This document shows, in pieces, positions 1 through 64,000 of a stretch of 64,000 nt of DNA. A model generated the notes under the pieces. That model made no database searches. It was not told the DNA's origin and worked only from the letters and a program-made list of their open reading frames with translations. Origin of the DNA: Fusobacterium mortiferum ATCC 9817 (GTDB taxonomy: Bacteria; Fusobacteriota; Fusobacteriia; Fusobacteriales; Fusobacteriaceae); NCBI RefSeq assembly GCF_000158195.2, contig NZ_GL987988.1, forward strand, positions 391,371-455,370, read 5' to 3'. The position numbers and the translations under genes were made by a program. Within the stretch, counting starts at the first letter, position 1. Each line of letters opens with the position of its first letter.

Positions 1-524
1 ATTACTAATAAGTCAGCTTTTAAAAGAGAAGCAACACTTGCTGATAATCTATCGTTGTCACTGAACTCTATTTCAAAAGTAGATATAGTATCGTTGGCGT
101 TGATAATAGGAATAACTCCAAAATCAAGTAGAGTTTCTAAAGTATTATTAGTATTAGTTTTTCTCTCTCCCTCTTTGAAATCATCTTTAGTAAGAAGGAT
201 TTGAGCAACTCTTTGATTATATTCTCCCATAAAGTTTTTATAGATATGCATAAGTTCAGCTTGTCCTACTGCAGCAGCTGCTTGTTTCTCTCTAGTAAGA
301 GTAGGTCTTTTTTCAAAGTTTAAGCTTTTTGACCCCACTCCAATAGCTCCAGAAGTTACAAGAATAACATCTCTTCCTTGGTTTCTTAAATCAGCTAATA
401 TCCAAGCTAGTCTATTCATCAAGTTAAAATTTAAGTTTCCATTGGGGTATGTAAGAGTAGAAGTTCCTACTTTTATTACAATTCTTTTTGAATTTTTAAT
501 CTGTTCTCTAATCTCTTTATTCAT
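1..524 (-). CDS. proB: Glutamate 5-kinase, partial (C-terminus beyond left edge)
   Basis: Phosphorylates L-glutamate with ATP, the first step of proline synthesis, in the cytosol. About 174 N-terminal codons are present and the rest lies outside the window. Seen: start MNKEIREQIKNSKRIVIKVG with the kinase loop KVGTSTL, then LVTSGAIGVG, REKQAAAAVGQAELM and INANDTIS...DNDRLSA, all typical of the amino-acid kinase fold of ProB. The ATG at 522-524 follows an AAGGTGAG ribosome site. It is transcribed away from the S9 peptidase. Whether a PUA domain is present cannot be seen. Confidence 0.93.
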   Translation of the reverse strand, partial: MNKEIREQIKNSKRIVIKVGTSTLTYPNGNLNFNLMNRLAWILADLRNQGRDVILVTSGAIGVGSKSLNFEKRPTLTREKQAAAAVGQAELMHIYKNFMGEYNQRVAQILLTKDDFKEGERKTNTNNTLETLLDFGVIPIINANDTISTFEIEFSDNDRLSASVASLLKADLLV

Positions 525-668
525 TATTACTCACCTTAAAAATATTTATAATATATATTATACATATAAAATTATTTTTTTAATATCTTTTTTTGAAAAA
601 AATAGATTTTTTTTTATAAATTTTGTAAAATATACATATGGTAATAAAATATCAAAGGGAGGAGCAGC

Positions 669-2645
669 ATGGAAAACTTAAAGTTAAGAGATTTTTTAGA
701 TTACAATTATTTATCAAGTATAGAGGTTTCACCAGATAAAAAAAATACTGCATTTATAGTTCATCGAGGAGATTATGATGACAATGACTATAAATCTAAT
801 ATCTGGGTAATGAATAATGAAACAAAAAAATATTTCAGACTTACAGGAATGAATGAGGAAAGAAGTTTTTTATGGTTAGATGAAACAAAGATTCTTTTCC
901 CAAGTATGAGAGATAAAAAATTAAAAGTAAAAGTTGAAGAGGGAGAAAAATGGACTTGTTACTACTCTATTGATATAAATGGAGGAGAGGCTCAAGAGTA
1001 TATGAGAGTACCTCTTATTGTAACATCTATAAAAAAAATAGATGGAGATAACTTCATACTTACAGCTAAATATGATAATTATGGAGTAAATCTAAATGAA
1101 TTAACAGGAGAGGCTAGAGCAGAAGCTACAAAAAAAATAAAAGAGGATAAGGATTATGAGATTTTAGATGAGATTCCTTTCTGGAGCAATGGTGGAGGAT
1201 TTACTAATAAAAAGAGAAATAGATTATATATCTATAATAGAGCAACTGAAGAGATAACACCAGTATCAGATAGTATTTCAAATGTAACTTATTATTCATA
1301 TAAAGATGGAGTAGTATTATATGTAGTAAATAGATTTAAAGATAAGCAGGAGCAAAGAGAGGCAATATATACATACGATATAGCTACTAAAGAGGAGAAG
1401 TTAGTACTCCCAAGTGAAGATTATAGAGTTAGTTTTGCAGAGTTTTTTGGAGATGGAATACTTTGTGGATTAAATGATACTTTAAAATATGGATTAAATC
1501 AAAATCCTAACTTTTATATAATAAGAGATGGAAAAGTTGAATTATTTAAAGAGCATGATACTTGGATGATAAATACAGTAGGTTCTGATTGTAGATACGG
1601 TGGAGGAAAAAGCTTTAGAGTAAAAGGGAATAAGCTTTATTTCTTAACAACTGTTATGCATGATGCTTTCTTAAATACACTAGATATAAATGGAGAGGAA
1701 AGAGTTTTAACTAAGGCTAATGGTTCAGTAGATACATATGCAATAGCTGGAGATGATATCTATTTTATTGGACTTAGAGGTTTAAGACTTCAAGAGCTAT
1801 ATTTATTAAAAGATGAAGAAGAAATACAACTTACTAAATTTAATGAGAATATAATAGAGAGTAAAAAATTATCTATTCCAGAAAAATTCGATATTGTAAA
1901 TGATGGAATAGAAATAGAGGGATGGGTATTAAAACCTACAGATTATGAAGAGGGAAAAGAATATCCAGCAATTTTAGATATCCATGGAGGGCCAAAAACA
2001 GTGTATGGAGATGTATTCTATCATGAGATGCAAGTTTGGGCAAACATGGGATATTTTGTATTTTTCTGTAATCCATGTGGTGGAGATGGAAGAGGAAATG
2101 AGTTTGCAGATATTAGAGGAAAATATGGAACTGTGGACTATGATGATTTAATGAAGTTTACAGATGAAGTATTAAAGGCTTATCCAATAGATAGATCAAG
2201 AGTAGGAGTAACAGGTGGTTCGTATGGTGGATTTATGACTAACTGGATAATAGGGCATACTGACAGATTTGCTTGTGCAGCATCTCAAAGAAGCATAGCA
2301 AACTGGTTCTCTAAATTTGGAACTACTGATATAGGATATTATTTTAATGTAGATCAAAATGCTTCTAGTCCATGGGAGAATCCAGAAAAATTATGGTGGC
2401 ACTCCCCTATGAAATATGCAGATAAGGTAAAAACTCCAACTTTGTTTATTCATTCAGAAGAAGATTATAGATGTTGGTTGACAGAGGGAATACAAATGTT
2501 TACTTCACTAAAATATCATGGGGTCCCAGCTAGATTATGTATGTTTAGAGGAGAAAATCATGAGTTATCAAGAAGTGGAAAACCAAGACATAGAGTAAAA
2601 AGATTAGAAGAGATGACAAATTGGTTTGAATTATATTTGAAGTAA
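669..2645 (+). CDS. S9 family serine peptidase (acylaminoacyl/dipeptidyl-peptidase type)
   Basis: Prolyl-oligopeptidase-family enzyme of 658 residues that should cleave short peptides or acyl-peptides in the cytosol; there is no signal peptide. Residues about 1-420 look like the beta-propeller gate. The C-terminal alpha/beta-hydrolase domain carries GGSYGGFM with nucleophile Ser518, Asp599 in HSEEDYRC and His631 in GENHELSR. The HGGP oxyanion motif lies near residue 440. The start is well placed behind AAAGGGAGGAG. It stands alone between proB (divergent) and an aminotransferase with its own promoter. Exact substrate class is not decidable from sequence. Confidence 0.9.
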   Translation: MENLKLRDFLDYNYLSSIEVSPDKKNTAFIVHRGDYDDNDYKSNIWVMNNETKKYFRLTGMNEERSFLWLDETKILFPSMRDKKLKVKVEEGEKWTCYYSIDINGGEAQEYMRVPLIVTSIKKIDGDNFILTAKYDNYGVNLNELTGEARAEATKKIKEDKDYEILDEIPFWSNGGGFTNKKRNRLYIYNRATEEITPVSDSISNVTYYSYKDGVVLYVVNRFKDKQEQREAIYTYDIATKEEKLVLPSEDYRVSFAEFFGDGILCGLNDTLKYGLNQNPNFYIIRDGKVELFKEHDTWMINTVGSDCRYGGGKSFRVKGNKLYFLTTVMHDAFLNTLDINGEERVLTKANGSVDTYAIAGDDIYFIGLRGLRLQELYLLKDEEEIQLTKFNENIIESKKLSIPEKFDIVNDGIEIEGWVLKPTDYEEGKEYPAILDIHGGPKTVYGDVFYHEMQVWANMGYFVFFCNPCGGDGRGNEFADIRGKYGTVDYDDLMKFTDEVLKAYPIDRSRVGVTGGSYGGFMTNWIIGHTDRFACAASQRSIANWFSKFGTTDIGYYFNVDQNASSPWENPEKLWWHSPMKYADKVKTPTLFIHSEEDYRCWLTEGIQMFTSLKYHGVPARLCMFRGENHELSRSGKPRHRVKRLEEMTNWFELYLK

Positions 2646-2649
2646 AAAA

Positions 2650-2677
2650 TTGAAAATCGTTCAAAATGTGATATAAT
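2650..2677 (+). promoter_or_regulatory. Sigma70-type promoter for the aminotransferase gene
   Basis: TTGAAA at 2650-2655 and TATAAT at 2672-2677 are separated by 16 bp. It starts inside the intergenic gap, so transcription should begin near 2684, just ahead of the hairpin at 2693-2724. Confidence 0.6.
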
Positions 2678-2692
2678 ATATAATATTAAAAT

Positions 2693-2724
2693 AAGAAGAG
2701 TATGTAGTATTTCATACTCTTTTT
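2693..2724 (+). terminator. Hairpin with T-run in the aminotransferase leader
   Basis: Arms AGAGTATG (2697-2704) and CATACTCT (2713-2720) pair perfectly, extend by A-T pairs, and are followed by TTTT. It lies downstream of a promoter and upstream of the gene, so it could end read-through from the peptidase gene or attenuate the aminotransferase transcript. Confidence 0.55.
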
Positions 2725-2750
2725 AAAGTAAAAATTTGGAGGTGGGCTTT

Positions 2751-3863
2751 TTGAAAAGAGCTAATTATCTTATGATGACACCTGGACCAACTATGGTTAG
2801 GGAAAATGTACTACATGCAAGAGGGGATTACTACGGAAATTCAGACTTTGACCCTAAATTTTTTGAGTTTTATGGACAACTTTGTAAAAAAATAGGAAAG
2901 ATTTTTGGAGCAAAGAAAGCTCAAACTATAATAATGGCAGGGGAAGGAATGCTAGGACTTGACAGTGCTTGTGCATCACTTACAGAAAAGGGAGATAAAG
3001 TTTTAGTAATTTCTAATGGAATATATGGAGCTGGATTTAAAGAGTTAGTAGAAACTTATGGTGGAGAGGTTACGCTTTTTGAAAGTGAAGTGGACAATAA
3101 AATAAACACTGATAAGTTAAGAGTATTTTTAGAGCAAAATAAAGATGTGGGATTTAAATATGCCACTGTTGTACATTGTGATACTCCATCTGGTGTTTTA
3201 AACAATGTAAAAGATATATGTAAAACTTTAAAATCTATGGGGATAATGACAGTGGTAGATGCTGTTTCATCTGTTGGAGGAACAGAATTAAAAGTTGATG
3301 AATGGGGAATTGATATTGCACTAGGAGCTTCACAAAAAGTTTTTTCAGCAGCTACTGGTCTTACAATAATGACAATAAGCGAGGATGCTTGGAAAGTTAT
3401 AGAAAATAGAGAAACACCTATTCCATCTTTTTATTGTAATCTTTCACTTTGGAGAAATTGTGTGGAGAAAAAATTCTTTCCATATACTATGCCAATGACA
3501 GCAATAGTTGCTTTAGGTGTAGCAATAGATAATATGTTTGAAGAGGGATTAGATAAAGTAATTGAAAGACATTATGCAGTAGCAGAATATACTAGAACAA
3601 GACTTATGGATTTAGGATTAGAATTATATCTAAAAGGAGGATACTCTCCTACTATTACAGCTTTTTGTCTACCAGAGGGATATGATTTAGAAGAGGTATA
3701 TACTCATATGTTAGAAAATCATGAGGTAATGTTAGGAAAATCATATGGATATTTAGCTGATAAAGTTTTAAGAATAGGACATATGGGGGAAAATGCTCGT
3801 TATTTTAGAATAGATTATACATTAAGAGCTTTAGAAAAAACTTTAAAAGAATTAAAAAAGTAA
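2751..3863 (+). CDS. Class V PLP-dependent aminotransferase (alanine-glyoxylate aminotransferase family)
   Basis: Fold-type I aminotransferase of 370 residues related to serine/alanine-glyoxylate and 2-aminoethylphosphonate transaminases. Seen: N-terminal MMTPGPTMV, a substrate loop EGMLGLDSA, VDAVSSVGGTELKVD with the PLP-ring aspartate, and GASQKVFSA with the Schiff-base lysine (Lys196). TTG at 2751 is taken as start because GGAGGT lies 7 nt upstream; an earlier in-frame TTG at 2736 overlaps that ribosome site and is unlikely. Neighbours give no pathway link, so the amino donor and acceptor are unknown. Confidence 0.85.
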   Translation: MKRANYLMMTPGPTMVRENVLHARGDYYGNSDFDPKFFEFYGQLCKKIGKIFGAKKAQTIIMAGEGMLGLDSACASLTEKGDKVLVISNGIYGAGFKELVETYGGEVTLFESEVDNKINTDKLRVFLEQNKDVGFKYATVVHCDTPSGVLNNVKDICKTLKSMGIMTVVDAVSSVGGTELKVDEWGIDIALGASQKVFSAATGLTIMTISEDAWKVIENRETPIPSFYCNLSLWRNCVEKKFFPYTMPMTAIVALGVAIDNMFEEGLDKVIERHYAVAEYTRTRLMDLGLELYLKGGYSPTITAFCLPEGYDLEEVYTHMLENHEVMLGKSYGYLADKVLRIGHMGENARYFRIDYTLRALEKTLKELKK

Positions 3864-3917
3864 TATAATCTTACGTAAATGTTCTAAAAATGAAAAAAAT
3901 ATACAAAAAAATTAAAA

Positions 3918-3945
3918 AAAAATAAAAAAAATCTTTTTTATTTTT
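3918..3945 (+). terminator. All-A/T hairpin after the aminotransferase gene
   Basis: A 12-bp A/T-only stem (3918-3929 with 3934-3945, loop AATC). The T-rich arm could act as a weak terminator; lacking G-C pairs, it may be only AT-rich sequence. Confidence 0.25.
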
Positions 3946-3951
3946 AAAAAC

Positions 3952-3980
3952 TTGAATTTTCCTAAATAAGATAATATAAT
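3952..3980 (+). promoter_or_regulatory. Promoter for the Na/Pi cotransporter gene
   Basis: TTGAAT at 3952-3957 and TATAAT at 3975-3980 with a 17-bp spacer, about 90 bp upstream of the gene. Confidence 0.6.
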
Positions 3981-4069
3981 AAAATGTCACGTCTTTTTTC
4001 TCAAAAGATTTTAAAATTTGATACTTTTAGAGAAAAGTTTTATAATTCTTATTTATTTTAGGAGGTAAA

Positions 4070-5701
4070 ATGTATCTGGAAATAATTTTTAAGGTTCTTG
4101 GAGGACTTGGAATTTTCCTATATGGAATGGATAATATGTCTTCTGGAATGCAAAAATTAGCAGGGAAGAGGTTAAAAAGATTTTTGGCTGTTTTAACTAC
4201 TAATAGAGTAGTAGCCATATTAATGGGTATGTTTGTTACAATGCTAGTACAATCATCATCTGTTAGTACAGTAATGACAATAGGATTTGTTAATGCTTCA
4301 TTACTTACTTTAAAGCAAGCATTAGGAGTAATTTTTGGAGCTAATATTGGAACTACTATAACAGGATGGATTCTAGCACTGAATATAGGAAAGTATGGAC
4401 TTCCTATAGTAGGAGCAGCAGCTATAGCTCATATGTTCTTAAAGGGAGATAAAGCTAAGACAAGAGCTTTAACAATAATGGGATTAGGAATGATTTTCTT
4501 TGGACTAGAACTTATGAGTGGTGGATTAAAGCCAGTAAGAAGTATGCCAGAATTTGTGAAATTATTCCATATGTTTTCAGCTGATACATATTTTGGAGTA
4601 TTAAAGGCAGCAGCAGTAGGAGCATTAGTTACAGCAGTTGTACAATCATCTTCTGCTACATTAGGTATAACAATTACCTTAGCTGTACAAGGGTTAATTA
4701 CTTATGAAACAGCAGTAGCATTGGTTTTAGGAGAAAATGTTGGAACTACTATAACAGCAATACTTGCTACACTAAAGGCAAATGTAAATGCTAAAAGAGC
4801 AGCTTATGCACATACAATTATAAATACATTTGGAGTTATTTGGGTAACATCAATATTTCCATTTTATTTAAAATTTTTAGGATTATTTGGAAATCATGAT
4901 GAAAATATAACAGTTGCAATAGCTACAGCTCATACAGTATTCAACGTATCAAATGTTATTATATTTACTCCATTTATTGGATATCTTGCAGATTTTCTAT
5001 GTAAAGTTGTAAAAGATGATGGAAAAGTAAATGAAAAAATTACACAAATTGATGAATTAATGTTAAAAACTTCTGGTGTTGTTGTAGAACAAACGAAAAT
5101 AGAAGTTGGAAATATGGGTAAAATGATTCAAATAATGTTTGATGAAGTAAAAAATGTGTATAGAAGTCCACAATTTTTAACTGATGAGAAAGTAAAAGAA
5201 CTTAGAAAAATAGAGGATGACTTAGACCTATATCAAAAAGAGATAACAGATGCAAACTTTGTAATCTTAAATAATAAGGATATCAATGATAGTTTAAGAA
5301 GAGATATTAGAAATAACTTAATTGTATCTGATGAATATGAAACAGTAAGTGACTATTTAATGAGAATTACTAACAGTTTAAAGAAATTACAGGATAATGT
5401 AATATCTTTAACAGAGCAAGAGATGAAAGTAGTATTAGCTCTTCATGAAAAAACTAATGAATTTTTTAGAAATATAGATAGAGGATATCAAGAGAAAAAT
5501 CCTATCTTAATAAAAGAGTGTGTTGTAGATGCTAAAGAAGTTACAGCTTTATATAAAGATGCTAAGAAAAACTATATGGATTATGGAATAAAGGAAGCAG
5601 CTACTACAATGTCTACTACTAATTTTATGGATATAATAAACTTCTATAGAAGAGTAGGAGATCACTTAACAAATATAATTGAAGGATATACTGATAAGTA
5701 A
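4070..5701 (+). CDS. Na+/phosphate cotransporter family protein with PhoU-like tail
   Basis: Membrane protein of 543 residues of the NptA/YjbB type, moving phosphate with sodium. Two inverted Na_Pi_cotrans repeats are visible, each with the signature QSSS (residues 61-64 in LVQSSSVSTVMT and 192-195 in VVQSSSATLGIT), each followed by a GANIGTTIT or GENVGTTIT loop. From about residue 340 the sequence is soluble and helical, matching the PhoU-like domain common in this family. The ATG follows AGGAGG. It is monocistronic: own promoter upstream, strong terminator downstream. No pho regulator is in view. Confidence 0.92.
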   Translation: MYLEIIFKVLGGLGIFLYGMDNMSSGMQKLAGKRLKRFLAVLTTNRVVAILMGMFVTMLVQSSSVSTVMTIGFVNASLLTLKQALGVIFGANIGTTITGWILALNIGKYGLPIVGAAAIAHMFLKGDKAKTRALTIMGLGMIFFGLELMSGGLKPVRSMPEFVKLFHMFSADTYFGVLKAAAVGALVTAVVQSSSATLGITITLAVQGLITYETAVALVLGENVGTTITAILATLKANVNAKRAAYAHTIINTFGVIWVTSIFPFYLKFLGLFGNHDENITVAIATAHTVFNVSNVIIFTPFIGYLADFLCKVVKDDGKVNEKITQIDELMLKTSGVVVEQTKIEVGNMGKMIQIMFDEVKNVYRSPQFLTDEKVKELRKIEDDLDLYQKEITDANFVILNNKDINDSLRRDIRNNLIVSDEYETVSDYLMRITNSLKKLQDNVISLTEQEMKVVLALHEKTNEFFRNIDRGYQEKNPILIKECVVDAKEVTALYKDAKKNYMDYGIKEAATTMSTTNFMDIINFYRRVGDHLTNIIEGYTDK

Positions 5702-5707
5702 TGATAT

Positions 5708-5765
5708 AGATGGAGTATAAAATGATGACTAAAAATTATTGATTTATACTCCATCTTTTTCTTTT
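5708..5765 (+). terminator. Intrinsic terminator after the Na/Pi cotransporter gene
   Basis: A 14-bp perfect stem (5708-5721 with 5743-5756) followed by TTTTTCTTTTT. The rest of the gap to 5974 is AT-rich with no recognisable feature. Confidence 0.9.
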
Positions 5766-5974
5766 TATAAAAAATATGAATCTTTTTATTATTAGATATT
5801 CTTATCTTTTAAAAAGATCTTTGATAAATGAAATAGAGCTTTTTTTACTTTTCTTTCTTTGAATTAGATAATTCAAATTTTAAGATAATAACAAAATTTT
5901 AAAAATAAGAAAAAATGAAATTAAATCCTGAAGTGGTATTAAAATTACAGCAGTTCCTTATAAAGAGATTTTAG

Positions 5975-6784
5975 TTAAAAATCATAAATCTGTCCATCAT
6001 TTGGAATAAGAATTTCTTGCTCAATTCCTTTTTGGATTAATTTATATAATAATATATTTCTTGTAAGATAAGCATGAGCAACGTTATCTAAATGAGAAGC
6101 AATTATTTTTGCATTTGGAGCTAATTTATGAATGATATCAATTGCTTCTTCATCCATTATTAAATGGCCATATTTAATAAAAAAAGCATCAGCAACATTT
6201 AAAATTATTATATCTGGTTTAAATTTCTCTATTACAGATTTTACTCCATCATACATAATTGTATCCCCAGCAAAATATATTGTGGGTTCTCTTTCAGCTT
6301 CAAAAATAAGACCGCTAGCTGGACCACACGGAGTTAGGGAACCATGTAAAGCTTCTACTCTAGTGAGTTTTATTTTTCCTAAAGAACTTCCATTTTCTTG
6401 TAATATCTTAATATCTTTAAATCCTAAATTTTTCATAAAATCAGCTTCTGCATTATTTTGAATAAAAATAGGAATATTTCTATCTAATACTTCATTATAA
6501 TTATCCATATCAAAGTGATCTGGATGTAAATGTGTTACAATATAAAAATCTACATCTTCTAAAATTTCAGTAGTGGAAAAAGGTAAATCACATATTGGCA
6601 TTCTTATACTTTCTTTTACTAATTCTTTTACCTTAAACTCTCCTTTATTTAATTCTAATAAACTTCCTGTTGCACCTTTAGGAGCAAGCCATGGATCAAT
6701 AAGAAAGATGTAGCCTCCATAGCTTAATTTTATAGTTGCATTACGAATTTGCTGTATTTGTGTTCCTATTTTTTTTAACTTCAT
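5975..6784 (-). CDS. MBL-fold metal-dependent hydrolase (UlaG-like)
   Basis: Metallo-beta-lactamase-fold hydrolase of 269 residues, probably cytosolic. The metal motif is THLHPDHFD, later ligands fit FAGDT and ASHLD; an N-terminal KLSYGGYIFLIDPW strand is typical of UlaG/L-ascorbate-6-phosphate-lactonase relatives. ATG at 6784 is chosen because AAAGGAG lies 8 nt upstream; an in-frame ATG at 6823 sits only about 15 nt from a TATAAT (6839-6844, minus strand) and would be leaderless. Divergent from a TetR-type regulator, which may control it. Substrate unknown. Confidence 0.85.
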   Translation of the reverse strand: MKLKKIGTQIQQIRNATIKLSYGGYIFLIDPWLAPKGATGSLLELNKGEFKVKELVKESIRMPICDLPFSTTEILEDVDFYIVTHLHPDHFDMDNYNEVLDRNIPIFIQNNAEADFMKNLGFKDIKILQENGSSLGKIKLTRVEALHGSLTPCGPASGLIFEAEREPTIYFAGDTIMYDGVKSVIEKFKPDIIILNVADAFFIKYGHLIMDEEAIDIIHKLAPNAKIIASHLDNVAHAYLTRNILLYKLIQKGIEQEILIPNDGQIYDF

Positions 6785-6936
6785 CAAATTTTCTCCTTTT
6801 TTAATTTTTAAATTAATTGACATGTTGTCTATAAATATATTATAATCTTAAATATAAAATTTCTACAATTACAATTATTAAAAAAATGTATTTTTATTTA
6901 TATATTTTAAAATATGTAAATATTTTTGAGGTAAAA

Positions 6937-7488
6937 ATGAAAAAAAGAAAAGATGATATAAGAGCTAAGTATACTTGTAGATTAATTAAAGATACGTTTT
7001 TAGAATTATTAGAAAATATATCTTATGAAAAATTGAATATTTCAATAATTTGTAAAAAAGCTAAAATAGCAAGAGCAACATTTTATTTACACTATAATAA
7101 TCTTAATCAAGTTTTAATAGAAGTTTTAGATGACGCTTTAGAACTAACAGATAATATTAATAATAAAAATTTAAATGAATCGGACAAAGAACCACTATGT
7201 CAAAAATCAATAACTTCAAAATATCAAGTACTCTTTAATGATTTTTATCTATCTAATTATATTGCTAGTAGATTATATAACTATGCAAAAAAAGACAGTA
7301 TAAAAAAATTTATGAAAAATTATAATTTAACAGAATATGAGGCTGAAAAGTTATTTCTTTTTATCTTTTATGGAAGTTTTTCAATTAACAAATCATTAAA
7401 ATGGGAAAAAAACGAAGAATGGAATAAGGTTCAAAATTTAATATCTAAATTTGTAGAATATGGGTTAAAACACAGTTCAAATTCTTAG
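6937..7488 (+). CDS. TetR/AcrR family transcriptional regulator
   Basis: DNA-binding repressor-type protein of 183 residues. The N-terminal TetR_N helix-turn-helix is visible at about residues 8-60 (ISIICKKAKIARATFYLHYN), followed by a helical ligand domain ending at FVEYGLKHSS. ATG 6937 follows GAGGT and gives the normal family start; an in-frame ATG at 6886 has no ribosome site. Divergent from the MBL hydrolase, the usual arrangement for a local TetR target. In the shared gap GACA-N3-TGTC near 6820-6830 is a weak dyad. Ligand unknown. Confidence 0.85.
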   Translation: MKKRKDDIRAKYTCRLIKDTFLELLENISYEKLNISIICKKAKIARATFYLHYNNLNQVLIEVLDDALELTDNINNKNLNESDKEPLCQKSITSKYQVLFNDFYLSNYIASRLYNYAKKDSIKKFMKNYNLTEYEAEKLFLFIFYGSFSINKSLKWEKNEEWNKVQNLISKFVEYGLKHSSNS

Positions 7489-7562
7489 CTTTTATTCAAT
7501 TAATTTGTTATAGATGTATTATATTGAAAATTTGAAAAAATTTTAAATACTTGATAGTTTTT

Positions 7563-7597
7563 ATAAAAAAAGCTAAGGAGATAAAAAAGCTCCTTAG
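7563..7597 (-). terminator. Terminator of the solute-binding protein operon
   Basis: CTAAGGAG (7573-7580) pairs with CTCCTTAG (7590-7597). On the minus strand the stem is followed by CTTTTTTTAT, so it ends the operon whose last gene stops at 7645; it may also slow read-through from the TetR gene. Confidence 0.8.
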
Positions 7598-7644
7598 TCA
7601 ATTTTAAAGTTTGAAATTATTTAAAGTTACAATAGTCTCTTTCA

Positions 7645-9180
7645 TTATTTTTGATTGAAATCTAAATTTGTAAGATCAATGTCTCCATTTTTCTTAAATA
7701 CAAGTCCAGTTAAATTTTTGTTTTTAGCTAAATTAATTTTTGGATAGGCTAATGGATAAATAGCTAAATCCTCTTGTAAAATATTTTGAACTTCTTTATA
7801 TAGAGTAGTTCTTTCTTCTTCGTTAACAGAAACTCTAGCTTTATCTAATAATTCATCTACTTTTTTATTAGAGTAAAAACTTCTATTTCCAGGAGCTCCA
7901 TGTTGAGATGAGTGAAATAGTGGATATAGGGCAACATCTCCATCACCAGAAGAATTCCAAGATAGGAAGTATAACTCTTTATTAGGTAGAGCTGTTTTAG
8001 AAACATAAGCACCAAATTCAAAGATTTTAATCTCTACATTAATACCAATTTTTTTAAGCTGGTCTTGAATGATAACACACATATCTACTCTAGGTCCATC
8101 ATCCATACACCATAATTCAATATCTAATCCATTAGGATATCCAGCTTCAGCTAAAAGTTTTTTAGCTTTTTCTATATCTTGATTATATTTTTTTACATTT
8201 CTATTATAAGCAGGACTTGCTTTAGGTAGAGGAGAATCTCCAGCTACAGCAGAACCTCTAAAAACAACATCTACAAAAGTTTGATTATCAATAGCATAAG
8301 CAATAGCCTCTCTTAATTTTTTATTTTGGCAGATGGGATTAGTTTGGTCAAAGCCTAAGTATAGTAAAGCGGGAGATTCAACCTCAACAAGTTCTAGGTT
8401 GTTACTATTTTCGATAGTTTCTTTGTCCATAATTCCAATATCAAAAGCTACATCTACCTCTCCAGTTTCAAGAGCAATCATTCTATTACTCACTTCTGGA
8501 ATTGTAAGATAAGTTAATTCTTCAAAATTAGGAGCACCTTGATATGCATCTTTAAATCCTTCAAAAACAATTCTATTTCCAGGTAACCATTCTTTTAATT
8601 TATATTGTCCAGTTCCAACAGGATGATTTACATAATCATCTCCATACTCAAGTACAGCTTTTTTAGAAACAATACCACCTTGAACAGCAGCTAGATTATT
8701 AAGTAAAGCACCAAAAGGTTTGTCAGTGGTAACTTGAACTGTATAATCATCAATAACTGTAACTTTAGTGATAGGTTTAAATAGATAAAGAGTTTGTGGA
8801 GAAGAGGCAGCTCTTTCTAATGTAAATTTTACATCTTCAGCTTTTAGCTCCTCTCCATTATGGAATTTTACACCTTTTTTCAAATGAAAAACAACATTAC
8901 AATCATCTAATCTTTCCCAAGACTCAGCCAAATTTGGCTTAAGATTTAAGTTTTCATCCAAATCTAAAAGAGTATCATATATTAATGTGATTGATTTGTT
9001 AGACATAGTGTCTATACTTTTTTGAGGGTCTAAAGTTTTTGGGTCAGCTTTCATAGCTATAGATATTTTATTTTTCTTTAGCTCTTGAGCTTTTACATCA
9101 TCAGCAGAAAATTTAAGATAACCAGCAACTCCCATAACAACTACAAAGAGTAGTAAAAATAATTTTTTATTCATAATCAA
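7645..9180 (-). CDS. Family 5 extracellular solute-binding protein (peptide/glutathione type)
   Basis: Substrate-binding protein of an Opp/Dpp/Gsi-type ABC importer, 511 residues, periplasmic. Seen: N-terminal hydrophobic segment LFLLLFVVVMGVAGYL without a lipobox cysteine, then the SBP_bac_5 pattern (MKADPKTLDPQ, NLAESWE, VVFHLKKGVKFHNG, PVGTGQYK, AIDNQ). TTG at 9180 lies 6 nt after GGAG; ATG at 9174 is possible and removes two residues. It is clearly paralogous to the protein at 10397-11962. Genes for permease or ATPase are absent, so it must use components encoded elsewhere. The M20 neighbour hints at acyl-amino acids or peptides as cargo. Confidence 0.88.
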   Translation of the reverse strand: MIMNKKLFLLLFVVVMGVAGYLKFSADDVKAQELKKNKISIAMKADPKTLDPQKSIDTMSNKSITLIYDTLLDLDENLNLKPNLAESWERLDDCNVVFHLKKGVKFHNGEELKAEDVKFTLERAASSPQTLYLFKPITKVTVIDDYTVQVTTDKPFGALLNNLAAVQGGIVSKKAVLEYGDDYVNHPVGTGQYKLKEWLPGNRIVFEGFKDAYQGAPNFEELTYLTIPEVSNRMIALETGEVDVAFDIGIMDKETIENSNNLELVEVESPALLYLGFDQTNPICQNKKLREAIAYAIDNQTFVDVVFRGSAVAGDSPLPKASPAYNRNVKKYNQDIEKAKKLLAEAGYPNGLDIELWCMDDGPRVDMCVIIQDQLKKIGINVEIKIFEFGAYVSKTALPNKELYFLSWNSSGDGDVALYPLFHSSQHGAPGNRSFYSNKKVDELLDKARVSVNEEERTTLYKEVQNILQEDLAIYPLAYPKINLAKNKNLTGLVFKKNGDIDLTNLDFNQK

Positions 9181-9204
9181 TCACATCTCCTTTAATCAAT
9201 ACTC

Positions 9205-10380
9205 TTATAGAGTCTTATTTTTATTCAGATAATCTAGAGCATATTGAGAATAATATGCTACCCCATATACAAAAGCATCTTCATCAACTTCAAATTTTCC
9301 ATGGTGATGAGGATAACATGCACCTTTTTCTGGATTTCCAGCTCCAAGTTTTGTCATTACTCCAGGAACTATTGAAGAAAATTCTGAGAAATCCTCTCCA
9401 CCAGTTTCAGGTCCTACCATTACAACTTTTTCAGCTCCTACTATTTTAGCTGCTGTTTCTTGAGCAAGCTTAGCACACTCTTCATCATTAATAGTAGGTT
9501 TTACAGCATTTTCATATTCTACCACAGCTTCAGCTCTATATGCTTCAGCTGTACATTTTGCTATTCTTTCAATAGCAGCAGATATAGTTTTAAAATATTC
9601 AGGGTCATAATATCTAACTGTTCCTTCTAATACAGCAGTAGGAGCTATAACATTAAATCTAGTTCCTGAGTGTATAGAACCTATTGTAACAACAGCTGGT
9701 TGAAGAGGTGTAAGTTCTCTGCTTACTATACTTTGAAGATTCATAATAGTAGCCCCTCCTACTACAACAGCATCTACACATTGGTGAGGAGCAGAACCAT
9801 GTCCACCTTTTCCAGTTATAGTTATTTTAAACTTATCAGCTGCTGCCATTCTAGGACCAGCTTCAGCATTGATAGTTCCAACAGGTAGCATAGAAGCTAT
9901 ATGGATTCCCATAGCTGAATCTACACCTTCAAGTGCTCCCTCTTCTACCATTTTTCTAGCTCCCTTTCCCACCTCTTCTCCAGGTTGGAAGAAGAATTTC
10001 ACAGTTCCATATATCTCATCTTTCATTTCATTAAGAACTTTTACAGCTCCAAGTAGCATAGCAGCATGAGTATCATGTCCACAAGCATGCATTAGTCCAG
10101 GATTTTTAGAAGCATAATCTTTTCCAGTTTCCTCTACAACAGCAAGAGCATCTATATCTCCCCTTAGAGCTATACATTTTCCAGGATGAGCACCTTTTAT
10201 TGTAGCTATTACTCCTGTTCCAGCTATTCCTCTATACTCTACTCCCATTTTTTCTAGTTCCTCTTTTATTCTTTTAGAAGTGTTGTATTCTTCCATACTT
10301 GCTTCTGGATTTTGATGAAACTCTCTTCTCATAGATATTACATAATCGTGATATTTTTTAGCTAACTCCATTGTTTTCAT
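9205..10380 (-). CDS. M20 family amidohydrolase (HipO/AbgB-like carboxypeptidase)
   Basis: Zinc- or cobalt-type M20D hydrolase of 391 residues that removes acyl groups from N-acyl amino acids or splits dipeptides in the cytosol. Metal motifs: ALRGDIDAL (residues 71-79), MHACGHDTH with Cys100 and His102, and QPGEEVGKG around 133, with PHHHGKFEVDE near the C-terminus. The dimerisation domain GKGGHGSAPH is intact. GGAGG sits 9 nt before ATG. It lies between two paralogous solute-binding proteins with gaps of 24 and 16 bp, so uptake and hydrolysis appear co-expressed. Confidence 0.9.
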   Translation of the reverse strand: MKTMELAKKYHDYVISMRREFHQNPEASMEEYNTSKRIKEELEKMGVEYRGIAGTGVIATIKGAHPGKCIALRGDIDALAVVEETGKDYASKNPGLMHACGHDTHAAMLLGAVKVLNEMKDEIYGTVKFFFQPGEEVGKGARKMVEEGALEGVDSAMGIHIASMLPVGTINAEAGPRMAAADKFKITITGKGGHGSAPHQCVDAVVVGGATIMNLQSIVSRELTPLQPAVVTIGSIHSGTRFNVIAPTAVLEGTVRYYDPEYFKTISAAIERIAKCTAEAYRAEAVVEYENAVKPTINDEECAKLAQETAAKIVGAEKVVMVGPETGGEDFSEFSSIVPGVMTKLGAGNPEKGACYPHHHGKFEVDEDAFVYGVAYYSQYALDYLNKNKTL

Positions 10381-10396
10381 AAACTATAACCTCCAA

Positions 10397-11962
10397 TTAA
10401 TTCTCTTTTACTGCATACATATTTCTTATATCAATATATCCATCATTACGAAAAACTACATTTTTAACATTTTTTCTAACTGCTACATTTAACATTGGGT
10501 AAACTAAAGTGTAGTGAGGTAACTCTTCTTGTAAAATATTTTGAGCTTGAGCATAAGCTTCACTTCTTACAGTTTTATCAACAGAATATCTACCAGTGTC
10601 TAAAGCTTTATCTACATCTGTATTTTCAAAGTAGCTTCTATTTCCTGATAAACCTTTTTGTGAAGAGTGGAATAAAGCATATAAAGCAGCATCTCCATCA
10701 CTTGTAGAGTTCCAAGATAATAAGTATAATTGTTTTTTAGGTTGAGCAGTTCTAGTTACATAAGCTCCCCATTCCCAAATTTTTATCTCAGCATTGATTC
10801 CAATATTTCTCAATTGTTCTTGCATAATAACACACATATCAACTCTAGCTCCATCATCATTAACCCATAACTCTATATCAAATCCATTTGGGTATCCAGC
10901 TTCAGCTAATAATTGTTTAGCTTTCTCTATATTTTGAGAATATTGCTTAGCAGGAGTGATGTGGTCTACACATGAACTAGGCATAGGTGAATCAGCTACT
11001 ACAGCAGAACCTTGAAATACTGTATTAACTAAGATATCCTTGTCAACAGCATATGCTATAGCCTCTCTTACTCTCTTGTCTGTAAATATTGGATTAGTTT
11101 GGTCAAATCCTAAGTATAATGATGAAGGTGAAGAGATTTCTAAAAATTCCATCTCATCATTGTTCTTAACAGCTTCTTTATCCATAATTCCAATATCAAA
11201 AGCTATATCAGCTTCACCAGTTTCCAAAGCAATCATTCTATTGCTAACTTCTGTGATTATTCTTAAAGTAATCTCTCTCACTTGAGGTTTTCCTTGGAAT
11301 GAGTCATCAAAAGCTTCCATAACGATTCTATCTCCAGGTATCCAATCTTTAAATTTATATTGTCCAGTTCCCACAGGAGATTTGAAAAAGTTTTCCTCTC
11401 CCACCTCTTCTACGGCTCTTTTACAAACAATAGAAGCTTGAGTTTGAGCTAAGTTTGTCATAAGAGGTCCAAAAGGTTTATCAGTAGTAACTTTTACTGT
11501 ATATTTGTCAACTACTGATACCTCTGTTATAGGTGCAAATAGATATCCAGTTTGATTAGATTTTCTAGCTCTATCTAAAGTAAATTTCACATCTTCTGCA
11601 GTCATCTCATCTCCATTGTGGAATTTTACTCCCTTTCTTAAATGGAAGATAACATTGCAATCATCAACATTCTCCCAAGATTCAGCTAAGCAAGGTTGAA
11701 TATTTAAATCTTTATCAAATACTAAAAGTCCATTGAACATCATCTGTATTGGTTTATTTGATGAAGTATCTATTGTTCTTTGTGGATCTAATGTTTTTGC
11801 ATCAGCTTTTACAGCAATAGTTACTCTATCTTTATTTTCTAAAATCGTCTCCCCACGATTTTCTATTTTTTTCTCCTCTTTAGAAGATTTCATTCCCATA
11901 AATAATACTGCTCCAATAATAACAGCTCCAGCTATAATTTGTTTCACTCTTTTATTTTCCAT
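10397..11962 (-). CDS. Family 5 extracellular solute-binding protein (paralogue)
   Basis: Second SBP_bac_5 protein, 521 residues, with an N-terminal membrane/signal segment (IIAGAVIIGAVLFMGM) and no lipobox. It matches the downstream paralogue along its length, for instance DDGARVDMCVIMQEQL against DDGPRVDMCVIIQDQL and YLLSWNSTSDGD against YFLSWNSSGDGD. ATG 11962 is preferred because AAGGGAG lies 8 nt upstream; GTG 11969-11971 would overlap that site. The reading frame of a 38-codon leader ORF overlaps its first codons, suggesting translational coupling. Same missing-permease situation as its paralogue. Confidence 0.87.
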   Translation of the reverse strand: MENKRVKQIIAGAVIIGAVLFMGMKSSKEEKKIENRGETILENKDRVTIAVKADAKTLDPQRTIDTSSNKPIQMMFNGLLVFDKDLNIQPCLAESWENVDDCNVIFHLRKGVKFHNGDEMTAEDVKFTLDRARKSNQTGYLFAPITEVSVVDKYTVKVTTDKPFGPLMTNLAQTQASIVCKRAVEEVGEENFFKSPVGTGQYKFKDWIPGDRIVMEAFDDSFQGKPQVREITLRIITEVSNRMIALETGEADIAFDIGIMDKEAVKNNDEMEFLEISSPSSLYLGFDQTNPIFTDKRVREAIAYAVDKDILVNTVFQGSAVVADSPMPSSCVDHITPAKQYSQNIEKAKQLLAEAGYPNGFDIELWVNDDGARVDMCVIMQEQLRNIGINAEIKIWEWGAYVTRTAQPKKQLYLLSWNSTSDGDAALYALFHSSQKGLSGNRSYFENTDVDKALDTGRYSVDKTVRSEAYAQAQNILQEELPHYTLVYPMLNVAVRKNVKNVVFRNDGYIDIRNMYAVKEN

Positions 11963-12060
11963 CTCCAACACTCCCTTGTTTTTATCACAATATTTTTATT
12001 ATCTCCTTTAAATCCTTTTTGTGATAAACAGAGTAGTGAATAGTTTTTAAAATTTTTCAT
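11944..12060 (-). CDS. Possible 38-aa leader peptide ORF upstream of the SBP operon
   Basis: Short ORF starting MKNFKNYSLLCLSQKGFK and ending ECWRWKIKE, whose TGA lies 19 nt inside the downstream solute-binding protein gene. Its ATG is preceded by a perfect AGGAGG with 8-nt spacing, better than that of the main gene. A 10-bp inverted repeat (11981-11990 with 12019-12028) lies within it. No family is recognised; it could be a regulatory leader peptide or chance. The strong ribosome site and the overlap are the only support. Confidence 0.4.
   Translation of the reverse strand: MKNFKNYSLLCLSQKGFKGDNKNIVIKTRECWRWKIKE
11981..12028. repeat. 10-bp inverted repeat in the SBP operon leader
   Basis: TTTATCACAA at 11981-11990 is the exact reverse complement of TTGTGATAAA at 12019-12028, enclosing 28 nt that contain an AAAGGAG. 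In the minus-strand RNA it can form a hairpin just upstream of the main ribosome site. Confidence 0.5.
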
Positions 12061-12089
12061 AATGATTTCCTCCTAATTTTTATTGGTAT

Positions 12090-12116
12090 AAAAAAAACAG
12101 CCCTGTTAGGCTGTTT
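12090..12116 (-). terminator. Terminator or attenuator between the 52-aa ORF and the leader ORF
   Basis: Stem AAACAGCC (12095-12102) with GGCTGTTT (12109-12116), 6-nt loop; on the minus strand it is followed by eight T residues. It follows the 52-aa gene and precedes the solute-binding operon, so read-through may set operon expression. Confidence 0.8.
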
Positions 12117-12169
12117 ATAACAAATTAATAAATATATTTACACTCTAAATTAAAGTTAGCTTAAAAAAG

Positions 12170-12328
12170 CTATAAAACTTTAGAGCTAGATATATAAGAA
12201 TTTGATTCAAAGAATTGAATAAACTTTCCCCTAACATAATTTTTTGTATATGAAATTAAACTCATAGATATTATTATGAGCAGTATTATACATATGACAA
12301 AAAGTATTATGCTAAGTGACATCATCAT
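12170..12328 (-). CDS. 52-aa single-pass membrane peptide
   Basis: Small gene encoding MMMSLSIILFVICIILLI followed by more hydrophobic sequence to about residue 26, then a basic stretch YTKNYVRGKF and a polar tail ending SSSKVL. It has AGGAGG 9 nt before three consecutive ATG codons and a near-ideal promoter directly upstream, and is closed by a terminator; together these make it a convincing real gene despite its size. No family recognised. It may be a membrane regulator or transporter accessory, or unrelated to the binding-protein genes behind it. Confidence 0.65.
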   Translation of the reverse strand: MMMSLSIILFVICIILLIIISMSLISYTKNYVRGKFIQFFESNSYISSSKVL

Positions 12329-12370
12329 ATCTTTGAACCTCCTTTTTTTAAATCTTGTTTCTTGTAAAGA

Positions 12371-12399
12371 AGTATAATACTAAATTGAAAAAATTGCAA
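12371..12399 (-). promoter_or_regulatory. Promoter for the 52-aa peptide gene
   Basis: Minus-strand TTGCAA (12394-12399) and TATACT (12371-12376) with a 17-bp spacer. Transcript would start near 12364, giving a 36-nt leader. No clear second promoter is seen before the solute-binding genes. Confidence 0.7.
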
Positions 12400-12503
12400 G
12401 TGTTTTTTTATAAAAATTTTTTTAAAATAGAAAAAGCTAGAAAAAAAAAGGAGTTTATAGTAAGATATTTTTATAAAAGTAAAAGTATCAGGAGGAGAGT
12501 TTT

Positions 12504-13166
12504 TTGAAAAAAGAGAGTATCAGATTTTTAAAATTATTTGTGGGACTTTTTATATGTTCCTTAGGTTGTGTTACAATTCTAAAATCTAATTTGGGATTAG
12601 CACCTTGGGATGTATTACATCAAGGAGTATCTAAAGTAACAGGGATAACTATAGGGCAAGCTAGTATTAGTTTAGGAGTAATAATTGTTTTGATGGATAT
12701 ATTTTTAGGACAGCCAATAGGGGTAGGAACAGTTCTAAACTTTATATTCATAGGGCTTTTTATGGACTTGATAATATTTTTAGATTTCATACCTATATTT
12801 CAAAATTTATTTGCTAGAATAATAGAGTTGTTAATAGGAATTTTCTTTTATAGTTATGGAACATATCTCTATATGACACAGGGTATGGGTTGTGGTCCAA
12901 GAGATGGATTTATGCAGGTACTAACTAAAAGATTTAATAAGCCAGTAAGTGTAATAAAGAATGGGATAGAAATAATAGCCTTTGTAATAGGGTGGTTGCT
13001 TGGAGGAAAATTAGGGATAGGAACTATTGTAACAGCTCTTGTAATGGGGATATGGTTGCAATGGATGTTTAAATTTGGAGGGGTAGATATAAAGAAATTA
13101 CATCACAGAAATATAAAAGAGGAGCTTTTACATTTAAATAGAGTGGTAAGAGGTTTTGAAGATTAG
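12504..13166 (+). CDS. YczE/YyaS/YitT-type integral membrane protein
   Basis: Polytopic inner-membrane protein of 220 residues with five or six hydrophobic segments. The conserved features of the YczE group are present: SNLGLAPWDVLHQGVS near residue 30, TIGQASISLGV, and QGMGCGPRDGFMQVL near 125. Start is TTG 12504 behind GGAGGAG. Its end is 10 nt from the cobQ start, so the two are probably cotranscribed. YczE proteins are of unclear function; a transport role for a cobalamin-linked compound is only a guess from the neighbour. Confidence 0.75.
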   Translation: MKKESIRFLKLFVGLFICSLGCVTILKSNLGLAPWDVLHQGVSKVTGITIGQASISLGVIIVLMDIFLGQPIGVGTVLNFIFIGLFMDLIIFLDFIPIFQNLFARIIELLIGIFFYSYGTYLYMTQGMGCGPRDGFMQVLTKRFNKPVSVIKNGIEIIAFVIGWLLGGKLGIGTIVTALVMGIWLQWMFKFGGVDIKKLHHRNIKEELLHLNRVVRGFED

Positions 13167-13176
13167 TGGAGGTCAT

Positions 13177-14673
13177 ATGCATAAAAAGATTATGATACAG
13201 GGAACAGGTTCATCAGTAGGAAAAAGTATAATTACAGCTGGATTGTGTAGAGTATTTGCTCAAGATGGGTATAGAGTTTCCCCTTTTAAATCTCAAAATA
13301 TGGCACTTAATTCTTTTGTGGACATAGAGGGGCTTGAGATGGGAAGAGCACAGGTAGTACAGGCAGAGGCTAGTAAAGAGATACCTAGAGCTTTTATGAA
13401 TCCCATACTTTTAAAACCTAACTCTGATAATAATTCGCAAGTGATAATAGAGGGAAAACCTATAAGTAATACGGGAGCTAAGGATTATTTTGCTAACTCA
13501 AAACTATGGAAAGAGGTAGCTTTAAGAAACTATAAAAAGATAGAGGAAAATTTTGATATAGGAGTATTAGAGGGAGGAGGAAGCCCTGCAGAGATAAATC
13601 TTAGAGAGTACGACTGTGTAAATATGGGAATGGCAGAATTGGTAGATGCTCCAGTGATATTGGTAGGAAATATAGAGATTGGAGGGGTATTTGCCTCTTT
13701 ATATGGAACTATTGCTCTTTTAGATAAAAAAGATAGAGATAGGATAAAGGGATTGATTATCAATAAGTTTAGAGGAGATATTGAAATATTAAAACCTGGA
13801 ATAGATATGCTTATGGAGAGATTAAAAACAGAGGGATTAGATATAAAGTTTTTAGGAGTTGTACCTTATGAAAAATTAGAGATAGAAGAGGAAGATACCC
13901 TAGCTAAAAAGATAAATGAGCATACTAAAAAAGATGGAGAGATAAAAATAAGTATAATCAGAACAGAGAAAATGTCTAACTATACAGATTTTGATGCTCT
14001 AAACCATTATTCTGATGTAGCTATAAACTATGTTTTTTCTAAAGAGGAATTGGGAGATGAGGATATAATTATTCTACCTGGAAGTAAAAGTACCATATCA
14101 GATTTAGAGAAGTTAAAAAGTAATGGAATCTATGAAAAGATAAAAGAGCTATATAAAAAAGGAACTATTGTAGTGGGAATATGTGGTGGATTTCAAATGC
14201 TAGGAAGAGAGGTATTAGATCCTCATCATATAGAGGGGGATAAAAAATCTACTGAGGGATTTGGATTTTTAGATATGATAACAACTATGGAAAAAATTAA
14301 ATGTACTAAGCAGAGTGAAAAGAGTATTTTATCTAATCTTTCTGGAACAATAATTGAAGGTTGTGAAGATATAAAAGTAAAAGGTTATGAGATTCATCAA
14401 GGAGTTACATTAGGAGATGAAAAAAATCTTGTGGAAGGAGATGAGTTTATCTTTACTGCTAAGGAGAATCTCTTTGCTACATATATCCACGGAATTTTTG
14501 ATAATGAGAAATTTACAAGAAAATTTTTAAATAATGTGAGAGTAAAAAAGGGATTAGAACTTTTAGAAGAGAGCTTTTCATTTACAGAGTTTAAGGAGAG
14601 AGAGTACGATAGATTAGCTAAACTTTTAAGAGAGAATTTAGATATTGATGAAATCTATAATATGATGAAATAA
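13177..14673 (+). CDS. cobQ: Cobyric acid synthase
   Basis: Amidates the b, d, e and g side chains of adenosylcobyrinic acid a,c-diamide using glutamine and ATP, late in cobalamin synthesis. The 498-residue protein has the P-loop-like GTGSSVGKS (residues 9-17), the FKSQNMALNSF and EGGGSPAEINL motifs of the synthetase half, and a class I glutaminase half with nucleophile Cys336 in GICGGFQMLG and His438 in YIHGIFDN. ATG 13177 follows GTGGAGG with short spacing; an in-frame start at 13156 lies inside the previous gene without a ribosome site. No other cob genes are in the window. Confidence 0.95.
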   Translation: MHKKIMIQGTGSSVGKSIITAGLCRVFAQDGYRVSPFKSQNMALNSFVDIEGLEMGRAQVVQAEASKEIPRAFMNPILLKPNSDNNSQVIIEGKPISNTGAKDYFANSKLWKEVALRNYKKIEENFDIGVLEGGGSPAEINLREYDCVNMGMAELVDAPVILVGNIEIGGVFASLYGTIALLDKKDRDRIKGLIINKFRGDIEILKPGIDMLMERLKTEGLDIKFLGVVPYEKLEIEEEDTLAKKINEHTKKDGEIKISIIRTEKMSNYTDFDALNHYSDVAINYVFSKEELGDEDIIILPGSKSTISDLEKLKSNGIYEKIKELYKKGTIVVGICGGFQMLGREVLDPHHIEGDKKSTEGFGFLDMITTMEKIKCTKQSEKSILSNLSGTIIEGCEDIKVKGYEIHQGVTLGDEKNLVEGDEFIFTAKENLFATYIHGIFDNEKFTRKFLNNVRVKKGLELLEESFSFTEFKEREYDRLAKLLRENLDIDEIYNMMK

Positions 14674-14678
14674 AAAAG

Positions 14679-14714
14679 TGGACTGAGGCAATTTTTTTGC
14701 AACAGTCCATTTTT
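14679..14714. terminator. Bidirectional terminator between cobQ and the DUF1275 gene
   Basis: TGGACTG (14679-14685) pairs with CAGTCCA (14703-14709), with an inner GCAA/TTGC pairing. T-runs flank both sides, so it serves both converging genes. Confidence 0.88.
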
Positions 14715-14716
14715 CC

Positions 14717-15406
14717 TTATTGAAAATGATAATGTTCATCAGTAAGATGAAGAACGTGTCTATATCTATGTCTTAAAGAGAAATATATAAAAGCGATAGT
14801 TAAATAACCAATACCTGCTATTATAAAAACACCATCTTTAAAAAGGAAATAAAGCTCTACTCCACAGAAACCACCAACTAAAAAAGCTAGAACACTAAAT
14901 AAACAGAAATAAACTTTCCATTTATCTTGTATTTTTCCTTTTAGACAGTGTCCAAGATATACTCCAGCATCTGTAATATTTCCACTGATATGGCTAGTTC
15001 TTACAACAACTCCCTTATAAGAGATAAAAAGTCCATTTTGTACCCCTATCATAAAAGGTAGGTAGTAAAAAAATAGCCAAGTATCTTTTACAGTAGTGTA
15101 TAAAATAAGAAGTCCAACACCTAAAATAAGCATAGAATATCCATATCTTCTTTTTAGGTTAAACTCTCTACCATCAACAAGAAAACCAGAGATAGTAGAA
15201 CCAAGAGCAAAAGCTATAATAATAGAGAGAATTTTAAAAACCTCTGAAAGATTTCCTTGCCCGATATTAATAGCCACCTTAGATACGTGTCCAGTGAAGT
15301 GTGAAACAGTATAGGAGTATTTAACAATACTAACTGTATTAATAAATCCCCCAAAAAAACATAACATATAAATCCAATGTAATAAAAGTCTATGTAAAAC
15401 TTTCAT
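14717..15406 (-). CDS. DUF1275 (YoaK-like) membrane protein
   Basis: Inner-membrane protein of 229 residues with about six hydrophobic segments. The DUF1275 signatures are visible: GGFINTVSIVKYSYTVSHFTGHVS at the N-terminus (a glycine-rich helix then FTGHVS), the middle NGLFISYKGVVVRTSHISGNITDAG block, and a His-rich end DEHYHF. Function of the family is not established; some members are suspected transporters. Monocistronic, convergent with cobQ through a shared terminator. Confidence 0.85.
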   Translation of the reverse strand: MKVLHRLLLHWIYMLCFFGGFINTVSIVKYSYTVSHFTGHVSKVAINIGQGNLSEVFKILSIIIAFALGSTISGFLVDGREFNLKRRYGYSMLILGVGLLILYTTVKDTWLFFYYLPFMIGVQNGLFISYKGVVVRTSHISGNITDAGVYLGHCLKGKIQDKWKVYFCLFSVLAFLVGGFCGVELYFLFKDGVFIIAGIGYLTIAFIYFSLRHRYRHVLHLTDEHYHFQ

Positions 15407-15559
15407 CTACTCACCCCAAATAATTTTATCCACTTAATTTGATAATAACCTTTTTTTCAAAAAAATTCAAGTATAATTTAACAAATATTTGGAAAAAATT
15501 TCAGTGGGAAAAATAATTAGATATGATATAATTTATTTGAAAAGAAAAGGAGGGAAGAG

Positions 15560-18379
15560 ATGGAATTAAATGAGAAACAGTATGAGGCAGTAAGGAGCAC
15601 AGAGGGACCATTACTTTTGATTTCTGGACCAGGTTCTGGTAAAACTAGAACATTAGTAGAAAGGGCTATATATCTTTTAGTAGAGAAAAAAGTAAAACCA
15701 GAAAATATTTTTCTTTCAACTTTTACAGAAAAATCAGCTAGGGAGTTATTAGTAAGAATATCTGATAGAATAAAAGAGAGCAATGAGAAAATAAATATAA
15801 ATGAGATGTATATTGGAACTCTTCACTCTATATTTTTAAGAATGATAGATGAGAATATTGAGTACTCTTTTTTTAGAGATGGATATAGAGTATTAGATGA
15901 TATTGATCAACAATTTTTTATATATAGTAGAATAAAAAGATTTAGTGAGATAGAGGGATATAGAGATTTTTTTAAAGATATTCCAGGGATAAATAGTTGG
16001 GAGAGAAGTAAAAAAATTCTATGGTGGCTCAATAAGATAAATGAAGAGGGAAAAAGATTAGATAATATAAGAACTGAAAATAGAAAAATCCTATTTTTAA
16101 AAGAGGCTCATAGGGTATATCATGAGATGCTAGTAGAGGAAAATTTGATGGACTTTACTACTATTCAAAGAGAACTATATAGAATACTTCATAGAGAAGA
16201 GGTATTAGAAAAATTACAAAACAGAATAGAATATATAATGATAGATGAGTATCAGGATACTAATACTATTCAAGAAAAGATAATTTTTATGTTGGGAGCA
16301 AAAAAAGAGAATATCTGTGTAGTGGGAGATGATGACCAAGGAATATATAGATTTAGAGGGGCAACAGTTAGAAATATCTTAAGATTTCCAGAGAGATTTG
16401 AAAAGGGAAGATGTAAAAAGATAAACTTAGATATAAACTATCGTTCCCATGAGGATATTATAAGATTTTGCAATAGATGGATAAAGCTTATCAATTGGAG
16501 AGAGTTTAGGTATGAAAAAGAGATAGTGCCTCCAGAGGATAAAGAGTTTTCAAAAACTAGTGGAGTTATAAGAATAGGTGGAGATTCTGAGAAACATTGG
16601 AAGGATAATATATATAAATTTATAAAAAAACTCTATACAACTAAAAAAATATCTGATTATAGTCAAGTGGCTTTTCTTTTTAGAAGTGTGCAAAATCCTA
16701 ATGTAAAAGAGTTAAAAAACTATTTAGAAGAGTGTGGAATCCCAATATACTCTCCACGTTCTAAAGATTTTTTTGATAGAATTGAGATAAAGCTTACAAT
16801 AGGAGCTCTTCTTGTATATTTTCCTCAATGTAAATATCTAGTATTAGATGAGGTACAAAATAGAGGACAGTCAGTATTTTATTACTATAAAGATTGTTTA
16901 ACTCAATTAAAAAAAGTGATACAAAATGATGAAGAACTATATAAATGGTTAGTTGAAAGAAGAAAAGCCAATGCCAGTGAAGAGGTAATAACTATTCCAA
17001 GTTTAAGGAAGATTTTCTACTCTTTATTACAGTTTGAGACATTTAAAAAGTTTATAAAACTAGAGAGTGAAGGGGTAAATGAGGGAAGAGAAACATATAA
17101 TCTAGGAGTTTTTACTGAGATATTGGAAAAATTTGAGAGATTGTCTAAGGTAGAGGATATAGCTAAAGAGGAGATAGAAAAAGTTGTAAGATATTTCTTT
17201 ATGGTGTATATGAAAAATCTATATCAAAAAAGAGTAGATGAATATGAAAATAAAGAGGAGTTTCCACTGGGAGCTATCCCATTTCTTACTTTCCATCAAG
17301 CTAAAGGATTGGAGTTTCCAATTGTAGTAGTAGGTTCATTGGACTCTTCTCCTGTGGAGAGAGGAAAGACAGAGGAGGATATCCTTGAGGAGTTATTAAG
17401 GCTTGGGGATGATTATGAGCCAAGGGATAGGAAAAATATTTTTGATTTTTGGAGAATCTATTACACAGCTTTTTCTCGTGCTCAAAATCTTTTAGTACTT
17501 ACAAGTATAGAAAATCGTTCAGGAAGAAATGAGTTACCATCTAGAACTTTTAGACCAATGTATGAATCTATTCCATATGTAGATGATGAGAGATTTCAGT
17601 TAAAAAATTTAGAGGTAGAGCCATTAAAAGTTACAGAAAATAAAGAGTTATTATCATATACTGGGCATATACTTCTATATGAATTTTGTCCTTTAAAATA
17701 TAGATTTATTAAGGATTTTAAATTTAAAGCTCTAAGTAATCCTAAAACTTACTATGGAATTTTTGTGCATAAGGTAATAGAGAGAATACATAAAGAGTTT
17801 TTATCTGGAATTTTTCAAAGGGAGAGTTTAAAAGAGTTAATAGAAAATATAGGTAGCTCTTTAGAGAAAAATTTGAGAACTGATTTCAGTGGGGAGATAA
17901 GAGAAAAAGTAAAATTAGAGGTAGAGAGATACCTAGATAGAAATAATCTAAAGAGTATAATATCTACTGAGGTAAAAAACTATAGTGTAGAAAAAGATTA
18001 TATAATAGAGGGAACTCTAGATTTATTGAGAAAAACCTCTAATGGAGTAGAGCTAATAGATTTCAAAACAGGGGCTTATGATAAAGCTAGAGTAGAAATC
18101 TATAAAAGACAGTTAGAGATATATACATATCTTCTAAAGGAGAGATATACCCTTGACGAGACAAAAGCATATCTTTACTATATTGAGGAAGAAAATTCTC
18201 TAGTAGAGATAGAGCTAGAGGAAAAAAGTATAGATAGGACTATAAAAAGGTTTGATTATATAGCTGAAAGGCTTATCAGTGGAGATTTTAATCCAAGAGA
18301 GTATGGGGAAAAGTGTGGAGAGTGTGAATTTAAATGGTACTGTATGCCAAAGGAGGAGAAAGTTGAAACAAAATTATGA
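15560..18379 (+). CDS. UvrD/Rep-type helicase fused to an Fe-S PD-(D/E)XK nuclease
   Basis: DNA repair helicase-nuclease of 939 residues. Superfamily 1A motifs: Walker A GPGSGKT (23-29), DEYQDTN (229-235), VVGDDDQGIYRFRGA, INYRSHEDI, and FHQAKGLEF. The C-terminal quarter is a RecB/AddB-like nuclease with Asp821 in EGTLDLL and Asp834-x-Lys836 in LIDFKTG. Four cysteines, C710 before the nuclease core and C919, C922, C928 in CGECEFKWYC, match the [4Fe-4S] clamp of AddB and Cas4 enzymes. ATG follows AGGAGG. queH overlaps its end. It resembles a one-chain recombination or repair exonuclease; no addA/recB partner is nearby. Confidence 0.88.
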   Translation: MELNEKQYEAVRSTEGPLLLISGPGSGKTRTLVERAIYLLVEKKVKPENIFLSTFTEKSARELLVRISDRIKESNEKININEMYIGTLHSIFLRMIDENIEYSFFRDGYRVLDDIDQQFFIYSRIKRFSEIEGYRDFFKDIPGINSWERSKKILWWLNKINEEGKRLDNIRTENRKILFLKEAHRVYHEMLVEENLMDFTTIQRELYRILHREEVLEKLQNRIEYIMIDEYQDTNTIQEKIIFMLGAKKENICVVGDDDQGIYRFRGATVRNILRFPERFEKGRCKKINLDINYRSHEDIIRFCNRWIKLINWREFRYEKEIVPPEDKEFSKTSGVIRIGGDSEKHWKDNIYKFIKKLYTTKKISDYSQVAFLFRSVQNPNVKELKNYLEECGIPIYSPRSKDFFDRIEIKLTIGALLVYFPQCKYLVLDEVQNRGQSVFYYYKDCLTQLKKVIQNDEELYKWLVERRKANASEEVITIPSLRKIFYSLLQFETFKKFIKLESEGVNEGRETYNLGVFTEILEKFERLSKVEDIAKEEIEKVVRYFFMVYMKNLYQKRVDEYENKEEFPLGAIPFLTFHQAKGLEFPIVVVGSLDSSPVERGKTEEDILEELLRLGDDYEPRDRKNIFDFWRIYYTAFSRAQNLLVLTSIENRSGRNELPSRTFRPMYESIPYVDDERFQLKNLEVEPLKVTENKELLSYTGHILLYEFCPLKYRFIKDFKFKALSNPKTYYGIFVHKVIERIHKEFLSGIFQRESLKELIENIGSSLEKNLRTDFSGEIREKVKLEVERYLDRNNLKSIISTEVKNYSVEKDYIIEGTLDLLRKTSNGVELIDFKTGAYDKARVEIYKRQLEIYTYLLKERYTLDETKAYLYYIEEENSLVEIELEEKSIDRTIKRFDYIAERLISGDFNPREYGEKCGECEFKWYCMPKEEKVETKL

Positions 18380-18992
18380 TTTATTAATGGAAAAGGAGAT
18401 AAAAAAAATAGCAGAAGAGGGAAGAAAACCTAAACTTTTACTTCATTCTTGCTGTGCTCCCTGTAGTTGTGCTGTGATAGAGTATCTATTACAATACTTT
18501 CAACTGACAGTATTTTTCTATAATCCGAATATAACTTTTGAAGATGAGTATAGAAAGAGATTAGAGGAGCAAAGAGATTACCATAGAAGAAGAGGATATG
18601 ATATAGAGGTAATAGAGGGAAGATACAATCCTAAAGAGGAATTTTTTGAAAAGGTAAAAGGATTAGAAAAAGCTAAAGAGGGAGGGGAGAGATGCTATAA
18701 GTGCTATGGACTTCGTTTAGAAGAAACTGCTATTAAAACTAAGGAGCTAGGCTTTGACTATTTTACTTCAGCTTTGAGCATCAGCCCTATGAAAAACTCT
18801 CAATGGATAAATGAGTTAGGAGAGAGCTTTGGAGAAAAATATGGAGTTAAGTTTTTAAATGGAGATTTTAAAAAGAAGAGTAGATATTTACGTTCTGTAA
18901 ATATATCAAAAGAGTATGATTTATATAGACAGGATTACTGTGGGTGTATATTTTCTAAATTAGAGAGAGAAGAGAAAAGTAAAAACGCTTGA
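18363..18992 (+). CDS. queH: Epoxyqueuosine reductase, QueH type
   Basis: Reduces epoxyqueuosine to queuosine in tRNA wobble modification; replaces QueG in many anaerobes. The 209-residue protein has the QueH (DUF208) cysteines: HSCCAPCS at 28-35, ERCYKCYGLRLEE in the middle and YCGC near the C-terminus, plus the TSALSISPMKN loop. TTG 18363 is chosen because AGGAGG lies about 6 nt upstream, inside the helicase gene; the two genes overlap by 17 nt in different frames and are likely translationally coupled. The stop codon lies in the terminator hairpin. Confidence 0.92.
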   Translation: MKQNYDLLMEKEIKKIAEEGRKPKLLLHSCCAPCSCAVIEYLLQYFQLTVFFYNPNITFEDEYRKRLEEQRDYHRRRGYDIEVIEGRYNPKEEFFEKVKGLEKAKEGGERCYKCYGLRLEETAIKTKELGFDYFTSALSISPMKNSQWINELGESFGEKYGVKFLNGDFKKKSRYLRSVNISKEYDLYRQDYCGCIFSKLEREEKSKNA

Positions 18993-19007
18993 TTACCAAG
19001 CGTTTTT
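18981..19007. terminator. Bidirectional terminator containing both stop codons of queH and the rseC-like gene
   Basis: AAAAACGCTTG (18981-18991) pairs with CAAGCGTTTTT (18997-19007), loop of 5. The queH stop (18990-18992) and the convergent gene's stop (18993-18995) abut inside it. Confidence 0.92.
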
Positions 19008-19448
19008 ATTTTTACAACTATCTATCATATTAGAAGTATCCTCTTTTTCAATAGAGATAATCTCTATCTCAGAGTTAGTTCTCTTTTTAACTACAAGTTT
19101 ATCGTAAAAATATAGCACTCCAAAAGATAGAACTAGAGCTATAAAACTTGTGATAATACTTTGATTTTCGCTAAGTCCAAGAAGCTTCTCTCCTAAAAAA
19201 TATCCAACTATCATAGCCACAGCAGGAAAAACATAGGCAATAGAAGCAGCTTTTATGACTTTTCCAGCAGATATTTCAAAGGTAACAGTATCTCCTATTT
19301 CAGCTTTCATATCAGTTGTAAATTCAAAATCTTTTCCATATTTACTATCTCCACTACAACCACTACAATGAGAGCATGCAGTATCTTTATAAAGTTTTAC
19401 AATAATTTTATTTCCATCAATTTTTTTAACAATACCTTTGTTTAACAT
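18993..19448 (-). CDS. RseC/MucC-like SoxR-reducing system protein
   Basis: Small inner-membrane protein of 151 residues of the RseC family, which tunes envelope-stress or redox systems such as Rnf/SoxR reduction. Seen: N-terminal beta-rich domain with CSHCSGCSG (Cys25, 28, 31), then two membrane helices (ASIAYVFPAVAMIVGYFLG and IITSFIALVLSFGVLYFY). The C-terminus NKNAW is encoded by the terminator stem. Start at 19448 has a weak AAGGTGG site. No rnf or rpoE genes are nearby, so the partner is not shown. Confidence 0.82.
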   Translation of the reverse strand: MLNKGIVKKIDGNKIIVKLYKDTACSHCSGCSGDSKYGKDFEFTTDMKAEIGDTVTFEISAGKVIKAASIAYVFPAVAMIVGYFLGEKLLGLSENQSIITSFIALVLSFGVLYFYDKLVVKKRTNSEIEIISIEKEDTSNMIDSCKNKNAW

Positions 19449-19512
19449 TTTTAACCACCTTTTAATTTATATCTACTAGAATTATATCACAAATTTTTAC
19501 AAAAATTTACTA

Positions 19513-20649
19513 TTATTTAAAATTGTGGTAAATTTTAGCAAACATCTCTATTCCTGTAAGTAAAGCTTTCTCATCAAAGTTAAATCTACAATTATGAAGA
19601 GCTTGTGTAAATCCTTTCTCTTCATTTCTAGTACCTAATAGAACAAATAATCCAGGTACTTCTTGTTGATAGTAAGCAAAATCTTCAGCAATAGCAAGAG
19701 GTTCATATTCTACACAAGGAATTCCCTCTATAGTTTTTAAAAATTTATTATATAGCTTTTCATCATTTGTAACAGGGGGATACATAACCTCAAGATTCTC
19801 TTCAATTTTTACATTGTAAGCTATCTCTATTCCTCTATGTATCTCTTTAATTCTTTTTATAGCAAAATCTGTGTTTGCTTGTGAAAATGTTCTAAGTGTT
19901 CCCCAGAACTCCACTGTTTCAGGTAGAATATTAAAAGCACTTCCTCCTTGGAATTTACCAATAGTTAGAGCTGTTGTTTCAAAAGGAGAAAAATTTCTAG
20001 AGATTATAGTTTGGTATGCATCTACAACTTTAGTAAAAGCTTGAAGAGCATCTACTCCTTTATGTGGCATAGCTCCATGTCCACTTTTTCCAGTGATTTT
20101 TCCATGGATAACAGTAGGTTGAGCGAAGAAAGCTCCAGCTCTAGTTCCTATTGTTCCCTCTGGTAATTCTGGGAATAGATGTAATCCATAGACTTCTTTT
20201 ACAGAATATTTTTGTAAAAGTCCAGATTGACATATCTCTTTAGCTCTACCAGGAGCTTCTTCAGCTGGTTGGAATATTAAAAGTACACTTTTTTCTAGTG
20301 GTTGAATAGTAGTTAGGTACTTAGCAAACCCTAAAAGAGTAGCCATATGCCCATCATGTCCACAAGCGTGCATTTTTCCTTTATGTTTAGAGGCAAATTC
20401 AATATTGTTTTCCTCTAAAATATCAAGAGCATCTATATCAGAACGAAAGGCAATACAATTTTCTTTATCTTTTCCCTCAATATATACATATAGCCCTGTT
20501 TCACAAATCTCTTGAGGATTTAGTCCTATTGAGATAAGATAATCTTTTAAATATTTTTGTGTTTTAAATTCAGTAAGAGCTGTTTCTGGTATTTGATGAA
20601 GAGCTCTTCTATTTTTTATAACATCATCTAATAAAAAATTTAAATCCAT
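19513..20649 (-). CDS. M20 family amidohydrolase
   Basis: Second M20D metal-dependent hydrolase, 378 residues, cytosolic; candidate N-acyl-amino-acid or N-acetyl-diaminopimelate-type deacetylase. Motifs: FRSDIDALD (69-77), MHACGHDGH with Cys96 and His98, QPAEEAPG near 138 and the dimer-domain GKSGHGAMPH. It is clearly divergent from the enzyme at 9205 and not beside a transporter. ATG follows AGGGGGA. It lies downstream of a terminator, so it probably has its own promoter in the 60-bp gap, where TGTGCTAAAAT resembles an extended -10. Confidence 0.87.
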   Translation of the reverse strand: MDLNFLLDDVIKNRRALHQIPETALTEFKTQKYLKDYLISIGLNPQEICETGLYVYIEGKDKENCIAFRSDIDALDILEENNIEFASKHKGKMHACGHDGHMATLLGFAKYLTTIQPLEKSVLLIFQPAEEAPGRAKEICQSGLLQKYSVKEVYGLHLFPELPEGTIGTRAGAFFAQPTVIHGKITGKSGHGAMPHKGVDALQAFTKVVDAYQTIISRNFSPFETTALTIGKFQGGSAFNILPETVEFWGTLRTFSQANTDFAIKRIKEIHRGIEIAYNVKIEENLEVMYPPVTNDEKLYNKFLKTIEGIPCVEYEPLAIAEDFAYYQQEVPGLFVLLGTRNEEKGFTQALHNCRFNFDEKALLTGIEMFAKIYHNFK

Positions 20650-20697
20650 AATTATCCCCCTTGTATATTTGATAAAAATATTTTAGCACAAAACAAA

Positions 20698-20727
20698 TAA
20701 AAAACCTAGTCTTAAAATAGACTAGGT
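20698..20727 (-). terminator. Terminator overlapping the end of the VanZ-like gene
   Basis: ACCTAGTCT (20704-20712) pairs with AGACTAGGT (20719-20727); the minus strand continues with a T-run. The gene's stop codon (20712-20714) is within the hairpin. Confidence 0.88.
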
Positions 20728-21260
20728 AATATACCTAAAATTGTAAAGATGATTATAAACTTAATATCTTCTGAAAATTCTTTCCTTTTACTAATAAAAC
20801 TGATATCTTTTATAATTTTTTTATCTTTTTTGTGAAGGTAATATGAAATTAACACAATGAAAGTATAGCCTAGAGTAAAAAAGAGTATATCTAATTTATC
20901 AAAAGTTCCAAGTAGAGTTCCATGTCCACCAAAATATTTTTGTAAAAATTCTAAAGTTACCATAAAAATATAAATTACTGTAAAAACTATAAAGTGAAAA
21001 GAATAAAAAAATCTCTCAATTAAGAGAATAGCCCCAAAAGAAAATAACCAAAGTCCATCTGGAAGTGAATATACACTCCAAAGAGGAAGATGTTTACGAT
21101 ATAGCCAAGCTATATCTCTAATTTTTATAACATAGCTATAGATAAGAGGATGTGTTGTAAAAATTTTAAAGTAGAAGAGGTTTCTGCTTCTATATAGAAA
21201 ATATATTCCAACTCCTACAAAAAGAGGAAATAGTATAAAAAAAAGTTTTCTCCTGCTCAT
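20712..21260 (-). CDS. Small polytopic membrane protein, possibly VanZ-like
   Basis: Inner-membrane protein of 182 residues with about five hydrophobic segments (first at residues 6-22). The pattern LPDGLWLFSFGAILL then FLQKYFGGHGTLLGTFDKLDILFFTLGY recalls the VanZ-like fold, where an aspartate precedes a late membrane helix, but the match is by eye and weak. Start ATG 21260 follows AAGGTGA. Monocistronic, ended by an overlapping terminator. Function not assigned. Confidence 0.6.
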   Translation of the reverse strand: MSRRKLFFILFPLFVGVGIYFLYRSRNLFYFKIFTTHPLIYSYVIKIRDIAWLYRKHLPLWSVYSLPDGLWLFSFGAILLIERFFYSFHFIVFTVIYIFMVTLEFLQKYFGGHGTLLGTFDKLDILFFTLGYTFIVLISYYLHKKDKKIIKDISFISKRKEFSEDIKFIIIFTILGILPSLF

Positions 21261-21394
21261 AATTTCACCTTGTATGATTTGTATAATAAAAAGATACAGG
21301 AAATATAAAAAAAAGTCAAGTAAGGAAGAGAAAACTCTAGAAAAAATCTATTTTTTGCCATATAATAGTATGGTAATAAATTGGAGGGATTGAA

Positions 21395-22327
21395 TTGGAT
21401 TATAAACCAAGTTTTTTATTTAAAAATGGACATATAAATACTTGTTTTCCAACTATTTTTAGAAATATAGAGGTAAAATATAGAAGAGAGAGAATAAATA
21501 CACCAGATTTAGATTTTTTAGACATAGATTGGATAAAAAGAGGAAGTAATAATGTAATAGTATTGTGTCATGGACTGGAGGGAAGCTCTAGAAGTAAATA
21601 TATACAGGGAATGGCTAAGTATTTTTCTGAAAGAGGTTGGGATATCTTAGCTATGAATTATCGAGGGTGTAGTGGAGAGGCAAATAAGAAGATAAAATTT
21701 TATAATATGGGACAGATAGAAGATTTAGAAGAGGTATTGAAAAAAACTTCTGACTATAAAAAAGTTGTAATAGCAGGATTTAGTCTAGGTGGAGGACTTG
21801 TATTAAATTACTTAGGAAGTAGAAAAGAACTACCTAAAAATCTTTATTGTGCTATGGCTGTTTCTGCCCCTTGCGACCCTTTAGGAAGTGCTAGAACTTT
21901 TTTAAAGAAAGAAAATAAAATCTATACTAAATATTTTATGGATAAGCTGAAGAAAAAGATAGTAGAAAAATCTACAATTTATCCAGATAAGATCAATGTA
22001 GATACTGTTTTAAAATGCCAAACAATAGAGGAGTTTGATAATGTTTTTACAGCTCCACAATATGGATATAGAGATGCTTTAGATTACTATGAGAGAGTAA
22101 GCCCTAAAAAGTCTATACCATTTATTAAGATACCTACCCTCATATTGATGGCTGAAGATGATCCAATTATGTCAGAGAGCTGTTATCCCATAAAGGAAGC
22201 TAGAAGAAATAAGTATATAACTTTGCAGATTACAAAATATGGTGGACATGTGGGATATGCTAGATTTTTTGGAGAACACTATTGGTTAGAAGAGAGATTA
22301 TTTTCATATGTAGAGAGTAAAAAATAA
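21395..22327 (+). CDS. YheT-type alpha/beta hydrolase
   Basis: Predicted carboxylesterase-like hydrolase of 310 residues (YheT/ABHD1-3 group), cytosolic. Seen: N-terminal KNGHINTCFPTIFR, oxyanion HGLEGSS near residue 53, NYRGCSGE, nucleophile elbow GFSLGGG near 130, acid in AEDDPI and the final histidine in YGGHVGY. Start is TTG 21395, 8 nt after GGAGGG. A TATAAT is at 21361-21366, with a poor -35. Natural substrate is unknown for the family. Confidence 0.85.
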   Translation: MDYKPSFLFKNGHINTCFPTIFRNIEVKYRRERINTPDLDFLDIDWIKRGSNNVIVLCHGLEGSSRSKYIQGMAKYFSERGWDILAMNYRGCSGEANKKIKFYNMGQIEDLEEVLKKTSDYKKVVIAGFSLGGGLVLNYLGSRKELPKNLYCAMAVSAPCDPLGSARTFLKKENKIYTKYFMDKLKKKIVEKSTIYPDKINVDTVLKCQTIEEFDNVFTAPQYGYRDALDYYERVSPKKSIPFIKIPTLILMAEDDPIMSESCYPIKEARRNKYITLQITKYGGHVGYARFFGEHYWLEERLFSYVESKK

Positions 22328-22349
22328 AAGATATAGTAAATATAAAAAA

Positions 22350-22393
22350 CTCAAGAATGTTGAAAGTTTTAAAAACACTCTTGAGCTTTTTTA
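22350..22393. terminator. Bidirectional terminator between the hydrolase and alcohol dehydrogenase genes
   Basis: CTCAAGA (22350-22356) pairs with TCTTGAG (22379-22385), extended past one mismatch by TGTT/AACA. Plus strand continues CTTTTTTA; minus strand also has a T-run. Confidence 0.85.
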
Positions 22394-22413
22394 TTTAATA
22401 AATTATTTTATAA

Positions 22414-23580
22414 TTAATAAGCTTCTTTTAAAATAGTTAAAATTTCATCAGGAGTTAATTTTTTGTATCCTCCATCAAGAATTACAGAAGAGTTAGCTAT
22501 TTTAGGTAACATATCTTCAGTAGCTCCTACCTCCCTCAATGTAGTAGGGATACCTAACTCTTTTATAAATTCAGAAAGTTTTTCAATTCCAGCAAGAGCA
22601 ATCTCATCTTTAGTTAGATTTTTACTTTCAACTTTCCATATTTTTTCAGCAAATCTTACAAATTTATCTAAACCATATTTGTAAATATATTTATAGTAAG
22701 GGATAGAGATGATAGCTAGTCCAATTCCATGGGCACAGTCAGTATATGCTCCAAGTTGGTGCTCTATCATATGAACTTCCCAGTCCTGTGCTTTAGATAC
22801 TCCTGTAATTGTATTAAGACCAATAGTTGTACACCACATAATATTACTTCTTGCTTCGTAATCTTCAGGATTTTTTAAAGCTACTCTAGCATTATCAATA
22901 AGGGCTTCTATAACACCTTCTAGAATATAGTCAGTAGTGTTATTGTCATCTCCAGAAAAATATTGCTCCATAAGGTGAGAAAGGGTATCGAAAATTCCAC
23001 TTATCATTTGATATTTAGGAACTGTATAAGTATATTCAGGGTTTAATATAGAAAATTTGGGATAAACTTCAGGAGAAAAAACTCTTCCATTTTTCAACAT
23101 TTTCTCTTCATGAGTTATTACAGAACCACCATTCATTTCAGAACCAGTACCAGCCATTGTTAAAATACTTCCTACTGGAACAATTTTATTATTTACCTCT
23201 TCAAAGTTTATCCAATATTTTTCCCAAGCATCTCCATCACAGTATGCAGATACAGATATAGCTTTAGAACAATCTATAACTGAACCTCCACCTACTCCTA
23301 AAATTAAATCAACATTGTTTTCTCTAACAAGTCTTGCTCCTTCCATCATTTGATTATATGTTGGATTTGATTTTATTCCAGCTAATTCTACCACTTTTTT
23401 ATTAGATTCCTTTAAAATTTCAATGACTTTATCATAAAGTCCACTCTTTTTTATAGAGTTTTTTCCATATACTAAAAGAACAGTTTCTCCATAATTTTTT
23501 AACTCGTCTTTTAAATTATTAAGAGCAGTTTTTCCAAAATAAATTTTAGTTGGGTTATAGTAATTAAAATCAAATTTCAT
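22414..23580 (-). CDS. Iron-containing alcohol dehydrogenase (BdhA/YqhD type)
   Basis: NAD(P)H-dependent alcohol/aldehyde reductase of 388 residues, cytosolic. Seen: N-terminal FDFNYYNPTKIYFGK, the cofactor loop GVGGGSVIDCSK near residue 95, TMAGTGSEMN, and the metal-binding histidines in FDTLSHLMEQYF and DCAHGIGLA. This pattern fits butanol dehydrogenase and YqhD, enzymes that detoxify aldehydes or end alcohol fermentation. GGAGG precedes ATG. It is the second gene behind a cupin gene, 20 bp away, under a MerR-type promoter, which favours an electrophile or aldehyde stress role. Confidence 0.92.
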   Translation of the reverse strand: MKFDFNYYNPTKIYFGKTALNNLKDELKNYGETVLLVYGKNSIKKSGLYDKVIEILKESNKKVVELAGIKSNPTYNQMMEGARLVRENNVDLILGVGGGSVIDCSKAISVSAYCDGDAWEKYWINFEEVNNKIVPVGSILTMAGTGSEMNGGSVITHEEKMLKNGRVFSPEVYPKFSILNPEYTYTVPKYQMISGIFDTLSHLMEQYFSGDDNNTTDYILEGVIEALIDNARVALKNPEDYEARSNIMWCTTIGLNTITGVSKAQDWEVHMIEHQLGAYTDCAHGIGLAIISIPYYKYIYKYGLDKFVRFAEKIWKVESKNLTKDEIALAGIEKLSEFIKELGIPTTLREVGATEDMLPKIANSSVILDGGYKKLTPDEILTILKEAY

Positions 23581-23600
23581 TTTAAGACCTCCATTATATT

Positions 23601-24059
23601 TTATGATAATTTATTATACTCTTCATCAGTTACAGGTTCACACCACTCATTTGAACAGTTTTCTCCAGGTACTTCTACAGCTATATGACTAAACCAAGAA
23701 TCTTTTTTAGCTCCATGCCAATGCTTAACATTAGTTGGAATAGTAATTATCATACCAGGTTTTAGAGGGATAGCTTCTTTTCCTTCCTCTTGATACCAAC
23801 CTTCTCCAGCTGTACATATTAAAATTTGTCCTCCACCTTTAGTAGCATGGTGAATGTGCCAGTTATTATGACAACCAGGTTCAAAAGTAACATTTGCTAA
23901 AAAGACGCTAGAACTTCCTATCTCAGTAAGTGGATTTAAAAAAGAGTTTCCTACAAAATATTTGGCATAGGCATCATTAGGATTTCCTATTCCAAAGATA
24001 TTCATTTTTTCAAACTCATCCTTTTTTAAAATTTTATGATTAAGTTTTTCTTCTGTCAT
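23601..24059 (-). CDS. Cupin domain protein
   Basis: Single-domain cupin of 152 residues, cytosolic. Metal-binding motif 1 is CHNNWHIHHATKGGGQ (His-x-His followed by a conserved residue), motif 2 is PTNVKHWHGA, so the usual three histidines are kept. Cupins of this kind often travel with carboxymuconolactone-decarboxylase-like proteins, as here across the divergent promoter. First gene of the minus-strand transcript, with AGGAGAG before ATG and a 55-nt leader from the MerR-type promoter. Enzymatic activity is not known. Confidence 0.85.
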   Translation of the reverse strand: MTEEKLNHKILKKDEFEKMNIFGIGNPNDAYAKYFVGNSFLNPLTEIGSSSVFLANVTFEPGCHNNWHIHHATKGGGQILICTAGEGWYQEEGKEAIPLKPGMIITIPTNVKHWHGAKKDSWFSHIAVEVPGENCSNEWCEPVTDEEYNKLS

Positions 24060-24121
24060 TATATTTCTCTCCTATAAAGTTAATATAACTATTTTTTACT
24101 AATTTTTCTTTTATATTTGGA

Positions 24122-24152
24122 ATTATACTCTTTAGAGTTAACTCTAAGTCAA
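24122..24152 (-). promoter_or_regulatory. MerR-type promoter for cupin and alcohol dehydrogenase
   Basis: Minus strand: TTGACT (24147-24152), TATAAT (24122-24127), spacer 19 bp. A perfect 16-bp palindrome TTAGAGTTAACTCTAA (24132-24147) fills the spacer. The overlong spacer with a central dyad is the established signature of MerR-family activators. Confidence 0.8.
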
Positions 24153-24176
24153 GAGAAAAAATAAAAAAATAATAGC

Positions 24177-24207
24177 TTGACTTAGAGTGGACTCAAAGTA
24201 GTATGCT
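24177..24207 (+). promoter_or_regulatory. MerR-type promoter for the CMD operon
   Basis: Plus strand: TTGACT (24177-24182), TATGCT (24202-24207), spacer again 19 bp. The spacer carries CTTAGAGTGGACTCAAAG, the same dyad with one mismatch in the arms. It faces away from the minus-strand promoter, 24 bp between the -35 elements. Confidence 0.75.
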
Positions 24208-24300
24208 TTTATTAAGAAAAAGAAAAATAGTATAAATAATTTATCAAAGAAATTTTACTATTTAATTTATAATTATAAAATTTATATGGGAGGAATAAAA

Positions 24301-24903
24301 ATGACAAATAAAGATAAAAGTATTGTGGAGATTTCAATTTTTACAGCAATTGGAAATTTAAAAGAACTTGAAAAAAGTGTGAATCTTGGATTAGATAATG
24401 AACTTACTGTAAATGAGATAAAAGAGATTATGGTTCAACTTTATGCTTACTGTGGATTTCCACGTAGTTTAAACGCTTTAGGAGTACTTTCTAATACAGT
24501 GGATGAAAGAAAAGCTAGTGGTAAGGTAACAGAAGTGGGAAGAGAATCTACTCCTATCCCTAGTGACAGAAATTCATTAGTTTATGGGACTCAAGTTCAA
24601 ACAAAGATAGTTGGAATGGAAGTAAAAGGAGGAATATATGATTTTGCTCCAATGGCAGATAGATATTTAAAAGCTCATCTATTTGGAGATATTTTTGGGC
24701 AAGATATTTTAGATTATAGAACAAGAGAACTTGTAACAGTAGCAGCTCTTGCTTCAATGGATGGTGTAAATCCTCAACTTCAAGCCCATATTGGAATCAG
24801 TAAAAATGTTGGTGTAACAGATGATGAATTAAACGGAACTATTGAAGTATTAAAGGATAAATTAGGATTTGAAAAAGCTAATAATATAAAACAATTTTTA
24901 TAG
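24301..24903 (+). CDS. Carboxymuconolactone decarboxylase family protein (two CMD domains)
   Basis: Protein of 200 residues with two CMD repeats: the first around residues 15-65 (TVNEIKEIMVQLYAYCGFPRS) and the second around 125-195 (DYRTRELVTVAALASMDG...QAHIGISKNVG). In AhpD relatives the motif CxxC is catalytic; here only one cysteine occurs in YCGF, so it is not an AhpD-type peroxidase. ATG 24301 is chosen behind GGGAGG; an upstream in-frame ATG (24286) lies before that site. First gene of a three-gene transcript under a MerR-type promoter. Confidence 0.87.
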   Translation: MTNKDKSIVEISIFTAIGNLKELEKSVNLGLDNELTVNEIKEIMVQLYAYCGFPRSLNALGVLSNTVDERKASGKVTEVGRESTPIPSDRNSLVYGTQVQTKIVGMEVKGGIYDFAPMADRYLKAHLFGDIFGQDILDYRTRELVTVAALASMDGVNPQLQAHIGISKNVGVTDDELNGTIEVLKDKLGFEKANNIKQFL

Positions 24904-24927
24904 AGATATAGGTTTTAAAGGAGGATT

Positions 24928-25368
24928 ATGAAAAAATTTTTAATAGTAGGTTTAGGAATTGTTTTATCAACACTGATTTATGGAGAGGAAAAAATGCTAA
25001 ATAAGATGAGATTTATATTTGATAATAGAGAGATAGTAGTAACTCTAGAAAAAAATAGTGCTACTAAAAGTTTATTGGGTCAACTCCCATTAGAATTAAA
25101 ATTTGAAAATTATGGAGGGATAGAAAAAATTAGTTATCTTCCTAAAGAGTTAGATATTAGTAATGCTCCTAAAAGTTGTACTTCAAAAACTTATGATTTA
25201 ACATACTATTCTCCCTGGGGAAATCTTGCTTTTTTTACAAAAGATTTTAGGCACTCTAATGGATTAATACCTTTAGGAAAGATTGAAAGTGGATTTGAAA
25301 ATTTAGAAGATATTGATAAAGCTTTAAGTGTAAGAATAGAGAAATTAGGAGATGAAATTTATGAATAA
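24928..25368 (+). CDS. Exported cyclophilin-like fold protein
   Basis: 146 residues: a signal-like hydrophobic segment KKFLIVGLGIVLSTLIYG, then a domain of the cyclophilin-like group (MRFIFDNREIVVTLEKNSATKSLLGQLP, then LDLTYYSPWGNLAFFTKDF-like strands and NGLIPLGKIESG). These domains lack proven isomerase activity and are frequently encoded beside CMD and cupin genes. AAAGGAGG precedes ATG, 24 nt after the CMD gene, and its end overlaps the next gene by 8 nt, so it is mid-operon. Export to periplasm is inferred from the N-terminus. Confidence 0.8.
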   Translation: MKKFLIVGLGIVLSTLIYGEEKMLNKMRFIFDNREIVVTLEKNSATKSLLGQLPLELKFENYGGIEKISYLPKELDISNAPKSCTSKTYDLTYYSPWGNLAFFTKDFRHSNGLIPLGKIESGFENLEDIDKALSVRIEKLGDEIYE

Positions 25369-26203
25369 AATTGAAAATCAAAATTTCGATAAGGAGAGAG
25401 CTCTATATAATTTAAAAGATACAGAGGTAATAAATTGTAATTTTGCTGGAATAGAAGATGGGGAGTCTGTTCTAAAAGAAGCAAGAAATGTAGTTGTAAA
25501 GAATTGTAATTTTTCTCTTCGTTATCCTATGTGGCACAATAGAAAATTTATTTTAGAAAATTCTAATTTAGATGAGTTATCAAGAGCTCCTATTTGGTAT
25601 TCAATAGATGGTGAAATTAAAAATAGTAAAATAAATAGTATAAAATGTTTAAGAGAGTGTAAAAATATAAAGGTTGAAAATTCAGATATAGTTTCACAGG
25701 AGTTTGGTTGGAAGTGTAAGAATATATTTTTAAAAGATACAAATATTGAGTCTGAATATTTTATGTTGGATTCAATTGATGTTAAATTAGAAAATGTTAA
25801 TTTTAAAGGAAAATACTCTTTCCAATATATTAAAAATTTAGATATTATTAATTGTAATTTAGATACAAAGGATGCTTTTTGGCATAGTGAGAATATTACA
25901 GTGAGAGATTCCGTTATAAAAGGAGAGTATTTAGGGTGGTTTTCTAAAAATCTAACTTTAATTAACTGTAAAATAATTGGTACCCAACCTCTATGTTATT
26001 GTGAAAATTTAAAATTGATAAATTGTGTTATGGAAGAAACTGATTTATCATTTGAATATTCAAGTGTTGAAGCTGATATAAAAGGATATATAAAATCATT
26101 AAAAAATGTCAAATCAGGTTTTGTTATTGCTGATGAAATTGGAGAGATTATAAATGAAGATTCAATTATGCCAACAGGAGCTGAGATAAAAATAAGAAAG
26201 TAA
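25361..26203 (+). CDS. DUF3737 family right-handed repeat protein
   Basis: 280-residue protein of repeating 'xxNCxFxxxxxxW' units (INCNFAG, KNCNFSLRYPMWH, INCNLDTKDAFWH, INCKIIG, INCVMEE), which suggests a right-handed beta-helix like pentapeptide-repeat proteins; this is the DUF3737 pattern. ATG 25361 lies 9 nt after AGGAG; an ATG at 25352 is too close to that site. It overlaps the cyclophilin-like gene by 8 nt. No enzyme motif or signal peptide. Role unknown; cotranscription with CMD suggests a stress-response accessory. Confidence 0.78.
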   Translation: MNKIENQNFDKERALYNLKDTEVINCNFAGIEDGESVLKEARNVVVKNCNFSLRYPMWHNRKFILENSNLDELSRAPIWYSIDGEIKNSKINSIKCLRECKNIKVENSDIVSQEFGWKCKNIFLKDTNIESEYFMLDSIDVKLENVNFKGKYSFQYIKNLDIINCNLDTKDAFWHSENITVRDSVIKGEYLGWFSKNLTLINCKIIGTQPLCYCENLKLINCVMEETDLSFEYSSVEADIKGYIKSLKNVKSGFVIADEIGEIINEDSIMPTGAEIKIRK

Positions 26204-26231
26204 AATAATTTAAAAAATTTACTAGAGAAAT

Positions 26232-26280
26232 AAAAAATTCAAGAATGATTTTTATTCTTTGAATGAAAGTCATTCTTGAA
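26232..26280. terminator. Terminator between the DUF3737 and citXG genes
   Basis: TTCAAGAATGA (26238-26248) pairs with TCATTCTTGAA (26270-26280). The minus-strand side has a clean T6 run, so it mainly ends the citrate-lyase-accessory operon; the plus side is T-poor. Confidence 0.8.
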
Positions 26281-26348
26281 ATATTTTAATTTATTATAAT
26301 TTCTTTAATATAATAGTCATTATAAGCTATTAAATATTTTTTAAATAA

Positions 26349-26885
26349 CTAGAAAAATGAATTTAAACACTTATAAAAATAGATAGTAACAGCTAATAAA
26401 TCAGCACTACCACCAGGGCTAATATTTTTAGAGATATACTCTTTTTCAAGTTTTTCAAAATATTCTCTATCTTTATTAAAGGCACCACCATTGTAGAAAA
26501 TATCTGACATCTCTTTTTTAATTTGCTCTAAAGTTGAAAAATCATGTCTATATACAATGGTACTATCCATCACTCTACCCATAAGATAAATAAGAGTATG
26601 GAAAGCTGAAAGATTAATATTTTTAGTTTTTTCAAAAGCTGAGGAAAAAACCTCTAATGAACCATTAAAAATTATATCAAGTCCATTTTTTATCTCGCCT
26701 CTAATACCTGTAAACCCATTTTCGAGATAGAGTTTTTCCCCATGGGTAAGTTTTTTAGATATATCAATATTTTCAAAATCTTTAAGAATATCCCTAGTCA
26801 TCTCACAAATAATATTCTGAATATCTTTAAACTCTCTCTTTTCATAAAGAACTCTAGCAGTAGCTCCCACAGTTATTCCCATCAA
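26349..26885 (-). pseudogene. citG: CitG C-terminal part, out of frame with citX-citG'
   Basis: Encodes the last ~178 residues of triphosphoribosyl-dephospho-CoA synthase (GITVGATARVLYEKREF ... NISPGGSADLLAVTIYF), the SPGGSADLL motif being characteristic. It has no ribosome site of its own and continues directly from the upstream reading frame if one T is removed from the T8 tract at 26884-26891 (minus strand), giving HKGMIFLMGITVGA. So it is the 3' half of a citX-citG fusion disrupted by +1, through mutation, phase variation or sequencing error. Confidence 0.8.
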
Positions 26886-27699
26886 AAAAAATCATACCTT
26901 TATGAGTGTTTACTCCAGAAGTAGCTTTAAACATCCCTTCTTCAGTAATTTTTCCTATCTCTCTTATCTTTTTAAAGGCAATATCTAAAGGAAGAGAGGA
27001 AAACATAGTTTCAGCCATCTTTTTAAATCCTTTTTTTAAAACAAAGGAACTGTGTAAGAAAGTAAAAAAATCCATATCTTTGTGAGAGCCTTGGGTAAGA
27101 GGAGTAACTAGACCAAATCCTGGAAAACTAGATACTTCATAAATCATACCTTCAAGTGTCAAATCAGAAAGTATAACTGTAACCCTTTCTCTCTCTTTTA
27201 AGTATTTTTGGTATGCTATATATTTACTAGCTATCTTATCTTTTATCTCTTGATGAGAGTGTTTCATACTTCTTCCACAGATAAAGGCTAAGTCATCACA
27301 GATAAGGCATTTTCTCTTAGGAAGATTAAAATCACTTCTAGAGAGTCCTCTTCCATCTACATCATATACATCTAAATCTACACATCTTCCAAGAATATGA
27401 TTCTCTTCAAAATATATAGTATTTTTTTTAATCTCAAAGGCAGGAATATCAATAAAGAATAGATATATTTTTCCCTCAAGATTTTCTAAAACTTCACTAT
27501 GGATAATCTTATCTTCAAATAATAGTACCATCTCTTTAGCAACTATATCAGTTATCTCTATTGGGATAGATTCCCATTTGTTTTCTCCTGGATAGTTAGC
27601 TCTCACTGTAAGAAGTGGGGCTTTAAATTTTTCAAGCAAAGAGTTTTGTAACTCTACTCTTTTTTCTCTATCATCTAAAAACTTATTTATATCAAACAT
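26854..27699 (-). CDS. citXG: CitX-CitG fusion, truncated by frameshift in CitG
   Basis: Makes and attaches the 2'-(5''-triphosphoribosyl)-3'-dephospho-CoA prosthetic group of citrate lyase. Residues about 1-165 are CitX (GRCVDLDVYDVDG, then RKCLICDDLAFICGRSMKHS), the holo-lyase transferase. From about 185 the CitG domain begins (FPGFGLVTPLTQGSHKDMDFFTFL, TSGVNTHKGMIFF) and then runs into an early stop after a T8 tract. Start ATG 27699 is 2 nt after the citC stop with no clear ribosome site, implying coupling. CitX should still work; CitG would be lost unless slippage restores the frame. Confidence 0.85.
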   Translation of the reverse strand: MFDINKFLDDREKRVELQNSLLEKFKAPLLTVRANYPGENKWESIPIEITDIVAKEMVLLFEDKIIHSEVLENLEGKIYLFFIDIPAFEIKKNTIYFEENHILGRCVDLDVYDVDGRGLSRSDFNLPKRKCLICDDLAFICGRSMKHSHQEIKDKIASKYIAYQKYLKERERVTVILSDLTLEGMIYEVSSFPGFGLVTPLTQGSHKDMDFFTFLHSSFVLKKGFKKMAETMFSSLPLDIAFKKIREIGKITEEGMFKATSGVNTHKGMIFFDGNNCGSYC

Positions 27700-27701
27700 A
27701 A

Positions 27702-28736
27702 CTAGTGAGGAGCATTACTTGATTTAAGTTTTTCTCCTATCTCCTTTCCTTGAGGAGAGATTAAAAATTCATAAGTAGTTTCAGGAACTAATTTTTTTAT
27801 CTCTTGAAAGTTCTCCTCTTTTAATAGTTCTCTTACATATGAGGCACTGATAGCTTTTCCCTCTACCTCTTTTCTTGGAACAACTACTACCTCTATATTA
27901 TATTTAGGTAAAATCTCCTTTAGAGTGTTATTATAAGTATTAGTTACCTTACAATATGGTTCTTCTCCTACATATCTTTTATTGATATTTAAAATTTTCC
28001 CAAATTTTTCTCCACAGACAGAGGCATCTAATTTTGTATACTCTATTAGAGCATCATCTTCCTTTCTTAAAAAATAGTTAGGGAAGGTAGCTGAGGAGAT
28101 GATATATTCTGTTCCCTCTATTACCTTTACATTAGAAAGATGAGATACTCCCTTTTGAACAAGTTCATATCTAATTTTAAAAGGGAAAGCTGATTTATCC
28201 TCTTCAACTACAAACACTAGTACCTCTTCATTTTCACTAGCAACTTTTTCAATTAAATATTGGTGTCCTAAAGTAAAAGGGTTACAATTCATAACGAGCA
28301 TAGCTCTTTTTTTAGTTGTATCTATATTATATTTTTTTATAATTTTTTCTAAGGTTTTGTTGATATTTTTATTTCCCATCTCCATAAGAATAACCTTATC
28401 TGTATGAGCTACCTCTTTGTATCCCATACCCTTAAATAAATCTTTGTTGATAAGCTTTGTAAAAACCATAGAGTGATAATACCCTTCATCAAACATCTTA
28501 TTTATAAGAGAAGTAAGAAGTTGAGTAGAGAGCCCTTCTCCTTGATAGTTATTATCAATAGCAAAGCATTTTACAATATTTTTATCCTTTGAAGCAGTAG
28601 CAACTATTTTTTGATTTTCTCTAGCAACCATAGTATAATCTACTGAACTATCATATTTTAATTGAAAGTCAGCTAAAAAATTTTTAATCTCTTCTATCTC
28701 ATTAGGGTTATTAAGATTTAGTTTATCAATAGTCAA
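27702..28736 (-). CDS. citC: [Citrate (pro-3S)-lyase] ligase
   Basis: Acetylates the prosthetic group of citrate lyase with acetate and ATP to activate it; cytosolic, 344 residues. The N-terminal ~120 residues form a GNAT-like domain (CFAIDNNYQGEGLSTQLL), followed by a nucleotidyltransferase domain with NCNPFTLGHQYLI near 170 and a late ISASYVREL motif, the standard CitC layout. Start is TTG 28736 with GGGGGAG 6 nt upstream. It lies between a lipoprotein gene (13-nt gap) and citXG (2-nt gap). The lyase subunits citDEF are not in the window. Confidence 0.92.
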   Translation of the reverse strand: MTIDKLNLNNPNEIEEIKNFLADFQLKYDSSVDYTMVARENQKIVATASKDKNIVKCFAIDNNYQGEGLSTQLLTSLINKMFDEGYYHSMVFTKLINKDLFKGMGYKEVAHTDKVILMEMGNKNINKTLEKIIKKYNIDTTKKRAMLVMNCNPFTLGHQYLIEKVASENEEVLVFVVEEDKSAFPFKIRYELVQKGVSHLSNVKVIEGTEYIISSATFPNYFLRKEDDALIEYTKLDASVCGEKFGKILNINKRYVGEEPYCKVTNTYNNTLKEILPKYNIEVVVVPRKEVEGKAISASYVRELLKEENFQEIKKLVPETTYEFLISPQGKEIGEKLKSSNAPH

Positions 28737-28749
28737 ATTTTTCTCCCCC

Positions 28750-29352
28750 TTAGTCTATAACTTCATTGTTATTAGAGTTACCATCTAAAAAGTTAGCAGG
28801 AACATTTATTTCCATGTCTCCTATCTTATTTTTAATACTATTTAGTTTACCAGATACATCACCAAGATATCCCGTAAAAACTTGTTTAGAAACTTCAGTT
28901 ATCTTATCTCTATCTACAGCAAAAAGAGAGTAAACAGATGTATCATTTTCCCAAGCTCCCTTTTGTGAAGCATTTTTAAGAGCTACATCTACAGCATAAT
29001 CAGTTAAATCACTAAGCACAGGAGAGATTATACCTTTAGAGTAGTTATCAGTATTTAACATAAAAGTATTAAAGTTAATTTTAATCTCTTTTTTTATCTG
29101 CTCTTTTAGTAAATCTTTAGCGTGTTTATTGGCTTTAGCTTGAGCAATGATAGCCCCACTCTTATCTATATTGGAATTTCCTACAGCAAATAGCTCGTTT
29201 TCTGGGTTTATTTTAGTAGCAATTTGCTCTTGAAGAGCTACTGGAATAGTTGTATTTTTTTTAGGTAGATTTTCATCAATAAAAGTACTTATTGATGAAC
29301 AGCCAGAAAGAAAAAGTGTAAATATACAAATAAGAAATATAAATTTTTTCAT
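28750..29352 (-). CDS. LPP20-family lipoprotein
   Basis: Lipoprotein of 200 residues with signal peptide and lipobox LFLSGC (Cys18). The mature part has the LPP20 pattern: ELFAVGNSNIDKSG followed by a long A/K-rich helix (AQAKANKHAKDLLKEQIKKEI) and VYSLFAVDRDKITEVSKQVF. LPP20-like proteins sit in the outer membrane of several Gram-negative bacteria; function is unclear. Ribosome site GGAGGGAA. First gene before citC and citXG, probably cotranscribed, although no functional link to citrate lyase is evident. Confidence 0.8.
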   Translation of the reverse strand: MKKFIFLICIFTLFLSGCSSISTFIDENLPKKNTTIPVALQEQIATKINPENELFAVGNSNIDKSGAIIAQAKANKHAKDLLKEQIKKEIKINFNTFMLNTDNYSKGIISPVLSDLTDYAVDVALKNASQKGAWENDTSVYSLFAVDRDKITEVSKQVFTGYLGDVSGKLNSIKNKIGDMEINVPANFLDGNSNNNEVID

Positions 29353-29487
29353 AAAAAAATTCCCTCCATAAAAAATTTTTTTAAAATTTTAAAAATACAA
29401 GTGTATTCTTTAAATCCCCATTTTATAATACTTTAAAGAGTATTAATTAATATTATTCTATAATATTAATGAGGTAAAATCAAATAT

Positions 29488-29517
29488 TTATTGAAATAAT
29501 TCAAAAAATCCTATAAA
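29488..29517 (+). promoter_or_regulatory. Candidate promoter and operator palindrome of the accDA-pfkA operon
   Basis: TATAAA at 29512-29517 with a -35 candidate around TATTGA (29489-29494). A palindrome TTGAA-ATAA-TTCAA (29491-29504) overlaps the -35 and could bind a fatty-acid-type repressor. The element pair is weak and unproven. Confidence 0.4.
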
Positions 29518-29553
29518 ATTAATTATTAGAGGAAGAAAAATGAGGAGGCAAAA

Positions 29554-30450
29554 ATGGGATTTTTTTCTTTAAGCAAAAAAAACTTTTCTTTAAATAACAG
29601 AAAGAAATATGTAACATTAACAATAGAGAATAAAGAAAATGTAAAACAAGATGAGAATAAACATATAGATAATAATCCAACAGGACTTTGGACTAAATGT
29701 CCAAGTTGTCAAGAAATTTTATACAAAGAGGATATTGAAAGTAATTTAAAAAAATGTCCAAAGTGTGACCACTATTTTGAGATGACAGCAAGAGAGAGAA
29801 TAGCTTTACTTATTGATGAGGGAACATTTGTAGAGGAAGATGCTAATCTTTTTTCACAAAACCCATTAAATTTTCCACAATACGAAGAGAAAAATAAAAA
29901 AGCACAACAAGATTGTAATATGAATGAGGGAGTAATCTCTGGAACAGGAAATATAAATGGAATAAGAGTTAGTATAGCAGCTATGGATTTTAAATTCATG
30001 GGTGGAAGCATGGGTTCAGTAGTTGGAGAAAAGATTACTAGAGCTATGGAGAGAGGATTAAAAGAGAGAATACCAGTGATAGTAGTATCTATGTCTGGTG
30101 GAGCTAGAATGCATGAGGGATTATTTTCTTTAATGCAGATGGCTAAGACTTCAGCTGCTGCTGAAAAATTAAGAGCAGCAGGAGTACCATATATAGCTGT
30201 TCCAGTAAATCCAACAACAGGAGGAGTTACAGCTTCTTTTGCTATGTTAGGTGATATTATTGTAAGTGAGCCTAAAGCTATGATAGGATTTGCTGGTAGA
30301 AGAGTTATAGAGCAAACTATAAAACAAAAACTTCCAGAGGAGTTTCAAACAAGTGAATTCTTATTAAAATGTGGAATGGTAGATGTAATAACAAAAAGAG
30401 AGGATATGAAGGCTACATTACACAATATTTTAAGTAATTTAGTTGGATAA
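29554..30450 (+). CDS. accD: Acetyl-CoA carboxylase carboxyltransferase subunit beta
   Basis: Forms with AccA the carboxyltransferase that makes malonyl-CoA for fatty acid synthesis. 298 residues: a four-cysteine zinc ribbon (C49, C52, C68, C71) then the crotonase-like core with SGGARMHEGLFSLMQMAK, PVNPTTGGVTASFAMLGD and FAGRRVIEQT. The N-terminus is longer than usual by a low-complexity stretch (residues 20-43). AGGAGG precedes ATG. First gene of accD-accA-pfkA-coiled coil, with gaps of 15, 19 and 20 nt. Confidence 0.96.
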   Translation: MGFFSLSKKNFSLNNRKKYVTLTIENKENVKQDENKHIDNNPTGLWTKCPSCQEILYKEDIESNLKKCPKCDHYFEMTARERIALLIDEGTFVEEDANLFSQNPLNFPQYEEKNKKAQQDCNMNEGVISGTGNINGIRVSIAAMDFKFMGGSMGSVVGEKITRAMERGLKERIPVIVVSMSGGARMHEGLFSLMQMAKTSAAAEKLRAAGVPYIAVPVNPTTGGVTASFAMLGDIIVSEPKAMIGFAGRRVIEQTIKQKLPEEFQTSEFLLKCGMVDVITKREDMKATLHNILSNLVG

Positions 30451-30465
30451 TTTTGGGAGGAAAAA

Positions 30466-31413
30466 ATGGAATTTGAAAAAGAAGTTTTAGAATTAGAGAA
30501 AAAAATAGCTGATTTAAAAAAGTTTTCAGAAGAGCAAGGGATAGATTTAAAAGAGCAGATTGAAAAATTAGAAAAAGCCTATGAGGAAAAATTGAGAGAG
30601 AAATATAAAAATCTAAGCTCATGGGATAAAGTTTTTGTATCAAGACATCCAGAGAGACCATATACTTTAGATTATATAGAGCATATGACAACAGATTTTA
30701 TAGAGTTACATGGTGATAGATTATTTGGAGATGACCCAGCAATAGTAGGTGGACTTTGTAAAATAGATGGGAAAAAAGTGATGATAATAGGTCATCAAAA
30801 AGGTAGAACTGTAGATGAAAAACTATATAGAAATTTTGGTATGCCAAATCCAGAAGGGTATAGAAAAGCTCTTAGACTATATAAAATGGCTGAGAGATTT
30901 AATATTCCTATTGTTTGTTTAATAGATACTCCAGGGGCTTATCCAGGAATGGAAGCTGAGGAGCGTGGACAAGGGGAAGCAATAGCTAGAAACCTTATGG
31001 AGATGGCAGGATTAAAAGTGCCTATTATTTCAATAGTTATAGGTGAAGGAGGAAGTGGAGGAGCATTAGCTCTAAGTGTAGCTGATAAGATTTTTATGCT
31101 TGAGAACTCTGTATATTCAGTAATTTCTCCAGAGGGTTGTGCAGCTATCCTATATAAAGATGCTTCTAAAGCACCTCAAGCAGCAGAAAATTTAAAAATT
31201 TCTGCACAAAGTCTATATGAATTAGGAATAATTGATGGTATAATAGAGGAGCCAGTAGGTGGAGCTCATAGAGATCATAAATGTATAGCTCTTAACCTAA
31301 AAAATATCATTTTATCATCATTTTCTGAATTGGATAAAATATCAGTAGAAGAACTTATTGAAAATAGGTATAATAAATTTAGGAAAATAGGTTCTTTTAT
31401 CGTAAATGAGTAA
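30466..31413 (+). CDS. accA: Acetyl-CoA carboxylase carboxyltransferase subunit alpha
   Basis: Partner of AccD. 315 residues: N-terminal coiled region ([17 protein letters not shown]), then [39 protein letters not shown] and [15 protein letters not shown], all standard for AccA. GGGAGG precedes ATG. Biotin carboxyl carrier and carboxylase genes (accB, accC) are not in the window. Confidence 0.97.
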
Positions 31414-31432
31414 TAAAGGAGAGTTATTGGTG

Positions 31433-32401
31433 ATGGAAAAGAAAATAGCAATATTAACAAGTGGAGGAGATGCTCCAGGAATGAACGCTGCTATAAGAGC
31501 GGCAGCTAAAGCAGCAATGGCAAAAGGAATGAAAGTATATGGTGTTCAAAGAGGATATTTAGGAATGCTAAATGATGAAATATTCCCTATGGATAGTGGA
31601 TATGTTTCTGGAATAATTGATAGAGGAGGAACTCGTCTATTAACTGCTAGATGTTTAGAGTTCAAAGACCCTAAATTTAGAGCAATAGCAGCTCAAAACT
31701 TGAAAAAAAGAGGAATAGAGGGACTAGTAGTAATAGGTGGAGACGGTTCTTATCGTGGAGCTGACTTATTATCTAAAGAGCATGGAATAAAAGTAATTGG
31801 TATTCCAGGAACAATAGATAATGACATCAAAGGAACAGATTTTACATTAGGTTTTGATACTTGTTTAAATACAATATTAGATGCTATTTCTAAAATAAGA
31901 GATACTGCTACTTCTCATGAGAGAACAATCCTAGTAGAAGTAATGGGAAGACATGCAGGAGACCTTGCATTACAAGCTTGTATTGCTGGTGGAGGAGATG
32001 GATTATTAATTCCAGAAATGGATAATCCAATTGAATTATTAGCTTTCCAAATTAAAGAAAGAAGAAAACAAGGTAAATTACATGATATCGTTTTAGTAGC
32101 TGAGGGAGTAGGAAGAGTTCAAGATATTGAAGCTGCTCTTAAAGAAAAAATAACTACTGAAGTAAGAAGTGTAGTATTAGGACACGTTCAAAGAGGAGGA
32201 ACTCCATCTGGATTTGATAGAGTACTAGCTACTAGAATGGGAGCTAAAGCTATTGAATTATTAGAAGCTGGAGAGGGAGGATTAATGGTTGGAATAGAAA
32301 ATAACAAAATCATAACTCACCCTATCTCTTATGCATGGGACGGAGAAAGAAACTATGACTTCAGACCAGATTATGACTTAGCTCTTCTTTTAGCAAAATA
32401 A
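31433..32401 (+). CDS. pfkA: ATP-dependent 6-phosphofructokinase
   Basis: Commits fructose-6-phosphate to glycolysis. 322 residues, the normal length: [15 protein letters not shown] near the N-terminus, [12 protein letters not shown], the catalytic [21 protein letters not shown], and [17 protein letters not shown] 31433 gives the usual family start; AGGAG is 11 nt upstream and GTG 31430 would be 8 nt from it, so the start may be one codon earlier. Coupling with accDA links glycolytic flux to lipid synthesis, as in several Firmicutes. Confidence 0.96.
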
Positions 32402-32421
32402 TAATTTTAGGAGGACTAAAA

Positions 32422-32727
32422 ATGGTAGATAACGTTTTAGAGTTAGTAAGAAAAGAGAGAAGAAAAAATAAAATAAAAAGGGAAATAGAAGATAATGATA
32501 AAAAAATCAGAGACAATAGAAAAAGAGTTGAACTTCTATTAAACTTAAAAGAGTATGTAAAACCTCATATGACATACGAAGATTTCTTAGATATATTAGA
32601 AAATATGCAATCTGACTATGAGGATAGAGTAGATGACTATATCATTAAAAATGCAGAGTTAGGAAAAGAAAGAAGAGAAATCAATAAATCTTTAAAAGAG
32701 ATAAAAAAAGCTTTAAAAGAAGCTTAA
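32422..32727 (+). CDS. Small highly charged coiled-coil protein
   Basis: 101 residues, nearly all helical and charged ([20 protein letters not shown] ... [14 protein letters not shown]), with a short non-coil link [16 protein letters not shown] in the middle, suggesting a helical hairpin. No family recognised. AGGAGG precedes ATG, 20 nt after pfkA, and a strong terminator follows, so it is the last gene of the acc-pfk operon. Function unknown; location suggests a fusobacterial accessory of that operon. Confidence 0.75.
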
Positions 32728-32742
32728 TTAGAGAAAATATGG

Positions 32743-32775
32743 GCTATTGTAATTAATTACAATAGCTCTTTTTTT
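32743..32775 (+). terminator. Terminator of the accDA-pfkA operon
   Basis: A perfect palindrome at 32743-32766 (GCTATTGTAA, TTAA loop, TTACAATAGC) is followed by CTCTTTTTTT. Confidence 0.92.
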
Positions 32776-33306
32776 ATAAAAAAATTGAAAAGCTATGCCA
32801 ATGTATGCCAACGTTAGTGGTAATTAAAAAAGTCTATGCTATCTTATAAGAAAAATAAAATGAAAGAGGTAGAAGAAAAAAGATAGAGAAAGAGAGTTTA
32901 GAAATAAGGAATAAAAATATACCTAGGTACGAAATTATTTCAGATGGAAGAAAAAAATGGGGAGGGTAGTAGTAAAATGATAACCACCCTCTGAATAAAA
33001 ATGCGAAGGATAATAATACAAGTAGAATAATATAAAAAGAATAATTATATATATATATATTGGAAAAAAATTTAAGAAACAAGAGAAAATAATAGCTAAC
33101 CTATACCAATAAGAGTATTATTATTATAAAAAGTGTTATTATATACACATATGTAATCATAAGTGTCTAATAAATCTAAAAAGTTAAAATTAAAAATTAA
33201 AGGAAAGGATAGTGAGAGCAGGAGAAAATTTGATGAGATAATTTCTTTTTTTAAAAAATGTGGTATCATTAGAATAGAGCAAAAATATTATAGGGAGGAG
33301 ATAACA
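32776..33306. other. Gene-poor stretch upstream of the small HTH gene
   Basis: No convincing gene. Noted: TATGCCAA twice (about 32795 and 32805), a GC-containing hairpin at 32962-32991 (GAGGGT with ACCCTC, and GT/AC after a mismatch) without a T-run, and a TA dinucleotide tract near 33046-33060. An open frame from 33163 into the HTH gene has no ribosome site until 33307. Confidence 0.5.
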
Positions 33307-33552
33307 ATGAATACAGAAACATATATCTTAACAAAACTAAAAAATTTATCAGAAGAAGATGAATTATTAGCACAAGAGATTGAAAAAAGACTGGGTCCAT
33401 GGTCAACTCCATTAGATGTGTCAAAGTATTTTAAAAGACATATTACAACAATTTATGACATGATTGATAACAATGAAATATATGGAAAAAAGATGAAGGG
33501 AAGAATAAGAATACTTTCTAGAAGTTTGGTACTAGCATTAGAGAAAAAATAA
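33307..33552 (+). CDS. Small helix-turn-helix DNA-binding protein
   Basis: 81 residues. After a helical leader (SEEDELLAQEIEKRLG) comes TPLDVSKYFKRHITTIYDMIDNNEIYGKKMKGRIRI, which reads like an excisionase/MerR-type HTH_17 domain: a turn, a recognition helix and a basic wing. ATG 33307 lies behind GGGAGGAG and defines the start. It sits alone, with its own terminator, between the acc-pfk operon and the autotransporter. It may be a local regulator; no recombinase is nearby to make it an excisionase. Confidence 0.72.
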   Translation: MNTETYILTKLKNLSEEDELLAQEIEKRLGPWSTPLDVSKYFKRHITTIYDMIDNNEIYGKKMKGRIRILSRSLVLALEKK

Positions 33553-33591
33553 GAACTATCTAGTAAAAACTAAATAGTTCAGATAGAAAAG

Positions 33592-33634
33592 AGATGATAA
33601 GGAGTCCTACCAAGATAACTTATCATCTTTTTTT
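33592..33634 (+). terminator. Terminator after the small HTH gene
   Basis: AGATGATAAG (33592-33601) pairs with CTTATCATCT (33619-33628), then a T7 run. An imperfect repeat AACTAT-c-TAGT/ACTA-a-ATAGTT lies just upstream. Confidence 0.9.
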
Positions 33635-33894
33635 ATTTGTAAAAAATACGCCTTTTAGAACAAAAACGAATTTTAAGTTCTTTATCTTTATAAAACAACT
33701 CCAATTAATTTTTTTACTTTTCCTAATTTTAACATATTTTTTACAAAATTGCCATAAAAAATTTTTAGAAAAATTTTTATAAAAAAGTTTATGAGGATAT
33801 AGAGATACTTATTTGTTCTAAAGAACGAATTTTTATTTAAATTACTAGATAGGATTTTACTTGAAATATAAAAAATTTGGAGGAATTTTAAAAA
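33635..33894. other. Autotransporter upstream region with AGAAC/GTTCT repeats
   Basis: AT-rich. TTTAGAACAAA near 33656 is the reverse complement of TTTGTTCTAAA near 33812, and AACGAATTTT occurs beside both. GTTCTAAAGAAC is a near-perfect local palindrome. These look operator-like; no clean promoter is apparent, though TTGTTC could be a -35. Confidence 0.4.
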
Positions 33895-36800
33895 ATGGAA
33901 AAAGAGTTAAAAAGGTACTTAAAAAGAAAGATTAGAATTAGTTTAGCTGTAGTTGTTAGTTTTCTAATTACAGGAAGTGTTAGTTTATCTTCAATAGTAA
34001 GTTCAAATGATATTTTGATTGAAAATGATAAATTAATATTAGGAAAATTAAGTGAAAAAATGTCTGAGAATATCCCAATATATGGTGAGAATATCCCAAT
34101 AGATGAAAGAGGAAATGGTATATTAGAAAAAAGTTTAGTTAATACTGAAATTAATAATTCTGGAATTATAAAAGGAAATTTAGATGTTAAATACTTTAGA
34201 GATACTAGTTTAGGTAATTTATTTGTAACTATGGGATGGGGAAATGGTATTGTTCTTTATGCTCCAGATGATTTGAAACTTGATTTAGATATTTTAGTAA
34301 AGAATAGTGGAATGATATCAGGTAATTTTACAACCAAAGAACTTGGTTCAGACCACTTTTATTCAGGAAATGGTATTTTAAAAGATTACCCTATGAGAGC
34401 TAATGCTAATAATATAAATAAAAAATTAAATGTCTATAATGATGGAATAATTTTAGGAAATTATTCTGTAAACAGAGTAGTAGCTGAAGGGCTCAAACGT
34501 TTTTATGTAGCCTTTGGTAGTGGAAATGGAAATGGAGTGATGTCTGTTTTTGAAGGAAGCATAGACAAAATAGAAAATAATGGAGTGATAGGAGGAAAAA
34601 TATATACTCCACTATTTGATTATAGTTTTTTTGATGGAAATGGGATAGCTGTGATGAATTTAAAAAAAGTAGATAACTTTGGGAAAATAACAGGAGAGAG
34701 TATATTAGTAAATTCAAAAGAAAATTTTGATGAAGAATACTGTAAAAATTATTACATTGAAGTTAAAGGAGCTGAACATGGAAATGGAATAGTAACACGG
34801 GAACTTTATAACTTCAATTTAAATAATAGTGGAGTAATTTCTGGAAAAAGTCAGGCAGAAAATGTTTATTCTGATAAATTAATATTAAACTCAATATTTG
34901 CTCCACTTTATGATGGGACAGGGAACGGAATATTTTTTTCTGACAGAGAAGAGAGTGATAGAAGAGGAACTGAAACTGGAATACCAATAGAGATTAGTAG
35001 TAATGGAGTAATTTCTGGAAATGCTAAATATGATGCTTTAACAGATGAAATTAATAGGACATCACATTACTATGGAAATGGAAATGGTATCGCATATTTA
35101 GCTTTTTTAACAACATCAAGTACTACTAATCATAATTATTCAACTGAAATGAGTATAAAAAACAGCGGAATGATAAAGGGATACTATAAAGGAGATAGAA
35201 TTTTTAATACTCATGATATTAATGGGTGGGAAATTAAATTTACAGAGAGTAGATTTGCAAAACATGATGGTTCTGGTATAAACTATATGTCAGAGTTAAT
35301 AGAAAATAGATTAGATATAACTAATAGTGGACTAATATCTGGAAACTCAGATAAAAAAGAAGATGAAAAAAATACATATAAAGGGTTTGGGAATGGGATA
35401 ACATTATTTCCTACTTTATCAGCTTATAATTCTTATAATTATTGGGGTGGTTATGATATAAAAGCTGATTTTAATATTGAAAATAGCGGAGTAGTTTTAG
35501 GAAAAGACAGTGCTATATATTTAGATAGAGCAAATGTTAATAATTCTGGAATAGAAAATAAGGATGTAACTCTTGATATTAAAAACTATGGAATTTTAGC
35601 TGGGAAAAATCTAGTTTATGTTAATAAAACTCAAGATACTAACAAAGAAAATAAAAATGAACTAACTGACGAAGAAATAAAAAAATATATAGGACAAGGA
35701 TTAGGAGTAAAATTAGATGATAATACCAATGCAACAGAGGTTGTTGTAGGAACTGGTGGAACAATAACTGATGAGGGAAGTTTAAAGGGTTATGAGATAA
35801 AGAACGTTTTAACTCAAGAGGAAGCATCTAAAAAAGAATTTGATAAAACATTATTATCATCAACATTGGATAAGACAGATAAACTTATTATCAATGGAGT
35901 TAATAAAGGACTTGAAGTAGATAAAGATTTAGAGCTATCTAACTCTATCTTAAACTCTTATGGGGTAGCTTTAACTGTAGATTCAAACAGTAATTTTACA
36001 GGAAAAGGAACAATCATAAATGGTGGAGGATTGAGAGGAGATTCAGAAGATACTACTAAGAAATATATAGCAGTAGAAGGAAAAGAAAACTCAGCTTTAA
36101 ACTTTACTGAAAAAACACTAATAAATGGAGATATTGCTTTTATTGAAACTACAACTGACAGTAATAATAGTGTTGTAATATCAGATAGTTCATTAAATGG
36201 AAATTTATATGGAAGTAATGGAAAAACAGAGGTAGAAATAAGTAATAACTCTATACTAAATGGAAATATTGATTTATCTAATTCAAAAGAAAGTACTTTA
36301 AAAATTAAAGATAATGTATTGATAAATGGAGATTTAATAGGAAGTAATTCTTCCAATAAAGATAAATTAATTTTTGAAGGTGCTACTGGTATTAGTATTT
36401 TCAATAAAATTTCGGATTTTAGTAATATTGAGTTAGCACAAAATAGTGATGTTACTCTTTACGAAACAGCTGAGGTTACAGGAACTGGAGAAATTAAAAT
36501 TGCAGAGGGAAATCAACTTAATTTAAGAGTTGATGGAAGTAAAAAAGATGAAAGTGGAAAGATAACAGGACATGCTTTAAATGATTTTAATGGAACTATA
36601 ACAGGAACTACAAGCTTAAAACCAGGAGATAGTATTGAAGAAACAGGAACACCAATAGATAAAGATAAGATAGGAGTATTCAATATAGTTACTAACGGTT
36701 TAGGGGTAGACTCTGTAATAGATTTCTCAGGGACAAAATTTGATGAGGAAAATGTATGGATTAAGACAGACTCAATACTAGATAGTGCAGAGATAGATAA

Positions 36801-38430
36801 AGAAAATGAAACAGTAGTAATTAAAGGGGAAAAAGATTTATACTCAATAGATATTGATACTACTGTTGATGAGAAATTATATATTAAATTAAATGATATA
36901 TATAAAGGAGTATATACAAGTGGAGATAAGAACTTTGATAAGTTGAAAGAGATTCTATATCTAAATCCAAATCTTACTCCAGAAGGAAATTATACTGCAG
37001 TAACAGATGAACAACAAATGGTAACTTTACTTGCTTATCTAAAACAAGTGTATACTGAAACTCCTTATTCATTCTCAGCAGAAGCAAGTAGAAAATCAAT
37101 GAATATTTTTGGAGATATTGTAAAAGAAAATAACTTCAAGGCTAAAGATGGAGAGATAATAACATATGGTGGACTTACTCATAATAATGGAGAAGGAACA
37201 GATAAATATTATGGTAAAAATTATCATGGATTTGATATAGGTAGTGCAGATACAAAAGTAGATAGTAAGATGACAGGGGCTTATGGACAAATAGAAAAAG
37301 GTATAAGCGATAGTACATCAGTAGGACTAATGCTAGGAGGAAATAATAATAAAGTAGATATTGCAACATCAGATTTAAAAGGAAATTCTGCATATTTAGG
37401 TGGATATGTAAAACATGATAAAGGTGCATTTAGAGGAATAGCAGGAATAGGAATCCAATATAGTGATTGGGATAGTCATAGAAATACAATGAGTGATAGT
37501 TATAAGGAAAATTATTCTGATAGAGGATTAAATATCTATGCTGAAGGAAAATATACTAAAGAGCTAACAGAGGGATTATTCCTAGAGCCTAAAGTAGGAG
37601 TAAGTTATGACTATATAAAACAAGAGAGTATAAATGAATCAAAAGATAAGGCATTGGCTTTAGAAGTAGATGGAAAAGATTTTGATACATTATCAGGAAA
37701 TGTAGGATTAGACTTAAGAAAAGAGATAGTAACAGAAAAAGGAAAACATAACTTAACAGCAGGAGTAAATTATACAAGAATTTTATCAGGAGCAGATGAG
37801 GATAACTTAACAGGAAACTTTGGAGGAAATAGTTTTGATATATTAGTACCGCAAAAAACAAAGGATAATGTAAGTGTTGGAATAAAATATGACATAGAGC
37901 TAGAAACTGGAGTTATGTTAGGAGCAAAAGTAAGTTATGATGTTCCATTTAAAGTAAGCCAAGATAATCACACACATAAAAATGAAGGAAGCTGGAGAGT
38001 AGGAGTTGGAATAGGATATAGATTTAATACATTAAATGATTTAAATCCAATGAATATAGTTTCAAGTTCAAAAAAAGATAGTAGTATAACTCTAAGAACA
38101 AAGAGCTACTTTGAATTTGACAAAGCCGAGTTAAATAATAATAGTAAAAAAGTTATTGAAAAGTTCTCAGAAGAAATAAATAGAGATAATCTAAAAGGGA
38201 AAATAAAAATAGAGGGATATACAGATAATGTAGGTAAATCAAGCTATAATGAAAAACTATCTTTAGAAAGAGCAACTAAAGTAGCAGAAGAGCTAAAAAA
38301 ACAGGTAAAAAATAGTGATACAGAGTATGAGATACTAGGAAAAGGAGCAAGCAATCCAATAGGGAATAATGAAACAGAAGTTGGAAGAGCTAAAAATAGA
38401 AGAGTAGAGATAGAATTTCAAGAAAAATAA
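33895..38430 (+). CDS. Type V autotransporter with beta-helix passenger, beta-barrel and C-terminal OmpA domain
   Basis: Giant surface protein of 1511 residues. N-terminus has a basic stretch then a signal-type hydrophobic segment (about 14-32). Residues about 60-600 contain roughly ten repeats pairing GNGI with N(S/N)G(V/I/M)I(S/K)G, such as NNSGIIKGN, KNSGMISGN and NNSGVISGK, a pattern expected of a beta-helix passenger. A linker follows; the autotransporter barrel spans about 1085-1378, ending GVGIGYRF. Residues 1404-1511 are an OmpA/MotB domain (YFEFDKAELN, GYTDNVGKSSYN, LSLERA, NRRVEIEF) that should bind peptidoglycan. A barrel followed by a periplasmic anchor is unusual. AGGA lies upstream; likely adhesin function is inference. 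Confidence 0.9.
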   Translation: MEKELKRYLKRKIRISLAVVVSFLITGSVSLSSIVSSNDILIENDKLILGKLSEKMSENIPIYGENIPIDERGNGILEKSLVNTEINNSGIIKGNLDVKYFRDTSLGNLFVTMGWGNGIVLYAPDDLKLDLDILVKNSGMISGNFTTKELGSDHFYSGNGILKDYPMRANANNINKKLNVYNDGIILGNYSVNRVVAEGLKRFYVAFGSGNGNGVMSVFEGSIDKIENNGVIGGKIYTPLFDYSFFDGNGIAVMNLKKVDNFGKITGESILVNSKENFDEEYCKNYYIEVKGAEHGNGIVTRELYNFNLNNSGVISGKSQAENVYSDKLILNSIFAPLYDGTGNGIFFSDREESDRRGTETGIPIEISSNGVISGNAKYDALTDEINRTSHYYGNGNGIAYLAFLTTSSTTNHNYSTEMSIKNSGMIKGYYKGDRIFNTHDINGWEIKFTESRFAKHDGSGINYMSELIENRLDITNSGLISGNSDKKEDEKNTYKGFGNGITLFPTLSAYNSYNYWGGYDIKADFNIENSGVVLGKDSAIYLDRANVNNSGIENKDVTLDIKNYGILAGKNLVYVNKTQDTNKENKNELTDEEIKKYIGQGLGVKLDDNTNATEVVVGTGGTITDEGSLKGYEIKNVLTQEEASKKEFDKTLLSSTLDKTDKLIINGVNKGLEVDKDLELSNSILNSYGVALTVDSNSNFTGKGTIINGGGLRGDSEDTTKKYIAVEGKENSALNFTEKTLINGDIAFIETTTDSNNSVVISDSSLNGNLYGSNGKTEVEISNNSILNGNIDLSNSKESTLKIKDNVLINGDLIGSNSSNKDKLIFEGATGISIFNKISDFSNIELAQNSDVTLYETAEVTGTGEIKIAEGNQLNLRVDGSKKDESGKITGHALNDFNGTITGTTSLKPGDSIEETGTPIDKDKIGVFNIVTNGLGVDSVIDFSGTKFDEENVWIKTDSILDSAEIDKENETVVIKGEKDLYSIDIDTTVDEKLYIKLNDIYKGVYTSGDKNFDKLKEILYLNPNLTPEGNYTAVTDEQQMVTLLAYLKQVYTETPYSFSAEASRKSMNIFGDIVKENNFKAKDGEIITYGGLTHNNGEGTDKYYGKNYHGFDIGSADTKVDSKMTGAYGQIEKGISDSTSVGLMLGGNNNKVDIATSDLKGNSAYLGGYVKHDKGAFRGIAGIGIQYSDWDSHRNTMSDSYKENYSDRGLNIYAEGKYTKELTEGLFLEPKVGVSYDYIKQESINESKDKALALEVDGKDFDTLSGNVGLDLRKEIVTEKGKHNLTAGVNYTRILSGADEDNLTGNFGGNSFDILVPQKTKDNVSVGIKYDIELETGVMLGAKVSYDVPFKVSQDNHTHKNEGSWRVGVGIGYRFNTLNDLNPMNIVSSSKKDSSITLRTKSYFEFDKAELNNNSKKVIEKFSEEINRDNLKGKIKIEGYTDNVGKSSYNEKLSLERATKVAEELKKQVKNSDTEYEILGKGASNPIGNNETEVGRAKNRRVEIEFQEK

Positions 38431-38483
38431 ATTTTTCTAAAAAGGATTATTATATTTTAATAATACAAAATAGTGGGGATAAT

Positions 38484-38562
38484 ATGAGCATCTAGGGAAG
38501 ATTTTGACTTTACAAAAGACTATATCATTAATAAATGGGAATATGATATAAGTTTAGTATAA
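38484..38562 (+). pseudogene. Possible 25-aa ORF or gene remnant broken by one base
   Basis: ATG at 38484 follows GTGGGGAT but meets TAG after three codons. Dropping one base there opens a protein-like tail EDFDFTKDYIINKWEYDISL that ends at TAA 38560-38562, two bases before a terminator. This fits the decayed end of a gene, but short AT-rich frames arise by chance. No homologue recognised. Confidence 0.25.
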
Positions 38563-38563
38563 G

Positions 38564-38602
38564 AAAAGCTGGAGTGATTTCAAAACTTCAGCTTTTTCTT
38601 TT
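38564..38602 (+). terminator. Terminator downstream of the autotransporter
   Basis: AAAAGCTG (38564-38571) pairs with CAGCTTTT (38589-38596), extended by a G-T pair and AGT/ACT, followed by TTCTTTT. Confidence 0.85.
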
Positions 38603-38628
38603 GGTTTTAAAGGAAAGGGGAAGGTAAA

Positions 38629-39333
38629 ATGATGTCGATGAGAAATAAAAGAAAAAGTAAAGTAAAATTATATATTCTTTTTTTATTATTAGCAGTGTGT
38701 AGTTTTATTTTTTATGAAAATAAAAAATTCCAAACTAGGATAGAAAATATATATTTTCAGAAAAAATTAGCAGGAGAAAATATAGAAAAAACAAATATAA
38801 AAAATATATTTTTAATTAGTGATGAAGATAAGTATATTCTTTATTTTATTAATTTTGATGGAAATAATAAAAAAATTGAAGATTTAAAAAGTGTTGGAAA
38901 TATTAATTTTTCAACACCTATTTTAATTCAAAAAGATAGCTATGGATATATAAATAGAAAGGGAGAGGTGGTAATTCCACTTGAATATACAAAAGCCACA
39001 AATTTTAAAGATGGAGTAGCAATAGTAAAAAAAGGAAAATATGGAGTCATAGATGAGAAAGGAAAGGTATTATTACCTTTTGAATATGAAGAAATATTTT
39101 TAGGAGAAAAGAAAAGAGTAATCTTAAAAAAAGAGGGAGTATATTATACTTCAAATTTAAAAACAGCTCAAAAAATAGATGTAGATGAAATAACAGAAAT
39201 AGCTTCTGGACAATTATTTTTTAAAAAAGGAAACGAGTACGGGATAATGAATATTTATGGAAAATTTTTAGTAAAAAGTAATAATATTGGTAATAAGAAT
39301 TTTCATTTAAATAGTTATCCCAAAATAAATTAA
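38629..39333 (+). CDS. Membrane-anchored WG-repeat protein
   Basis: 234 residues: one membrane segment (VKLYILFLLLAVCSFIFY, about 12-29), then WG-type repeats in the middle: YGYINRKGEVVIPLEY and YGVIDEKGKVLLPFEYEEI, and a degenerate third YGIMNIYGKFLV. WG repeats form beta units of unknown role in surface or immunity-like proteins. Start at the first of closely spaced ATGs behind AAAGGGGAAGG. It is followed 55 nt later by another repeat protein. Codon usage looks more A-rich than the glycogen genes. Function not assigned. Confidence 0.7.
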   Translation: MMSMRNKRKSKVKLYILFLLLAVCSFIFYENKKFQTRIENIYFQKKLAGENIEKTNIKNIFLISDEDKYILYFINFDGNNKKIEDLKSVGNINFSTPILIQKDSYGYINRKGEVVIPLEYTKATNFKDGVAIVKKGKYGVIDEKGKVLLPFEYEEIFLGEKKRVILKKEGVYYTSNLKTAQKIDVDEITEIASGQLFFKKGNEYGIMNIYGKFLVKSNNIGNKNFHLNSYPKIN

Positions 39334-39388
39334 AAAAAATATATAATAAGGAAAAAATATTTTAAAATGGAAAGTAGGAATTAGAAAA

Positions 39389-39877
39389 GTGGAAAATAAA
39401 GAAAATATATCAATTAGAATAGAAAAAAAATTTTATGATAATGGAAAAATAGAAAGAAAAATAGTATATAGTAATAATGTAAAAGAGGTTACTTATTATT
39501 ATTCCACTGGAGAATTATTTTTTAGAAAGCTTGTTGATAATATTAATGAAGAGGAATATATTGAATATTTTTCTAAAAAAGGAGATACTATAACAAAACT
39601 TAAAAACAATTATAATAGTAATTATAAAATTATATTTGATATTAATAGTGGAAAATATTTGAAGCTAATAGAAAAGAAATTATATTATAATAGAAAGATT
39701 TTCTTTGGAAGAGTTAGGTATTATAGCGGAGTATTTTTAATAGAAGAATCCTATAACAGTGAAGGAGAATTAGATGGTATAAGTAAGATAAGTCATTATG
39801 AAGAGGGAATAATATCTGAGATAAATTGGAAAAGTGGTATGATAGTTTTAAGGAATAAAGATGATAAGAAAATATGA
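39389..39877 (+). CDS. YwqK/MORN-like repeat protein
   Basis: 162 residues with repeats of the type 'YDNGKIERKIVY', 'YYSTGELFFRKLV' and 'YNSEGELDGISKISHYEEG', which match the MORN-variant pattern of YwqK-family antitoxin-like proteins. No signal peptide. The start is GTG 39389; AGG lies upstream but the ribosome site is weak. It probably shares a transcript with the WG-repeat gene. There is no toxin gene next to it, so the antitoxin label is only a family name. Confidence 0.6.
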   Translation: MENKENISIRIEKKFYDNGKIERKIVYSNNVKEVTYYYSTGELFFRKLVDNINEEEYIEYFSKKGDTITKLKNNYNSNYKIIFDINSGKYLKLIEKKLYYNRKIFFGRVRYYSGVFLIEESYNSEGELDGISKISHYEEGIISEINWKSGMIVLRNKDDKKI

Positions 39878-39893
39878 AAGAAATAAAGATTAA

Positions 39894-39937
39894 AAAAGTA
39901 AAAGAGAGGTCACTATATAAAATGATCTCTCTTTTTT
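39894..39937. terminator. Bidirectional terminator between the YwqK-like gene and glgX
   Basis: AAAGAGAGGTCA (39901-39912) pairs with TGATCTCTCTTT (39923-39934, one G-T pair), flanked by T-runs on both strands. Confidence 0.85.
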
Positions 39938-39941
39938 ACTT

Positions 39942-41906
39942 TTATTTACTTATTAAAATGATTGAACTTCTTGATTTAACAAGGTAAGATTTTTTATCTA
40001 CTGGAGTAGGTGTATTAGAGAAGTTATATTTATCTTCTTTAGAAGTATCTACAAGTACATACCATTTTTTACCTTTTTCAAGAGGGGGTAATTCAAATTG
40101 TAAATCTCCATAGTAAGAGTTTAGTGCAATATAGAATTTTGTATCACTGTTTATATCCTTTAATTCAAAAGCTATACTTAAGGAATGATATGAAAAATCT
40201 GGAGAATGAAGCTTAGTTCCATGAAGGATAACATCACTTGCCTTACAATCATCACATTCCCAATAACTATCCTTTTTAAAGATAGAATAACTTTTTCTAA
40301 GTTTAATCATATTTTTAACAAAATTGTAGATATCTTTAAACTCTTCTGCTCTTTCCCAATCAAGCCAAGTTGATTTATTGTCTTGACAGTAGGCATTGTT
40401 ATTACCATGTTGTGTTCTACCACATTCATCTCCCATTAAAAACATAGGAGTTCCTTGAGAAATCATAAGAATAAGGAAGAAGTTCTTAATCAATTTTTTT
40501 CTTAGATTTAAGATTTCTGTATTTTTAGTTTCTCCTTCTTCTCCCCAGTTGTATGAGTTGTTATGATTTTCTCCATCTCTATTATTTTCTCCATTATTTA
40601 AATTATGTTTTGTATTGTAACTAACTAGATCATAGAGAGTAAATCCATCATGGCAACTGATAAAATTAATGCTGTTGTATGGAGAACGGTTTCCTCTTTT
40701 AAAAATATCAGGGCTTCCTGAAATTCTCTTAACTAAATCTGAAATCTGCCCAAAATCTCCTTTGATAAACTTTCTAACTACATCTCTGTATTTTCCATTC
40801 CATTCACTCCATCCAGCAGGCATGTCTCCTACATAGTAACCACCTAAATCCCAGCTTTCAGAGATAAGTTTACAATGGGATAGAATAGGATCTTGAGCTA
40901 TCTCATTAAGTATAGATTGACCTCCCCATTGTCCATATTCATCTCTTCCTAGGATAGGTGCTAAGTCAAATCTAAATCCATCAACTCCCATATCAAGATA
41001 CCAATATTTTAATGAGTTTAGAATAATGTCCTTACTCATTACAGTGTTACAATTAAATGTATTACCACAGCCAGAGTAGTTAGTATAATTTTCTCCATCT
41101 TTTTCTAATATATAGAATCCACTTTTATTCATAGCTTTAAAGTTATATAGATGACCACCATTTCCACCTTCAGCAGTATGGTTATATACTACATCTAAAA
41201 TGACTTCTATTCCATTTTTATGTAACTCTTTAATAAGTTCTTTTAACTCTACAACTTCATCAAAACTATCTAGATTTTTTTTACTAGAGAATTTTTTTGT
41301 AGGAGCAAAGAAGCTAATGGGATTATATCCCCATACATTTTCTAAAACCTTATTATGTGAATCATACCTACCAGTATATTCATCCCATTCATATACAGGG
41401 AGAAACTCTACTGCTGTAATTCCTAGTTCTTTTAAATAAGGAATTTTTTCCATAAATCCCTTATATTTTCCAGGAAACTTTACAAGAGAGTTAGAATTTT
41501 GAGTAAATAGTTTAATATGGACTTCATATATTATACTCTCACTCATTGGAGTATCAAGATGTCTCTCTTTAAAAAGTTCTTTTTTTACAGCGATAGATTT
41601 TTTATTTTTACACTCTTTGTGATTGGTATATGAAAAAGCGTAGGGGTCTAAAAGTTCAGGAGAATCATCTATTTTCCAAGAGTATATTACTCCTTCTTTA
41701 GCTCTCCTTAGAAAAATATGCCAAATATCCCCAGTTTTATTAATCTTTTCATCTAACTTCAAAGAGAGTGTTGGCTCTGTATTGTGGGCAAAATCATATA
41801 TATTTAGAATAACGTTTTTTTTATTTTTACAATAGATACCAAAGTTAATTCCTGTATCAAGAACAGTAGCTCCAAGTACAGGAAAACCAAAATCAACACT
41901 ATACAT
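39942..41906 (-). CDS. glgX: Glycogen debranching enzyme (GlgX/isoamylase, GH13)
   Basis: Hydrolyses alpha-1,6 branches of glycogen or limit dextrins in the cytosol. 654 residues: CBM48-like N-domain (1-120), then the GH13 barrel with DVVYNHTAEGG, nucleophile Asp314 in GFRFDLAPILGRD, acid/base Glu350 in LISESWD and Asp420 in FISCHDGFTL, then a C-terminal beta domain. It has a near-perfect promoter and sits 7 kb from the glycogen operon on the other strand, so it is separately controlled. Could act on pullulan- or amylopectin-type substrate as well. Confidence 0.9.
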   Translation of the reverse strand: MYSVDFGFPVLGATVLDTGINFGIYCKNKKNVILNIYDFAHNTEPTLSLKLDEKINKTGDIWHIFLRRAKEGVIYSWKIDDSPELLDPYAFSYTNHKECKNKKSIAVKKELFKERHLDTPMSESIIYEVHIKLFTQNSNSLVKFPGKYKGFMEKIPYLKELGITAVEFLPVYEWDEYTGRYDSHNKVLENVWGYNPISFFAPTKKFSSKKNLDSFDEVVELKELIKELHKNGIEVILDVVYNHTAEGGNGGHLYNFKAMNKSGFYILEKDGENYTNYSGCGNTFNCNTVMSKDIILNSLKYWYLDMGVDGFRFDLAPILGRDEYGQWGGQSILNEIAQDPILSHCKLISESWDLGGYYVGDMPAGWSEWNGKYRDVVRKFIKGDFGQISDLVKRISGSPDIFKRGNRSPYNSINFISCHDGFTLYDLVSYNTKHNLNNGENNRDGENHNNSYNWGEEGETKNTEILNLRKKLIKNFFLILMISQGTPMFLMGDECGRTQHGNNNAYCQDNKSTWLDWERAEEFKDIYNFVKNMIKLRKSYSIFKKDSYWECDDCKASDVILHGTKLHSPDFSYHSLSIAFELKDINSDTKFYIALNSYYGDLQFELPPLEKGKKWYVLVDTSKEDKYNFSNTPTPVDKKSYLVKSRSSIILISK

Positions 41907-41942
41907 AATCTCTCCTTTTTTTATAAATACTTCTATAAATAA

Positions 41943-41971
41943 ATTATATAATGTAGAAAATTAAAAGTCAA
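41943..41971 (-). promoter_or_regulatory. Promoter of glgX
   Basis: Minus-strand TTGACT (41966-41971) and TATAAT (41943-41948) with a 17-bp spacer, about 37 bp upstream of the ATG. Confidence 0.8.
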
Positions 41972-42037
41972 ACAAAGAAAGAGTGCAAAAGCTTAAAAAA
42001 AGATGGTATAATAGAAAATAAAAAGAGAGGTGTAAAA

Positions 42038-42487
42038 ATGAAAAAAGTTTTTATTGTAATCTTATTATTTTTTTTGAATATTCTCTATATAAATGCTGAA
42101 GATTATCAAGATATAATTTTGAGAAAAGTTAATAATTTCAGAGTAGAGAGTGGGCTGAAGCCATTAAAATTGAATAAGGAATTAAATAAAATAGCAATAG
42201 TTAAAGCAAAGGATATGGCAAAGGAAGAAAAGCTATCACATAACAGTGAAAAATTTGGAATGACTTTTAATCTTATTAAAGAGAAAGGGATAAGATATAG
42301 TGCTGCTGCAGAAAATATTGCAAGATGGCATGATACTCCCGAGTTTGTAGCTGATAGATGGATAGAGTCTAAAGGTCATAGAGGAAATATATTAAATCCA
42401 GCTTATGATGAAACAGGAATAGGGCTTGCTCAAGATAAAAATGGTAAAAATTATTGGGTACAGCTATTTATTAAGAGAAAAAAATAA
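42038..42487 (+). CDS. Secreted CAP-domain (YkwD/SCP-like) protein
   Basis: 149 residues: cleavable signal peptide (KKVFIVILLFFLNILYINA), then one CAP domain with LSHNS, the central ENIAR and the C-terminal GHRGNILNPAYDETGIGLA and YWVQLF motifs. CAP proteins of bacteria are secreted or periplasmic; the His/Glu cavity is present. Ribosome site GAGAGG; a promoter TGCAAA (41984-41989), 17 bp, TATAAT (42007-42012) precedes it. Function in bacteria is unsettled (envelope, metal or lipid binding). Confidence 0.85.
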   Translation: MKKVFIVILLFFLNILYINAEDYQDIILRKVNNFRVESGLKPLKLNKELNKIAIVKAKDMAKEEKLSHNSEKFGMTFNLIKEKGIRYSAAAENIARWHDTPEFVADRWIESKGHRGNILNPAYDETGIGLAQDKNGKNYWVQLFIKRKK

Positions 42488-42504
42488 AAAAATTAAGAAA
42501 AGTA

Positions 42505-42533
42505 TTGTGTTTATTGAAAAAACGTGCTATTTT
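42505..42533 (+). promoter_or_regulatory. Promoter of the HU gene
   Basis: TTGTGT (42505-42510) and TATTTT (42528-42533), spacer 17 bp, 41 bp upstream of the start. Confidence 0.45.
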
Positions 42534-42574
42534 AATAGTAAGGGCAACAAATAAATGATTGGGAGTGATTTCAA

Positions 42575-42895
42575 ATGACAAAAAAGGAATTTGTAGAATT
42601 ATTTGGAGCAAAAGCAGAGTTAAAAACAAAAGTAGAAGCTGAGAAATTAACAAAGGCTTTCTTAGAAACACTTGAAGAGGTATTAGTAAAAGGAGATAGC
42701 GTAGCTTTTATAGGATTTGGAAAATTTGAAGCAGCAAAGAGAGCAGAAAGAACTTGCATCAATCCACAAACTAAAAAGCCTATGAAAATTGCTGCAAGAA
42801 AAGTTGCAAAATTCAAACCTGGTAAAAACTTATTAGAAAAAATGAATCCAGTTGTAGAGAAAAAAGCAGCCAAAGGAAAAAAGAAAAGTAAATAA
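42575..42895 (+). CDS. HU-family DNA-binding protein
   Basis: Nucleoid protein of 106 residues. TKKEFVELFGAKAELKTK then VAFIGFGKFEAAKRAERTCINPQTKKPMKI (flexible arm) and FKPGKNLLEKMN, as in HU/IHF. The C-terminus has an added lysine-rich tail, VVEKKAAKGKKKSK, longer than standard ~90-residue HU and likely to strengthen DNA binding. GGGAGTG precedes ATG. Monocistronic. Confidence 0.93.
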   Translation: MTKKEFVELFGAKAELKTKVEAEKLTKAFLETLEEVLVKGDSVAFIGFGKFEAAKRAERTCINPQTKKPMKIAARKVAKFKPGKNLLEKMNPVVEKKAAKGKKKSK

Positions 42896-42925
42896 ATAAT
42901 AGAAGTTAATAAAAAAATGAAGTAG

Positions 42926-42995
42926 AAAGAGAAAATTTTACTGCAGTACTCAGTGCTAAATAGTAATGGGTAAAAGTAGAGTTTTCTCTTTTTAT
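42926..42995 (+). terminator. Terminator after the HU gene
   Basis: AAAGAGAAAA (42926-42935) pairs with TTTTCTCTTT (42982-42991); TTTTAC/GTAAAA extends the stem past a bulge, then a T-run. Confidence 0.75.
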
Positions 42996-43075
42996 ATTAT
43001 AGAAAATTCAAACTAGATATTTTTTGAAAAATAGTATAAAATATCAGAGTATAGTATAACAAAAAGGGAGATAAT

Positions 43076-44641
43076 ATGAGAGAAAATAAGAAATTTATGA
43101 TTAGCATACTTGGAGTCATAGCACTATATATAGTAACTATTACTACTACAGCTGGAATAACTAGAGACATTGGTAAAAATAATACAAATATTATGGTAGA
43201 GCAAGATATAAATAAACAAGCAACAGATGTAAATGTAGTTGAAAAACAAGAGGAACAGGTACTACCTTTAAAGGAGATAAAAATACCAGAAAAAGCACCT
43301 AAAAAGATTTTTGCTTATACGATAAATATTAAAACTCCTATCTATGCTGAACCTGATGGAAAAATACAAAAGGATAGCTTGAAAAAAGCAGTAAAGGTGG
43401 AAGTTTTAGAAGAAAAAATAGTAGAAACTCCAAAGGAAATAAAAATAAAAAAAGAAGATGGGACTTATGAGACAAAAACTAATATTGAAAAAAGTTATTG
43501 GAGAAGAATAACTTATGGAAAAAATAATGAGATAAGAGAAGGATGGATAAGAACAGGAAGCTTGACTGAGGATATACATAAGGTAATACCATCTAACTTA
43601 AAAAATATAGATTTTACTCCTGTCCCTAAAAAAGAGTATGTAAATAATCCTAGAATTGATGTTAAAGGGATATATTTAACAGTAAATACAGCTTCATCAA
43701 CAAAAAGAATGGATGAGTTGATAGAGCTAGCTAAGAGAACAGGGATAAATGCCTTTGTAATAGATGTCAAAGAGGATTTTGGAAAGATGTTATTTAAAAC
43801 AGAGGCAGAATTAAAGTATATAGGTAAAAATGATAAGAGATATCCTATAAATGATATACAAGCTTTTATAAAAAAATTAAAAGACAACAATATATACGCA
43901 ATAGCTAGAATAGTATCTTTTAAAGATCCTACTTATGCAGCAAAGCATCCAGACAAAGCTATTATAAAGAGAGCTACTGGAAAACCTTTCACTAATAGTG
44001 ATGGAGTAATATGGGTATCCCCTCATGATAGATATCTATGGGAATACAATATAGCTGTGGCAAAGGAAGCTGCTAAGGTTGGATTTAATGAGATACAGTT
44101 TGACTATGTGAGATTTCCAGCTTCAAATGGAGGGAAACTTGATAAGGAATTAGATTATAGAAATAGTACTGGGGAATCAAAACCAGAAACTATTCAAAAA
44201 TATCTAAAATATGCTAGAAAAGAGTTAGAACCATTAGAGGTATATATATCAGCAGATATCTATGGACAAGTACCAAGTTCAGATGATGATATGGGGCTTG
44301 GACAGCACTGGGAAGTAATAAGTAATGAGGTAGACGTAATCTCTCCTATGGCATATCCTAGCCATTATGGAAGGGGAGTGTATGGAATACCTGTACCTGA
44401 TGCAGAGCCATATAAGACTATCTATCATACAACATTAGATGGAATAAATAGAAATTATAACTTAACTTATCCATCTCAAATCAGACCTTGGTTACAAGCT
44501 TTTACTGCTAAGTGGGTAAAAGGATATATTCCTTATGGTAAAAAAGAGATAGAAGCTCAGGTAAAAGCTTTAGAGGATTTAGGAATAAATCAATACTTAT
44601 TGTGGAGCCCAAGCAATAGATATGGAATTGTAGAAAAATAG
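43076..44641 (+). CDS. DUF4015 putative glycoside hydrolase with N-terminal membrane anchor
   Basis: 521 residues. N-terminal membrane segment (FMISILGVIALYIVTITTTAG), a charged linker, an SH3-like stretch (YTINIKTPIYAEPDGK ... WRRITYG ... EGWIRTGSL, about 80-165), then from ~190 the DUF4015 (GHL) barrel: VKGIYLTVNTASS, INAFVIDVKEDFG, YAIARIVSFKDP, FNEIQFDYVRFPA, ISADIYGQV and DVISPMAYPSHYG. Family members are predicted glycosidases with unknown sugar. Exposed to the periplasm by the anchor. ATG behind AAAGGGAG. Followed by truB, 80 bp away. Confidence 0.85.
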   Translation: MRENKKFMISILGVIALYIVTITTTAGITRDIGKNNTNIMVEQDINKQATDVNVVEKQEEQVLPLKEIKIPEKAPKKIFAYTINIKTPIYAEPDGKIQKDSLKKAVKVEVLEEKIVETPKEIKIKKEDGTYETKTNIEKSYWRRITYGKNNEIREGWIRTGSLTEDIHKVIPSNLKNIDFTPVPKKEYVNNPRIDVKGIYLTVNTASSTKRMDELIELAKRTGINAFVIDVKEDFGKMLFKTEAELKYIGKNDKRYPINDIQAFIKKLKDNNIYAIARIVSFKDPTYAAKHPDKAIIKRATGKPFTNSDGVIWVSPHDRYLWEYNIAVAKEAAKVGFNEIQFDYVRFPASNGGKLDKELDYRNSTGESKPETIQKYLKYARKELEPLEVYISADIYGQVPSSDDDMGLGQHWEVISNEVDVISPMAYPSHYGRGVYGIPVPDAEPYKTIYHTTLDGINRNYNLTYPSQIRPWLQAFTAKWVKGYIPYGKKEIEAQVKALEDLGINQYLLWSPSNRYGIVEK

Positions 44642-44721
44642 TTAGATAGAATAAAAAACTATTTTAAAAATCAGTAATATATGGTACAATATGAAATAGT
44701 TCTAATATAGGAGTTGAAAGT

Positions 44722-45579
44722 TTGGAAGGAATAATCAATATAAATAAACCTAGTGGAATTACATCTTTTGATGTGATAAGAGTATTGAGAAGAGTATTAA
44801 AAGAGAAAAGAATAGGACATACAGGAACTCTAGATCCGTTAGCTGAAGGAGTCTTAGTGGTGTGTTTAGGAAGAGCTACTAGATTAGTTCAAGATATAGA
44901 GGGATATTCTAAAATATACACTGCAGGTTTTGAGCTAGGGTATAGGACAGATACCTATGATATAGAGGGTAAAACTATAGAAGAATCAGAGAAAAAGTCT
45001 GCCACTAGAGATGAGCTAGATATAGTTTTAAAAAAATTTATAGGGGATATAAAGCAGATACCACCTATGTATTCAGCTCTTAAAGTAGATGGACAAAAGC
45101 TCTATGACTTAGCAAGAAAAGGTATAGAGGTAGAGAGAAAAGCTAGAGATATACATATTGATTTTATTGAAGTTTTAGAGTTTGATGGAGTAAAGGGAAA
45201 AATTAGATGTGGTGTTTCGAAAGGAACATATATACGTTCTCTAATAGATGATATGGGAAGAGAGCTAGGGACTCTAGCTACTATGAACTCATTAGTTAGA
45301 GAAAAGGTAGGAGATTCTAGTATAGATAAAGCATTTACTCTTGAGGATATAGAGAGATTACACAATGAAGGAAATAGTAGCTTTCTTCAAAGTGTAGAAG
45401 AGTTTTTTACCTACCCTCAACTAGAGATTGAAGAGGGGAAAAATCTTACTCTATTTTTAAACGGAAATACTATCAGACATCAAAGTCCAAATGGTAGATA
45501 TAGAGTTTATTGTCAAAATAAATTCTTAGGTTTAGCAAATGTAAATAACAATTTATTAAAAGGGTATAAATATTTTTAA
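44722..45579 (+). CDS. truB: tRNA pseudouridine(55) synthase
   Basis: Makes pseudouridine 55 in the T-loop of tRNAs. 285 residues with GIININKPSGITSFDVI, HTGTLDPLAEGVL (catalytic Asp38), the RTDTYDIEG block and GVSKGTYIRSLIDDMG. Start is TTG 44722 behind AGGAG. typA starts 20 nt downstream, so the two are likely cotranscribed. Confidence 0.95.
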   Translation: MEGIININKPSGITSFDVIRVLRRVLKEKRIGHTGTLDPLAEGVLVVCLGRATRLVQDIEGYSKIYTAGFELGYRTDTYDIEGKTIEESEKKSATRDELDIVLKKFIGDIKQIPPMYSALKVDGQKLYDLARKGIEVERKARDIHIDFIEVLEFDGVKGKIRCGVSKGTYIRSLIDDMGRELGTLATMNSLVREKVGDSSIDKAFTLEDIERLHNEGNSSFLQSVEEFFTYPQLEIEEGKNLTLFLNGNTIRHQSPNGRYRVYCQNKFLGLANVNNNLLKGYKYF

Positions 45580-45599
45580 CCCTAAAGGAAGGAAGAATA

Positions 45600-47417
45600 A
45601 TGAAAATAAAAAACATAGCAATTATTGCCCATGTTGACCACGGTAAAACAACACTAGTGGACTGTCTTTTAAGACAAGGGGGAGCTTTTGGTTCTCACGA
45701 ATTAGAAAAAGTAGAAGAGAGAGTAATGGACTCTAACGACATTGAAAGAGAGAGAGGAATAACTATCTTCTCTAAAAATGCCTCTGTTAGATACAAAGAT
45801 TACAAAATCAACATTGTAGACACTCCAGGACATGCTGACTTTGGAGGAGAGGTACAAAGAATTATGAAAATGGTTGACTCTGTTGTACTTCTAGTAGATG
45901 CTTTTGAGGGACCAATGCCTCAAACTAAATATGTTCTTAAAAAAGCTTTAGAGCAAGGACATAGACCAATAGTTGTAGTAAATAAAGTGGATAAACCAAA
46001 TGCAAGACCAGAAGATGTATTATATATGGTTTATGAGCTATTTATTGAATTAAATGCTAATGATTTACAACTTGAATTCCCAGTTGTATATGCTTCAGGA
46101 AAAGGTGGATTTGCTAAGAGAAACTTAGAAGATGAAAGTTCTGATATGACTCCACTATTTGAAACTATCCTTGAGCATGTAGAGGATCCAGAGGGAGACG
46201 ACAATAAACCTATGCAATTCTTAATAACAAACATAGCTTATGATAACTATGTTGGAAAGTTAGCAGTAGGAAGAATCCACAATGGTATCGTAAGAAGAAA
46301 CCAAGATGTTATGCTTATAAAAAGAGATGGAAAGATGATAAAAGGAAAAATCTCTGTACTTTATGGATATGAAGGATTAAAAAGAGTAGAGATTCAAGAG
46401 GCACATGCTGGAGATATAGTTTGTATAGCTGGTATAGATAATATAGATATTGGAGAGACATTAGCTGATGTAAATGAGCCAATAGCTCTACCATTAATAG
46501 ATATAGATGAGCCAACTTTAGCTATGACATTTATGGTAAATGATTCTCCATTTGCTGGAAAAGAGGGAAAATTTGTAACTTCAAGACATATTTGGGAAAG
46601 ACTTCAAAAAGAGTTACAAACTAACGTAAGTATGAAAGTAGAAGCAACTGATACTCCAGATGCATTTGTTGTAAAAGGAAGAGGAGAACTTCAACTTTCT
46701 ATATTACTAGAGAATATGAGAAGAGAAGGATTTGAAATTCAAGTATCTAAACCAAGAGTTCTTATGAAAGAGCAAGATGGAAAGAGACTTGAGCCGATTG
46801 AGATGGCACTTATAGACGTAGATGATAGCTACACAGGAGTAGTTATTGAGAAAATGGGTATAAGAAAAGGGGAAATGGTATCTATGATACCTGGAACTGA
46901 TGGATATACTCGTTTAGAGTTCAAAGTACCAGCAAGAGGACTTATTGGATTTAGAAATGAATTCTTAACAGATACAAAGGGAACAGGAATATTAAACCAC
47001 TCTTTCTACGATTATGAGCCACATAAGGGAGAGATTCCTACAAGAAGTAGAGGAGTACTTATTGCAACTGAGCCAGGAGTAACTGTAGCTTATGCATTAA
47101 ACAATATTCAAGATAGAGGAACTCTATTTTTAGACCCAGGAATTCCTGTATATGAGGGAATGATAGTTGGAGAGCACAGCAGAGAGAATGACCTTGTAGT
47201 AAACGTATGTAAAACTAAAAAACTTACAAATATGAGAGCTGCAGGAAGTGACGATGCTGTAAAATTAGCTCCACCTAGAAAATTTACTTTAGAGCAAGCA
47301 TTGGATTATATAGCTGATGATGAGCTTGTAGAAGTAACTCCTGAGAACATCAGATTAAGAAAGAAATATCTGAAAGAGGGAGAGAGAAGAAAATATGAAA
47401 AGAGAAATGAAGAGTAG
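45600..47417 (+). CDS. typA: Ribosome-associated translational GTPase TypA/BipA
   Basis: GTPase of 605 residues that acts on the ribosome under stress and in assembly. G1 [10 protein letters not shown] (residues 10-19), [11 protein letters not shown] switch [13 protein letters not shown]3, NKVDKP G4 and the EF-G-like C-terminal domains with [18 protein letters not shown] and the TypA-specific tail. Ribosome site GGAAGGA. The last codons overlap the next gene by 23 nt. Confidence 0.97.
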
Positions 47418-48267
47418 TATTTTTAAAGGTATAATTTTTCTTACTCTAATAGTGATATTAAGTGGTTGTACTCTTTTTCAAAAAAAGAGTACTATCCCAA
47501 CAATAGAGCAAGTATATAGTAGTATATTATTAGATGATGCTTATAGATTAAATAAATATTTAATAGATGGTTTTCCATTAAATTATGAAAATAGTGATGG
47601 AAAAAATCTACTTGTAATAGCATTAGAAAATAATAGTCTAAATTCAATAGATATTTTATTAAATAAGGATATTGATAAAAATAAAAGGGATAACTTTGGA
47701 AAAACTCCAATTTTTTATGTAAGAAGCTTTGATGCTTTAAAAAAACTTTGTGAGGATAAAGCTGAGTTAAATGTCTTAAATAATCAAGGGGAGCCACTAT
47801 TTATCTACTTCTTAAAAAATAAGCCTATATCTTATTCTGAATATATTATCACTCAAAATATAGATTTTCAATTGAAGGATAAAAATGGTTGGAGTGCTAT
47901 GTTTTGGAGTGGAATAGTTGGGAATCCTGAGCTCATTAGAAAGATGAATGAAAGAGGGGCAAACTTTTTAGAGGTTGATGAGAGAGGTAACTATCCTATA
48001 TACTATGTCTATGACGAGAAGAATCTAATGGAGCTTTTAAATATAAAAGGTTATGATTTAAAAAAGAGAAATCTCAATAGAGAGAATATATTAGGAGAAG
48101 TTTATTTAAGAGCAGTAGCTAATGGCTTTACTGATGTTATAAAAAGAGTGTTAGAACTAGGTGTAAATCCTAACTATGCTTCTTATGGAGATAATGCTAT
48201 CTCAATAGCTAAAGAAAATAAAAATAGTGAAATGATAAAATTTTTAAATGACAACGGTATAAAATAA
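47395..48267 (+). CDS. Ankyrin-repeat lipoprotein
   Basis: 290 residues: signal peptide with lipobox VILSGC (Cys25), then ankyrin-type units such as NSDGKNLLVIALENNSLNSI, KRDNFGKTPIFYV and KDKNGWSAMFWSGIVGNPEL, and a final YGDNAISIAKENKNSEMI. A protein-binding role in the envelope is expected. Its start lies inside typA (23-nt overlap), with two candidate ATGs (47395, 47407), so translation may be coupled. No partner is identified. Confidence 0.8.
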   Translation: MKREMKSSIFKGIIFLTLIVILSGCTLFQKKSTIPTIEQVYSSILLDDAYRLNKYLIDGFPLNYENSDGKNLLVIALENNSLNSIDILLNKDIDKNKRDNFGKTPIFYVRSFDALKKLCEDKAELNVLNNQGEPLFIYFLKNKPISYSEYIITQNIDFQLKDKNGWSAMFWSGIVGNPELIRKMNERGANFLEVDERGNYPIYYVYDEKNLMELLNIKGYDLKKRNLNRENILGEVYLRAVANGFTDVIKRVLELGVNPNYASYGDNAISIAKENKNSEMIKFLNDNGIK

Positions 48268-48321
48268 GAATTTTAAAAAACTGAAAAATAATTGTAGAAT
48301 GTAGTAGAGGAGGTGTTAAAG

Positions 48322-48675
48322 ATGAGATTAAAAAAGATATTGATGTTGTTTATTTTTATATTTTCATTGATGATGACAAATCTATTTAACTCTCATAATA
48401 AACCACCTCTATTAGAAAACAGAGCTACACAAAATATTGTAATTTTAGCAGAAAATAATTCTAATCCTCAAGAGATAATACCATTAGATTTATCATTAGG
48501 AGATAATCACAACTTTATAGTAGATTACTACAAAGATATGATACCATTGCTTATAGAGATGGTATTGACAGTTTTAACTATCTATGTAGTTAAAGAAAAG
48601 TTTTTTAGATATCGAAAAGAGCGAGGATTAGCAGGAATAATACTCTGGGATAAAAAAAGAGTATTACGTAATTAA
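48322..48675 (+). CDS. Small membrane protein of unknown function
   Basis: 117 residues: N-terminal hydrophobic segment (ILMLFIFIFSLMMTNLF), an extracytoplasmic stretch with LAENNSNPQEIIPLDLS, a second membrane helix (MIPLLIEMVLTVLTIYVV), and a basic cytosolic end KEKFFRYRKERG. ATG 48322 lies 8 nt after AGAGGAGG; GTG 48313 would overlap that site. It follows the ankyrin lipoprotein by 54 nt. No family recognised. Confidence 0.65.
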   Translation: MRLKKILMLFIFIFSLMMTNLFNSHNKPPLLENRATQNIVILAENNSNPQEIIPLDLSLGDNHNFIVDYYKDMIPLLIEMVLTVLTIYVVKEKFFRYRKERGLAGIILWDKKRVLRN

Positions 48676-48727
48676 AAACTTCCATTTTAAAAAAATAAAT
48701 ATTATAGAATTAAAATGGAGGATAAAT

Positions 48728-48931
48728 ATGTTAACAGTAAAAGAGAGATTAGAATTAGATGAGTTAGAAAAAATGAATAAAGATTTTAGTAAAAGTGATA
48801 ATAAAGAGCTTGAAGATAATTATGTGTATGACAATAGATTAGGAGCATTATTACTTTTAGTTTCATATTGTGGAATAGGAGTTTTTATTCTTTATAAGAT
48901 AGCTGAGTTATTACTTCAAAAATTAAGCTAA
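48728..48931 (+). CDS. 67-aa single-pass membrane protein
   Basis: Charged N-terminal half (VKERLELDELEKMNKDFSKS) followed by one membrane helix (LGALLLLVSYCGIGVFILY). ATGGAGGATAA ribosome site directly upstream of ATG. Followed by a strong terminator, so it closes the typA-ankyrin-small-protein run. Not recognised; the repeated occurrence of small membrane proteins here may reflect an envelope complex. Confidence 0.65.
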   Translation: MLTVKERLELDELEKMNKDFSKSDNKELEDNYVYDNRLGALLLLVSYCGIGVFILYKIAELLLQKLS

Positions 48932-48940
48932 AAAAATATA

Positions 48941-48989
48941 AACTATGGAGTTATTATATTAAAAATATAATATCTTCATAGTTTTTTTT
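48941..48989 (+). terminator. Terminator after the 67-aa membrane protein gene
   Basis: AACTATG (48941-48947) pairs with CATAGTT (48977-48983), continued by TATTATATT/AATATAATA, then T8. Confidence 0.9.
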
Positions 48990-49039
48990 ATTTTCACAAC
49001 TATAAAAAAACAAAATTTCCTATAAAAATATATTTTTTC

Positions 49040-49068
49040 TTGAAAATAAACAAAATAAGGAGTATAAT
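49040..49068 (+). promoter_or_regulatory. Promoter of the glycogen operon
   Basis: TTGAAA (49040-49045) and TATAAT (49063-49068) with a 17-bp spacer, 52 bp before the TrmB start. No other strong promoter is seen before glgA. Confidence 0.8.
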
Positions 49069-49080
49069 GATAAATGAAAA

Positions 49081-49104
49081 TAGTAGTTCGATAAAAAACT
49101 ACTA
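49081..49104. repeat. Inverted repeat between promoter and TrmB gene, possible operator
   Basis: TAGTAGTT (49081-49088) and AACTACTA (49097-49104), loop of 8. It starts about 6 bp after the expected transcription start, so it may be an autoregulatory operator or a 5' hairpin. Confidence 0.5.
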
Positions 49105-49119
49105 ATGTGGGGGATTAAA

Positions 49120-49905
49120 TTGGAAAAAATAGTAAATAGATTAATAAAGGTAGGCTTTTCTAAAACAGAAGCAATAATATACATAACTTTATTAAGGATT
49201 GGGAAAGCTAATGGATATAGGCTAGCGAAGGAGTTAGAGCTATCAAAATCTACTATTTACCAATCTCTTGAAACAATGTATAGAAATGGATATATTTTAT
49301 TGATACCAAATAGTAGTAAAGAGTATGAAGCTAAAAACCCAGAATTACTATTTGAAGAGATAGAGAGACTTTTTTTTGAAAACTCCTTAAACCTAAAAAG
49401 GGATTTAAAAAAAATAGAGAATCCAATAAAAGAAAATTATTTCTATAAATTAGAGGATAATGAGAAAATAAAAGCAACATTGAAGAATATAATAAAAAAC
49501 TCTAAAAAAGAAATATATCTTAATACAGATTTTGATTTACAGGAGATAAGAGAGGATTTAAAAAACGCAATAGATAGAGGAGTAAGAGTAATAGCTTTCT
49601 GCTTTAATAAATTAGATAATATGGGATTGAGAATAGAGATATATCATAAAAGTAAAGAGAAAGAAAGTTTCAAAAATCCTAGTAGAATAATGTTAGTTGC
49701 TGACCTTAATAAAAGTTTAGTAGTGACAAAAGTTGGAGATAAAATCAGTGGATTTTATACTGATAATCAAGTATTTATAAATATAATATCGGAGCATATA
49801 CATAGTGATATATATATGGCAAAGTTAGCCCAAATTTATGAGGAGACTTTTAATGAAAAAATAAAGATAGATACTCTTCATGAAAAAAGGAATTTTATAG
49901 TATAA
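49120..49905 (+). CDS. TrmB-family transcriptional regulator
   Basis: 261 residues: N-terminal winged HTH (VGFSKTEAIIYITLLRIGKANGYRLAKE ... LSKSTIYQSLETM is the recognition part), then the TrmB ligand or PLD-like domain (SKKEIYLNTDFDLQEIREDL, VRVIAFCFNK, VADLNKSLVV). TrmB proteins control sugar and storage-carbohydrate genes mostly in archaea. Start is TTG 49120 behind GTGGGGGA; ATG 49105 has no ribosome site. malQ begins 10 nt later, so it heads and probably regulates the glycogen operon in response to a maltose-like or hexose-phosphate ligand. Confidence 0.88.
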   Translation: MEKIVNRLIKVGFSKTEAIIYITLLRIGKANGYRLAKELELSKSTIYQSLETMYRNGYILLIPNSSKEYEAKNPELLFEEIERLFFENSLNLKRDLKKIENPIKENYFYKLEDNEKIKATLKNIIKNSKKEIYLNTDFDLQEIREDLKNAIDRGVRVIAFCFNKLDNMGLRIEIYHKSKEKESFKNPSRIMLVADLNKSLVVTKVGDKISGFYTDNQVFINIISEHIHSDIYMAKLAQIYEETFNEKIKIDTLHEKRNFIV

Positions 49906-49914
49906 GGAGGAAAG

Positions 49915-51414
49915 ATGTTTGAAAGAAGTAGTGGAGTATTGATGCATATATCATCATTACCTAGTGAATATGGAATAGGAGACTTTGGAAAAAAAGCCTA
50001 TGAATTTGTAGACTTTCTAAATGAAACAGGACAAAAACTATGGCAGATACTTCCACTAGGTCCAACAGGTTATGGAGATTCTCCTTATCAATCTTATTCA
50101 GCCTTTGCTGGAAATTTTCTTTTCATAGATATGGAAGAATTTGTAAGAGAGGGATATACAGCAGATGAAAATCTTATTCCTTTAAAAAAAATAAATTATG
50201 ATGATAATTTAGACTATGAGCAAGTAAAATATGAGAAGGAAAAACTTTTAAAAGTAGTATTTGAAGAGTTTATGAAAAGAGAGGACTCAAAAGAGGAGTA
50301 TAAAAAGTTTATTAATAAAAATAGTTATTGGTTAGAGGATTATGCTCTATATATGGTACTAAAAGATAAATTTAACGGATTACCTTGGCAACAGTGGAGT
50401 AAAATCTATAAGAATAAAATTAGAAAAAAATTTGAAAAAGATATAATTGAAGAAAAAATGCTTGAATATTATAGATTTTTGCAATATACTTTCTATAAGC
50501 AATGGAAGAGATTAAAAGAATATGCTAATAGTAAAGGTATAAAAATAGTTGGAGATATTCCTATCTTCGTTGCAACAGATAGTGCAGATACTTGGAGTAA
50601 TCCTGAGATGTTTCAATTTACAGAATCAGGAGTTCCTAAAAGAGTAGCTGGTTGTCCACCAGATTATTTTAGTAAAACAGGACAATTATGGGGAAATGTT
50701 CTCTATGATTGGAAAAAATTAAAAAAAGATAATTATAAGTGGTGGATAGATAGAATAAGATTTTGTTTTGAAATATATGATATTGTAAGAATAGACCACT
50801 TTAGAGGTTTTGAATCATATTGGAGTATCAAATATGGAGAGAAAACTGCTATCAGAGGGCATTGGGAGAAAGGACCTGGAATAGAGCTATTTAGAACTAT
50901 TGAAAAAAGATTGGGAAAACTTCCAATAATAGCTGAAGATTTAGGGCTTTTGACTCCACAAGTTAAAAAGCTTCTAAAAAGAACAGGGTACCCTGGTATG
51001 AAAATATTAGAGTTTGCTTTTGATAATGAGGATAATGATTACTTACCGCATAAGTATGAAAAAAATTGTGTAGCATATATGGGAACACATGATAATGATA
51101 CTGTTGTCGGTTGGTATGAAAATTTAAGTCCAGAAACTAAAAATAGATGTGATGAGTATCTTAAAAAATGGCTCTTGGAAAGAGACAGAAATTATTGGAA
51201 TCCAATAGAGTGGAGAGGAATAGAAACTCTTTGGAGCTCAGATGCCCAAATGGTAATAATTCAGATGCAAGATTTACTTGGATTAGGAAGTTTTGCAAGA
51301 ATGAATACTCCATCTACAGTTGGAATAAACTGGAAATGGAGACTTCAGGAAAAAGATTTAACTGAAGATATAAAAGAGAGATTAAAAGAGATAACAAAAT
51401 TATTTAATAGATAA
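49915..51414 (+). CDS. malQ: 4-alpha-glucanotransferase
   Basis: Disproportionates maltodextrins (GH77), cytosolic, 499 residues of the short plant D-enzyme type. RSSGVLMHISSLPSEYGIGD, WQILPLGPTGYGDSPYQS, nucleophile Asp294 in VRIDHFRGFE, acid/base Glu341 in IIAEDLG and the THDNDT motif. AAGGAGGAAAG precedes ATG. It works with GlgP and GlgX in recycling glycogen branches. Confidence 0.95.
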   Translation: MFERSSGVLMHISSLPSEYGIGDFGKKAYEFVDFLNETGQKLWQILPLGPTGYGDSPYQSYSAFAGNFLFIDMEEFVREGYTADENLIPLKKINYDDNLDYEQVKYEKEKLLKVVFEEFMKREDSKEEYKKFINKNSYWLEDYALYMVLKDKFNGLPWQQWSKIYKNKIRKKFEKDIIEEKMLEYYRFLQYTFYKQWKRLKEYANSKGIKIVGDIPIFVATDSADTWSNPEMFQFTESGVPKRVAGCPPDYFSKTGQLWGNVLYDWKKLKKDNYKWWIDRIRFCFEIYDIVRIDHFRGFESYWSIKYGEKTAIRGHWEKGPGIELFRTIEKRLGKLPIIAEDLGLLTPQVKKLLKRTGYPGMKILEFAFDNEDNDYLPHKYEKNCVAYMGTHDNDTVVGWYENLSPETKNRCDEYLKKWLLERDRNYWNPIEWRGIETLWSSDAQMVIIQMQDLLGLGSFARMNTPSTVGINWKWRLQEKDLTEDIKERLKEITKLFNR

Positions 51415-51440
51415 AATAAAATATTAATGAGGTAAGAGGA

Positions 51441-53822
51441 ATGAGAGTAGAAAAAGAGGTATTAAGAAAACAAATTGAAAGAAACTTAAAAGTAAGTTTT
51501 GGAAAAGAGCTTGAGGAAGCTAAAGATTTTGAAATTTATAGAGCATTAGGGCAAGCCGTAATGGAAAATATTGCTGATAACTGGTATGACACAGGAAAGC
51601 TTTATGAAAAGCAAAAACAAGCTTTCTATCTATCAGCAGAGTTTTTAATGGGAAGAGCATTAGGAAACAACCTAATCAACCTTGGGATGTTAAAAGAGGT
51701 ACAAGAGCTATTCGACGAATTAGGAATAGACTACAATAAAGTAGAGGATGCTGAAGAGGACTCAGCTTTAGGAAATGGAGGATTAGGAAGACTAGCAGCA
51801 TGTTTCTTAGATTCATTAGCTACTCTTAACCTACCAGGAAAAGGATATGGAATAAGATATAGAAACGGAATATTTAATCAAGAGTTTAGAGATGGATATC
51901 AAATAGAAAAACCAGAAACTTGGTTAAAATATGGAGATGTATGGTCAGTAATGAGACCTGATGATGAAGTAATAGTTACATTTGGAGATGGAAGTGTAAG
52001 AGCTGTTCCTTATGATATGCCAATAATTGGATATGGAACTAATAATATAAATACTTTAAGACTTTGGGAAGCACACTCATTAGTAGACTTAGACTTAGGA
52101 AAATTCAATCAGCAAGACTATCTACATGCAACTCAACAAAAGACTTTAGCTGAAGATATTTCAAGAGTACTATATCCAAATGATTCAACTGATGAAGGTA
52201 AAAAGTTAAGATTAAAACAACAATACTTCTTTGTATCAGCATCATTACAAGATATAGTAAAAAGATATAAAAAAGTTCATGGAAATGATTTTGATAAATT
52301 TGCAGAATTTACAGCTATCCAATTAAATGATACACACCCAGTTATAGCTATTCCAGAATTGATGAGAATATTTATAGATATTGAAGGAATATCTTGGGAA
52401 AAAGCTTGGAGCATAGTAGAGAAAACTTTTGCTTATACTAACCATACAATATTAGCAGAAGCTCTTGAAAAATGGTGGGTAGGATTATATGAGCAAGTTG
52501 TACCAAGAGTTTATCAAATAACTCAAGGAATAGATAACCAATTAAGAGAGTTATTAGAGCAAAAATTCCCTGGAGATAAAGCTAGACAAGATAGAATGAG
52601 AATAATCAATGGAAATATGATTCATATGGCTTGGCTTGCTATCTATGGAAGCCATAAAGTAAATGGGGTTGCTGCTCTACATACTGAAATCTTAAAAAAT
52701 AAAGAATTAAAAGATTGGTATGAATTATATCCAGAAAAATTCTTAAATAAAACAAATGGAATAACACAAAGAAGATGGTTATTACAATCTAACCCACAAT
52801 TAGCTAGTTTAATCACTGAATTAATTGGAGATGCTTGGATAACTGATTTAAGTGAATTAAAAAAATTGGAAGCTTATTTAGATGATGAAAAAGTTTTAAA
52901 AAGAATTTTAGATATAAAACATGAGAAAAAAGTAGAACTTGCAGAGTTTTTAAAGAGAACTCAAGGAATAGAGATAAATCCAGATTCTATCTTTGATGTA
53001 CAAATAAAAAGATTACACGAATACAAAAGACAACTATTAAATATATTCCAAATCATAGGGCTATATAATAAATTAAAATTAAATCCTAGCATGAACTTTA
53101 CTCCAGTAACATATATATTTGGAGCTAAAGCAGCACCTGGATATTTTGTAGCTAAAGGAATAATCAGATTAATAAACGAAGTAGCACAAATGATAAATAA
53201 AGATCCAGATGTAAACTCTAAATTAAAAGTAGTATTTGTAGAAAACTATAGAGTATCAGTGGCACAAAAACTATTCCCAGCAGCAGATATATCTGAACAA
53301 ATTTCAACAGCTGGAAAAGAAGCTTCAGGTACAGGAAATATGAAATTTATGTTAAATGGAGCCTTAACTTTAGGAACTATGGATGGGGCAAATGTTGAGA
53401 TAGTAGAAGAAGCTGGAAAAGAAAATAACTATATCTTTGGACTTACAGTAAAAGAAGTAGAAGAGATGAGAGCAAATGGATATGACCCACATGTTCCATA
53501 TAATTGTGTAGAAGGGCTTAAGAAAATAGTTGATTCTTTAGTAGATGGAACATTCAGTGACTTAGGAAATGGAGTATATGGAACTATTCACAGATCATTA
53601 ATGGAAAATGCTCCTTGGCATCAAGCTGACCAATACTTTGTATTAGAGGATTATGAAGCGTATAGAAGAACTCAACAATTAATCAATAAAGAGTATACTT
53701 TCAGAATGGACTGGGCTAGAAAACAGTTGAAAAATATAGCTAATGCTGGAAAATTCTCATCTGATAGAACTATAAAAGAGTATGCTGAGGAGATTTGGAA
53801 TATTACTCCAGTAAAATTATAA
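51441..53822 (+). CDS. glgP: Glycogen/maltodextrin phosphorylase
   Basis: Phosphorolysis of alpha-1,4 glucan ends to glucose-1-phosphate. 793 residues with the family's AEFLMGRALGNNLINLG, EDSALGNGGLGRLAACFLDS, TNGITQRRW and the PLP lysine Lys635 in EASGTGNMKF, followed by LNGALTLGTMDGANVEI. Placed in an operon with both synthetic (glgBCDA) and degradative (malQ, glgP) genes, giving one regulatory unit for both directions. Confidence 0.97.
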   Translation: MRVEKEVLRKQIERNLKVSFGKELEEAKDFEIYRALGQAVMENIADNWYDTGKLYEKQKQAFYLSAEFLMGRALGNNLINLGMLKEVQELFDELGIDYNKVEDAEEDSALGNGGLGRLAACFLDSLATLNLPGKGYGIRYRNGIFNQEFRDGYQIEKPETWLKYGDVWSVMRPDDEVIVTFGDGSVRAVPYDMPIIGYGTNNINTLRLWEAHSLVDLDLGKFNQQDYLHATQQKTLAEDISRVLYPNDSTDEGKKLRLKQQYFFVSASLQDIVKRYKKVHGNDFDKFAEFTAIQLNDTHPVIAIPELMRIFIDIEGISWEKAWSIVEKTFAYTNHTILAEALEKWWVGLYEQVVPRVYQITQGIDNQLRELLEQKFPGDKARQDRMRIINGNMIHMAWLAIYGSHKVNGVAALHTEILKNKELKDWYELYPEKFLNKTNGITQRRWLLQSNPQLASLITELIGDAWITDLSELKKLEAYLDDEKVLKRILDIKHEKKVELAEFLKRTQGIEINPDSIFDVQIKRLHEYKRQLLNIFQIIGLYNKLKLNPSMNFTPVTYIFGAKAAPGYFVAKGIIRLINEVAQMINKDPDVNSKLKVVFVENYRVSVAQKLFPAADISEQISTAGKEASGTGNMKFMLNGALTLGTMDGANVEIVEEAGKENNYIFGLTVKEVEEMRANGYDPHVPYNCVEGLKKIVDSLVDGTFSDLGNGVYGTIHRSLMENAPWHQADQYFVLEDYEAYRRTQQLINKEYTFRMDWARKQLKNIANAGKFSSDRTIKEYAEEIWNITPVKL

Positions 53823-53844
53823 TAAAACATAGGAGGGGGTAAGA

Positions 53845-55779
53845 TTGGAAAAAGAATTAGATAGATACCTTTTTCATAAAGGAGAACATAGAGAAGCATA
53901 TAGATATATGGGAGCACATTTTGAAGATGACGGTGTCATCTTCAGAGTGTGGGCTCCTAATGCTAGAGCTATTTCAGTAGTTGGAGATTTCAATGGCTGG
54001 AATGGAGATAATCATTTTATGAATAAGATAAACCCAGAGGGAATTTGGGAATTAAAAATACCTGGATTAAAAAAGATGGATTTGTATAAATTTAGAGTGG
54101 AACAAGCAGATGGAAATGTAGTTTTTAAAGCTGATCCTTATGCTTTTTATTCTGAATTAAGACCAAATACAGCATCATTACTTTACGATATACCAAAGTT
54201 TAAATGGACTGATACTAGATGGATGAATAAAAGAATAACAGGGCTTAATAAGCCTATGAATATTTATGAAGTGCATTTAGGTTCATGGAAGAAGAAAGAA
54301 AACGGAGATTTTTTAAATTATAGAGAGATAGCAGAAGAGTTATGTGAATATGTAAAGGATATGAACTATACTCATATAGAAGTAATGCCAATAAATGAGT
54401 ACCCATTAGATGCTTCTTGGGGATATCAAGGTACAGGATATTATTCTGTAACTAGTAGATATGGTTTACCAGAAGATTTTATGTACTTTGTTAACTATAT
54501 GCATAGACATAATATAGGGGTAATCTTAGATTGGGTGCCAGGACATTTTTGTAAAGATGCTCATGGATTGTATAGATTTGATGGAACAGCTACTTATGAA
54601 TATGCAGATGAGAGAATTGGTGAAAATAGAGAATGGGGAACTTGTAATTTTGATTTAACTAGATATGAAGTTCAAAGCTTTTTAATATCTAACGTAAATT
54701 TTTGGTTTAAAGAGTTTCATATAGATGGCGTAAGAATAGATGCTGTAGCAAATATGTTATATCTTCCTAATGTAGATGGACTTACAAATCGTTATGGTGG
54801 AAAAGAAAACTTAGGAGCTGTAGATTTTTTCAAAAAATTTAACAGTGCTATACATGATGATTTTCCTAATTGTGTAGTTATGGCTGAAGATTCAACAGCT
54901 TGGCCAAATGTAACAAAACATGCAGTTGATGGAGGGCTTGGATTTGATAACAAATGGAATATGGGTTGGATGAATGATAGCTTAAAATATTTTGAAGAGG
55001 ATCCGTTATATAGAAAAGATCATCATGGAAAACTTACATTCTCATTTATGTATGCTTTTTCAGAAAACTATGTTTTGCCATTATCACATGATGAGGTAGT
55101 ACATGGGAAAAAATCTATTGTAAATAAGATGCCAGGATTTTTTGGAGCACAACTAGCTAATGTAAGAGCTCTATACTCATATCAAATGCTACATCCAGGA
55201 AAAAAATTGAACTTCATGGGAAATGATTTTGCTCAAGGATTGGAATGGAGATTTTATGAGCAGTTAGAGTGGCAACTTTTAGATAGAGAAGAAAATAAAA
55301 AGGTGCAAGATTACTGTAGAGCTTTAAATAAAATGTATTTAAAAGAAAAAGCTCTTTGGGAAGATAGTTGGGATACTTTTGAATGGATAGAACATGAAAA
55401 TCATAATGGGAATACAATCACATTTTTAAGAAAAACTAAAGATAATAGTGAAAAAATTATAGGGATATTTAATTTCTCTGGGGAGAGCAAAATAGGATAT
55501 AAAATAGGTGTGCCAGAGGATAAAATATATAGAGTAGTTCTAAACAGTGATGATGAAAAATATGGGGGGACAAACTTTAGTAAGAGAAAGAGATATAAGG
55601 CAATAGCTGAGGAATGGAATGGCAGACCTCAACATATTGAAGTAGATATTTGTGGAAACTCTGTTATTTTTCTAAAAGCTGAAGAGAAAAAAATAAAGAC
55701 GGAGGAGGAAGTTAAAGAAGAGAAAAAAGAAAAAACAACTAAAAAAAGAGTAATTAAAACTAAAAAAGAAGAGGTATAA
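53845..55779 (+). CDS. glgB: 1,4-alpha-glucan branching enzyme with lysine-rich tail
   Basis: Introduces alpha-1,6 branches. 644 residues: N-terminal CBM48 ([20 protein letters not shown]), GH13 catalytic domain with Asp299 in [11 protein letters not shown], Glu348 in [10 protein letters not shown] and Asp416 in [10 protein letters not shown]. After the normal end (about residue 612, VIFLKA) come about 30 residues of mostly K and E (from [11 protein letters not shown]), an unusual appendage. Start is TTG 53845 behind AGGAGGGGG. Confidence 0.95.
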
Positions 55780-55801
55780 AATAAACATTGGGAGGATAGG
55801 T

Positions 55802-56947
55802 ATGAAGAAAAAATATATAATAGCTATGTTACTAGCTGGGGGACAAGGAAGCCGTCTTAAAAAACTTACAGAAAAAATAGCAAAACCAGCTGTTTCATTT
55901 GGTGGAAAATACAGAATAATAGATTTTACATTGAGTAACTGTTCAAACTCTGGTATAGATACTGTAGGAGTACTTACTCAATATGAGCCACATGTATTAA
56001 ATGAGCATATTGGAAATGGTTCACCTTGGGACCTAGATAGAATGAATGGTGGAGTTACAGTATTACAACCTCATACTAAGAAAAATGATGAAGGTGGATG
56101 GTATAAAGGAACAGCTAATGCTATCTATCAAAATATAGCTTTTGTTGATAAATATGAACCAGAACATGTACTTATCTTATCAGGAGACCATATCTATAAA
56201 ATGGACTATGACAAGATGTTAAAATTCCATGTAGAAAAAAATGCAGATGCTACTATAGGAGTATTTAACGTTCCTTTAAAAGATGCACCAAGTTTTGGTA
56301 TAATGAATACTAACGAGGATTTTTCAATCTATGAATTTGAAGAAAAACCAAAAGAGCCAAAAAGCACTTTAGCTTCTATGGGAATATATATATTTAAATG
56401 GAGTGTATTAAAAAAATATCTAATAGAAGATGAAAAAGATCCTAACTCAAGTAATGACTTTGGTAAAAATATTATTCCAAATCTATTAAAAGATAATATG
56501 AAGTTATTTGCTTATCCATTTGAAGGATATTGGAAAGACGTTGGAACAATTGAAAGTTTCTGGGAAGCTCATATGGACTTATTAAAAGAGGATAACGAAT
56601 TAAATTTATTTGATAAAAATTGGAAAATTAACACACGTCAAGGGGTATATCCACCACTATATGTAAGTGATGATGCTAAAGTAATAAACTCTCTTGTAGA
56701 AAAAGGTTGTGAAATAGAGGGAGAAGTTAAAAACTCAGTTATTTTCCCTGGTGTAAAAATTGGAAAAAATAGTAAAGTTTTTAATTCAGTAATAATGTCT
56801 GATACAACAATTGAAGAAAATGTAATTGTAAATAAGGCTATTCTAGCTGAAAATGTATTTGTAGAGAAAAATACAGTAATTGGAGATAATAAAGAGATTG
56901 TTGTAATAGGAAAAGGCGAAATAGTAAAGAGTAATGCTGTAAAATAG
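55802..56947 (+). CDS. glgC: Glucose-1-phosphate adenylyltransferase, catalytic subunit
   Basis: Makes ADP-glucose for glycogen. 381 residues: [16 protein letters not shown] signature, [15 protein letters not shown], the [10 protein letters not shown] metal-binding motif, [12 protein letters not shown] (glucose-1-phosphate binding lysine) and a left-handed helix C-terminus ([16 protein letters not shown], then hexapeptide-like turns). GGGAGG precedes ATG. It pairs with the divergent subunit encoded 21 bp downstream. Confidence 0.97.
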
Positions 56948-56968
56948 GGTTTTACAAGGGGAGGAAAT

Positions 56969-58135
56969 ATGCTTAACAATTATATGGCTATAATATTTTT
57001 AGATGAAACATTAGATAATATCAGAGCACTTACTAAGATGAGACCACTTGCTTCTGTACCAGCTGGTGGAACATATAGAATAATTGACTTTTCACTTTCA
57101 AATTTAGTAAATGCTGGAATAAGAAACATAGGAATTTTTGCAGGAAATGAAGATTTAAACTCATTAACTGACCACATTGGAAGAGGAGCAGAGTGGGATT
57201 TAGATAGAAAAAAAGATGGAATATTTATGTTCAAACAAATGGCAGACTCTGCTTATACTACTAACATAAAAAGAGTTAAGAAAAATATGGAATATTTTTT
57301 CCGTAGTAAGCAAGAGAACGTAGTAGTATTAAGTTCTCATATGGTATGCAACTTAGATGTAAAAGATGTTGTGAAAAAACATGAAGCTAGTGGAAAAGAT
57401 ATAACTTTAGTATATAAAAATGTTCACAATGCTAATGAGAGATTTGACAATTGTGACAGTGTAAAAGTAGGAGAAAATGGAGAGATTTTAGGAAGTGGAC
57501 AAAACCTTTTCTTTAAAAAAGATGAGAATATTTCTCTAGAAGCTTTTGTAATGAGTAAAGAGCTTTTAATTAAAATGATTTGTGATGGAATCCAAGAGGG
57601 AGTTTATTATACAGTTAGAGATTTAGTAACTAGAAATATGGGGAGAGTTAGTATAAATGGATATGAATTTAAAGGATATTTAGCTTGTATAAACTCTACT
57701 AAAGAATACTTTGATTTCAATATGGATCTATTGAAAAAAGAGGTTAGAGAAGACCTTTTCAATCCTGAAAGAAGTATCTATACTAAAACAAAAGATACTC
57801 CACCATCATTATTTAGAGAGGGAGCAGAGGTAAATAACAGCCTTGTAGCAAATGGATGTATCTTAAGTGGTACAGTAAGAAACTCTATACTAGCTAGAGG
57901 AGCAGTAGTAGAAGCTGGAGCAATAGTAGAGGACTGTATCCTATTACAAGATTCAGTTGTAAAATCTGGGGCTGTACTTAAAAATATAATTGTAGATAAA
58001 AATAATGTGATAAAATCTAATGAGAAACTAAGTGCTTCTAGAAACTATCCATTAGTAATTGAAAAAAGTATTAAATGGGATGATAAGCACTATAAAAATC
58101 TATTAGCTTATTTAGAAGGAGCTAATAAAGAATAA
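56969..58135 (+). CDS. glgD: Glucose-1-phosphate adenylyltransferase, GlgD-type regulatory subunit
   Basis: 388-residue partner of GlgC as in Firmicutes. It keeps the fold (LASVPAGGTYRIIDFSLSNLVN, hexapeptide tail) but the nucleotide loop GGxGxRL is replaced by FLDETLDNIRALT and the SGDH motif by SSHMVCNLD, so it should be non-catalytic and modulate the GlgC-GlgD complex. AGGGGAGGAAAT precedes ATG. Confidence 0.93.
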   Translation: MLNNYMAIIFLDETLDNIRALTKMRPLASVPAGGTYRIIDFSLSNLVNAGIRNIGIFAGNEDLNSLTDHIGRGAEWDLDRKKDGIFMFKQMADSAYTTNIKRVKKNMEYFFRSKQENVVVLSSHMVCNLDVKDVVKKHEASGKDITLVYKNVHNANERFDNCDSVKVGENGEILGSGQNLFFKKDENISLEAFVMSKELLIKMICDGIQEGVYYTVRDLVTRNMGRVSINGYEFKGYLACINSTKEYFDFNMDLLKKEVREDLFNPERSIYTKTKDTPPSLFREGAEVNNSLVANGCILSGTVRNSILARGAVVEAGAIVEDCILLQDSVVKSGAVLKNIIVDKNNVIKSNEKLSASRNYPLVIEKSIKWDDKHYKNLLAYLEGANKE

Positions 58136-58146
58136 GGAGGAAAAAT

Positions 58147-59526
58147 ATGAAAGTACTTTTTGCTACTGGAGAAGCTTGGCCATTTATAAAAACAGGTGGT
58201 CTAGGGGATGTAGCATACTCACTACCAAAGGCTCTAAAAGAAAAAGGAATAGATGCTAGAGTTATACTTCCAAAGTATGGGCAAATTCCTGAAAAGTATA
58301 GATATAATATGAAGCATCTAGGACATAAAAAAATATGGGCATCACACTATGATGCTTATGTAGGAATAGAGAGTTATGAACTTGAAGGAGTTACTTATTA
58401 TTTTGTAGATAATATGCAATACTTTACAAGAGCTAAAATATATGGAGAGCTAGATGATTGTGAAAGATTTACTTTTTTCACTAAAGCAGTAGTAGAGACT
58501 TTTGATATTACAGGATTTACTCCAGATATTATCCATTGTAATGATTGGCATACAGCTCTTACTCCAATATATCTATTAGAAAGAGGACTTACTAATATAA
58601 AAACAGTCTTCACTATCCATAACTTAAGATTCCAAGGATTTTTCCCTAATCAAGAGATTGAGGAAACACTAGAGATAGATAGAAATAAATATTACCAAGA
58701 AGATGGACTTAAATATTATGATATGATATCTTTCTTAAAAGGTGGAGTAGTTTACTCTGACTATATAACAACAGTTAGTGAAACTTATGCTCAAGAGATA
58801 AAAACTCCAGAGTATGGGGAAGGAATAGATGGACTATTTAGAAAATTTGATTACAAACTAGCTGGAATAGTAAATGGAATAGATGGAAATGTATTTAAGC
58901 TAAGTAACAAACCTAAAAAAGAGATGAAAGCTAAACTACAAAAAGAGTTAGGATTAGAAGTGGACCCAGATGTACCATTAGTAGCAATAATATCAAGACT
59001 TGATAGACAAAAAGGTATTGATATGTTAACTCAAACTTTTGATAGAATGATGAATTTAGGAATTCAATTTGTTTTACTTGGAAGTGGAGAAGCTCACTAT
59101 GAAAACTTCTTTAGATGGAAAGAGAGTCAATATCCTAAAAAAGTTTGTGCTTATATAGGATTTAACCAACCACTATCAATAGATGTATATGAAGGTGCTG
59201 ATATATTCCTAATGCCATCACTATTTGAGCCTTGTGGACTTTCTCAAATGATAGCTATGAGATATGGAACAATACCTCTAGTTAGAGAAACAGGAGGACT
59301 AAAAGATACTGTTACTCCATACAATGAGGTTACTGGTGAAGGAGATGGATTTGGTTTCCAAGAACCTAATGGAGAGGTATTATTGAAGATACTTTCTTAT
59401 GCTATATCTATCTATAAAGATAAAAAGCAATGGGATAATATTATAAAAAATGCTAAGGCTAGAGATAATAGTTGGGATATCTCAGCTGATAAGTATATAG
59501 AAGTTTATAAAAAAATAACTAAATAA
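58147..59526 (+). CDS. glgA: Glycogen synthase (ADP-glucose)
   Basis: GT5 enzyme of 459 residues elongating glycogen from ADP-glucose. N-terminal KTGGLGDV (residues 15-22) binds the donor; HCNDWHTAL, FTIHNLRFQG and the C-terminal PSLFEPCGLSQMIAMRYGT motif are intact. Slightly shorter than the ~477 residues of E. coli GlgA. Last gene of the operon; GGAGG precedes ATG, 11 nt after glgD, and a terminator follows. Confidence 0.97.
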   Translation: MKVLFATGEAWPFIKTGGLGDVAYSLPKALKEKGIDARVILPKYGQIPEKYRYNMKHLGHKKIWASHYDAYVGIESYELEGVTYYFVDNMQYFTRAKIYGELDDCERFTFFTKAVVETFDITGFTPDIIHCNDWHTALTPIYLLERGLTNIKTVFTIHNLRFQGFFPNQEIEETLEIDRNKYYQEDGLKYYDMISFLKGGVVYSDYITTVSETYAQEIKTPEYGEGIDGLFRKFDYKLAGIVNGIDGNVFKLSNKPKKEMKAKLQKELGLEVDPDVPLVAIISRLDRQKGIDMLTQTFDRMMNLGIQFVLLGSGEAHYENFFRWKESQYPKKVCAYIGFNQPLSIDVYEGADIFLMPSLFEPCGLSQMIAMRYGTIPLVRETGGLKDTVTPYNEVTGEGDGFGFQEPNGEVLLKILSYAISIYKDKKQWDNIIKNAKARDNSWDISADKYIEVYKKITK

Positions 59527-59537
59527 AAATCTATAAG

Positions 59538-59598
59538 GGGGCTGTTGATATACTATGATAAAAATGTGTAGTATACACAGCCTCATTTTATATTTTTA
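59538..59598 (+). terminator. Terminator of the glycogen operon
   Basis: GGCTGT (59540-59545) pairs with ACAGCC (59577-59582) and TATACTA (59549-59555) with TAGTATA (59569-59575), followed by ATTTTATATTTTT. Confidence 0.75.
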
Positions 59599-59618
59599 AT
59601 ATGTTTTGGAGAGAAAAA

Positions 59619-60305
59619 ATGAGTAGTAGAAATAGTGAAAAAGTTTTTGAATATTTAAAAGAAAAGATTATGTCTGGAGAATGGAAAGATGGAGAACAGA
59701 TTACTCCAGAGATACAATTAGCAAAAGAGCTAGAAGTGGGAAGAAATGCAGTAAGAGAAGCTATTGAAAAACTTGTGGGGATGAAAGTACTTGTTAAGAA
59801 AAAAGGAAAGGGGACTTTCGTACAATCTAAGCTTATAGATTTAGAGTTTAATAATATGTTAATTAATACAATAATTAATAAGGATGATTATTTAGATATT
59901 TTAGAATTTAGAAAAACTTTTGAGCCAGAAAATATAAAATTATTTATAAGAAATGCAGATGAAAAAGATTATCTTGAATTAAAAAAACTTTATGACGAAA
60001 TGATAAGTAACAAAGATAATAGAGATAAGTTTTCTTATTATGATGCTATGTTTCATAATTTAATAGCTAAAGGAACAAAAAATACTATAATAATAAAGAT
60101 TAGTGACATATTGTCTAATATAATGATAGGACATCAAAAAAAATTAAATTTAATTTTAGGTTCAGACAGTGGAATAAAAGAACATACATTGATTTTAGAG
60201 GCTATATTTGAAAAAGATGAAGACATGGCATATATGTTTATGAGAAAACATATAATGAGAACAATTAAAGATGTTCTACAAGTTAAAAATGGTTTAGAAA
60301 GATAA
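59619..60305 (+). CDS. FadR-type GntR family regulator (FCD domain)
   Basis: 228 residues: GntR winged helix (SGEWKDGEQITPEIQLAKELEVGRNAVREAIEKL, then GKGTFVQ), then an FCD ligand domain (DILEFRKTFEPEN, DAMFHNLIAKGTKN, EHTLILEAI), which usually binds carboxylates or sugar acids. ATG 59619 follows GGAGAG; an in-frame ATG at 59601 precedes that site. It stands between the glycogen operon and the dehydratase it likely regulates. Confidence 0.87.
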   Translation: MSSRNSEKVFEYLKEKIMSGEWKDGEQITPEIQLAKELEVGRNAVREAIEKLVGMKVLVKKKGKGTFVQSKLIDLEFNNMLINTIINKDDYLDILEFRKTFEPENIKLFIRNADEKDYLELKKLYDEMISNKDNRDKFSYYDAMFHNLIAKGTKNTIIIKISDILSNIMIGHQKKLNLILGSDSGIKEHTLILEAIFEKDEDMAYMFMRKHIMRTIKDVLQVKNGLER

Positions 60306-60368
60306 AAGTGTTCTAAAATAGTTAAAAATATTTTTTAAAAAAAAGTTGATAATTTAAAAACAAAATTA

Positions 60369-60397
60369 TTGATTTTTTTTTATTTTTATATTATCAT
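60369..60397 (+). promoter_or_regulatory. Promoter of the dehydratase gene
   Basis: TTGATT (60369-60374) and TATCAT (60392-60397), 17-bp spacer, in a very T-rich stretch. Confidence 0.4.
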
Positions 60398-60417
60398 AAA
60401 TCTATAAACAAAAACAA

Positions 60418-60430
60418 CATGTAGGACAAG
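60418..60430. promoter_or_regulatory. Candidate GntR/FadR-type operator
   Basis: CATGTAGGACAAG contains GT-N3-AC within an imperfect dyad (TGT-AGG-ACA), close to the TnGTnnnACnA consensus of FadR-subfamily regulators. It lies downstream of the promoter, where a bound regulator would block elongation. Confidence 0.35.
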
Positions 60431-60463
60431 TTTAAGTAAAGTTTAATTTTCAAGGGAGGAAAA

Positions 60464-62188
60464 ATGTTAAAAAGTCAAGAGTTAAGAAAAGTAGCACCAG
60501 AAGTAGACCCACTTAGAATAGGAATGGGATGGAAAGTAAAAGATTTAGAAAAACCACAAATAATGATTGAAAGTACATATGGAGATAGTCATCCTGGAAG
60601 TGCTCATCTTTTAGATTTTGTAAAAGAGATAGAAAGAGGAATAAATGAAAATGGAGGAAAGGGAGCAAAATATTTTACAACTGATATTTGTGATGGACAA
60701 GCTCAAGGTCATGATGGAATGAACTATTCTTTAACTTCAAGAGAGTTTATAGCTGATATGATAGAGATACAAGCAGGTGCTACACCTTTTGATGCAGGAG
60801 TTTTTGTAGCAAGCTGTGATAAAGGAATGCCAGCTAATCTTATGGCAGCAGCAAGATTAAATATTCCATCAATAGTTTTTACAGGAGGAATAATGGCAGC
60901 GGGACCTAATATGTTAACATTGGAGCAATTAGGTACTTATAGTGCTAGATTTGAGAGAGGGGAAATTACAAAAGAGGAGTTTTGTTATGCAAAAGAAAAT
61001 GCATGTCCATCATGTGGAGCATGTTCTTTTATGGGGACAGCTTCAACAATGCAAGTTATGGCAGAGGCATTGGGATTAGCTCTTCCTGGAACAGCATTAT
61101 TACCAGCTATCTCTCCAGATTTGATGACAAAAGCTTATGAAGTAGGAGTAAGAGCTTTAGAATTAGCAAAAGAGGGAATTCGTCCATCTGATATACTTAC
61201 AGAAAAAGCATTTGAAAATGCTATAATGGTTCATGCTGCAATAGCAGGTTCATCAAATTCTTTATTACATATTCCAGCAATAGCTCATGAGATTGGAATA
61301 GAATTAGATGCAGAGAAATTTGATAAGATACATAGAGAAATTCCATATATTTTAAATATAAGACCTAGTGGATTTTATCCAGGAGAGTACTTCTATTATG
61401 CAGGAGGAGTACCAGCAATAATGGAAGAAATAAAAGAATTTTTACATCTTGATGTAATGACTGTAACGGGAAAAACATTAGGAGAAAATTTAGAAGAATT
61501 AAAGAAAAATGGATATTATGAAAGATGTTATACTGAATTAGAAAAGCGTAATGTAAAGAAGGAAGATATAATAAAAACTACTACAAATCCAATACAAAAG
61601 CAAGGAGCTCTAGCTATATTAAAAGGAAATCTAGCACCAGAAGGAGCAGTAATAAAACATTCTGCTGTGCCAAAAGAGATGCAAGATGCAGTATTGAAAG
61701 CAAGACCATTTGATAGTGAAGAGGAAGCTATTAAAGCAGTGCTTACTGGAGTAATTCAACCAGGAGATGCAATTATAATAAGATATGAAGGACCAAAGGG
61801 AAGTGGAATGCCAGAGATGTTTTATACAACAGAAGCAATTGCTTCAGACTCAAGAATATCTGCATCAACAGCTTTAATAACAGATGGTAGATTCTCAGGT
61901 GCTACTCGTGGACCAGCTATAGGACATGTTTCTCCAGAAGCTAGTGAAGGAGGACCTATTGCATTAATAGAAAATGAAGATTTAATTAGAATTAATGTAG
62001 CTGAAAGAAAATTAGAAATAATAGGAGTAAAAGGAGAGGAAAAAACTCCAGAAGAAATAGATAAAATATTAAAAGAAAGAAAATCTAGATGGATAAAACC
62101 AGTTCCTAAATATACAAAAGGACCACTAGGAATTTATACAAGATTTGCAGTTTCACCAATGAAAGGTGGATATATAGAGATAAAATAG
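60464..62188 (+). CDS. IlvD/Edd family Fe-S dehydratase
   Basis: 574 residues, cytosolic Fe-S dehydratase of dihydroxy acids or sugar acids. Cysteines in ASCDKGMPANLM (Cys118) and ACPSCGACSFMGTASTM (Cys181, 184, 187) match the cluster ligands of IlvD; an extra Cys76 lies in TTDICDGQAQGHDGM. The N-terminal position that holds the third cluster cysteine in [2Fe-2S] enzymes is Ser here (IESTYGDSHPGS). The C-terminus has GPKGSGMPEM and ITDGRFSGATRGPAIGH. Context (GntR, RpiR, PTS) favours sugar-acid catabolism over valine synthesis; no other ilv genes are near. Confidence 0.88.
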   Translation: MLKSQELRKVAPEVDPLRIGMGWKVKDLEKPQIMIESTYGDSHPGSAHLLDFVKEIERGINENGGKGAKYFTTDICDGQAQGHDGMNYSLTSREFIADMIEIQAGATPFDAGVFVASCDKGMPANLMAAARLNIPSIVFTGGIMAAGPNMLTLEQLGTYSARFERGEITKEEFCYAKENACPSCGACSFMGTASTMQVMAEALGLALPGTALLPAISPDLMTKAYEVGVRALELAKEGIRPSDILTEKAFENAIMVHAAIAGSSNSLLHIPAIAHEIGIELDAEKFDKIHREIPYILNIRPSGFYPGEYFYYAGGVPAIMEEIKEFLHLDVMTVTGKTLGENLEELKKNGYYERCYTELEKRNVKKEDIIKTTTNPIQKQGALAILKGNLAPEGAVIKHSAVPKEMQDAVLKARPFDSEEEAIKAVLTGVIQPGDAIIIRYEGPKGSGMPEMFYTTEAIASDSRISASTALITDGRFSGATRGPAIGHVSPEASEGGPIALIENEDLIRINVAERKLEIIGVKGEEKTPEEIDKILKERKSRWIKPVPKYTKGPLGIYTRFAVSPMKGGYIEIK

Positions 62189-62233
62189 TTTAAAGAAGAA
62201 CTAATTTTTAAAATTAGTTCTTCTTTAAACTAT
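62185..62233. terminator. Large bidirectional terminator holding two mirror-image stop codons
   Basis: A perfect 24-bp inverted repeat with a one-base centre (49 bp). Its outer ends hold the TAG stops of the dehydratase (62186-62188) and of the convergent RpiR gene (62230-62232). Stem runs are A/T-rich with internal GAAGAAC/GTTCTTC. Confidence 0.92.
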
Positions 62234-63081
62234 ATACTTCTTTTTTTGAAAATTTGTTTATATCGTTCTTGGCAAATTTTACTCTTTTTTCCTAATTTTA
62301 AACTTAAAATTCTATATAAACTTTCAATTATTATTAATTGTGGTATTCTAGAAGAAAAACCAACTTTATCCATAGGAGTGGAGTTTTCAGAAAAAAATAA
62401 ACATATGTCCACTGATTGAGAAAAAGGGGTTCTAGCATAATTAGTAATTCCAATAGAATAAGCTGGAGTTTCATTAATAATCTCAAGTAGAGTAAGAACA
62501 TCTTTGTTGATACCAGAATGAGAAAAAATAAGTGCTACATCTGTATCATCAAGGATAGATGCTTGTAAAAGCTGAGAATGAAAATCTTCAATCATAGAGC
62601 ATTTTAATCCAAGTCTTATAAATTTATACCAAGATTCTTTAGCTAAGATGCCAGAAGCTCCCATAGCAAAGAGATATATATGATTAGCATTTAATATTAT
62701 TTCTGAAATTTCTTCCATTTTATCTGTATTAAAATATTCAATACTTTCTTCCAATATAGCAGAGTTTGTTTTAGCAACATTTGTATAAATATCAGTAGCA
62801 TTAGAGTTTTTATTTACATTTAAAGAAATAGTTTTGTTTGAAGAATTTACAAATTCTTTTGCTATTCCTAATTTTAATAGATAAAAATTTTCAAATCCTA
62901 TTTTTTTAGTAAATCTTGAAATTGAAGCAACAGAAGTTCCTATTTTTTCTGACATGTCTTCAATAGTCATATCAATTACTGCAAAAGTATTTTCTAAAAT
63001 AAAGAGGGCTATTTTTTGTTCAGCAGGACTAAAACTAGGTAAAAGTTGATCTAATAAAAATAATTTACTTTTTTTATTCAT
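62230..63081 (-). CDS. RpiR/MurR family transcriptional regulator
   Basis: 283 residues: N-terminal HTH_6 (LPSFSPAEQKIALFILENTFAVIDMTIEDMSEKIGTSVASISRFTKKIGF as a helical block with ISRFTKK in the recognition helix) and a C-terminal SIS sugar-phosphate domain (YLFAMGASGILAKESWYKF, VALIFSHSGINKDVL, YSIGITNYARTPFS). The ligand is probably a phosphosugar produced by the divergent PTS gene. GGAGAT precedes ATG 63081. A TGTAA-N5-TTACA repeat (63096-63110) overlaps its leader. Confidence 0.9.
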   Translation of the reverse strand: MNKKSKLFLLDQLLPSFSPAEQKIALFILENTFAVIDMTIEDMSEKIGTSVASISRFTKKIGFENFYLLKLGIAKEFVNSSNKTISLNVNKNSNATDIYTNVAKTNSAILEESIEYFNTDKMEEISEIILNANHIYLFAMGASGILAKESWYKFIRLGLKCSMIEDFHSQLLQASILDDTDVALIFSHSGINKDVLTLLEIINETPAYSIGITNYARTPFSQSVDICLFFSENSTPMDKVGFSSRIPQLIIIESLYRILSLKLGKKSKICQERYKQIFKKRSI

Positions 63082-63095
63082 TATACAATCTCCTT

Positions 63096-63161
63096 TGTAA
63101 AAAAATTACATAAAATTAAAAGAACTATCTATTTACATGAATGTTTTTTACATGATACAAT
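63096..63161. promoter_or_regulatory. Divergent control region of RpiR and PTS genes
   Basis: Plus-strand promoter TTTACA (63132-63137), 18-bp spacer, TACAAT (63156-63161). TTTACATGA occurs twice (63132-63140 and 63147-63155), inside the promoter, and TGTAA-N5-TTACA at 63096-63110. These are candidate RpiR sites. Confidence 0.5.
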
Positions 63162-63220
63162 AGTTACAAGAAAAAATCAATAAGTTTTTAAAAAAAATAA
63201 AAGGGAGAGGATTAGTACAG

Positions 63221-64000
63221 ATGAAAGAAAAAGTTTTGAAAAATTTACAAACATTTGCTAAGGGAATATTTGTTCCTGTATTAATATTACCAATAGTAGG
63301 AATTTTATTTGCTTTTGCAAGTATTTTTACGAACTCAAGGGTTTATAATTTGATACCTTTTTTAAATAATGGGGTATTTATAAATTTTGGAAAAATATTA
63401 GGGCAATCTTTAATACCAATTATAGGAACTTACTTAGGAATTTTATTTACAGTGGGAATAGCTATAGGAATGGCTAAAAAAGAAAAACATTATGCTGCAT
63501 TAGTAGCAATGTTATCGTATTTTGTATTTATTCATAGTATGAATGTGTATATGGGAATACAGAATTTAATCTTACCACTAAGTGAATTAAGAGGAAGCGG
63601 ACATACTATAATGATGGGAATTCAGATCATAGATATGGGAATTTTTTTAGGAATTGCTTTAGGATTGATAGTAGCTTATGTTCATAATAAATTTATTGAT
63701 GTAGAATTAAAAGGAGCATTACAAATTTATGGAGGTTCTAGGTTAGTATTTATAGTTTTATCGTTTACAATGATTTTATTAGCTATAATTTCTACTCATA
63801 TATGGCCAATCGTTCAACACGGAATAAATACTTTATCAATTTTTATAGAAAGTACAGGAGTATTTGGAATTTTTACATATGGATTTTTAGATAGAATATT
63901 AATTCCAACAGGATTACATCATTTAATTTATCCAACGTTTTTATATACTAATTTTGGTGGTAGTGAAATGGTTGAGGTTATACAAAATGGAGAAAAAGTT
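63221..64000 (+). CDS. PTS system EIIC component, partial (cut by right edge)
   Basis: First 260 codons of a sugar permease of the glucose/glucoside/maltose PTS superfamily (PTS_EIIC). Seen: LQTFAKGIFVPVLILPIVGILFA at the N-terminus as a first membrane helix, then further helices and the pattern FTVGIAIGMAKKEKHYAALVA and DRILIPTGLHHLIYPTF, a typical EIIC loop. AAGGGAGAGG precedes ATG. Whether EIIB or EIIA domains are fused cannot be seen. Specificity is unknown; the RpiR neighbour and upstream dehydratase suggest a phosphosugar or sugar-acid pathway. Confidence 0.88.
   Translation, partial: MKEKVLKNLQTFAKGIFVPVLILPIVGILFAFASIFTNSRVYNLIPFLNNGVFINFGKILGQSLIPIIGTYLGILFTVGIAIGMAKKEKHYAALVAMLSYFVFIHSMNVYMGIQNLILPLSELRGSGHTIMMGIQIIDMGIFLGIALGLIVAYVHNKFIDVELKGALQIYGGSRLVFIVLSFTMILLAIISTHIWPIVQHGINTLSIFIESTGVFGIFTYGFLDRILIPTGLHHLIYPTFLYTNFGGSEMVEVIQNGEKV

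Follow-up and report, generated by a model that had tools for sequence, protein, structure and literature searches.

A single NmlR/AdhR-type regulator very probably controls three promoters in Fusobacterium mortiferum ATCC 9817, to judge from sequence comparisons, and these promoters would be activated by reactive electrophiles. Two of them form a divergent pair within the window (i.e., the whole stretch of DNA analyzed here; 64,000 nucleotides), and the third precedes the gene of the regulator itself. The most likely arrangement is a split NmlR-type regulon consisting of the regulator operon, an arm encoding a cupin and an iron-containing alcohol dehydrogenase (Fe-ADH), and an arm encoding a carboxymuconolactone-decarboxylase-like (CMD) protein, a cyclophilin-like protein, and a DUF3737 protein. 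This kind of control is known from NmlR and AdhR; the make-up of the regulon is distinctive in that the regulator is unlinked, the operators stand back to back, no AdhC was found, and DUF3737 and cyclophilin-like proteins would be members.

Two divergent promoters with 19-bp spacers

The two promoters lie in the intergenic region between the cupin gene (23601 to 24059, minus strand) and the CMD gene (24301 to 24903, plus strand). The promoter of the cupin-Fe-ADH arm (24122 to 24152, minus strand) consists of a -35 box, TTGACT (24152 to 24147), and a -10 box, TATAAT (24127 to 24122), separated by the 19-bp spacer TAGAGTTAACTCTAAAGAG, and direct reading of the sequence located the dyad GAGTTAACTC (24135 to 24144) within this spacer. 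Similarly, the promoter of the CMD arm (24177 to 24207, plus strand) has TTGACT (24177 to 24182), the 19-bp spacer TAGAGTGGACTCAAAGTAG, and TATGCT (24202 to 24207), with the dyad GAGTGGACTC read at 24185 to 24194. GAGT-N2-ACTC occupies the same register in both spacers, although the plus dyad is less symmetrical than the minus dyad. Between the two -35 boxes lie 24 bp, and the dyad centers are 50 bp apart. The first-pass annotation had described two divergent promoters with 19-bp spacers and a GAGT..ACTC dyad, and our reading confirmed them at identical coordinates. Spacers of 19 to 20 bp, with activation by DNA distortion, are described for MerR-type promoters in the available text of one report (PMC9909328). 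Both promoters have such a spacer, with a dyad between the -35 and -10 boxes.

The full promoter pattern (31 nt; -35 box, dyad, 19-bp spacer, and TAnnnT; up to three mismatches) matched the window only at these two promoters (0 and 1 mismatch), with a mean of 0.00 and a maximum of 0 matches in 100 dinucleotide shuffles of the window. A weight matrix derived from 68 operator sites of named loci from other lineages (among the best 80 of 580 loci) also detected exactly both promoter sites in the window. The scores of the minus site (33.9 bits), the plus site (39.2), and the regulator's own site (36.2) compare with a top score of 9.4 across 20 shuffled windows. A generic sigma-70 scan gave no discrimination (53 sites in the window versus 45.6 in shuffles) and gave the plus site a 16-bp spacer with TAGTAT as its -10 box instead; it missed the 19-bp geometry because only spacers of 16 to 18 bp were permitted.

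Genes of the two arms

Behind the minus promoter lies the small cupin (152 aa; 23601 to 24059), with similarity to TM1010 (2f4p) and to the cupins 4bif/4uxa. Its best NCBIfam model was (R)-mandelonitrile lyase, with a score below the cut-off of that model. The Fe-ADH (388 aa; 22414 to 23580, minus strand) was YqhD/butanol-dehydrogenase-like in family and structure matches, and its nearest solved chains were 7w9x, 1vlj (butanol dehydrogenase), and Escherichia coli YqhD (1oj7). A hairpin followed by a T run (22350 to 22385, minus strand), which was read from the sequence and is absent from the hairpin scan list, probably marks the end of this arm.

On the plus strand, domain matches identified two CMD stretches in the first protein (24301 to 24903). 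Its start is more likely the 24301 ATG, which GGGAGG precedes, than the one in the open reading frame list (24286). The CMD protein is followed by a cyclophilin-like protein (PF18050; 24928 to 25368), whose N terminus looks by eye like a signal peptide, and by a DUF3737 protein (283 aa; 25352 to 26203) that overlaps the preceding frame by 17 bases. A terminator-like hairpin found by the hairpin scan (26238 to 26280, plus strand) closes the arm. We infer that all five window genes form one functional group. The literature searched contained no paper with DUF3737 and none combining CMD, cupin, and MerR.

The regulator gene and its own operator

The genome encodes five MerR_1 genes, all outside the window, which agrees with the remark of the first-pass annotation that no MerR gene was in sight. 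A genome-wide search (2.67 Mb) with the pattern TTGACTTRGAGTNNACTCYAA, allowing up to three mismatches, yielded seven matches (three with 0, 0, and 1 mismatch and four with 3), compared with one for the reversed control. When the -10 box was included in the pattern, the same three sites were obtained (0, 0, and 1 mismatch); the other three listed had 3 mismatches, and the reversed control gave 5 matches, so that 3-mismatch matches are at the control level. Such sites were rejected as regulon members because their counts were near that level; those at 878 kb and 1088 kb are both within frames.

Two of the three good sites are those in the window, and the third (TTGACT, 19 bp, and TATTGT) is located approximately 40 bp before the start of a MerR gene encoding 129 aa. 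This gene (G000:C2:350204) lies approximately 41 kb ahead of the window start, and its promoter site is 65,339 bases from the window sites. The first-pass annotation had proposed that one regulator encoded elsewhere acts on both promoters and had suggested searching the genome for further 19-bp-spacer sites and for a MerR gene carrying one. The search returned this gene, and the proposal is supported by its operator and by the pairing across the phylum and named lineages described below.

Downstream of the regulator gene, the operon encodes a metallophosphatase, an FMN reductase, another PF18050 cyclophilin-like protein, and a hexapeptide transferase, behind which lies a flavodoxin gene; one protein family is therefore common to two arms of the regulon. 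The site before the regulator gene, which is also present in G001, G002, G003, G008, and G010, suggests autoregulation. One MerR gene of the genome (L005; C2 near 495 kb) is apparently split into frames of 72 and 118 aa.

Family of the regulator and its cysteine

The best NCBIfam model for the 129-aa regulator was NmlR (140.9 bits), followed by CueR (64.9 bits). Given that the score is below the cut-off of the NmlR equivalog (NF041849; 175) and that NmlR is still the best model, we regard the protein as an NmlR relative that would work like NmlR rather than filing it as NmlR. Its only domains are PF13411, PF00376, and PF09278, i.e., it is a short MerR helix-turn-helix protein without an extended sensor domain, as in the NmlR/AdhR clade. 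The best solved chains were 3gp4 and the HI_0186 structures 5d8c, 5d90, and 5e01 (E, ~1e-14 for the latter three).

Cys52 of the regulator is invariant across the eight aligned genus sequences and is present in all 80 named relatives (the best 80 of 580). The gene of the 129-aa regulator is the only one among the genome's own five MerR genes to encode Cys52; three others have Ser, His, and Ala, and the fourth, which is split into short frames, had no tblastn match to the regulator. The clade's conserved cysteine is Cys52 in AdhR and Cys54 in Haemophilus influenzae NmlR. According to a review of this clade, whose members are described as sensors of oxidative and/or carbonyl stress, the cysteine is conserved throughout and is required in AdhR, of which a C52A variant lost its formaldehyde response (PMC4776306). 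Judged by these sequence features, the regulator belongs with the NmlR/AdhR electrophile sensors.

We propose that a dimer of this regulator binds the GAGT-N2-ACTC dyads at its own promoter and at the divergent pair. When the signal is absent, the overlong spacers would hold the -35 and -10 boxes out of register, and transcription would be low; this expectation, like that of activation by DNA distortion, is taken from the MerR family. By analogy with AdhR/NmlR, Cys52 would be the sensor and would be modified by a reactive electrophile, with an aldehyde or dicarbonyl as the most likely candidate. The modified dimer would then kink and untwist the DNA, making both boxes usable by RNA polymerase. 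The genes thereby induced would be those for the cupin and the YqhD-like Fe-ADH, those for the CMD, cyclophilin-like, and DUF3737 proteins, and those of the operon headed by the regulator itself, with its FMN reductase, other cyclophilin-like protein, hexapeptide transferase, and further products. The Fe-ADH would probably reduce the aldehyde to an alcohol.

Pairing of regulator and operator across lineages

Of 580 confirmed named loci, the best 80 were used; they were picked only by similarity to the regulator protein. An operator (up to two mismatches) was present in 56 of these 80 loci, compared with 0.0 expected in shuffles, and 24 had none at two mismatches. In a spacer profile, for which the search pattern ended before the -10 box so that this box was not part of the query, TAnnnT occurred at spacer 19 in 68 of the 69 distinct sites of the named-locus set (best 80 of 580), in 29 of 29 sites from the phylum, and in 22 of 25 from the genus. 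At spacers 13 to 18 and 20, there were never more than two occurrences in any of the three sets. Occurrences at spacer 21 (17 of 29 in the phylum) and spacer 24 (up to 9 of 29) stem from an AT-rich run behind the box.

Among 98 genomes, 31 had both a site (up to one mismatch) and the regulator (E, ≤1e-15), 3 had only a site (G011, G050, and G053), 7 had only the regulator, and 57 had neither (Fisher P = 1.7e-15, with the genomes treated without correction for relatedness). The reversed-pattern control gave 0 matches in all 98 genomes. Taken together, these sequence data strongly support the regulator-operator pairing.

Each of the three genomes with a site only has its own features. G011 has exact sites, yet none of its four MerR genes encodes Cys52. 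In G053 (L256), the same operator is directly upstream of a different MerR gene with Ala at position 52; therefore, the operator is not exclusive to Cys52 regulators. The sole MerR gene of G050 has Cys at position 52 and adjoins a frame read by eye as cyclophilin-like. The exact operators of G011 (L114 and L115) precede an FMN-reductase-like frame and a 358-aa frame.

Conservation among genus mates

The regulator (87 to 98% identity) and an orthologue of the Fe-ADH (88 to 89%) are kept in the same three genus mates (G001, G002, and G003), the latter only in these, and all three have a site ahead of both genes. G004 and G005 (99% complete) have no site, no Cys52 regulator among the aligned MerR genes, and only a 40% Fe-ADH paralogue. 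The divergent pair is retained in G002 and G003, with the dyad centers 51 bp apart (versus 50 bp here). This near-constant distance could allow two regulator dimers to act together. The operators persist in both genomes, while the CMD frame has shrunk to 78 residues in G002 (L092) and to 64 in G003 (L095:2584-3807); no cupin was found in these divergent-pair stretches. In the G003 stretch, an aldo/keto reductase now lies behind the former CMD operator.

L178 and L184, two of the named loci, also have an operator before CMD. In G010, an operator occurs near the cupin, cyclophilin, and CMD genes but on their downstream side, oriented toward a flavodoxin gene; its strand rules it out as their driver, and no operator was found ahead of these genes. 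Likewise, the short flanks of CMD in G008 and G090 contained no operator. Given these negative results, CMD is a clear direct target here, in the remnants in G002 and G003, and in L178 and L184, but not phylum-wide.

Targets and the probable signal

The first-gene survey covered 98 sites, of which 95 had a gene within 300 bp, leaving 90 distinct first genes after duplicates were dropped. By Pfam, these comprised MerR (33), aldo/keto reductase (17), Flavodoxin_4 (6), Fe-ADH (5), FMN reductase (5), and CMD (3). Among 82 control genes drawn at random from these loci, MerR occurred 3 times and aldo/keto reductase was not among the families seen at least twice. YqhD is described as reducing aldehydes with NADPH and as conferring protection against glutaraldehyde (PMC8262776), and the CMD protein YraC as an AdhR target in Bacillus subtilis (PMC4776306).

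With regard to class III formaldehyde dehydrogenase (AdhC), TIGR02818 had no match in the genome at an E value of ≤0.001; the same model matched 13 of 14 control genomes, with scores over the cut-off in 3. In this respect, the regulon differs from an AdhC-type NmlR regulon, which includes a class III/glutathione-dependent formaldehyde dehydrogenase. An electrophile or aldehyde response fits both the regulator family (NmlR as the best match and Cys52) and the kinds of target, of which a reductive aldehyde-defense regulon is the simplest reading. By analogy with the regulator family and its targets, the signal is probably an aldehyde.

Alternative explanations

A rather unlikely alternative keeps the regulator but replaces the aldehyde with another signal, namely a metal or a stress of the disulfide, quinone, nitrosative, or redox kind. 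The NmlR clade senses oxidative and/or carbonyl stress (PMC4776306, in the text available), and flavodoxin, FMN reductase, and CMD as targets would suit general thiol or redox stress; against this, a YqhD-type Fe-ADH and aldo/keto reductases as the characteristic enzymes suit carbonyls best. Metal sensing was considered and found unsupported; the regulator has no extended sensor tail. CueR and MerR carry metal-binding cysteines and are the point of comparison for this missing tail.

We consider it quite improbable that another MerR protein of the genome (e.g., a large multidrug-type regulator) works these promoters. The genome has four further MerR_1 genes, the G011 sites occur with large MerR proteins only, and the G053 operator is paired with another MerR type. 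However, none of the four has an operator, the three good sites of the genome are all accounted for, and the residues aligned with Cys52 (Ser, His, or Ala in three, with no tblastn match for the fourth) differ from that of the 129-aa regulator. Least credible, with a probability close to negligible, is chance or the palindrome of an unrelated transcription factor in an AT-rich intergenic region. Palindromes are indeed common in AT-rich DNA, and the 14-nt dyad alone (two mismatches) was uninformative genome-wide (215 matches versus 194 for the reversed control), so that the longer pattern was needed. Nevertheless, full-geometry sites were expected 0.00 times, the model built from other lineages picked exactly both window sites, and the divergent pair is retained in two genus mates. 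Control by the 129-aa NmlR/AdhR-type regulator is the reading we retain.

Comparison with known regulons

One close counterpart is the AdhR (YraB) regulon of B. subtilis, in which adhA (alcohol dehydrogenase) and yraC (CMD protein) are controlled in response to formaldehyde and methylglyoxal by a small MerR protein with Cys52; there, the dehydrogenase is an AdhC homologue and the cysteine proteinase gene yraA is a further target (PMC4776306, available portion). By contrast, the enzyme here is a YqhD-like iron enzyme, no class III Adh was found in the genome, and 65 kb separate the regulator from its proposed targets. The NmlR regulons of Neisseria and Haemophilus share the MerR fold without a C-terminal sensor and the conserved cysteine; nmlR adjoins adhC-estD divergently in the arrangement described in that text (PMC4776306), whereas the regulator here heads a separate operon. 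The YqhC-YqhD-DkgA system of E. coli likewise counters toxic aldehydes with an inducible NADPH aldehyde reductase of the Fe type (PMC8262776). YqhC is an AraC-type activator, whereas the control geometry here is of the MerR type.

Tentatively, the regulon may be an NmlR-type regulon without AdhC in a presumed anaerobe, in which a reductive Fe-ADH replaces the oxidative, thiol-dependent formaldehyde arm and the cupin, CMD, two cyclophilin-like, and DUF3737 proteins form an electrophile-defense module. If this is true, it would be the first functional setting for DUF3737 and PF18050 proteins, which have no functional family name. The five window genes are provided with a candidate regulator, an operator, and a probable stress, and the predicted three-promoter regulon can be tested by one knock-out. 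The 31-base motif suffices to find candidate NmlR-like targets across the phylum and in clostridia and other lineages. In the literature searched, regulons of this type seem little described for these groups, and the papers found on Fusobacterium with NmlR concern other subjects.

Other genes behind the operator

In G008, G009, and G010 (L100, L107, and L110), the operator precedes a gene encoding 755 to 757 aa. NF009414 (fused dihydroorotate dehydrogenase B NAD-binding subunit/NADPH-dependent glutamate synthase) matched the copy in G009 above its cut-off, and the regulon may therefore include an NADPH-linked enzyme. Sites with two mismatches and the right geometry also precede genes encoding 584 to 585 aa in G007, G008, and G010 (L096, L102, and L112). 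The one scanned (L102) encodes 1-deoxy-D-xylulose-5-phosphate synthase, which is an unexpected target for an electrophile regulator.
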